Assembly (NCBI GenBank): GCA_946408655.1
Contig: CAMJTE010000004.1
Location: 1 to 38,099 of the forward strand
Reading direction: 5' to 3'
Length of the DNA: 38,099 bases
Source: an uncultured Caryophanales bacterium
GTDB lineage: Bacteria > Bacillota_I > Bacilli_A > RF39 > UBA660
A program made the translations under genes and the position numbers. This document shows, in pieces, positions 1 through 38,099 of this stretch (position 1 is the stretch's first letter; every line of letters starts with the position of its first letter). The notes beneath the pieces were generated by a model. It saw only the letters and a list, made by a program, of their open reading frames with translations. It ran no database searches and was not told the DNA's origin.

Positions 1-13
1 TTGAGGTGTTAGA

Positions 14-1099
14 TTGAATAAGGTAACAAATAATATAACTGATGTATTAAAAATATTTGAAGAAAATGGATATGAAGCATATTTTGTTGGGGGATATCCT
101 AGAGATTTATATTTAGGTCTTGATACGATAGATTATGATATTACAACCAATGCAACTCCAAAAGAAATGATGAAGATGTTTGATATAAAGAGTGAGTGCT
201 ATGGATGTGTTAAATTTACATATAAAAAGAATAAATTTGAGGCAACTACATATAGACGTGATATTAAATATGCTGATAATAGAAAACCAATTGAGATTGA
301 ATATGTTAATGATTTAAAGACTGATTTAGAAAGAAGAGACTTTACTATTAATACATTATGTATGGATTCTTCTGGTAATATTATTGATTTGTTAAATGGT
401 AAAAAAGATATAGATAATAGAATAATTAGAGTTGTAGGTAATACTAATAAGAAACTTAGTGAAGATGCACTGCGTATTTTAAGAGCACTCCGTTTCGCAA
501 CAACATTAAATTTTAAACTAGACTCAAAGTTAATAGAAGGAATAAAAAAGTATGGTTATTTAGTTAAAAACTTATCATACGATAGAAAGAAAAGTGAACT
601 TGATAAAATATTTGCATCACCTAATTTTGAATATGGAATAAAACTTATAAGAGAACTAGACTTAGAGAACCCACTAGAGATAAACACTTATAATTTAAAG
701 CAAACAACATATTTAGTGGGAGTTTGGGCACAACTTAATACAGATAATTATAAATTTAACAAGTCAGAATCTGATACTATTAAAAAAGTAAGAGAATTAT
801 TAGAATTAGATATTCTTAACCCTAAGATAATATATAAGTACGGTCTTTATCCAATTACAATAGCAGCAGAAATAAAAAACATTGATATTGCTAAAATAAA
901 TCAAATATATAAAACACTAAAAATTAAAAATAGAGGAGAAATAGATATTACTCCTACACTAATATGTGATACATTAAATATGGAACCAAGTAGTATGCTA
1001 AACATGATAATTACGGATATAGAAGAAAAAATAATAGATAATAATCTTGAAAATGATGAGAATAAAATCGTAAAATACTTAAAAGAAACATACCTTTAA
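14..1099 (+). CDS. cca: CCA tRNA nucleotidyltransferase / poly(A) polymerase family
   Basis: N-terminal 'AYFVGGYPRDLYLGLDTIDYDITTNATPKEM' and 'RRDFTINTLCMD' motifs of class II nucleotidyltransferases. Confidence 0.93.
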   Translation: MNKVTNNITDVLKIFEENGYEAYFVGGYPRDLYLGLDTIDYDITTNATPKEMMKMFDIKSECYGCVKFTYKKNKFEATTYRRDIKYADNRKPIEIEYVNDLKTDLERRDFTINTLCMDSSGNIIDLLNGKKDIDNRIIRVVGNTNKKLSEDALRILRALRFATTLNFKLDSKLIEGIKKYGYLVKNLSYDRKKSELDKIFASPNFEYGIKLIRELDLENPLEINTYNLKQTTYLVGVWAQLNTDNYKFNKSESDTIKKVRELLELDILNPKIIYKYGLYPITIAAEIKNIDIAKINQIYKTLKIKNRGEIDITPTLICDTLNMEPSSMLNMIITDIEEKIIDNNLENDENKIVKYLKETYL

Positions 1100-1114
1100 A
1101 TAGGGTGTTTTTTT

Positions 1115-1717
1115 ATGAAAAAAATATTTCTGATAATTATACTATGTTTATCCAATGTGTTTATTTTTTATAGTAGAGATAAAGAAGTATCGATAGAGAA
1201 GATAGATATCAATTTACAGTTTAACGAATTAGGAATAATATTTTTAGATTTAAATGATTCTAATACTTTGTTAATTAGTCTAAATAATACTAATATATTG
1301 TATATTGTTGATTATAAAGATTCTATTAGTTTAAAAAAAGAACTAATTTATCTTGGAAAAAAAATAGATTTTATTGTAATGAATAAAGAGTATGAAATTG
1401 ATATTAATGCTCCTAAAAAAATAGTAAATGAAAGATTAAATATTAATAATATTATATTTAATAATGGTATTTATAAATCAATAAATTATAATAATAACTC
1501 ACTTTGTATTAATAGTTCTAATTGTGATTATGCATATTATAGTACAAATAATATTAAAGTTAATAATAATAAAGTATTATTTATAAGTAAAAATATAAAG
1601 ATGAGTGATAAATTATATGAAGAGTGGGTAGATATATATAAATTAAATAATAGTGTATATACAGTTTTAAAAATAAAAGATACATATCAAGTATTAGAGA
1701 TAATAAAAAACATATAG
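1115..1717 (+). CDS. Hypothetical exported protein; weak resemblance to a degenerate ComEC-type metallo-beta-lactamase fold
   Basis: Signal peptide-like N-terminus; 'LGIIFLDLNDSNTLLISLNNTNILYIVDY' resembles the MBL strand pattern but without the metal-binding His motif. Confidence 0.45.
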   Translation: MKKIFLIIILCLSNVFIFYSRDKEVSIEKIDINLQFNELGIIFLDLNDSNTLLISLNNTNILYIVDYKDSISLKKELIYLGKKIDFIVMNKEYEIDINAPKKIVNERLNINNIIFNNGIYKSINYNNNSLCINSSNCDYAYYSTNNIKVNNNKVLFISKNIKMSDKLYEEWVDIYKLNNSVYTVLKIKDTYQVLEIIKNI

Positions 1718-1719
1718 AG

Positions 1720-2154
1720 CTATATGTTTAAAAGATATACAGATAAACTTAATATGGTTGCAAATACATTCCATATAACATAAGGAATAAACCATTTAGA
1801 CTTAGTTTCATTGTATAAAAATAATGAACTAATAAGAACTATTACAGTATCAACAAAAGCAATAAATGGACTTTTTACAATAAAGAATAAAAAAGTAAAT
1901 ATTTGATTAGAAAAATAATTAATAATTAAACTTTTATAATAATCAATACTTTTATTTTTATTAGTATAAAGTCCGATTGCAATCAATATATATAGTATAG
2001 TCCATACTATTGGAAATACAATACCAGGTGGCGCAAAGAATGGTTTCTTAATTGAATCATAAAAAGATGTATCAGTTCTAAGAATTAAACTAGATAAAAA
2101 CCATGGTAATAAACATATAAGAAATTTTACTGCGCTTTTAATAATATTTTTCAT
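1720..2154 (-). CDS. TspO/MBR family membrane protein
   Basis: Five-TM-like hydrophobic profile with 'KKPFFAPPGIVFPIVWTILYILIAIGLY', typical of TspO/MBR. Confidence 0.9.
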   Translation of the reverse strand: MKNIIKSAVKFLICLLPWFLSSLILRTDTSFYDSIKKPFFAPPGIVFPIVWTILYILIAIGLYTNKNKSIDYYKSLIINYFSNQIFTFLFFIVKSPFIAFVDTVIVLISSLFLYNETKSKWFIPYVIWNVFATILSLSVYLLNI

Positions 2155-2222
2155 AAAGTCCTCCTTTACATATTTTATGAAATGTATTAAAATATTATTA
2201 CGAGGAATAAGTAGGTGAAAAA

Positions 2223-3389
2223 ATGAATATAACGCTAAATAAAAATGATGAAATCGTTATGAAGTTATTACATTATTTTATAATAGAACAAAATTATAAT
2301 CCAGTTGTTTTACATGGAGCTAAAGATGAAATATGGTTAGAAAAATCAGATGGTGATTATAAAATAATTAGAATAGTAAGTAATTATATCCATAATAATG
2401 AACAATTAGGATTTGATATATATAGAACAAAACAAATTATTAAGAAAATTAGAAAGAAAATGTTTTTATTTAAAGTTCCATCATTAAGTATATTTGTGAA
2501 TTTAGGAGATAGTGTACAGTTAGATAGTATAAAAGACAATAACATATCACTTGCCAGATTATCTGAATTTGAGGATATTAAAAAATATGATTTTATAACA
2601 AATAGTTTTCCTAATATACTAGAAGTTGAACAAGATAGTAAAAAAGGCATTGAATTATTTGTTAAACTTACTAATGAAATTAATATGAAAAATAAAGTAG
2701 AAAATGATAAAGCAGAAGAAATATTTTCTAAGAAGAAACCAGTAATTACATATATACTTATTTTAATAAATTTAATAATGTTTATAATAAGTGCATTAGA
2801 TAGTGGAGACTTCTTTAATATAAGTACTAATACTATTTATAAATATGGTGGCTTAGTTAGTAGAGATTATTTAAGTAGTATTACAGATTATACAAGAATA
2901 TTTACAAGTGGATTTTTACATGCTGGATTCATTCATTTTATATTTAATATGTATGCTCTTTATGTAATAGGTCCGCAGATAGAAAGCTTCTTTGGTAAAT
3001 TTAAGTATTCAATAATATATATAGGAAGTATGATATTTGGTAATTTATTATCACTACTATTCTTAAATGGTAATGTAATAAGTTGTGGAGCATCAGGTGC
3101 GATATTTGGACTTTTGGGATCACTTTTATACTTTGGATACCATTACAGAGTATATTTGTCTGATGTAATTAAGTCACAAATAATTCCTTTAATTGCGATA
3201 AATCTAATAATAGGTGTTATGTTATCAGGAGTTAATGTAATTGCCCATGTTGGTGGATTAATAGGTGGATACTTAGTATCTAAAGCAGTAGGAGTTAAAT
3301 ATAAAAGTACTAAGGTAGATCAAATAAACGGTATAATAATGAGCCTAATATTTGCTGGATTCTTAGTTTATATGATATTCTTCAGGTAG
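2223..3389 (+). CDS. Rhomboid family intramembrane serine protease with ~160-aa N-terminal domain
   Basis: 'GFLHAGFIHFIFNMYALYVIGPQIE', 'CGASGAIFGLLGSL' catalytic GxSG and 'NVIAHVGGLIGGYLV' catalytic His. Confidence 0.93.
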   Translation: MNITLNKNDEIVMKLLHYFIIEQNYNPVVLHGAKDEIWLEKSDGDYKIIRIVSNYIHNNEQLGFDIYRTKQIIKKIRKKMFLFKVPSLSIFVNLGDSVQLDSIKDNNISLARLSEFEDIKKYDFITNSFPNILEVEQDSKKGIELFVKLTNEINMKNKVENDKAEEIFSKKKPVITYILILINLIMFIISALDSGDFFNISTNTIYKYGGLVSRDYLSSITDYTRIFTSGFLHAGFIHFIFNMYALYVIGPQIESFFGKFKYSIIYIGSMIFGNLLSLLFLNGNVISCGASGAIFGLLGSLLYFGYHYRVYLSDVIKSQIIPLIAINLIIGVMLSGVNVIAHVGGLIGGYLVSKAVGVKYKSTKVDQINGIIMSLIFAGFLVYMIFFR

Positions 3390-3464
3390 TGTTAACTAAA
3401 AATGGTTGACAGAATAAATTTTATATACTATAATATACCTGTAATTAAAAAAAGGAGGTGTATT

Positions 3465-3737
3465 ATGGCAGTTAAATTAAGATTAAAAAGAATGGGAGCT
3501 AAAAAGAAACCATTTTACCGTATTGTTGCAGCAGATTCTAGAGCCCCAAGAGATGGAAGATTCATAGAAGAAGTAGGATATTATGATCCAACAAAAATGC
3601 CTGCAGTTGTAAAAGTAGATGAAGATAAAGCAATGAAATGGTTATCTACAGGAGCAATCCCAACTGATACTGTAAGAAATATATTCAGTAAAGAAGGAAT
3701 TATGAAGAAATTCCATGAAAGTAAAATGAAGAAATAA
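3465..3737 (+). CDS. rpsP: 30S ribosomal protein S16 (start placed at ATG 3465 after AAAGGAGGTG)
   Basis: '[43 protein letters not shown]'; strong SD just upstream. Confidence 0.97.
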
Positions 3738-3753
3738 GTAAAGAGAGGCAATT

Positions 3754-3996
3754 ATGCAGTTAGTAGAACTTACGGAATTTTTAGTAAAAAGTTTAGTTTC
3801 CAATAAAGATGTAGTCGAGGTTAATGTTGCTGAAGAAAACAACGTAAAAGTTGTTCAAGTGCTAGTAGCTGAAGATGATATTGGAACAGTAATTGGAAAA
3901 CGCGGAAATATTGCTAATGCAATTCGTACAATTATTCAAGCTAGTAGCTACCATAATAAAGATGGTAAAGTTAGAATAAATTTTGATACAAAGTAA
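3754..3996 (+). CDS. khpA: KH-domain RNA-binding protein KhpA (YlqC)
   Basis: Short KH protein 'DIGTVIGKRGNIANAIRTII' directly downstream of rpsP. Confidence 0.92.
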   Translation: MQLVELTEFLVKSLVSNKDVVEVNVAEENNVKVVQVLVAEDDIGTVIGKRGNIANAIRTIIQASSYHNKDGKVRINFDTK

Positions 3997-4020
3997 GAAG
4001 AGAAATCTTTTTATTTTTTT

Positions 4021-4818
4021 TTAATTAATTATTTCTTTGCCAGGATTAGAATTGTAATAGTATAATCTATCGAAAAGATAATATACTTTATCCTTATCAA
4101 TTTCAAAAACTAAGTTTTTATTACGATATCTTCCTGCATCATTACCACTTTTACTAATTCTAGATATTAAGCTGGCATTAATATTACCATTTTTAAGTAA
4201 ATACATAAATTTTCCAAAACTTTTTAATTTATATACATCAATTTTGTAATTCTTAAAATATTTCTTTCCTTTAACTCTTTTTTGCATTGCATAAACAATA
4301 GCCATCCTTTGTAATTTAATCATAAGATGATTATATAGTGTTTTAATATATATGAAAGACTTTCTTTCTATTAGATTTTCATCTAAATCATATACATCAA
4401 GAAATATTTTATCATCATCCATAGAAAACTGAAAATACCACTTACTATTAACTAAAGTTTTATCTTTAAAATTTATTTTAGTAAACAATGTTTTCTTATT
4501 ACGATATACTTGATCATAACTTCCATATTTTTCAACTATTCTATCAATTTCTGGAAAAGTAGGACCATCAAAAGCAGCTGAAAATAGAAATAGGGGATAA
4601 GTACTATTAATAGTTGTACATTTAACCTCTATACCATAAAAATCCGGAAAATACATACTATCAGGATTTTTACCTAACTCACGTTCAAAAGTAATACCAA
4701 CATTACCAAAGCTATTATCATTAGCTCCAGATATCCAATCTCTTTTTAGAATGTTTTTAAATTCATCAACAATAGGTTTTATCGTTTTATCTATTTCTTT
4801 TATATACATTTTCATCAC
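4021..4818 (-). CDS. MvaI/BcnI-like restriction endonuclease family protein
   Basis: 'GNVGITFERELGKNPDSMYFPDFYGIEVKCTT' matches the MvaI/BcnI core arrangement with PD...E-x-K residues retained. Confidence 0.8.
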   Translation of the reverse strand: MMKMYIKEIDKTIKPIVDEFKNILKRDWISGANDNSFGNVGITFERELGKNPDSMYFPDFYGIEVKCTTINSTYPLFLFSAAFDGPTFPEIDRIVEKYGSYDQVYRNKKTLFTKINFKDKTLVNSKWYFQFSMDDDKIFLDVYDLDENLIERKSFIYIKTLYNHLMIKLQRMAIVYAMQKRVKGKKYFKNYKIDVYKLKSFGKFMYLLKNGNINASLISRISKSGNDAGRYRNKNLVFEIDKDKVYYLFDRLYYYNSNPGKEIIN

Positions 4819-4936
4819 CCCGCAAACAACAATATCATATTAGATAAGTGATTGCAAATGACGCTTTTTGATGATTTACTTTAAAAAAAATACAAAAAAT
4901 AAATATTTGAATGTAGATTTTAAATAATTGCAAAAA

Positions 4937-4968
4937 AAATATACGAACTTATTAAAAAACGTATATTT
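4937..4968 (-). terminator. Rho-independent terminator-like hairpin after the XRE gene
   Basis: AAATATACG ... CGTATATTT, 9-bp stem followed on the minus strand by a T run. Confidence 0.7.
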
Positions 4969-5424
4969 CTAATTTTTTACAAAAGTTTCATTTTTTTCTT
5001 TTCCACATAATTCATCTATATCAATATCATACATTTTACAAAGCATTATTAATCTATCAATTGGAATAACTATTTTACCATTAAAGTATCTCTGACAAGT
5101 TGCACCTGTACATTTAATACTTTTTCCAATTTTTTCATATGAGCTTTTATTTTCGTTTTTTAATGTATTTAAATTAGAAAGTAAGATATTATAATTCATT
5201 TTATTAATACTTTCCTTAAATTCAATTTTTTTATCAATTCCAAGTACACAAGACATACTAACTTTATAAAATACTGATAAATCATCTACAATTTTTATTG
5301 GTATCATAACAACACCACGTTCCCAATTATTATAAGTTGTTCTTTTACATCCTAATGCTTCTGAAACATCATTTTGTGTAAATTCTTTTTCATTCCTTAA
5401 TCGTCTTAAATTATTAGAATACAT
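4969..5424 (-). CDS. XRE family regulator with two tandem HTH-like domains
   Basis: HTH1 'LRRLRNEKEFTQNDVSEALGCKRTTYNNWERG'; HTH2-like 'KSSYEKIGKSIKCTGATCQRYFNGKIVIPIDRLIMLCKMYDIDIDEL'. Confidence 0.85.
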   Translation of the reverse strand: MYSNNLRRLRNEKEFTQNDVSEALGCKRTTYNNWERGVVMIPIKIVDDLSVFYKVSMSCVLGIDKKIEFKESINKMNYNILLSNLNTLKNENKSSYEKIGKSIKCTGATCQRYFNGKIVIPIDRLIMLCKMYDIDIDELCGKEKNETFVKN

Positions 5425-5571
5425 ATAAACACCCTGTAATTATTGTCGCATTTTTTCCAATATTTTCCATGTTTTGACTAATGTATGTAATAAAAATGCT
5501 ATTTTTTTCTTAATCTGGGTTATAATAATTATATATAGAACTATAGTGTAAGAATAAAAGAGGTGTTTATA

Positions 5572-5856
5572 ATGGCAAAAGAATCAAATAATTTATATGA
5601 GCAGGTATATTTATTTTTCTTAAAAAAGGATGCAAATGATATTGTTTTTCACTATATTAGAAGAGGAATGAACTTAATATTTAATAGCGATTCATTATTA
5701 ATTACTAGTATAAATGATTCATATGTTATAACGGTTATTAATAAAAATAAAAAAAAATATTGGAATTTATATTCCAATAAAACTAGTAATAGTTATAATT
5801 TGTTATGTAAAAAAGGCAATCTAGAAGATGTATTTCAATTTATATATAAGATATAA
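5572..5856 (+). CDS. Hypothetical small protein (start placed at ATG 5572)
   Basis: ORF with upstream AGAGGTG SD-like sequence; no family recognised. Confidence 0.5.
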   Translation: MAKESNNLYEQVYLFFLKKDANDIVFHYIRRGMNLIFNSDSLLITSINDSYVITVINKNKKKYWNLYSNKTSNSYNLLCKKGNLEDVFQFIYKI

Positions 5857-5908
5857 TTACTATTTTTCTATTTAATTATTATAACCGCTCGGTCATATCT
5901 AGCGCCAC

Positions 5909-6009
5909 AAAAAAATCCTACATCAGTAGGATAATTGTAGTCAATTGGTGCGAGTGTCGTAGATATCTACAACTTTTCACAAGTACGAATGATATAAATA
6001 TCACTCACT
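5909..6009 (-). ncRNA. Candidate structured small RNA (~100 nt)
   Basis: Minus-strand promoter TTCAAA-17-TATATT (6044..6016), hairpins at 5987-6006 and 5956-5973, then stem ATCCTAC/GTAGGAT plus a 7-T tail. Confidence 0.4.
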
Positions 6010-6107
6010 AATAAAAATATAGCACAATTTTTAAGAAATTTGAATAGTTTTAACAAAAAAATTAAAAAGTATGATATAATAACTCTCGCATTAAGGGGGA
6101 ATTTGTT

Positions 6108-7502
6108 ATGGCAAATTTAAGAATTGGTTATTTATTTAAAAAGAAATATGTTAAATATGAAAACAAAAAATATGAAATTTTTGAGTTTATTGATTATGTA
6201 GCTGGTATTGGTTTTACTAACACTGAAAATAATGATAGAATTAATGTTTTAAGTGGAAACTACAACGGAACATATGCAAGTTTTATAAATAAAAACGGAA
6301 ATGAAGAAGAATTTGTTTTTTTAGCAGATAATCTTGAAGATGCTTTGAAAGTTAATGATAATCATGTTAATTTTATTGCAATTAGAAACAAACGAATATC
6401 ATCTACTGGTAAGTATTATTTAAGAGGAGATAATGGAACTAGTTTATCAAAATTAATAAATGAAGATTTAATAACATATTTACAAAATAATGATAAAAAA
6501 GGACAATCGGATTTTGATGAAGATGAATTTGAAAAAACTAGTGATATATCGTCTATGTATTCTTCAATCAAAAAAACAATAATTTCGCAAGATGAACAAA
6601 TAATGCAAATATTAACTGCACTATTTAAAAATCAAAAGGTTGTTAATTCTGATTTAGATATGGATTTAGTTGCCAAATTAAAAGAAAATATTTTAATTTA
6701 TGGTTCTACAGGAACTGGAAAAACTGAAATATTAAAAAGAATATCTAGATTGTATAATATACCTATAGTTATTGAAGATGCAACTGCGCTTTCTGAAACA
6801 GGTTATCAAGGTAGAAAAATAACCGATATGCTTGAAGACTTATGTCTTGCAGCAAATAATGATATTGAACTTGCTGAAAAAGGAATATTAGTTATTGATG
6901 AATTTGATAAACTTGCTGAAAAATCTGGGGATAGTCAATCTCATGTTTCTAGACTAGGAGTTCAAAGATCACTATTAAAATTACTTGATGGAACATTATT
7001 TTATTTTGATGATAAAAAATTTGATACATCGAAATTAACAGTTGTTGGATTAGGTGCTTTTACTGGAATTACAAAAGGCGACGATTATAAGCAACTAACA
7101 ACTGATGATTTTATGAAATATGGAATTATGAGAGAATTAATTGGAAGATTTTCAAAAACTATTGCTATGAATCCATTATCAAAGGAAGATATAATAAAGA
7201 TACTAAAAGAATCTGATTTCAGCCCATTAAATACATATAAAAAATTATTTGATATGTTAGAAGTAAATTTTGATTTTAGTGATGAATTTATTGAATATAT
7301 AGCTGAACTTGCCATTGCAAAACAAAGTGGTGCCAGAAGTTTAAAAACTGTATTTGATGATTGCATTAGTAGTGCTTTATTTAGAATTTTTGCAGGAGAA
7401 TATTCAAGTATTTCACTAGTAAAACCTGATGATGAAAATAATAAACCTTATGTGTTAACAAAAACTAAAGAAAAAAAACATGGATTTTTTGGAAGAAAAT
7501 AA
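6108..7502 (+). CDS. ClpX-like AAA+ ATPase with divergent N-terminal domain
   Basis: Walker A 'GSTGTGKTEILKRI', pore-loop-like 'TGYQGRK', Walker B 'LVIDEFDKLAEKSG', 'GVQRSLLKLLDGT', sensor region 'IGRFSKTIAMNPLSKEDI', 'QSGARSLKTVFDD'. Confidence 0.85.
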   Translation: MANLRIGYLFKKKYVKYENKKYEIFEFIDYVAGIGFTNTENNDRINVLSGNYNGTYASFINKNGNEEEFVFLADNLEDALKVNDNHVNFIAIRNKRISSTGKYYLRGDNGTSLSKLINEDLITYLQNNDKKGQSDFDEDEFEKTSDISSMYSSIKKTIISQDEQIMQILTALFKNQKVVNSDLDMDLVAKLKENILIYGSTGTGKTEILKRISRLYNIPIVIEDATALSETGYQGRKITDMLEDLCLAANNDIELAEKGILVIDEFDKLAEKSGDSQSHVSRLGVQRSLLKLLDGTLFYFDDKKFDTSKLTVVGLGAFTGITKGDDYKQLTTDDFMKYGIMRELIGRFSKTIAMNPLSKEDIIKILKESDFSPLNTYKKLFDMLEVNFDFSDEFIEYIAELAIAKQSGARSLKTVFDDCISSALFRIFAGEYSSISLVKPDDENNKPYVLTKTKEKKHGFFGRK

Positions 7503-7509
7503 AAGACAA

Positions 7510-8892
7510 TTACATATCAATTTCGTAATCGTCTTTTTCTTTATCATTATCATTTTCTTTATTCCAAATATAATCATCTTGAATTGATTCAATAGTTTTA
7601 TCACTAAATATATTGTGAGTATATAAATCTTTTGAAAAATTCCAATAATCTTCTCGTTCTTTTTCTTTTCCAAACATTTTATCTTTAATAAATTTAACTA
7701 ATCTATCAAATAGATTTTCAAAGAAATTAATCGTATTTTGTAGTTTAGAGTTTTTATCTTTAAGATCATCAATTTCATTTTCTTGTTTATCTATCTTTTT
7801 CTCAAGAGATTTTACTTTAATGTTTAAGGCATCATTATTTTCAGTTAGTATTTTAACTTTTTCTCTATTTTCTTTTAATTCAGTTTCAACATCATTTAAG
7901 GTAATAGATAACTTTTGCATTTTCTTATATTCTTTATTGGTTGAATCTACTTGCTGAAGAAATTTATCAATTTTATCTTTGTCATCTTTATTTAAAACAT
8001 ATTTATCTTTGTTAGTAAAAGTAGTTTTTAAATTATTAACTATATCTTTAACTTCATTAGAATTATTATCTAGTTCTAATGATTTTTTATTAGCAATTTC
8101 TAATCGTTCTTTATTTTTAGATAATTCTACTTGCATTTCAATATAGTTTCCCATATCTTTAACATTAATATCTTTATTTCTACCTTTTTGTTTAGTCTTT
8201 AATACATTATTTAAGCCATATTCTTTATTAAAACTAGCAATACATAATGTTCTCATTTTATCTTGTAGTTCAATTAATTTTGTTTTCGTAAATACATCTG
8301 ATTTACCAACTTGTTTAGACATACCATTTTTACTTTTATATTTAATAGGGACACCAACAATATGCATATGTGGACTAGTTTCATCATAATGAATAATTGC
8401 ACTTGCTACTTTAAAGTTAGGAATTAAAGTTTCTAAATCTTTAACTTGTTCTTTATATACATTAGACATTTTATGCTTAAACTTATCATCTTTAGTATCC
8501 CAATATTTTTTATCTCCAAGTTCAATAATAATTTCACAAGCCAAATCATTTTTAGAATTATCACTAATTTTTTTGAAATAATCATCTATTTTTCTATCAT
8601 CTCTAGTTTGTTTAGAATTGTATTCTAATCTTGCTTCTTCAAATTCATCTTTATATAATTTTTGAACATCACTATATAAAGAATTTGTTCCCCTAACTAT
8701 TTCAATTAAGTGCTGTTTATCATCATACTTACGATAATTATGCTTATCTACTCTTGATAATTGTCTAGCATTTTGAATAGCATTATTTGATAGAGAAGTA
8801 GTTCCACTAGCATTAGATTTTGCTCTTGTTCTTGATACATTTTTTCTATTTTTATCACTACCCAAATGTAGTGAATAAGCAAGTTCTGACAT
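7510..8892 (-). CDS. MobV-family relaxase (Pre/Mob plasmid recombination enzyme)
   Basis: 'DKHNYRKYDD' HNxR motif; 'SAIIHYDETSPHMHIVGVPI' His-rich motif; C-terminal coiled coil. Confidence 0.92.
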   Translation of the reverse strand: MSELAYSLHLGSDKNRKNVSRTRAKSNASGTTSLSNNAIQNARQLSRVDKHNYRKYDDKQHLIEIVRGTNSLYSDVQKLYKDEFEEARLEYNSKQTRDDRKIDDYFKKISDNSKNDLACEIIIELGDKKYWDTKDDKFKHKMSNVYKEQVKDLETLIPNFKVASAIIHYDETSPHMHIVGVPIKYKSKNGMSKQVGKSDVFTKTKLIELQDKMRTLCIASFNKEYGLNNVLKTKQKGRNKDINVKDMGNYIEMQVELSKNKERLEIANKKSLELDNNSNEVKDIVNNLKTTFTNKDKYVLNKDDKDKIDKFLQQVDSTNKEYKKMQKLSITLNDVETELKENREKVKILTENNDALNIKVKSLEKKIDKQENEIDDLKDKNSKLQNTINFFENLFDRLVKFIKDKMFGKEKEREDYWNFSKDLYTHNIFSDKTIESIQDDYIWNKENDNDKEKDDYEIDM

Positions 8893-8944
8893 ATATAAAT
8901 CACATCCTTTCTTTGCATCTATTTTGTTTATGACAAAATATTTA

Positions 8945-9103
8945 ACCCCCTAGGTATTTTGACACGAGTATCAAAATTACCTGTGGGCTAGGAATTCCCT
9001 AGAACCCTTTTGACTTATTCCATATTGTTTTAAAACTTCGTAATAAAACAAAATTACATAAATCTTATAAAATGCTTTTCCCACTTTCATCAGCAAAGCT
9101 GAC
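8945..9103 (-). other. Candidate origin of transfer (oriT) with nested inverted repeats
   Basis: Immediately upstream of the relaxase: IR GGTATTTTGA-CACGAG-TATCAAAATTACC (8953-8981), IR GGGCTAGG-AATT-CCCTAGAACCC (8985-9007), small hairpin TCAGC-AAA-GCTGA (9090-9102). Confidence 0.6.
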
Positions 9104-9119
9104 AAAACGTGTACGCATT

Positions 9120-11066
<1,947 letters not shown>

Positions 11067-11078
11067 TCAAAGAAAAAA

Positions 11079-11117
11079 GGCGTCAAAAGTATTAAAGTGC
11101 TTAATACTACTGACACC
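11079..11117 (-). promoter_or_regulatory. Transcription attenuator (terminator hairpin in the recombinase leader)
   Basis: GGTGTCAGTAGTATTAAGCACTTTAATACTTTTGACGCC followed by TTTTTT on the minus strand, ~24 nt before the recombinase ATG. Confidence 0.75.
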
Positions 11118-11157
11118 TCTTAAAGTCTAAATAATTATAAAATATTTTCTTTATCAT
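11107..11157 (-). CDS. Putative leader peptide MIKKIFYNYLDFKRCQ
   Basis: ATG...TAG on the minus strand preceded by AAGGGGG; the stop lies in the 5' arm of the attenuator hairpin. Confidence 0.6.
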   Translation of the reverse strand: MIKKIFYNYLDFKRCQ

Positions 11158-11199
11158 CTATTTAACCCCCTTAAATAGACATAAATTCTTTTGATAAAT

Positions 11200-11227
11200 A
11201 TTCTATCACTTTTTAAAGAAATGTCAA
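11200..11227 (-). promoter_or_regulatory. Predicted sigma-A-type promoter for the recombinase leader
   Basis: TTGACA, 16-nt spacer, TAGAAT read on the minus strand. Confidence 0.6.
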
Positions 11228-11238
11228 TTCTTGTCAAA

Positions 11239-11511
11239 TTAAATACCCTTTAAATAATCTTCTAATTCTGATAGTTTAATCTTTTGAGATAAATTCTTGA
11301 TATAAATATCATTAGAATAATTAAAAGCAAGAAATGTTATACCTTTAATGATTATCTTATGAGGTTCTACATAAGAAAGATTAGTTTTATCTACTTTATG
11401 AATAAAGCCATTGATAAAAGTAGGAGTAGTATGTGAAAACTCACAAATAAACTCTAATCTTTGCTTTAAAGATTCTTCTATTGCTATTTCTTGCTTAATA
11501 ATATTTATCAT
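11239..11511 (-). CDS. Hypothetical protein of the mobile element (start likely ATG 11511; ORF open to 11520)
   Basis: ORF with AGGATGG SD-like sequence before the internal ATG; no family recognised. Confidence 0.5.
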   Translation of the reverse strand: MINIIKQEIAIEESLKQRLEFICEFSHTTPTFINGFIHKVDKTNLSYVEPHKIIIKGITFLAFNYSNDIYIKNLSQKIKLSELEDYLKGI

Positions 11512-11556
11512 AAGCACCATCCTTTCCTAGTAGGATGATTTTTTATAAAACAAAAA

Positions 11557-11577
11557 ATCAACCCAATTTGAGTTGAT
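11557..11577 (-). terminator. Terminator of the tRNA operon
   Basis: ATCAACTCAAATTGGGTTGAT then TTTTTTG on the minus strand. Confidence 0.75.
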
Positions 11578-11618
11578 ATTTATATTTAAAGTTCGAATAG
11601 TTCGAACAGATTCGTCAC

Positions 11619-11703
11619 TGGTGCGGGCGAAGGGACTTGAACCCCCATGCCTTGCGGCGCTAGATCCTAAGTCTAGTGCGTCTGCCAATTTCGCCACGCC
11701 CGC
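11619..11703 (-). tRNA. tRNA-Leu (anticodon TAG)
   Basis: GCGGGCG...CGCCCGCACCA acceptor pairing; anticodon loop CTTAGGA between CTAGA/TCTAG; TTCAAGT T loop; encoded CCA. Confidence 0.95.
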
Positions 11704-11707
11704 AGTG

Positions 11708-11784
11708 TGGTGGATCTTATAGGACTCGAACCTATGACCGATCGGTTATGAGCCGATTGCTCTAACCAACTGAGCTAAAGATCC
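11708..11784 (-). tRNA. tRNA with CAT anticodon (Met or lysidine-type Ile2)
   Basis: GGATCTTTAGCTCAGTTGGTTAGAGC...ATCGG CTCATAA CCGAT...GGTTCGAGTCC...AAGATCCACCA. Confidence 0.93.
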
Positions 11785-11882
11785 GACTACCACTTAAGTT
11801 TATCACAAAAAAAATTCAAAATCAATAATTTTTGTAAAAAAATTACAAAATAATGATATAATTATAAAAAGGAAGTGAAACT

Positions 11883-13271
11883 ATGGAGATTTACAATACT
11901 GTAGAAAGAGCAATCGGTTCATTTAACCCCAGTAAAAAGATTTTAAAAATGTACACCTGCGGGCCAACTGTCTACCATTATGCCCATATCGGTAATCTAA
12001 GAACATACATAATGGAAGACGCACTAGAAAAAACATTAAACTATATAGGCTATAAAGTAGATAGAGTAATGAACATAACAGATGTCGGTCATCTTTCTAG
12101 CGATGCAGATACCGGTGAAGATAAAATGTTAAAAGGAGCTAAAAGAGAACACATCTCCGTACTTGACATTGCAAAAAAATATACCGATGCATTTAAAACT
12201 GATTGTAAGAAATTAAATATAAAATGGCCCGATACAGTAATTCCGGCAACAACTTGTATAGAAGATTATATAAAATTCATTCAAGTACTAATTGATAAAG
12301 GTTATGGCTACACTAGTGGAGGTAATGTATACTTTGATACATCAAGACTAGATGAATATTACAAATTAACAAATCATGAAGAAGAAAATCTAAAAGAAGC
12401 AGTTCGCGACGATGTAGAAGTAGACATCAACAAAAAGAATAAAACAGACTTTGTACTATGGTTTACAAAGTCAAAATTTGATAGTCAAGAACTAAAATGG
12501 GAAAGTCCTTGGGGATTAGGTTACCCAGGTTGGCATATAGAGTGCTCCGTAATAGCATTAAAATACTTAGGAGAGTATCTTGATATTCACTGTGGTGGCG
12601 TAGATAACATTTTTCCGCATCATACAAACGAAATTGCTCAAAGTGAGGCATATCTAGGACATAAGTGGTGCAGCAACTGGTTTCACTGTGAACACCTAAA
12701 CGACGTAACAGGAAAAATGAGTAAATCAAAAGGAGAATTTCTAACAGTATCATTACTAGAAGAAAAAGGTTATAATCCTTTAGTATATAGATTTTTCTGT
12801 TTACAATCACACTATAGAAAGCAACTACTATTTACATTTGGTAATTTAGATATTGCTAAAAATACATATAACAAGCTTAAAAACAAAATCTCAACAATAA
12901 ATAACGAAGGAAGTCTTGAGCAAGATAATATTAAACAATATCAAGAAAAATTTAAACAAGCACTAGAAAATGATTTAAATACTGCAAATGCTATAACAGT
13001 ATTATATGATGTTTTAAAAAGTGAGTTAAATGGCGCAAGTAAAAGATATATAATAAATGACTTTGATAAAGTATTATCACTTGATTTACTTAAATCAGAA
13101 GAAATAGAAGAAGATTTAAAAACATATATAAATGAGATGATTGAAAAAAGAGCTCAAGCAAAAAAAGATAAAGACTTTGCTTTAGCAGATAAAATTAGAG
13201 AAGAGTTATTAAACAAAAACATTATCTTAAAAGACACTAGAGAAGGTACAACATACGAAGTAATAAACTAG
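11883..13271 (+). CDS. cysS: Cysteinyl-tRNA synthetase
   Basis: 'TCGPTVYHYAHIGNLRTYI', 'GWHIECSVIALKYLG', 'KMSKSKGEF'. Confidence 0.97.
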   Translation: MEIYNTVERAIGSFNPSKKILKMYTCGPTVYHYAHIGNLRTYIMEDALEKTLNYIGYKVDRVMNITDVGHLSSDADTGEDKMLKGAKREHISVLDIAKKYTDAFKTDCKKLNIKWPDTVIPATTCIEDYIKFIQVLIDKGYGYTSGGNVYFDTSRLDEYYKLTNHEEENLKEAVRDDVEVDINKKNKTDFVLWFTKSKFDSQELKWESPWGLGYPGWHIECSVIALKYLGEYLDIHCGGVDNIFPHHTNEIAQSEAYLGHKWCSNWFHCEHLNDVTGKMSKSKGEFLTVSLLEEKGYNPLVYRFFCLQSHYRKQLLFTFGNLDIAKNTYNKLKNKISTINNEGSLEQDNIKQYQEKFKQALENDLNTANAITVLYDVLKSELNGASKRYIINDFDKVLSLDLLKSEEIEEDLKTYINEMIEKRAQAKKDKDFALADKIREELLNKNIILKDTREGTTYEVIN

Positions 13272-13312
13272 AATATTAATATGTAAAAAAATGTAAAATG
13301 ATAAATTTTGCA

Positions 13313-13700
13313 CAGGATAAAAATATAAATTAATTTTTCAAACTCGATAATGCGTTGATTTTCAATGCAAAACTCGAGTTTTTTATTTAAAAAACCGTCT
13401 AACATTATTTCATAAATAGTGATAAATATTGATAATAAATAACGGTTTAGATATTTAAAATATAGTATTAGCTATGATTGTAATATTATAAGTAACTTGT
13501 AATACTATAAAATTGTTACAATTTCTATAAATAATTACTGTAAATAATTGTATTATTATGAGAATACATTAATAATTGTTACTATTTATTCATTAATTGT
13601 ATAATTTATTATAACGGTTTTTGCAGGGGGAAAATAGTACTAAGCATTGTAATATAAGGGGAAAACGTATGTTAAGGTTTTAAACTGTGTTTTTATCCTG
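13313..13700. mobile_element. MITE-like non-coding element, 388 bp
   Basis: 11-bp TIRs CAGGATAAAAA...TTTTTATCCTG; exact 9-bp direct repeat AATTTTGCA at 13304-13312 and 13701-13709; subterminal inverted AAAAACCGT motifs. Confidence 0.7.
13340..13382 (+). terminator. Terminator-like hairpin downstream of cysS, inside the MITE-like element
   Basis: AAACTCG...GCGTTGA-TTTT-CAATGC...CGAGTTTTTT. Confidence 0.5.
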
Positions 13701-13827
13701 AATTTTGCATTTTTTCTATTTACACGTATATAAGTGATATGATAGAATTTAGTTAGAATAAAGGTAGGTGGATGACAGTGTGAAATTATATTATAACGAT
13801 AATAAGTAAAAAAAGGAGGAATTAGTA

Positions 13828-15417
13828 ATGAAGAAAAAAAGAATAATACTTATTATAAGTTTAATTATAGTAATAATAGCTGCAATAGTAGCATACGTTT
13901 TATTAATATTAAATAATAATGAATGTAACAAGAAAGCTAAAACAGTAACAAATAAAGTAAAAGCATCAAAATATCAATTAACAGGAAACTCCCTTGAAGA
14001 TTTTGACCTATATTTCATGCAATTAGAAAATGAAAAAAATAATAAAATATATAGTCCATTATCAATTAAGTACGCACTTGCCATGCTAAATGAGGGAGCA
14101 AAAGGAGATACAAGAAAACAAATTGAAAGTGTAATAGGAGATTATGAATCAAAAAAATATGTAAATAGTTCTAATTTATCTTTAGCTAATGCTATGTTCA
14201 TTAAAGAAACATTTAAAGATGAAGTAAATAATGAATATATTGATACATTAAAGAATAATTATAATGCTGAAATAGTATATGATACTTTTGAAACGCCAGA
14301 TAATGTTAATTCTTGGGTAAGTGAGAAAACATTGAAATTAATTAATAATTTAGTAGATGATATAAGTGATAATAAGTTCATACTAGTAAATGCTCTTGCA
14401 ATCGATATGGATTGGAATGAAAAATTTTTAGAACATAAATATATGACAGTTCATTATCTTCATGAAAATTTTGGTTGGGGTGGACCTTCTAGTGTTCTTG
14501 GTAATAAATTTAATAACATGGACTCACAAGTAGCTGGTATGGAAATAGATGCTTCATTTAATAACTATGATATAGTAACTAAACTAGGTGAACAAAATAT
14601 TAGAGATACGGTTGAAAAAGCATATCGAGAATATTTAAATGACCCAGCAAATTATTCAGAAATTGAGTATGTATTAGGAAGTGATAGGTCAGAACAACAT
14701 ATAAACCAAGTTATTAGTGATTATCTTGAAAAATATATTTCTGATATAAATTCAAACTACAAAAAAGTAGATGCAAATACAGAATTTATGTTTTATGTCG
14801 ATGATAGTGTCAAAGCCTTTGCTAAAGATCTAAAAGAATATGATGGTACTACTTTGCAATATATAGGTATAATGCCCACAACTGAAGATTTAGATAGTTA
14901 TATCAATAACATGAATTCTAAGTCTATCAATAAAATAATAGGTAGTTTAAAAGAATTAAAATTAGAAAACTTTAATGATGGAGTGATAACTAAAATTAAA
15001 GGTTTTATTCCAAAATTTAAATTTGAATATAGTTTAGATTTATTATCTGATTTGAAAAAATTAGGAATTACTGATGTATTTGACAGTAAAAAAGCAGATT
15101 TATCTAATATAACTGATACTAAAGGATTATATGTTGATGAAGCTATACATAAAGCAAATATTGAGTTTACTCAGGATGGTATTAAGGCATCTGCTGCAAC
15201 CATGATCGGTGGACGTGGCGCTGGAGGCGGATTTGATTACATATATGATGTTCCGGTAGAAAGAATTGATTTGACATTCGATAGACCATATATGTTTATT
15301 ATAAGAGATAAACAATCTGGTGAAGTATGGTTTATAGGCACAGTATATGAACCATCATTGTGGAGTGAGGATGCTGATTATAGCGAATGGAGCTTATATA
15401 GACAGAATGAAGACTAG
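13828..15417 (+). CDS. Membrane-anchored serpin family protein
   Basis: Signal anchor; 'IYSPLSIKYALAMLNEGAKGDTRKQI', 'ILVNALAIDMDWNEKF', 'EAIHKANIEFTQDGIKASAATM' hinge and 'FDRPYMFIIRDKQSGEVWFIGTVYEP' serpin signature. Confidence 0.93.
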   Translation: MKKKRIILIISLIIVIIAAIVAYVLLILNNNECNKKAKTVTNKVKASKYQLTGNSLEDFDLYFMQLENEKNNKIYSPLSIKYALAMLNEGAKGDTRKQIESVIGDYESKKYVNSSNLSLANAMFIKETFKDEVNNEYIDTLKNNYNAEIVYDTFETPDNVNSWVSEKTLKLINNLVDDISDNKFILVNALAIDMDWNEKFLEHKYMTVHYLHENFGWGGPSSVLGNKFNNMDSQVAGMEIDASFNNYDIVTKLGEQNIRDTVEKAYREYLNDPANYSEIEYVLGSDRSEQHINQVISDYLEKYISDINSNYKKVDANTEFMFYVDDSVKAFAKDLKEYDGTTLQYIGIMPTTEDLDSYINNMNSKSINKIIGSLKELKLENFNDGVITKIKGFIPKFKFEYSLDLLSDLKKLGITDVFDSKKADLSNITDTKGLYVDEAIHKANIEFTQDGIKASAATMIGGRGAGGGFDYIYDVPVERIDLTFDRPYMFIIRDKQSGEVWFIGTVYEPSLWSEDADYSEWSLYRQNED

Positions 15418-15506
15418 TTTAGACTAGTTTTTGTTTAATGATAATTAACGAATTATTGAGAAAATGCTGTATTGACTAGAAGTTTGTTATCATTTATAAT
15501 GTAATT

Positions 15507-16373
15507 ATGAACGGAATTGTAATTATAGATAAAAGTGCAGGAATTACTAGCAGAGATGTAGTAAATAAAGTTTCAGAAATCTTTAATACCAAAAAAGTAG
15601 GACATACTGGAACACTCGATCCGCTTGCTACAGGAGTACTTGTAGTATGTATTAATAAAGCAACAAAACTTGTAGATAGACTAACATCAAATGATAAAGA
15701 ATATATCGCTGAATGTATACTAGGTATTGAAACAGATACATTAGATATTGAAGGAAAAGTATTATCAAAAAAAGATTCAATAATATCTAAGCAAGATATA
15801 ATAGATACATTAAATAAATTTAAAGGGAAATATAATCAACAAGTGCCAATTTATTCTGCCGTAAAAATAAAAGGCAAGAAACTATATGAATATGCAAGAG
15901 AAAATATAGATGTAAAATTACCTAGTAGAGAGATTACTGTCTATGATATTAAACTACTAGGAGAACCTAGTTATCAAAATAACAAAACAAAATTCAACTT
16001 TGCGTGTAGAGTTAGCAAAGGTACATATATAAGAAGTCTTATTAGAGATATAGCCGCATCACTTAATACAGTAGGTATAATGAGTAATTTAAGAAGAACA
16101 AAACAAGGTAAATTTAGTATAGAAGATGCAGTTACACTAGATAGTCTTAATAAAAATGATATTATTCCTATTAAAGATATACTAGATATAAAACAGGTTG
16201 AATTAACTAGTGATATTGAGAAAAAAGTACTAAATGGTGTGAAGATTAATAATATATATAATGAGAATGAAGTATTATTTATTAAAGACAATATAGAAAT
16301 CGCAATTTATAAAAAAGATGAAAATAGTAAGCTAATGAAGTTAGATAAAATGTTTGAAGGAGGAAATATATGA
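15507..16373 (+). CDS. truB: tRNA pseudouridine(55) synthase
   Basis: 'MNGIVIIDKSAGITSRDVVNKV...KVGHTGTLDPLATGVL'. Confidence 0.96.
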   Translation: MNGIVIIDKSAGITSRDVVNKVSEIFNTKKVGHTGTLDPLATGVLVVCINKATKLVDRLTSNDKEYIAECILGIETDTLDIEGKVLSKKDSIISKQDIIDTLNKFKGKYNQQVPIYSAVKIKGKKLYEYARENIDVKLPSREITVYDIKLLGEPSYQNNKTKFNFACRVSKGTYIRSLIRDIAASLNTVGIMSNLRRTKQGKFSIEDAVTLDSLNKNDIIPIKDILDIKQVELTSDIEKKVLNGVKINNIYNENEVLFIKDNIEIAIYKKDENSKLMKLDKMFEGGNI

Positions 16374-17251
16374 TGTTAGTAATACTTGCTGCCGGTATGG
16401 GTAGTAGATTTGGGGGATTAAAACAAATAGAACCTGTAGATGATAATGGAAATTTTATTATTGACTATTCAGTTTATGATGCAGTAAAAGCAGGATTTGA
16501 CAAAATCGTCTTTGTAATAAAAGAAGAAAATTATGAGATATTTAAAAATACAATTGGAAGTAGAATAAGCAATAGAGTTAAAGTAGAATATGCATTCCAA
16601 AAGAATGATAATTTAGAAAAGTATGTATCAATTCCAAAAGATAGAACAAAACCATTTGGAACTGCTCATGCTTTATTATGTGCAAAAGAATATATTGATG
16701 GACCTTTTGCAATTATATCTTCTGATGATTTTTATGGGACTGGTGCATTCAAACAGTTATATAAATCCATGGAAAATGGCGACTCTGTTGCCATAGGTTA
16801 TAAACTAATAAATACAATGAGTGAAAACGGTTCTGTAAAAAGAGGAGTGTGTTTTACAAAAGATGGATATCTTATAGAAAATGATGATTATAAAATAGAG
16901 AAAGTTGATAACAAAATAATAGGTACATCATTAGTAGGTAATAATACAATCGAATTTGATGAGAACCAAGAAGTATCAATGCTTATGTATGGACTAGATA
17001 AATCAGTAATTGAATATATTGAAGATAATTTAGAAAAGTTCTTCTCTGTTAATAAAGATAATCTAAATGATTGTGAGATATTACTTCCAAATATTTTAAC
17101 AGAAATGATTAATGAAGGTAAAATAAAAATAAAAGTAATTCCAACAGAAGAAAAATGGATGGGAATAACATATAAAGAAGATTTACAAAAGTTAAAAGAT
17201 TACTTAAATGAGTTAAGAAAAACTGGCATATATCCAGAAAAACTATATTAA
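16370..17251 (+). CDS. Nucleotidyltransferase (sugar-phosphate NTP transferase family)
   Basis: 'LVILAAGMGSRFGGLKQIEPVDDNGNFIIDYSVYDA' and 'AIISSDDFYG'; overlaps the truB stop. Confidence 0.9.
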   Translation: MMLVILAAGMGSRFGGLKQIEPVDDNGNFIIDYSVYDAVKAGFDKIVFVIKEENYEIFKNTIGSRISNRVKVEYAFQKNDNLEKYVSIPKDRTKPFGTAHALLCAKEYIDGPFAIISSDDFYGTGAFKQLYKSMENGDSVAIGYKLINTMSENGSVKRGVCFTKDGYLIENDDYKIEKVDNKIIGTSLVGNNTIEFDENQEVSMLMYGLDKSVIEYIEDNLEKFFSVNKDNLNDCEILLPNILTEMINEGKIKIKVIPTEEKWMGITYKEDLQKLKDYLNELRKTGIYPEKLY

Positions 17252-17273
17252 AAGATAAGTTTGGCTTATCTTT
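17251..17273. terminator. Bidirectional terminator between convergent genes
   Basis: AAAGATAAG-TTTGG-CTTATCTTT. Confidence 0.65.
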
Positions 17274-17847
17274 TTAAATTACTCAAATACTCTTCTAAAG
17301 TTATATTATTATCATATATATTTTTAGCAATCCCTATATCATCTATATATCGGTAGTGCCATGGCTCATATTTATATCCAGTAATATCGGATTTACCCTT
17401 AGGATACCTTAAGATAAACCCGTATTTATAACAATTATCACAAACCCAATTAAACTCTTTAGTCTTATCAAAATTATCATAATCTAAAGACTCATTTGCA
17501 ATATCAACTGCAAGACCTAACTGATGTTCAGAACAACCTGCTCTCGCACTACACATATCTGCATAACCATATCCCTTATTTAAAACATAGCTATTAAATA
17601 AACTATCTTGATAATCATAACTCCTATAAGTTGATACCGCTATTATCTTAAGACCTATCTTCATAATATCACAAGCCATCTTTTCAAAAGCAATCTTTGC
17701 TTTTTTTCTTAAATACTTATTACCATCGCTATAGCGCTCGTCAATTAACTCTAAATCACTAGGAATATATTCTTTAGATAATTTATAACTCTTATTTACT
17801 AGAGTTAAGTAATCATCAGGATTATCAACTAAAAAAATATCTTTCAT
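17266..17847 (-). CDS. VanY-type D-alanyl-D-alanine carboxypeptidase without recognisable signal peptide
   Basis: 'CSEHQLGLAVDIANE' and 'YGFILRYPKGKSDITGYKYEPWHYRYI'. Confidence 0.88.
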   Translation of the reverse strand: MKDIFLVDNPDDYLTLVNKSYKLSKEYIPSDLELIDERYSDGNKYLRKKAKIAFEKMACDIMKIGLKIIAVSTYRSYDYQDSLFNSYVLNKGYGYADMCSARAGCSEHQLGLAVDIANESLDYDNFDKTKEFNWVCDNCYKYGFILRYPKGKSDITGYKYEPWHYRYIDDIGIAKNIYDNNITLEEYLSNLKR

Positions 17848-17872
17848 ATTAAATTATATGAAAGATACTATT

Positions 17873-18808
17873 CTATTTTACAAAATAAGCATAATACTCA
17901 TCAAAAGTAATGTCATTATCATGAATATATTTACTTACCTTTTTACCAACATATCGATAATGCCATGATTCATACTTATAACCAGTTAAATATTCCTTAT
18001 CCTTAGGATACCTTAATATAAATCCATATTTATAAGCATTGTTAGTAAGCCATGTAAACTCTTCACACTCTTCAAAATCTTTATTCTGAGAACAGTATGA
18101 CTGAATATCAACCGCAAGACCAGTTTGATGTTCAGAATATCCTGCACGTGCAGCCTTTTTATCAGCATCCTCTTCACCATACCAACTAGAGTAATCATCA
18201 TAAATCTTCTTTTGTTCATCATAACTTCGATAAGAAGAATTAACAATTAATTTATATCCGTCTTTATTTGCGCTATTCCACATCTCAATAAAAGCATCAT
18301 ATGCATCTTTTCTTAAAGATTGATTCTCACCATATGCATAAATATTAGTAAATACCTCTAAATCATCAGGATTATAACTAGCAGTTAAATAATTATACTT
18401 ATTAAGTAACATTAGTTCATTCTTGCTAACATCAGTTTCTTTAGTATTCGTATAAAAATCATTATTAGTATTCGTATTTATAATCGCAACTACATCAGCT
18501 AAACTCTTATCCTTATTATCTTTATAATACTTTAAATAATCATCCAATTTATTGAAGATAAAATACTTTCCCTTAACTAATTTAGTTATATTCTTATCAT
18601 ACTTATGATTTAATAACTCATCTAATTGTTTATCCTTTAACTCCTTTTTTAAAACAACAACTTCTTCCTTATTATAACCAATTTTATTAAACTTATATTC
18701 ATAGGTCTTAGTATAATTAATATGCTTTATAACCAGAATACTAGTAATGATTAAAGCAATAACTATCACACCAATAATACTAAATATCAATATTTTCTTC
18801 TTATTCAT
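17873..18808 (-). CDS. VanY-type D-alanyl-D-alanine carboxypeptidase, membrane-anchored
   Basis: N-terminal TM; 'YSEHQTGLAVDIQSYC' and 'YGFILRYPKDKEYLTGYKYESWHYRYV'. Confidence 0.92.
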   Translation of the reverse strand: MNKKKILIFSIIGVIVIALIITSILVIKHINYTKTYEYKFNKIGYNKEEVVVLKKELKDKQLDELLNHKYDKNITKLVKGKYFIFNKLDDYLKYYKDNKDKSLADVVAIINTNTNNDFYTNTKETDVSKNELMLLNKYNYLTASYNPDDLEVFTNIYAYGENQSLRKDAYDAFIEMWNSANKDGYKLIVNSSYRSYDEQKKIYDDYSSWYGEEDADKKAARAGYSEHQTGLAVDIQSYCSQNKDFEECEEFTWLTNNAYKYGFILRYPKDKEYLTGYKYESWHYRYVGKKVSKYIHDNDITFDEYYAYFVK

Positions 18809-18909
18809 ATCATCACCATACTGTTATTGTACCACAAATTTAATAATTTTAAACAATCATCTATTATTTTTTTTAAATTTATTATATAATTATACTAGGA
18901 GTTGGTAAT

Positions 18910-19791
18910 GTGAAAAGTAAGAAGTTAAGAAGAAAACTATTAGTAATATCTTCCGGCCTATCAGGATTTCTATTTACAATACTAATAGTTATGCTTATAT
19001 TTGATTTTAATCAATCAAATTTTAAGTTAAGTAAACTTGTTAAATACATTAAGAAAGATGAAAACTACTTATCAGTAAATAGATATTATAATTTAGATGT
19101 AAAAACTACAGAAGATACAATAACTATTAATATAAGTAATGATGAGACAAATGATAAATTAGTAGGAACACTAGATAATAATATATTAACATATACAATA
19201 CCTAAAAAAGATAAAAATATATTATTAAAAGGAAAACTATTATATAGTATAGCCGATGCGATAGGACAAGTTAATGGTAATGATAATGGCTATGTTTCAT
19301 CAATACTGGGTAGTCTAGATTATACCAAGATGAATATAAAAAGAAATGGTATTGAAATATATTCAGATAAAGGAAATAATATTTATAAGTTTAAAGTAAA
19401 TAAGAAATTTGAACTTGGAAGTATAGCTGATGTATATTTTAATACTGATGACTTTGTTATATTTAAAGATAAATTAGTATCTGATGGATATGCACAATCA
19501 TCTAAAGGGAACCTAATATTCTATAAGATAGAAGATAACGGTAAAAAAATAATATACTTTGGAGAACCAGAAGAACTAACTACAAGAACTTATAATAGTT
19601 TAATTAGTTTAATAGAAGTAATGTATGACAAAGATACATCTGATTTATTTAGTAAAGCATTTAAGAAAATAGATTCAGGTACATATAATAATTTTAATAT
19701 GATAGCTAACTATGAGCCAACAGAAGATGAAGTTATCTATAATAAATTACTAGATAATTATAAGATATTAAAGTTAGAGATTAGTAACTAA
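18910..19791 (+). CDS. Hypothetical membrane-anchored protein
   Basis: GTG-start ORF with N-terminal TM segment; no family recognised. Confidence 0.6.
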   Translation: MKSKKLRRKLLVISSGLSGFLFTILIVMLIFDFNQSNFKLSKLVKYIKKDENYLSVNRYYNLDVKTTEDTITINISNDETNDKLVGTLDNNILTYTIPKKDKNILLKGKLLYSIADAIGQVNGNDNGYVSSILGSLDYTKMNIKRNGIEIYSDKGNNIYKFKVNKKFELGSIADVYFNTDDFVIFKDKLVSDGYAQSSKGNLIFYKIEDNGKKIIYFGEPEELTTRTYNSLISLIEVMYDKDTSDLFSKAFKKIDSGTYNNFNMIANYEPTEDEVIYNKLLDNYKILKLEISN

Positions 19792-19828
19792 AAATATAAT
19801 CTATCATATATTAATCTAGGAGGGTCAT

Positions 19829-20071
19829 ATGGCATTTTCTAATAGATTTTTTGATAGAGTAGAGAAGAAAACCAATGTAAATAAAGAAACAATCTTAAGT
19901 CTAGCTAAAAAATTACAAGATACAGATTTAAAAAATGAGGGAAGTTTAAGAGAAGTAATACAGACACTATCCCAAGTTACGGGAAGGAATGTTACTAAAG
20001 AACAAGAAGATAAAATAATAAGTGCGGTAGTTAATGATAAAGTACCTAAAAACATCGATAAAATGATATAA
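19829..20071 (+). CDS. Stage VI sporulation protein F-like small protein
   Basis: 'FFDRVEKKTNVNKETILSLAKKLQDTDLKNEGSLREVIQTLSQVTGRNVTKEQEDKIISAVVNDKVP' matches the SpoVIF pattern; AGGAGG SD. Confidence 0.8.
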   Translation: MAFSNRFFDRVEKKTNVNKETILSLAKKLQDTDLKNEGSLREVIQTLSQVTGRNVTKEQEDKIISAVVNDKVPKNIDKMI

Positions 20072-20107
20072 AATCAAGAAATTTGAAATATTCAAACTAC
20101 TTGATTT
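20071..20107 (+). terminator. Rho-independent terminator
   Basis: AAATCAAG...TTTGAA...TTCAAA...CTTGATTT followed by T run. Confidence 0.75.
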
Positions 20108-20400
20108 TTTTTACTTGATTTTTTTGATTTACTAGTAATAAAGTATATGATATTATGTATATAATTGTGTAGTATAGTGAAAGCGTGGTAAGGATATTTA
20201 AAGAAATTTAATAAAAGTAAAAAAATTAGAATAAAAAAGTACGAAGTGATGAGATGAAGTCGTAAAAAATTGAGATTAGAAAAGATATGAGTGTGAATAT
20301 AATAGACCAAATGATACTTTTGGCGTTTCTTTATGTAGATTAATTCATTTACAAATGATGCATTTAATAGTATAATCTTAGGTGTTTGAGGTGTAGTGTG

Positions 20401-22509
20401 ATGAAAAAAATAGAGTTGCTTGCTCCAGCTGGTAATATAGAAAGTTTATATGCCGCTATTAGTGCGGGTGCAGATGCTGTATATTTAAGTGGTAAGAAGT
20501 ATGGTGCGCGTGCTTTTGCGGCTAATTTTAGTGATGATGAATTAGTTGAAGCAATAAATTATAGTCATTTATATGATGTAAAAGTATATGTAACTGTTAA
20601 TACTTTGATATATGAAAATGAAATGGATAATTTTATTAAGTATATTGAGTTCTTATATCGAAGTGGTGTTGATGCAGTTATTATACAGGACTTAGGGGCT
20701 ATGGATTTAGTAAGACAGAAGTTTCCTAAGTTAGAGATTCATGCTTCAACACAAATGAATATTCATTCTCTAGAAAGTGTTAAATTACTTGAGAAGCTTG
20801 GTGTTAAAAGAGCGGTATTATCTCGTGAGTTAGATATTAACCAGATTGATTATATTAAAAAAAATAGTGATATTGAGTTAGAGATATTTATACAAGGTGC
20901 GTTATGTGTTAGTTTTTCTGGATGTTGTCTTATGAGTAGTTTAATTGGTGGTAGAAGTGGAAATCGTGGTGCGTGTGCGCAGTGTTGTCGGATGAAGTAT
21001 GATTTAGTTCGTGATAATAAGGTTGTTGATAATGGCTATCTTCTTAGTACTAAGGATTTATGTACGGTATATGATATTGATAAACTTATTGATATTGGTG
21101 TTTCATCTTTGAAAATAGAAGGTAGGATGAAAAGACCTGAGTATGTATATACTGCAGTTAGATTATATCGTAGGGCAATTGATTCTTATATTACTACTGG
21201 TAAGATAGATATTAATGATACTGATATTTATGAATTAAAGAAGATTTTTAATAGAGAGTTTACTAATGGATTTTTATTTAACGAGTCTAATGAAAACTTT
21301 ATTAATAAGTTAAGGCCTAATCATAGTGGGGTTGAAATTGGTAAGGTTGTAAATATTAAAGACAACTGTTTTTATTTAAAATTAAGAGATAATCTTAATG
21401 TTCAAGATGGTATTAGGATTATTAATGATGATATGGGTTTTACTGTTACTGAGATGTTTATTAATGATAAGAAAGTAAGTAGAGCTTATAGTGGAGATAT
21501 AGTTAAGATAAAGAAGAAGATTAATAGTTTAGGTATTGTTGTTAAAACTACTGACTTTCTGCAATTAAAAGATATTGGGAATAAAATCAAGATAAGTAAG
21601 AGATTACCACTTAATATTAATATTGTAGGTAAAATTGGTAGTCCATTAAGTATAGAGGTTAATTATAAAGATTATAGTGTTAAAGAGATAAGTGAATATA
21701 TAATAGAACGTAGTATTAAAAGTACTACTACTAAGGAAGATATAATTAAGAGAGTTAGCAGATTAAATGATACTGTATATAGTGTAGGAGTTATTAATAT
21801 AGATATTGATAATAATATCTTTATACCTGGTGGCGTAATCAATAGATTAAAGCGTGATGTAATAGATAAATTAAGTTTGAAAAGATTGAGTATTTGTGAT
21901 ATAGTAGTTGGCGATTACAGGGCTAATCTTAAAAATTATGATGTAGTTAATAAGAAATCAGTATTGATAGATTCTGATAGTAATATATCTGGTTATGATG
22001 AAGTATATAACATGAAAGATACAGATGGTCTTACTTTAAGAATGGATAGAATAGTTATTAATCATCCAAATATTAACAAAAGAGTATTAGTTAGTGAGTT
22101 AGGTAGTATTAATAAATATAAAGATATCGTAACTGATTTTGGACTTAATGTGGTAAATAGTTATACTGTTGCTTTTCTACATAGTTTAGGTGTAGATAAG
22201 ATTACACTATCTTATGAACTTGATTTTAAACAGGTTAAAGAGATTATAGATAATTATCATAAGAGATATAATAAACATCCAAACTTAGAAGTTATAGTAT
22301 CAGGTTATCCGGAGGTTATGGTATGTAAATATAAATTAGATGGAGACTATCTAAAAGATAGATTTAATAATTTATTTAGAATTAAAATTAATAATGATTA
22401 TATGTATATATATCATTATAAAGAAATTAAGTTATTAGATGATTTTTATAAGATAGGTGTTAATTGGATAAGGAATAATAAGGAGTTATATGAAAATACT
22501 AACATTTAA
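20401..22509 (+). CDS. Peptidase U32 family protein
   Basis: 'MKKIELLAPAGNIESLYAAISAGADAVYLSGKKYGARAFAANF' and 'CVSFSGCCLMSSLIGGRSGNRGACAQCCRMKY'. Confidence 0.95.
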   Translation: MKKIELLAPAGNIESLYAAISAGADAVYLSGKKYGARAFAANFSDDELVEAINYSHLYDVKVYVTVNTLIYENEMDNFIKYIEFLYRSGVDAVIIQDLGAMDLVRQKFPKLEIHASTQMNIHSLESVKLLEKLGVKRAVLSRELDINQIDYIKKNSDIELEIFIQGALCVSFSGCCLMSSLIGGRSGNRGACAQCCRMKYDLVRDNKVVDNGYLLSTKDLCTVYDIDKLIDIGVSSLKIEGRMKRPEYVYTAVRLYRRAIDSYITTGKIDINDTDIYELKKIFNREFTNGFLFNESNENFINKLRPNHSGVEIGKVVNIKDNCFYLKLRDNLNVQDGIRIINDDMGFTVTEMFINDKKVSRAYSGDIVKIKKKINSLGIVVKTTDFLQLKDIGNKIKISKRLPLNINIVGKIGSPLSIEVNYKDYSVKEISEYIIERSIKSTTTKEDIIKRVSRLNDTVYSVGVINIDIDNNIFIPGGVINRLKRDVIDKLSLKRLSICDIVVGDYRANLKNYDVVNKKSVLIDSDSNISGYDEVYNMKDTDGLTLRMDRIVINHPNINKRVLVSELGSINKYKDIVTDFGLNVVNSYTVAFLHSLGVDKITLSYELDFKQVKEIIDNYHKRYNKHPNLEVIVSGYPEVMVCKYKLDGDYLKDRFNNLFRIKINNDYMYIYHYKEIKLLDDFYKIGVNWIRNNKELYENTNI

Positions 22510-23218
22510 TATAAGAAATAGATATGGTATAAAGAATTATACTGGTATTTATAAAGGTATAGATACTGTTAAAAATTTATCTGATTATATTAAGTCAAAT
22601 GATATCGATATAGTATGTTTACAAGAAGTAATAGAAACATATCGTGATAATTTAACTGCTTCTTTAGATAAATATTATGTTTATGGTAAGCCAAGACTTG
22701 GAAATAATATATTTACAAGAATTATAGATAAGTTTAAAAGATTTAATGAGTCTGTAAATATATATACTAAGGATGAAGTATTAAGATGTAGATGTTATAG
22801 AATGCCTAGCTTACCTGATATATTACCTAGAGTAGCTACTTTAGTGGATTATAAGATAGATAGTAGAATAATTACAATAATTAATGTTCATTTATCTGCT
22901 TATAATAAAATTAGTAAGAATAGACAACTTAAATATTTATATAAAAAGATTAAGAAAATAAATAATCCTGTTATTTTACTTGGGGATTTTAATATGAATA
23001 TCAAAAGTGATATTATGAATAAATTTATAAGTAAATTAGATAGTATAGGTATTACGCACTTAGAAATTACAGGTAGAACATTTAAAAAGTCTAAAAGAGA
23101 TTTACCAATTGACCATGTATTTATATCAAATAAGTTAAAGTTAAAAAGTGTTGAGAAGGTTAAAGATAAGATAGTATCATTTAGTGATCATTATCCTGTG
23201 TTAATTGATTTTGAGTAG
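22490..23218 (+). CDS. Endonuclease/exonuclease/phosphatase family protein
   Basis: 'MKILTFNIRNRYG', 'DIVCLQEV', 'LLGDFNMN', 'FSDHYPVLIDF'; overlaps upstream ORF by 20 nt. Confidence 0.9.
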   Translation: MKILTFNIRNRYGIKNYTGIYKGIDTVKNLSDYIKSNDIDIVCLQEVIETYRDNLTASLDKYYVYGKPRLGNNIFTRIIDKFKRFNESVNIYTKDEVLRCRCYRMPSLPDILPRVATLVDYKIDSRIITIINVHLSAYNKISKNRQLKYLYKKIKKINNPVILLGDFNMNIKSDIMNKFISKLDSIGITHLEITGRTFKKSKRDLPIDHVFISNKLKLKSVEKVKDKIVSFSDHYPVLIDFE

Positions 23219-23229
23219 GGGGAATAAAA

Positions 23230-24888
23230 ATGAATAATATAATGTTTAGCAGTTTAACAAAAAAATCAATAATAGATTCATACAAGAAGAAAGAGTATAA
23301 AAAGACGATTCAACAATTAAGGGGTCTTTTCACTTGTAGAGATATTTTTTTAAATTATTTAAATGAAAATGAGAAGGATATTGTGGAGATTGAATTAAGA
23401 AAGTTTAGAGAAATATTATATATATGGACGGTAATTGAGGAATTTAAAAAATTACTTAAGGGAGAACTTGAAGAAATTACAGTTGCTTATATGCAAGAGT
23501 TTGATAAAGATTATGTTAAAGAATACTTTAATGAGGAAGAAATTGCAAAAATAAAAGATGAATCAAATAAATACTATATTAAGCAAAAAAATAGATTATT
23601 ACTTAAAAATTATGAAGATGGTAATTTTGAATATGTAATGGATTCACTTAGAATTGATTATAAAGATTATTTTGATTATGAAAAAAATATTGATATAAGT
23701 AGTGGTATTTCATATAATAGAGCGGAAATTGCGCCACTTCGTGAGTTATCGCATATATTTAATCATATTGAATTTAATAAATCATCAAATAATATATTAA
23801 ATTATCAGTATGCGATGTTAAAAAATTTATTATCTATATATAAACATATGAAAATTGAATATACAGAAAGATATTTATTAAGACAGAAAAAAATTGGCGT
23901 TAATATTGAAGAATGTATTACAAACCAAGATTTATTAAAATTATTTAATGTAGAAGAAAGAACTATTTTATCAAGAATATATAAGGAAAATGTAAAAAAT
24001 GGATTAAAAGTTAATAAAGGATTTGGACTTTATAATAAAGATGAATATACAAGAAAAAATCATACAATTATGAATATTTTAGAACTTAAGGGTACTCTTA
24101 CAGAAAAGTATAATACTATGAAATTTAAATATAATTATACACCGTATATTATTAAAACGAGTCTTAATAGTAAAGCTGTTATGAATGGTATTAAGATAGA
24201 GTCTTTAAAAAAGATTGAAAGTATATTAAATGGTTATTCTAAGGCATATGATGATATAGTACGTGAAGAAAATAGTGATAAACAACAAAAGTTAGGAGAA
24301 GAATTAGGAAGAATAATTACAGAGTTTTTAGATTCTAACGTTGATATTGATTCATATTTTAATCAAAATAATCTTTTGAAAAAAGAGTATAGTAGAATAC
24401 TTAATTATGTAAGTAAGTATTGTCCAGATGTTTATGAAAGATTTGTAAACTACAGAAAAGAAAGAATTGAAAAAGCAGCACTAATGGTTGTTGATGCTAT
24501 GAAGAAAAATGATAGTTTTACTGAGATAGATTATTATGCTATTACAAATATTCCATATATAGAGATTAAAAATTATTTAAGAAGTGTTAATTTAGATGAT
24601 TATATAATGTTTAATAAATTTGTTCAAAAGAATCCTAAACAAAATGATTTAAATAATAATGGATTAAAAGTGGTATATGATATGAGACAGTCTGTAAGCA
24701 TTATTGAATCAGATGGAAGTTCAAAAATAGTTGAACCTACGATAGAAGATAAGAAATTCATTGTTATTTACTTAAAATATATAGGTGCGCCTATTACATT
24801 AAAGAATATATCTATAGGATTAAAAAGATTATTAAGTAATAATTTGTATACAGAAGAAAATAGCTTACAGAAAAGAATTACACTATAA
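23230..24888 (+). CDS. Uncharacterised 552-aa protein
   Basis: Long ORF with GGGGGAAT SD-like sequence; no family recognised. Confidence 0.6.
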   Translation: MNNIMFSSLTKKSIIDSYKKKEYKKTIQQLRGLFTCRDIFLNYLNENEKDIVEIELRKFREILYIWTVIEEFKKLLKGELEEITVAYMQEFDKDYVKEYFNEEEIAKIKDESNKYYIKQKNRLLLKNYEDGNFEYVMDSLRIDYKDYFDYEKNIDISSGISYNRAEIAPLRELSHIFNHIEFNKSSNNILNYQYAMLKNLLSIYKHMKIEYTERYLLRQKKIGVNIEECITNQDLLKLFNVEERTILSRIYKENVKNGLKVNKGFGLYNKDEYTRKNHTIMNILELKGTLTEKYNTMKFKYNYTPYIIKTSLNSKAVMNGIKIESLKKIESILNGYSKAYDDIVREENSDKQQKLGEELGRIITEFLDSNVDIDSYFNQNNLLKKEYSRILNYVSKYCPDVYERFVNYRKERIEKAALMVVDAMKKNDSFTEIDYYAITNIPYIEIKNYLRSVNLDDYIMFNKFVQKNPKQNDLNNNGLKVVYDMRQSVSIIESDGSSKIVEPTIEDKKFIVIYLKYIGAPITLKNISIGLKRLLSNNLYTEENSLQKRITL

Positions 24889-24975
24889 TTTTGTAATTCT
24901 TTTATTGTGTGCTAAAATTATTTTAGTTGATAATTATGGTATGTATTTATTATACTAATTTAGGGAGGTATTTAT

Positions 24976-26721
24976 ATGTGCGGAATAACAGGATTTGTTG
25001 GAAAGTATGCTATTAAAAATGCTATGACTGGTTTAAAGAGTTTAGAATATCGTGGATACGATTCAGCTGGAATAGCGTATATAACTAATAATGATGTAGT
25101 AATAAAAAAAGAAATTGGAAAAATTGAAAATTTAGATAAAGTATTAAATTATGAAGATGAGAGTAATATTGCAATTGCGCATACTAGATGGGCAACTCAT
25201 GGCAAGGCAACAAAGAATAATGCTCATCCTCATAAAGTAGGTAAGATTACATTAGTGCATAATGGTATAATTGAAAACTATGAAGAGTTAAAGAATAAAT
25301 ATAGTGATTATGAATTTAAAAGTGATACAGATACTGAGGTTATTGCTTTAGTAATTGACTTGCTATATAAAGAATATAAAGATATGTTAGTAGTTTTAAG
25401 TAAAATAACAGATATTTTAAAAGGTAGTTATGCTCTTGCTATTATAAATAGTGACTACGTAGATACAATATATGCAATTAGAAAAGATAGTCCATTAATA
25501 GTAGGATATGATAATAATAGTGTGATAGTTGCAAGTGATATACCAGCTATACTTCATGTTACAAATAAATACTATTTACTTGATAACTATGATATAGTAA
25601 AAGCAAATAGTAATTTATTAACATTTTATAATAAAGAATTAAAAGAGATAACAAAAGAAGAATATATTTATGAAGAAGAAAAAGATGAAATAAGTAAAAA
25701 TGGTTATGCTCATTACATGTTAAAAGAGATTAATGAAGAACCTATTGTATTTAAAAAGATATTAGATAAATATATTAGTAATAATAAAGTTATTGATATG
25801 TTTGATATTAGTAAATATGATGAAATTGAAATTGTAGCATGTGGTTCTGCAACTCATGCTGGATTTCTAGGTAAACATTATATTGAGAAATATGCCAGTA
25901 TTAAAACTAGTGTTCATTATGCTTCAGAATATAGATATTCTAAGCATTTCTATAATAAGAAAACATTAGTAATTGTAATCTCACAATCAGGAGAAACTGC
26001 TGATACTCTTGCTGCTTTAAAACTGGCAAACGAATCTAATGTAGATACTCTTGCTATAGTTAATGTATATAAATCAAGTATTGCTAGGGAAGCTAAATAT
26101 GTATTATATACTCTTGCAGGAGTTGAGATTGCAGTTGCGACCACTAAAGCATATATGGCACAAAGTCTTATATTATTACTACTTGCTTTAAATGTAAAAC
26201 AAGATACTAGTTTAATAGAACAGTTATCTAAAGTACCTAGTATTCTTAATAAATATATAAGTAAAGATTATAAAGATATAGCTAAAATAATTTCTGACTA
26301 TGAACATATCTTTTATCTAGGTAGAGAAATAGATTACTATTTAGCATTAGAAGGCAGCTTAAAGTTAAAAGAAATATCTTATATTCATAGTGAAGCATAT
26401 CCAGCAGGAGAGTTAAAACATGGAACTATATCATTAATGGATAAAAATACATTAGTTATATCTGTTGTTACAGATGATAGTATTAAAGATAAGACTATAA
26501 GTAATTTAAAAGAAGTAATGGCTAGAGATACTAGTGTTATAGCTATAACTAATGATGATAAAAGTATAATTAATTATAAAGTAGAAATAGAAGAGAATAA
26601 TTATTTAACTCCATTTATAGTCATGATACCTATGCAATTAATTGCTTATGAAGTAGCTAAGATAAAAAAATGTGATATAGATAAACCAAGAAATTTAGCT
26701 AAATCAGTTACTGTCGAATAA
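24976..26721 (+). CDS. glmS: Glutamine--fructose-6-phosphate aminotransferase
   Basis: 'MCGITGFVGKYAIKNAMTGLKSLEYRGYDSAGIAY', SIS domains, C-terminal 'DKPRNLAKSVTVE'. Confidence 0.97.
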   Translation: MCGITGFVGKYAIKNAMTGLKSLEYRGYDSAGIAYITNNDVVIKKEIGKIENLDKVLNYEDESNIAIAHTRWATHGKATKNNAHPHKVGKITLVHNGIIENYEELKNKYSDYEFKSDTDTEVIALVIDLLYKEYKDMLVVLSKITDILKGSYALAIINSDYVDTIYAIRKDSPLIVGYDNNSVIVASDIPAILHVTNKYYLLDNYDIVKANSNLLTFYNKELKEITKEEYIYEEEKDEISKNGYAHYMLKEINEEPIVFKKILDKYISNNKVIDMFDISKYDEIEIVACGSATHAGFLGKHYIEKYASIKTSVHYASEYRYSKHFYNKKTLVIVISQSGETADTLAALKLANESNVDTLAIVNVYKSSIAREAKYVLYTLAGVEIAVATTKAYMAQSLILLLLALNVKQDTSLIEQLSKVPSILNKYISKDYKDIAKIISDYEHIFYLGREIDYYLALEGSLKLKEISYIHSEAYPAGELKHGTISLMDKNTLVISVVTDDSIKDKTISNLKEVMARDTSVIAITNDDKSIINYKVEIEENNYLTPFIVMIPMQLIAYEVAKIKKCDIDKPRNLAKSVTVE

Positions 26722-26746
26722 AGTTAAGAGTTGATCTTAACTTTAT
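26718..26746 (+). terminator. glmS terminator
   Basis: ATAAAGTTAAG-AGTTGAT-CTTAACTTTAT, 11-bp perfect stem. Confidence 0.8.
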
Positions 26747-26813
26747 TTTGGTGATTATTACAATTTACTTATAAGAGGTTCTTTGCTATAATATTACCCG
26801 AAGGGATGATAAC

Positions 26814-29630
26814 ATGGATAAGATAATAATTAAAGGAGCTCGTGAGAATAATTTAAAGAATATAGATTTAGAACTTCCTAAAGATAAATTAATAGTAATG
26901 ACAGGAGTATCGGGTAGTGGTAAGAGTAGTCTTGCCTTTGATACGATATATGCTGAAGGAAAAAGAAGATATATAGACTCACTTTCGGCATATGCTAGAC
27001 AGTTTTTAGGTGGTACTGATAAACCTAAAGTAGATAGTATAGAAGGACTTTCTCCAAGTATTTCAATAGATCAAAAAACTACTAATAATAATCCTCGTAG
27101 TACAGTTGGTACAGTAACTGAGATATATGATTATTTAAGATTATTGTTTGCAAGAATTGGTATTCCTCATTGTCCAAATCATCATAATCCAATAAGTAGT
27201 CAAAGTGTTGAAGAGATGACTAAACAGATTGAAAAATTAGAAATTGGGACTAAGATTAGAGTGCTTGCACCTATTATTCATGGAGAAAAAGGTACTCATA
27301 AAGACTTATTATCTGGACTAGTTAAAGATGGATATATTCGTGTTAGAATAGATGGAGAAGATTATGATTTAACTGAGAACATTGAATTATCTAAAACGAA
27401 AAAACATAATATTGATGTTATAGTAGATAGATTAAAGATAAAAGAAGAAATACATAGTAGGTTATATGAAGCAATAGAACTTGCTTGTAAACTTGCGCAT
27501 GGTAAAGTTGTAATTGATGTAATAGGTGATAAAGAGATAGTAATGAGTGAGAAGTATGCATGTCCTATGTGTGATTTTTCACTACCAGAAATAGAACCTA
27601 GAATGTTTTCTTTTAATGCTCCATATGGTGCCTGTAAGACTTGTAACGGTCTTGGTATTAAACAGAAATTGTCAGAAGATTTAATTATTCCTGATAAAAA
27701 TTTAAGTATAAATGAAAAAGGAATAGTAGTACTTAATCTTGATAATAATACCTTAGGTACACAAGTAAATGCTGTATCAAAGTACTATGATATAGACCTT
27801 GATATGCCTATTAAAGATATTCCTCGTGAAAAATTAGATATTATATTATATGGATCTCCAGATGTTATGGAATTTAACTATATATCAGGTAGTGGTAATA
27901 CTAGAACTACTAGAGATTATTATGAAGGAATTATGAATAATCTAGAAAGACGCTATATTGAAACTAAGAGTGGTTGGATTAGAGATTGGATAGGACAGTT
28001 TATGGTGGATATGGAGTGTCCTACATGTAAGGGAGCTAGACTAGATGATTCAGTACTTACTGTACTTATAAATGGTAAAAACATTTATGAAGTAACAAAA
28101 ATGTCTATTGGTGATTTAAAAGAATTTTTAAGTAAATTAAAACTTACTAAAGAACAAAAGGAGGTTGCAGATTTAATACTTAAAGAAATTATATCTAGAT
28201 TAACATTCTTAATAAATGTTGGATTAGAATACTTAACTTTAAATAGAAAAGCAGGAACTTTATCAGGTGGTGAGGCTAGTAGAATTCGTCTTGCGACCCA
28301 AATAGGTTCACGTCTTACTGGTGTTTTATATGTTTTAGATGAACCAAGTATTGGACTACATCAAAGAGATAATAACAGGTTAATAAAGTCACTTCTAGAT
28401 ATGAGAGATTTAGGTAATACTTTAGTAGTTGTAGAACATGATACAGATACAATGCTTGCAGCTGATTATCTAGTTGATATTGGACCTTTTGCCGGAGTTA
28501 ACGGAGGACACATAGTTGCTTCAGGTACTCCAGAAGAAGTTATGAAAAATGAGAATAGTTTAACTGGCCAGTATCTAACTGGAAAACTTAAAATAGAAGT
28601 GCCTTCTATTCGTAGAAAAGGAAATAAAAAGTATTTAGAGATTAAAGGTGCAGAAGAGAATAATCTAAAGAATGTAAATGTAAAAATACCACTTGGTAAG
28701 ATGGTATGTGTAACTGGCGTATCTGGTTCAGGTAAATCTACTTTAGTAAATGAAATACTATATAAAATAGTCCGTAATAATTTATATAAAGTAAAAGAAC
28801 GCCCTGGCAAATACAAGAGCGTTAAAGGGTTAGAATATATAGATAAAGTAATAGATATATCACAAGAACCAATAGGTAGAACTCCAAGATCAAACCCAGC
28901 AACTTATGTTGGAGTATTCGATGATATAAGAGAAGTATTTACAAGTACAAAAGAAGCTAAAGCTAGAGGATATGATAAAGGTAGATTTTCATTTAATGTC
29001 AAAGGTGGAAGATGTGAAGCATGCTGGGGTGACGGTGTTAAAAAGATAGAAATGCACTTCTTACCAGATGTGTATGTTCCATGTAGTGTGTGTGGTGGAA
29101 CTAGATATAATTCTGAAACTTTACAAATAAAATATAAAGGTAAAAATATTTATGATGTATTAGAAATGACAGTAGAAGAAGCATTAGAATTCTTTAAGAA
29201 TGTGCCAAAAGTAAAGAATAAATTACAAGTCTTAATGGATGTAGGGTTGTCTTATGTGAAACTAGGACAAAGTGCACCAACACTTTCAGGTGGAGAAGCA
29301 GCTAGAGTAAAACTTGCTAAAGAATTACAGAAAAAGCCTACTGGGAAATCATTATTTATTCTTGATGAACCGACTACAGGATTACATATTCATGATATAA
29401 AGAAACTACTTGTAATATTGAATAGAATAGTAGATAATGGAGATACAGTATTAATTATTGAGCATAATCTTGATGTAATTAAAGTAGCAGACTATATTAT
29501 TGATCTAGGTCCTGAAGGTGGAGTAGGTGGAGGTACTGTTGTTGCAACCGGTACTCCAGAAGAGGTAAGTAAGGTAGATGCAAGTTATACTGGACAATTC
29601 TTAAAAGGTATGTTGAAGAAGACACGTTAG
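26814..29630 (+). CDS. uvrA: Excinuclease ABC subunit A
   Basis: 'MDKIIIKGARENNLKNIDLELPKDKLIVMTGVSGSGKSSLAFDTIYAEGKRRY' and paired ABC signatures 'LSGGEASRIRLA'/'LSGGEAARVKLA'. Confidence 0.98.
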   Translation: MDKIIIKGARENNLKNIDLELPKDKLIVMTGVSGSGKSSLAFDTIYAEGKRRYIDSLSAYARQFLGGTDKPKVDSIEGLSPSISIDQKTTNNNPRSTVGTVTEIYDYLRLLFARIGIPHCPNHHNPISSQSVEEMTKQIEKLEIGTKIRVLAPIIHGEKGTHKDLLSGLVKDGYIRVRIDGEDYDLTENIELSKTKKHNIDVIVDRLKIKEEIHSRLYEAIELACKLAHGKVVIDVIGDKEIVMSEKYACPMCDFSLPEIEPRMFSFNAPYGACKTCNGLGIKQKLSEDLIIPDKNLSINEKGIVVLNLDNNTLGTQVNAVSKYYDIDLDMPIKDIPREKLDIILYGSPDVMEFNYISGSGNTRTTRDYYEGIMNNLERRYIETKSGWIRDWIGQFMVDMECPTCKGARLDDSVLTVLINGKNIYEVTKMSIGDLKEFLSKLKLTKEQKEVADLILKEIISRLTFLINVGLEYLTLNRKAGTLSGGEASRIRLATQIGSRLTGVLYVLDEPSIGLHQRDNNRLIKSLLDMRDLGNTLVVVEHDTDTMLAADYLVDIGPFAGVNGGHIVASGTPEEVMKNENSLTGQYLTGKLKIEVPSIRRKGNKKYLEIKGAEENNLKNVNVKIPLGKMVCVTGVSGSGKSTLVNEILYKIVRNNLYKVKERPGKYKSVKGLEYIDKVIDISQEPIGRTPRSNPATYVGVFDDIREVFTSTKEAKARGYDKGRFSFNVKGGRCEACWGDGVKKIEMHFLPDVYVPCSVCGGTRYNSETLQIKYKGKNIYDVLEMTVEEALEFFKNVPKVKNKLQVLMDVGLSYVKLGQSAPTLSGGEAARVKLAKELQKKPTGKSLFILDEPTTGLHIHDIKKLLVILNRIVDNGDTVLIIEHNLDVIKVADYIIDLGPEGGVGGGTVVATGTPEEVSKVDASYTGQFLKGMLKKTR

Positions 29631-29656
29631 AAAAAATCAGTAAGTGAAATCAAGTC

Positions 29657-29902
29657 TTGAAAGGAATAAGTGATATAGTAAGTATTAGTTTTGAAGATGA
29701 TGTAATAGTAGCTTATGATAGTGAAGAATATTTAAAAGAAGCATTTGAAGCAAATATTGAGTATGCAGTTGCAGATGCAGTAGAAGAAACTACTAAGGAA
29801 ACTACTTTGGATATAGCTAGAAAAATGAAATTAAAAGGTATTAATATATCAGATATTATGAGTATTACAGGTTTATCTAAAGAAAAAATAGATTCATTAT
29901 AG
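29657..29902 (+). pseudogene. C-terminal remnant of an Rpn-type PD-(D/E)XK nuclease
   Basis: 'TTLDIARKMKLKGINISDIMSITGLSKEKIDSL' aligns with the C-terminus of the full-length Rpn-like ORF at 36981-37832; N-terminal nuclease core absent. Confidence 0.75.
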
Positions 29903-29936
29903 TAGTTTACATTAGGTATTTAGTAAAAAGTATTTT

Positions 29937-29964
29937 AAAGCAAACAATTCAATTTATTTGCTTT
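29937..29964 (+). terminator. Terminator-like hairpin
   Basis: AAAGCAAA...TTTGCTTTTT. Confidence 0.6.
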
Positions 29965-30091
29965 TTGTTATTTTATTGCTTACTATTCTTGATTTTGTGC
30001 AAAATAAGCATCATGTTATTCTTGATTTTTGTCATAATTCTTGTAATTACTTGTTGAATGTGCTAATATATATTATATAGGAGGACTAAAA

Positions 30092-31444
30092 ATGAAAAGA
30101 AAAATATATAATGAAATACTTAAGTGGAAAGAAAGTAGTAATGGTAAAACAGCATTATTAATTGAAGGTGCACGACGTGTTGGAAAAAGCTACATTGCGT
30201 GCGAGTTTGCTAAAAAAAATTACAAATCATATATTTTAATAGATTTTTCAAAGGTTTCAAATGATGTAATAAACTTATTTGATGAGTATTTAAGTGATTT
30301 AGATTATTTATTTACATATCTTTCAGGATACTTTGGTATTCAACTTTATGAAAGAGAAACATTGTTTATATTTGATGAGGTTCAGTTTTGTCCTAAAGCA
30401 AGAGGTGCAATTAAATCATTAGTTGCAGATGGAAGATATGATTATATAGAAACTGGTTCTTTAATTTCTATTAAGAAAAATGTAAAAGATATACTTATAC
30501 CATCAGAAGAAGAACAAATAACATTATATCCAATGGATTTTGAAGAATTTCTATGGGCAATGGGAAATGAAACGATAATGGATGTTATAAAAGAGTGTTA
30601 TAAAAATAAAAAACCACTTGGTAGTTTACTTCATAGAAAAGCAATGGATTATTTTAAAGAGTATATAATTGTTGGTGGTATGCCTCAAGCAGTAGAGAGT
30701 TATTCTAAAGATAGAAACTTTGAAAATGTAGATAAAATAAAAAGAAGAATTATAAACCTATATCGCAATGACATAAGAAAGCATGCTGAAGAATTAAATT
30801 TAAAAGTTGAGCAGATATTTGATACAATACCTTCACAATTACAGAAACATGAAAAAAAATTTAATATATCTAATTTAGATGAAAATGCTAGATATAGAAA
30901 TTATGAAGGAGCCTTTTATTGGCTTAATGATGCAAAACTTATTAATATTGCATATAATACTACTGAACCTAATATTGGATTAGGTCAAAGATTGGATACT
31001 AATATTTTAAAATTATATATGATGGATACAGGATTATTATTATCAATGACTTTTAATGAAAAATCATTAGTATCAGAAGAAATTTATAAAAAAATATTAT
31101 TTGATAAACTAGCATTTAATGAGGGAATGATAATAGAAAATGTTGTTGCGCAGATGTTAACATCTGAAGGTAGAAAACTGTATTTTTTCTCAAAAAATGA
31201 AAGAAACAATTCATTTGAAACTATGGAAATTGATTTTCTAATATCAAAAAATATGATTAATTCAAAACATAATATCATACCTATAGAAGTAAAATCTGGA
31301 GAAAGATATACTTATTCTTCACTAAATAAATTACGAAGCAAGTATAAAGATTATATAGATAGACCAATTATAATACATACTAAAGACCTTAAAATAGAAG
31401 ATGATATTCTATATCTTCCAATTTATATGACTTCATTATTATAA
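30092..31444 (+). CDS. ATP-binding protein, AAA_14 / DUF4143 architecture
   Basis: 'IEGARRVGKSYIACEFAKKNY', 'LFIFDEVQFCPKARGAIKSL', 'PMDFEEFLWAMG', C-terminal PD-(D/E)XK-like 'EIDFLI...IPIEVKSG'. Confidence 0.93.
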   Translation: MKRKIYNEILKWKESSNGKTALLIEGARRVGKSYIACEFAKKNYKSYILIDFSKVSNDVINLFDEYLSDLDYLFTYLSGYFGIQLYERETLFIFDEVQFCPKARGAIKSLVADGRYDYIETGSLISIKKNVKDILIPSEEEQITLYPMDFEEFLWAMGNETIMDVIKECYKNKKPLGSLLHRKAMDYFKEYIIVGGMPQAVESYSKDRNFENVDKIKRRIINLYRNDIRKHAEELNLKVEQIFDTIPSQLQKHEKKFNISNLDENARYRNYEGAFYWLNDAKLINIAYNTTEPNIGLGQRLDTNILKLYMMDTGLLLSMTFNEKSLVSEEIYKKILFDKLAFNEGMIIENVVAQMLTSEGRKLYFFSKNERNNSFETMEIDFLISKNMINSKHNIIPIEVKSGERYTYSSLNKLRSKYKDYIDRPIIIHTKDLKIEDDILYLPIYMTSLL

Positions 31445-31464
31445 TTGTGTAATTTAATTAAATA

Positions 31465-31501
31465 AAAAATCAAGAAGGATTATTCATCTTTCTTGATTTT
31501 T
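31465..31501. terminator. Bidirectional terminator between convergent genes
   Basis: AAAAATCAAGA...TCTTGATTTTT. Confidence 0.7.
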
Positions 31502-34185
31502 CTATATCTTTTTTTATTTAACATTCTAGAAACTCTACTACCAATCTCATTTTGCATAGATTCTAATCTTTCGATTTTTTCATAATCAATATTATCTTTT
31601 TCAATTATTTTCTTTTCACTTGAATTAGTAATACTATCATATATTTTATCAATGAAGTTTGTATTATAATCAAGAGGTTCCATCTCATCATTTTCTTTTG
31701 CTGTTTTACTTATTGTTTTGACCTCTGATACATTAATATCATTATCAGATACATCATCTTCATTTATAGATATCTTAATAGTATCTTCTATATCATTTTC
31801 CTTATCTTCATTAGTAGTTTTTATAGTTTCATCAGATACATTATCATTAACTTTAATAGTTTCAATTACTTCTTCTAACTCTTCAATTTCTTTATCAGTT
31901 ATTTCATTATTATTGATATCTAGAGTATCAGAATTATCAATAGTTATTTCATTATTATCTATTTCATCAATAATATCTGCGTTAGAATCAGTATTATTTT
32001 CAATGATTTCATCAATTTTATCGACAAAAGAATTATCATTTTCTAAAGATTCCATCTCTTCATTATCATCTACAGTAATATCGTCTTTAGATTTTTTATC
32101 TTTCTTTTTCTTCTTTCTTTTCTTTTTCTTAGATTCTTTTTCTTCAGAAACAACTTCATTATTTTCTAGAACTTCATCAATCTTTTTGCCAAATGAATCA
32201 TCGTTATCTAAAGACTCTATCTCCTCATTATCATTTACAGGAATATTTTCTTTAGCCTCTTCTTCAATGATTTCATCATCTTTAGATTGATTTTTACTAT
32301 CAGATTCTGCTTCCTCATTAATAATCTCACTATCAGTAGGTTCACTATTTTCTAGAATTTCGTCAAGTTTTTCATCAAATGCATCATCATTATCTAAAGA
32401 TTCTATCTCTTCATTATCATTTGCAAAAGTAGTATCTTCAATAACTTCTTCATTAGATTTTATTTCATCTAGTGCCGTATCAATTAATTCATCAGAAATA
32501 CTAATACCAGTATTATTTTCATAAGTAGTTTCATTATTATCAGTATCTTCTAATATTTCAATTACTTCTTCTGGTTCTTCATTTTTTTTCTTTTTCTTGT
32601 CTTTCTTTTTCTTCTTATATTTCTTCTTTTTCTCTTTTTTATTATCGATAATATCTTCTTCAACAATATCTGTATTTTCTACTGGTGTTATCACAGTATC
32701 GATATCATTATTTATTTCACTTTCTTCAATAACTTCATCAATTTTATCAACAAAATCTTCATCATTATCAAGAGATTCCATATTATCGATATCAGGTTCT
32801 GTATCTTCATTATCTGCAGTATCATCAATTGAATCAATAACAACATCATTGGTGTCTGGAACAATTACCTCATCTATGATATCATCATCTATATAATTTT
32901 CATCATTATCAACATCATCACTATTATCTAAAGAATAATCTTCTTTTTTATTTAATTCACTATCAAGAATATCTTTTGATAAATTAAATGTAATAATAGA
33001 ATCATCTTCAAACTCAACAAGTCTTAATAATTCTTCAATAGTAGTATCTCCTCTTAAGACTTTAATCATACCATCTTGAAGTAGGGTAATAACAGAATCA
33101 TTATATACAAGATTTCTTAATTTATCTTTTCTGATATTCATACTAAGTGCATCTTGTATTTTTTGATCAATCTTAAGTACTTCTTGGAAGGCAATTCTAC
33201 CTTTATAACCATGGTTACATTTTTCACAACCAACTGCTTCATAGATTTCATCAACATCCATATTAAGCGTTTTCTTAATTAAATCTTTTTCATAAGTAGT
33301 TGTTTTTCTTAACTTTTTACAATGTGGACATAGTTTTCTTGCAAGTTTTTGTGAAATAATTCCTTCAAGTGCTTCAGCAAGTAAATATTTTTCTACATCC
33401 ATATCCATTAAACGTTCAATAGTTGATAGAGAATCATTAGTATGTAGAGTAGACAATACTAAGTGCCCTGTAACTGATGCTCTTATTGCAATAGTAGCAG
33501 TTTCACTATCACGAATTTCTCCTATCATTATTATATTTGGATCTTGTCTTAAAATAGAACGAAGAGCAGCTGCAAATGTAAGTCCGATATCAGCATTTAC
33601 TTGAATTTGGTTAACATTTTCAATATCCATTTCAACTGGGTCTTCAATCGACATAATATTAGTTGTTTCGTTACTTAATCTTTGTAACATAGAGTATACT
33701 GTAGTAGTTTTACCAGTACCAGTCGCACCTGTAACAAGAATTATACCGTTAGGCTTATTAATCATTTCGATTACTTTTTTATAGTTATAATCAGAAAAAC
33801 CTAATTGTTCAATACCATTTAAACTTAAAGTATAATCTAAGATACGTATAACTATTTTTTCTCCCTTATTAGTATTAATAGAAGAAACACGTAAGTCTAG
33901 TTCAATATCTTTAACAACACCCTTAATCGCACCATCTTGTGGAAGTCTTGATTCCGTAATATTCATACCAGATATAATCTTAATTCTAGTAATTAAGTTT
34001 TTAACATATTCCTCTGGTACAGTTGCATAATTAATTAACTCTCCATCTATTCTAATCCTTATTTGAAGTACATTATCTTTAGGATCAAAGTGGATATCCG
34101 AAGCCCCTCTACTTGAAGCATCAACTAAAATTTCATTTACTATATCCACAATCGGAGTGTGTTCAAAATCAAATACTTTTAACAT
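31480..34185 (-). CDS. GspE/PilB-family secretion/pilus ATPase with ~500-aa acidic and poly-Lys repetitive C-terminal extension
   Basis: 'GATGTGKTTTVYSML', 'IMSIEDPVEMDIENVNQIQV', 'IGEIRDSETATIAIRASVTGHLVLSTLHTNDS', Zn motif 'CPHCKK...CEKCNHG'; tail with five ~22-aa repeats. Confidence 0.93.
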   Translation of the reverse strand: MLKVFDFEHTPIVDIVNEILVDASSRGASDIHFDPKDNVLQIRIRIDGELINYATVPEEYVKNLITRIKIISGMNITESRLPQDGAIKGVVKDIELDLRVSSINTNKGEKIVIRILDYTLSLNGIEQLGFSDYNYKKVIEMINKPNGIILVTGATGTGKTTTVYSMLQRLSNETTNIMSIEDPVEMDIENVNQIQVNADIGLTFAAALRSILRQDPNIIMIGEIRDSETATIAIRASVTGHLVLSTLHTNDSLSTIERLMDMDVEKYLLAEALEGIISQKLARKLCPHCKKLRKTTTYEKDLIKKTLNMDVDEIYEAVGCEKCNHGYKGRIAFQEVLKIDQKIQDALSMNIRKDKLRNLVYNDSVITLLQDGMIKVLRGDTTIEELLRLVEFEDDSIITFNLSKDILDSELNKKEDYSLDNSDDVDNDENYIDDDIIDEVIVPDTNDVVIDSIDDTADNEDTEPDIDNMESLDNDEDFVDKIDEVIEESEINNDIDTVITPVENTDIVEEDIIDNKKEKKKKYKKKKKDKKKKKNEEPEEVIEILEDTDNNETTYENNTGISISDELIDTALDEIKSNEEVIEDTTFANDNEEIESLDNDDAFDEKLDEILENSEPTDSEIINEEAESDSKNQSKDDEIIEEEAKENIPVNDNEEIESLDNDDSFGKKIDEVLENNEVVSEEKESKKKKRKKKKKDKKSKDDITVDDNEEMESLENDNSFVDKIDEIIENNTDSNADIIDEIDNNEITIDNSDTLDINNNEITDKEIEELEEVIETIKVNDNVSDETIKTTNEDKENDIEDTIKISINEDDVSDNDINVSEVKTISKTAKENDEMEPLDYNTNFIDKIYDSITNSSEKKIIEKDNIDYEKIERLESMQNEIGSRVSRMLNKKRYRKIKKDE

Positions 34186-34266
34186 TTTATCACCTTTTTA
34201 TTCTATTCCACTAGATTTTAGCCTAAATATATTATATAATATAAATATCAATAATGCAAGAAGGAA

Positions 34267-35367
34267 ATGATAATTATGAGGAAATCTAGGGGATTTGCCT
34301 TAGTTGAAACATTAATAGTATCAACTATAATCGCAACTATACTTATATATGTATTTGTTCAGTTTAATGCTTTACAAAGTGAATATAATGAATCATTTAA
34401 ATACAATGATGTTGATGATTTATATAAATTAGATAGTATTAAAAGTTATATTAACTCACTAGATAATACTGCAAAGACTAATATAATTACTAAAATAACT
34501 AGTGATGATATAATTATTATGGATAATGAAGATAATACTTATACAAATATTACATATTTTGATAATCAAAATGATTTATTAAATAATCTAGGAATTAAAA
34601 CATTAGTATTTACTAAAGCAGATATAAATAATGTAGATACTAGTAATCTTTCTAGAAACATAAAAAATATGATAAAAAAAATAGATAATAAAAGTGATAA
34701 CTATAGAATAATTGCAGAGTTTAATAATGGAAATTGCGCAACTATAACAATAAGTTTTTTGATATCTGAATTTGAATATGATAGCGATGGAAATAAGTAT
34801 AATATAGTTGAATATTTGGAGAGTACAGGAACACAATATATTGATACAGAATATATTCCTGATATTAATACAGGTTTTTATATGGATTTTATTTTAAATG
34901 ACCAAATTAGTTCATCTGGTAAAAGAATATTTGGTAGTTCTAAGCGAAACGATGGCTTTTGGGGCGGAATTATGTTATCTTCATGGGCAAATTATACTGG
35001 TGGCCAATTTGCATATGGAGAAAGATCTGTTAATTATGATCCAAAACTTGTAAGTGGTGAAAGAATGTGGATTAATCTTTCGAAAAAAAAATATACATCA
35101 TCAACAGGAGCTAATTTATCATTATCTCAATCAAGCACTTTTTTAGATGATTTATATGGTTCGTTATATATGTTTAATGTTCATACAGAAAATATGGCAG
35201 CCGTTTCAACAAGTTTAAAACTCTATTATTTAAAGATATATAATAATGAAACTCTAGTTCGTGATTATATCCCAGTAATTGATTCATCAAGTCGGCCATG
35301 TTTATTTGATGAAGTTAGCAAGACATGTTACTATAATCAGGGAACAGGCGAATTTCTTTATGGTTAG
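34267..35367 (+). CDS. Type IV pilin-like protein with C-terminal LamG-like domain (start likely ATG 34276)
   Basis: Prepilin signal 'RG|FALVETLIVSTIIATILIYVF' with Glu5; 'VEYLESTGTQYIDTEYIP ... LVRDYIPVIDSSSRPCLFDEVSKTCYYNQGTGEFLYG'. Confidence 0.85.
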   Translation: MIIMRKSRGFALVETLIVSTIIATILIYVFVQFNALQSEYNESFKYNDVDDLYKLDSIKSYINSLDNTAKTNIITKITSDDIIIMDNEDNTYTNITYFDNQNDLLNNLGIKTLVFTKADINNVDTSNLSRNIKNMIKKIDNKSDNYRIIAEFNNGNCATITISFLISEFEYDSDGNKYNIVEYLESTGTQYIDTEYIPDINTGFYMDFILNDQISSSGKRIFGSSKRNDGFWGGIMLSSWANYTGGQFAYGERSVNYDPKLVSGERMWINLSKKKYTSSTGANLSLSQSSTFLDDLYGSLYMFNVHTENMAAVSTSLKLYYLKIYNNETLVRDYIPVIDSSSRPCLFDEVSKTCYYNQGTGEFLYG

Positions 35368-35669
35368 TGAGATAACTAATTTAAATGTTAAAGATATAAT
35401 TTAAAAAAAACGTGTAATTAATTAAACTTTGAGAACTATAATTATAAAAATTTAAGAAATTACTAAAATTTTGTTGTAAAAAGTATTATAATTGCTTGCT
35501 TTAATAAATATACTAACTGCAATTAGTATCATTTAATTAATTTAGTTATATCATTTTTCCTTTTAATTTAATTTAATTTAATTTGAATCAGTGTCATCTA
35601 TTGACTTTCTACGAATTATTAGGTAGGCTCATAATAGAAAATAATATTATAATGGGAGGAAATAATTTT

Positions 35670-36755
35670 ATGAATAATAAAGGTTTTACAACAGTTGAAC
35701 TTATTACATCTTTCTCTATAGCTTCAGTTATCATGCTTGTGTTATTCAATGTAATAATAATAATGAGAGATAATATGAGTGATATAAATTCAAAAACAAA
35801 TATGTTAGTAGCGAAAGATAATCTATCTTATAAAATTAACAAAAGACTAAATGAAAAAGACCTTACTAGTCTTACTATGTGTGAAGATGGAGATAAGTGT
35901 TACTTATTTACATATAGTGATTCTACTACGGATAAATTAGTATATAATACAGACTCAATTACATTTAATAACTATACATTTGAAATAACTAGTGATATTA
36001 CGGTTAATGAACCTACTGTTACTGAACATTATGATTCAATGAATAGTACAATATATGATGGATATCTTATAATTAATATTCCAATATCTATAAATAATAA
36101 AGATTATTCTATTAAGACAGTAAAGCATATTAATAGTGAGAATGTGATTATTGATATTCTTAAATATGAATATGATAAAAGCGGTAATCATTATACTATT
36201 GTTAATTATTTAGAAAGTACGGGAACGCAGTATATTGATACTGGTGTTACACTTCCATTTAAAGTTGAAATAAGAACTCAATTTATTAGTTTTCAATCAC
36301 AACAATATTCCATTTTTGGACTTGAAAACAATAGATCACCTTGGAAAGCGTCATACATTCGTATAGATAATACAAGAAGGTTTAAAAGCAATTGTCTAAG
36401 TGAAAATTTAGTAGATTTAGGAAGTTCTGATTTGATAATTCACGATTATGTATTTAGTTGTTCTAGTAATTCTTCTTCATTAATAATGGATGGAATAACC
36501 AAAACAGACATAACTATATCAAGTGAAACTATTAGTTACACTAATTACTTATTTGCAGCAAATAGCGGTGGAACACCTAAACACTTTATGAACGGAAGAA
36601 TATATTACGCAAAATTTTATTCAGATGTTAATTTTAATACTCTAGTCCGAGATTACATACCAGTTATTGATTCATCTAGTCGTCCTTGTTTATTTGATAA
36701 AGTAGAGAAGAAATGTTATTATAATCAAGGTACAGGAGAATTCTTATATGGGTAA
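35670..36755 (+). CDS. Second type IV pilin-like protein with C-terminal LamG-like domain (start placed at ATG 35670)
   Basis: 'MNNKG|FTTVELITSFSIASVIMLVLF'; same C-terminal 'YLESTGTQYIDTG...LVRDYIPVIDSSSRPCLFDKVEKKCYYNQGTGEFLYG'. Confidence 0.85.
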   Translation: MNNKGFTTVELITSFSIASVIMLVLFNVIIIMRDNMSDINSKTNMLVAKDNLSYKINKRLNEKDLTSLTMCEDGDKCYLFTYSDSTTDKLVYNTDSITFNNYTFEITSDITVNEPTVTEHYDSMNSTIYDGYLIINIPISINNKDYSIKTVKHINSENVIIDILKYEYDKSGNHYTIVNYLESTGTQYIDTGVTLPFKVEIRTQFISFQSQQYSIFGLENNRSPWKASYIRIDNTRRFKSNCLSENLVDLGSSDLIIHDYVFSCSSNSSSLIMDGITKTDITISSETISYTNYLFAANSGGTPKHFMNGRIYYAKFYSDVNFNTLVRDYIPVIDSSSRPCLFDKVEKKCYYNQGTGEFLYG

Positions 36756-36772
36756 GTTATATTGATTGTTAT

Positions 36773-36795
36773 TTAGATAAGTGTAATGCTTATCT
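36773..36795. repeat. 23-bp direct repeat copy 1 (hairpin)
   Basis: TTAGATAAGTGTAATGCTTATCT identical to 37846-37868. Confidence 0.85.
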
Positions 36796-36897
36796 TTTTT
36801 ATTGTGCACACACCTCTCCCTTAATTTTCTTCAACAAATTTGTCATAAAAAAAGGAAATTGGAAAGTTTTGTTGAATAATAATAGTAGAGGGGAAAT

Positions 36898-36955
36898 TAA
36901 GTATTATTCTTAATTTAGATTGGGGGGATGAGTAATAATTCAAGAATAATACTTA
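36898..36955 (+). promoter_or_regulatory. 14-bp perfect inverted repeat upstream of the Rpn-like gene
   Basis: TAAGTATTATTCTT (36898-36911) / AAGAATAATACTTA (36942-36955). Confidence 0.6.
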
Positions 36956-36980
36956 TTAGTACCTTAGAAAGAGAGGTTTT

Positions 36981-37832
36981 ATGGTTAATGTATATAATAA
37001 AGTGCTAGATGAAGATGAGGTCATACCTGTATACTTTGATAAATGTTTTAAGTTAATTTTTGGTGATTCTAATCACCTAGAAAGGCTAAATAGTTTTCTA
37101 TCTGTTATTTTACAGAAGGATGTAAAAGTAGTTAGTTTACTTAATCCTGAATTAATTGGTGATAATAGAGAGAATAAGAAAAATACAGTTGATTTGGTTT
37201 GCAAGTTAAATCATGAGTATGTATCAATAGAAATTAATACTTCATTTGGGCAAAAAGTGATTAATAGAAACTTATCTTTTATATTTCGAATGATAGGAAA
37301 AGAATTAAAGCCAGGTGAAGATTATACAGAGATAAGTAATTATTATCAGATTAATCTTAACACGATTGATTACAAGAAAGAACATTATGATGTTGTTTAT
37401 TTAACAATTGTGAATACAGGTTCAATTTATTCTAAATCAATTGAAATAATTAACATAAATATTTTATATTATGCTAAATTATGTTACAATATAACTAACA
37501 AGGACGAATTATCCGAAACTGATATATGGTTAGGAATTATTGGTACTAATAGTAAATCAGTTATTGATAAAATAACAAAGGATAATACAGTTTTAAAGGA
37601 GATTGGTGATATTGTGAAAAAATTTAGTGAAGATGATGATTTAGTATTTGAGTATAATCGTGAAAAACTAATGATGGATGATATGAAGGAAGTTTTAACT
37701 AAAGAAGTAACTAAAAAGGTAACTGAAAAGAATACTTTAGATATTGCTCGTAAGATGAAACAATTAGGTTCAGATGCAACTTTTATATCTGAAGTTACTG
37801 GTTTAACTATTGAAAAAATAGATGAACTCTAA
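36981..37832 (+). CDS. Rpn / PD-(D/E)XK nuclease family transposase
   Basis: 'FDKCFKLIFGDSNHLERLNSFLSVIL', 'NTVDLVCKLNHEYVSIEINTSF', C-terminal 'TLDIARKMKQLGSDATFISEVTGLTIEKIDEL'. Confidence 0.85.
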   Translation: MVNVYNKVLDEDEVIPVYFDKCFKLIFGDSNHLERLNSFLSVILQKDVKVVSLLNPELIGDNRENKKNTVDLVCKLNHEYVSIEINTSFGQKVINRNLSFIFRMIGKELKPGEDYTEISNYYQINLNTIDYKKEHYDVVYLTIVNTGSIYSKSIEIININILYYAKLCYNITNKDELSETDIWLGIIGTNSKSVIDKITKDNTVLKEIGDIVKKFSEDDDLVFEYNREKLMMDDMKEVLTKEVTKKVTEKNTLDIARKMKQLGSDATFISEVTGLTIEKIDEL

Positions 37833-37845
37833 TTTATTTTGTTAA

Positions 37846-37868
37846 TTAGATAAGTGTAATGCTTATCT
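37846..37868. repeat. 23-bp direct repeat copy 2 (hairpin)
   Basis: TTAGATAAGTGTAATGCTTATCT identical to 36773-36795. Confidence 0.85.
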
Positions 37869-38099
37869 ATTCTTTTGTACTTTTAATTAGTTTTCATTTT
37901 ACTAAATATATGTCTTATTTTTTGTATAGATTAATGGTTAAATGTGTGAAGGTATAGACGGTAGTAGTAATATAAAGGTATATTATATATTTTTATTTTA
38001 TGTTTTGGGTAAATCTGTAGGTATAAATGTACAGAGTTTAAAATATTAGGGATTTTTCAAAAATAAAAGTCACAATTTAATTAGCCCATGGAGTAATAA

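Follow-up and report, generated by a model that had tools for sequence, protein, structure and literature searches.

Predicted lectin-fold heads exchanged on a conserved pair of pilB-linked putative minor pilins in uncultured rumen and gut Bacilli

An uncultured Caryophanales bacterium encodes, next to the gene of a PilB-type pilus assembly ATPase, two adjacent prepilin-like proteins (p1 and p2), each of which ends in a version of the same domain, predicted to fold as a LamG/concanavalin A (ConA)-like lectin. Comparison with related genomes indicates that the pilB-linked pair is a conserved carrier, whose heads appear to come, go, duplicate and be replaced through recombination, in some cases by exchange of the head core alone between ends that are conserved. 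These data suggest that a hair-like filament bears adhesive heads that can be interchanged. In the reading that we consider probable, p1 and p2 are tip minor pilins of the sole PilB/PilC/PilD filament of the cell and present exchangeable LamG-fold lectins for attachment to glycans.

Two modular prepilins encoded next to pilB

The stretch of DNA analysed here (the window; 38,099 bp) is the entire contig C4 of a draft genome (G000; 1.44 Mb, 84% complete, 108 contigs), whose close kin among the public genomes searched are metagenome-assembled genomes (MAGs) from rumen and gut, labelled on deposition as uncultured Erysipelotrichaceae, Bacillales or Bacilli. Other members of the same genus were compared with it (G001, G002, G003, G004 and G006). 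The putative modular minor prepilin p1 (363 aa; 34276..35367, forward strand) was recognized from motifs, family models, its AlphaFold model and its orthologues; an ATG at 34267 is a possible start, and the ATG at 34276 is better spaced from GAAGGA. The second modular minor prepilin, p2 (361 aa; 35670..36755, forward strand), starts at ATG 35670 behind GGGAGG, and the TTG at 35583 picked by the ORF caller is not the start. Given the gap of 302 bp that separates the two genes in this genome, they may not be co-expressed. The gap is present as a single copy in the genome, which rules out a repeat element.

Both proteins begin with a short charged leader that ends in Gly and is followed by a hydrophobic stretch with Glu5 (MRKSRG/FALVETLIVST... 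in p1 and MNNKG/FTTVELITSF... in p2, the slash marking the predicted cleavage site). In p1, the class III leader peptide (34276..34293) precedes a pilin module (34294..34761) with 76–88% identity to the orthologues in G002, G003 and G004, and a linker (...EYDSDGNKYNIVE; 34762..34812). In p2, the leader and pilin module (35670..36155), a long helix followed by a beta-rich head, show 64–84% identity to pilB-linked orthologues and are joined to the linker ILKYEYDKSGNHYTIVN (36156..36206); all of these features lie on the forward strand. Each pilin module comprises about 160 residues, and the short linkers have YDxxGNxYT (in full YDxxGNxYTxV) in common. Matches to type IV pilin N-termini appear weak but consistent: Pfam N_methyl matched p1 at E=2.6e-4 (20.9 bits, just below the cut-off of 21.2) and p2 at E=0.1, and the best NCBIfam matches of both proteins were ComG minor pilin models, with the competence minor pilin ComGE at 6e-5 for p2 and 0.004 for p1, and no ComG model above its curated cut-off for either protein. 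AlphaFold models of p1 and p2, built on alignments of 82–83 relatives, place a pilin helix at residues 5–36 of p1 and 7–61 of p2, followed, at moderate confidence, by a beta sheet in p2 and a mixed alpha/beta region in p1, so that each model has the long helix and globular head of a type IV pilin. The prepilin signal that the original prediction had read in both proteins is thereby borne out in the motifs, the weak N_methyl and ComGE matches and the modelled helices.

The C-terminal domain has a predicted LamG/ConA-like lectin fold

The domain common to p1 and p2 extends from YLESTGTQYIDT to RDYIPVIDSSSRPCLFDxVxKxCYYNQGTGEFLYG. In p1 (34813..35364, forward strand) it consists of the N-motif (34813–34848), a variable core and a conserved C-end, which runs from the R encoded at 35260 and includes the Cys codons 35299–35301 and 35326–35328; in p2 it occupies 36207..36752 (forward strand), with the conserved C-end at 36648–36752. 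That both proteins end in the same domain, as first proposed from the window alone, is far beyond chance: p1 and p2 matched each other through it in BLASTP at 1e-23, and relatives match it at up to 5e-41. The domain falls outside all families of Pfam, NCBIfam and PHROGs, and no chain was matched when its profile was searched against PDB sequences. The LamG model of Pfam (LamG_3, PF13385) gave no match above threshold in the whole genome, because the domain family is too divergent; among 15 relatives, the best match to this model had E=0.0031.

Besides the pilin helix, the AlphaFold models, which the original prediction had proposed as a check, contain a beta sandwich (jelly roll) of the type found in the LamG/ConA-like lectin superfamily. 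Its conserved ends mostly reach a pLDDT of 90+, whereas the core is modelled with less confidence. Foldseek searches against the PDB matched it to agrin LG2, laminin LG5 and LG4-5, neurexin LNS2, pentraxins, CBM40, sialidase lectin domains and galectins (probability up to 1.0, E 6e-4 to 2e-2). The domain is therefore predicted to fold as a LamG/ConA-like lectin, though invisible to Pfam, NCBIfam and PHROGs. The term 'LamG-like', originally a guess, is supported by the structure comparison but not by PF13385, which stayed below its cut-off.

The cysteine pair noted at the outset is real and is typical of this genus and of membrane-anchored relatives. The motif CLFDxVxKxC is present in most pilin-borne domains of this genus and in all seven of the membrane-anchored domains tested, but is rare otherwise, with a single occurrence among 55 domains carried by other proteins. 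DSSP places the two cysteines of the AlphaFold model on two successive strands, an arrangement that would fit a cross-strand disulfide. The last 38 codons of p1 and p2 encode the same residue at 35 positions and are 81% identical in nucleotides. The identical-looking ends do not reflect a recent DNA duplication, because 16 of these 35 codons differ synonymously; together with the unrelated cores, these differences rule out that p1 and p2 of this genome recently arose by duplication or underwent gene conversion with each other.

Pilus machinery of the genome

The gene of the PilB-type ATPase (31480..34185, reverse strand) is divergent from p1, and it is the only PilB-type ATPase gene in the genome. 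The description 'divergent pilus ATPase' in the original prediction holds for its orientation but not for its core, which is an ordinary T2SSE/PilB domain (aa 8–388; E=2e-118); only the charged C-terminal tail of ~500 aa is odd. This tail (region 31480–33020, reverse strand) is rich in Asp/Glu/Asn and in Lys runs, with repeated DNEEIESLDND-like phrases. PilB is 901, 887, 677 and 877 aa long in G000, G002, G003 and G004, respectively, and ~425–490 aa in most other genera, with some longer proteins.

The original prediction hinged on a platform protein and a prepilin peptidase being encoded elsewhere in the genome, and both were found: on contig C10, a gene for a two-domain PilC (T2SSF) adjoins PilD (Peptidase_A24), with a 121-aa major-type pilin downstream. 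The genome thus holds an assembly ATPase, a platform protein and a prepilin peptidase, as a type IV pilus needs, and the proposed pilin–LamG fusion beside a pilus ATPase stands in the genomic setting expected of it. A separate Tad-type system is also present. In relatives (L237, L241, L245, L246 and L249), PilC- and PilD-like genes are clustered with pilB and the divergent p1–p2, and therefore the pair belongs to this machine. PilD would cleave the p1 and p2 prepilins, and PilB and PilC would assemble them as minor subunits through their N-terminal helices.

In 12 draft genomes of the family, no PilT match passed the cut-off, and ComEC is present in 10 of the 12, including that of the window. 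The filament could therefore be either a simple pilus that lacks a dedicated retraction motor or a Com-like competence pilus for DNA uptake, in which p1 and p2 would be tip pilins resembling ComGE and ComGF, with heads that tether the cell or aid DNA capture. The latter reading is possible, though we do not think it probable. It would account for the ComG models being the top matches of both proteins and for the single ATPase, and minor pilins of the Com pilus are known to make a tip complex (PMC12153270). However, all ComG matches lie well under the curated cut-offs, the ATPase scores ~450 bits with PilB/GspE models and 266 with ComGA (cut-off 300), and p1 and p2 are encoded outside any comG operon. 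Moreover, DNA capture needs no lectin head; Streptococcus sanguinis uses ComGD–ComGF surfaces for it (PMC12153270).

The carrier pair and its heads across relatives

The pilin module of p1 was found in 59 of 147 relatives, and at 45 loci (one per genome) pilB could be read together with a divergently transcribed p1–p2 pair. The two proteins are bare in most cases (~155–210 aa), and at least one member of the pair is C-terminally extended in 20 of the 45 genomes (p1 in 7, p2 in 17); the p1-like pilins with long heads in G041 and G045 were left out of this count, as they were not read beside pilB. The extensions on the pair are of LamG, Gly-rich, Ig, LRR, FISUMP and DUF6273-like types. Pfam recognized a canonical LamG head (LamG_3, 5.5e-18; G078), a BspA-type LRR head (LRR_5, 7.7e-26; G071), ALK/LTK Gly-rich heads (ALK_LTK_GRD, up to 4e-45; G069, G067, G034 and G008), Fib_succ_major (1e-27; G060), DUF6273 (G047), DUF7507/CBM49-like (G068) and Ig-like spacers, and several heads in other genera have no Pfam name.

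The lectin found in the window, named here after its ESTGTQ motif, was seen on this pair in the genus of the window only. It is carried by p1 in G000, G003 and G004 (p1 is bare in G002, G001 and G006) and by p2 in G000, G002 (two in tandem), G003 and G004, and is absent from p2 of G001. In G001 and G006, the same lectin is carried by single-pass membrane proteins instead. The window's own genome encodes two more lectin pilins, with tandem heads, on contigs C68 and C76. A pilin carrier that occurs bare in most genera, as well as in G001, G002 (p1) and G006, and elsewhere bears a grafted module has the make-up of a modular minor pilin. Isolated, stop-containing pieces of the lectin C-end alone were seen in G004 and G006 (L251, about 3974–4096, and L061, 3967–4131); these are probable remnants of lost heads.

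Heads are replaced independently of their carriers

Carrier and head evolve in a decoupled manner. Within four sets of pilins, either orthologous or paralogous, the carrier modules are 50–95% identical, whereas the lectin cores (the stretch between the N-motif and the conserved C-end) are 21–33% identical, at or slightly above the 22–26% of shuffled sequences. There is one exception: p2 of G003 and a p2 copy on contig C32 of G004 have 97% nucleotide identity in the lectin core and 98% in the linker and N-motif, whereas the flanks are less similar, with 81% in the pilin module and 82% in the C-end (Fisher p=3.5e-15 and 9e-8). A core that is 97% identical between species within flanks of 81–82% shows that the head moves separately from its carrier. 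In a second case, the cores of G002:C2 and G004:C6 are 80% identical on pilins of different classes that are only 37% identical. The DNA of G000:C68 and G002:C2 is 91% identical as far as roughly the ESTGTQYIDT motif, beyond which no relationship is seen over the remaining length. The same pattern was observed for major-type pilins of a rabbit-gut Bacilli genome (pilin 73–83%, lectin core near the shuffled level). Comparison of sequences between genomes thus demonstrates that heads are replaced.

The C32 copy of G004 is 5'-truncated, its start codon and prepilin signal being replaced by a tract of 26 T, with an open frame and an intact lectin kept; the genome also has an extra intact copy of p2, and each of these copies bears a different core. 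The truncated copy resembles a silent cassette, a single case in a draft assembly, and no silent copy was found in the genome of the window. Such a donor-like copy brings to mind lectin-switching throughout the genus, in which the lectin cores of pilB-linked minor pilins would be exchanged by homologous recombination, with the conserved linker/N-motif and C-end as anchors and with other genomic copies or, ComEC being present, DNA of neighbours as donors. We hold this reading to be unlikely.

The domain on other proteins and its possible ligands

Sequences from rumen and gut commonly contain members of the domain family; an alignment search confirmed 215 stretches in genome_contigs and 124 in IMG/VR. 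Its further carriers include pilins of other Bacilli, secreted proteins, phage proteins and, it seems, pilin-like proteins of alphaproteobacteria. When the p2 domain alone served as tblastn query, the INPHARED phages gave no match; predicted phage structures match the domain. In a Candidatus Gastranaerophilales MAG (L099:5524–6993), it is inserted in flagellin between Flagellin_N (4e-24) and Flagellin_C (3.5e-10). The rumen MAG RUG12675, labelled a proteobacterium, has many copies, mostly on small proteins with signal-peptide-like N-termini (loci L075, L078, L079, L083, L084, L090, L095 and L108), and in G031 the domain is on a protein that reads as lying downstream of putative phage packaging/portal-type genes.

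As the domain is also present on phage proteins, flagellin and membrane-anchored proteins, its ligand could be other than glycans. In a reading that we consider somewhat unlikely, the heads would be LamG modules that bind proteins, as those of laminin, agrin and neurexin do, or would act as spacers or as a shield whose variation is driven by phages that use the pilus. Protein-binding LG domains are among the top structural matches, and the strong variability of the core between conserved ends is as compatible with escape from phages or predators that bind the pilus as with switching of ligands; however, pentraxins, galectins, sialidase lectin domains and CBM40 were also matched, and the closest functional precedent, PilC of S. 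sanguinis, binds glycans (PMC9934059). It is very unlikely that p1 and p2 remain anchored in the membrane or form part of a secretion machine that resembles a pseudopilus, with the heads as cell-surface proteins off any protruding pilus: the single-pass anchors that bear the domain in sister species and the missing PilT would agree with this, but the genome encodes PilC, PilD and a major-type pilin of its own, and the outer-membrane context of type II secretion is not expected in this Bacilli lineage.

The probable reading is that p1 and p2 are glycan-binding minor pilins. The heads would sit at or near the filament tip, because they are bulky and because PilC of S. sanguinis provides a precedent. 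A lectin in this position would bind a glycan and so attach the cell to its host, a feed particle or a neighbouring microbe, a mechanism modelled on S. sanguinis PilC (PMC9934059) and on the modular pilin concept (PMC8179133).

Relation to known modular pilins

The original prediction suggested an appendage that may not have been described in this lineage; the fusion of a pilin to a lectin as such was already known. PilC of S. sanguinis is a modular minor pilin with Ig-like and ConA-like lectin modules, a solved structure and measured glycan binding (PMC9934059), and a survey in 2021 listed >1200 modular pilins in 264 architectures, with PF13385 among the 15 most frequent modules; S. sanguinis PilB, with a vWA module, is a further example (PMC8179133). 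Searches of the literature for the motif string, or for LamG together with pilin, returned nothing. Judged from the sequences compared, what appears new is the swapping of heads on a conserved pilB-linked pair.

S. sanguinis PilC and the proteins described here are alike in being class III prepilins with a C-terminal ConA-superfamily lectin in a monoderm type IV filament system. However, p1 and p2 lack the Ig module, their head family is unseen by Pfam, two headed pilins are adjacent, and heads swap carriers. Modular pilins were previously catalogued protein by protein, whereas here one orthologous pilB-linked pair can be traced across ~40 genera with different heads, which are gained, lost or replaced, and replacement of the core is visible in the DNA. 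The minor pilins ComGD/E/F/G of the monoderm Com pilus (PMC12153270) are likewise small and go with a single ATPase, no PilT and ComEC in the genome, but p1 and p2 differ from them in weak family scores, divergent gene arrangement and large C-terminal heads. The PilV shufflon adhesins of R64 and TP114 (PMC9045228) also have exchangeable C-terminal adhesive ends on a conserved type IV minor pilin; unlike in the shufflon, no cassette array was seen here, and exchange is seen between genomes and loci. The carrier pair offers a natural series for testing how rumen and gut bacteria retarget a pilus. It also points to a lectin-fold family missed by the databases tried, which decorates phage proteins, flagellin and membrane-anchored proteins of the same ecosystem. 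Neisseria pilE/pilS is an antigenic variation system, and the 5'-truncated copy with a variant 3' part in G004 is reminiscent of it; here, however, there is one such copy only, in a draft genome.

Other features of the window

A gene of the PDDEXK_2 nuclease family (transposase/Rpn-like; 36981–37832) lies directly 3' of p2 and is flanked by two perfect 21-bp copies of AGATAAGTGTAATGCTTATCT (36775–36795 and 37848–37868; 0 expected). The truncated p2 copy on G004:C32 is followed by the same hairpin and then by the start of a similar PDDEXK_2 gene; besides the window, this cut-off gene is the only one among the PDDEXK_2 genes seen that adjoins a head. A specific link between heads and PDDEXK_2 genes was dropped, as the latter are present in 5–9 copies in five of the six genomes of the genus and in none in the sixth. 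An 81-aa ORF after uvrA (29657–29902) resembles only the C-terminus of the PDDEXK_2 protein and is probably what is left of a further copy that lay between uvrA and pilB. Elsewhere in the window, a plasmid-mobilization-like protein and a large serine recombinase (7510–11063, reverse strand), as read from their sequences, suggest an integrated mobile element, and 13828–15417 (forward strand) reads as a membrane-anchored serpin-like protein with an insertion, which is unusual for a genome of 1.4 Mb.
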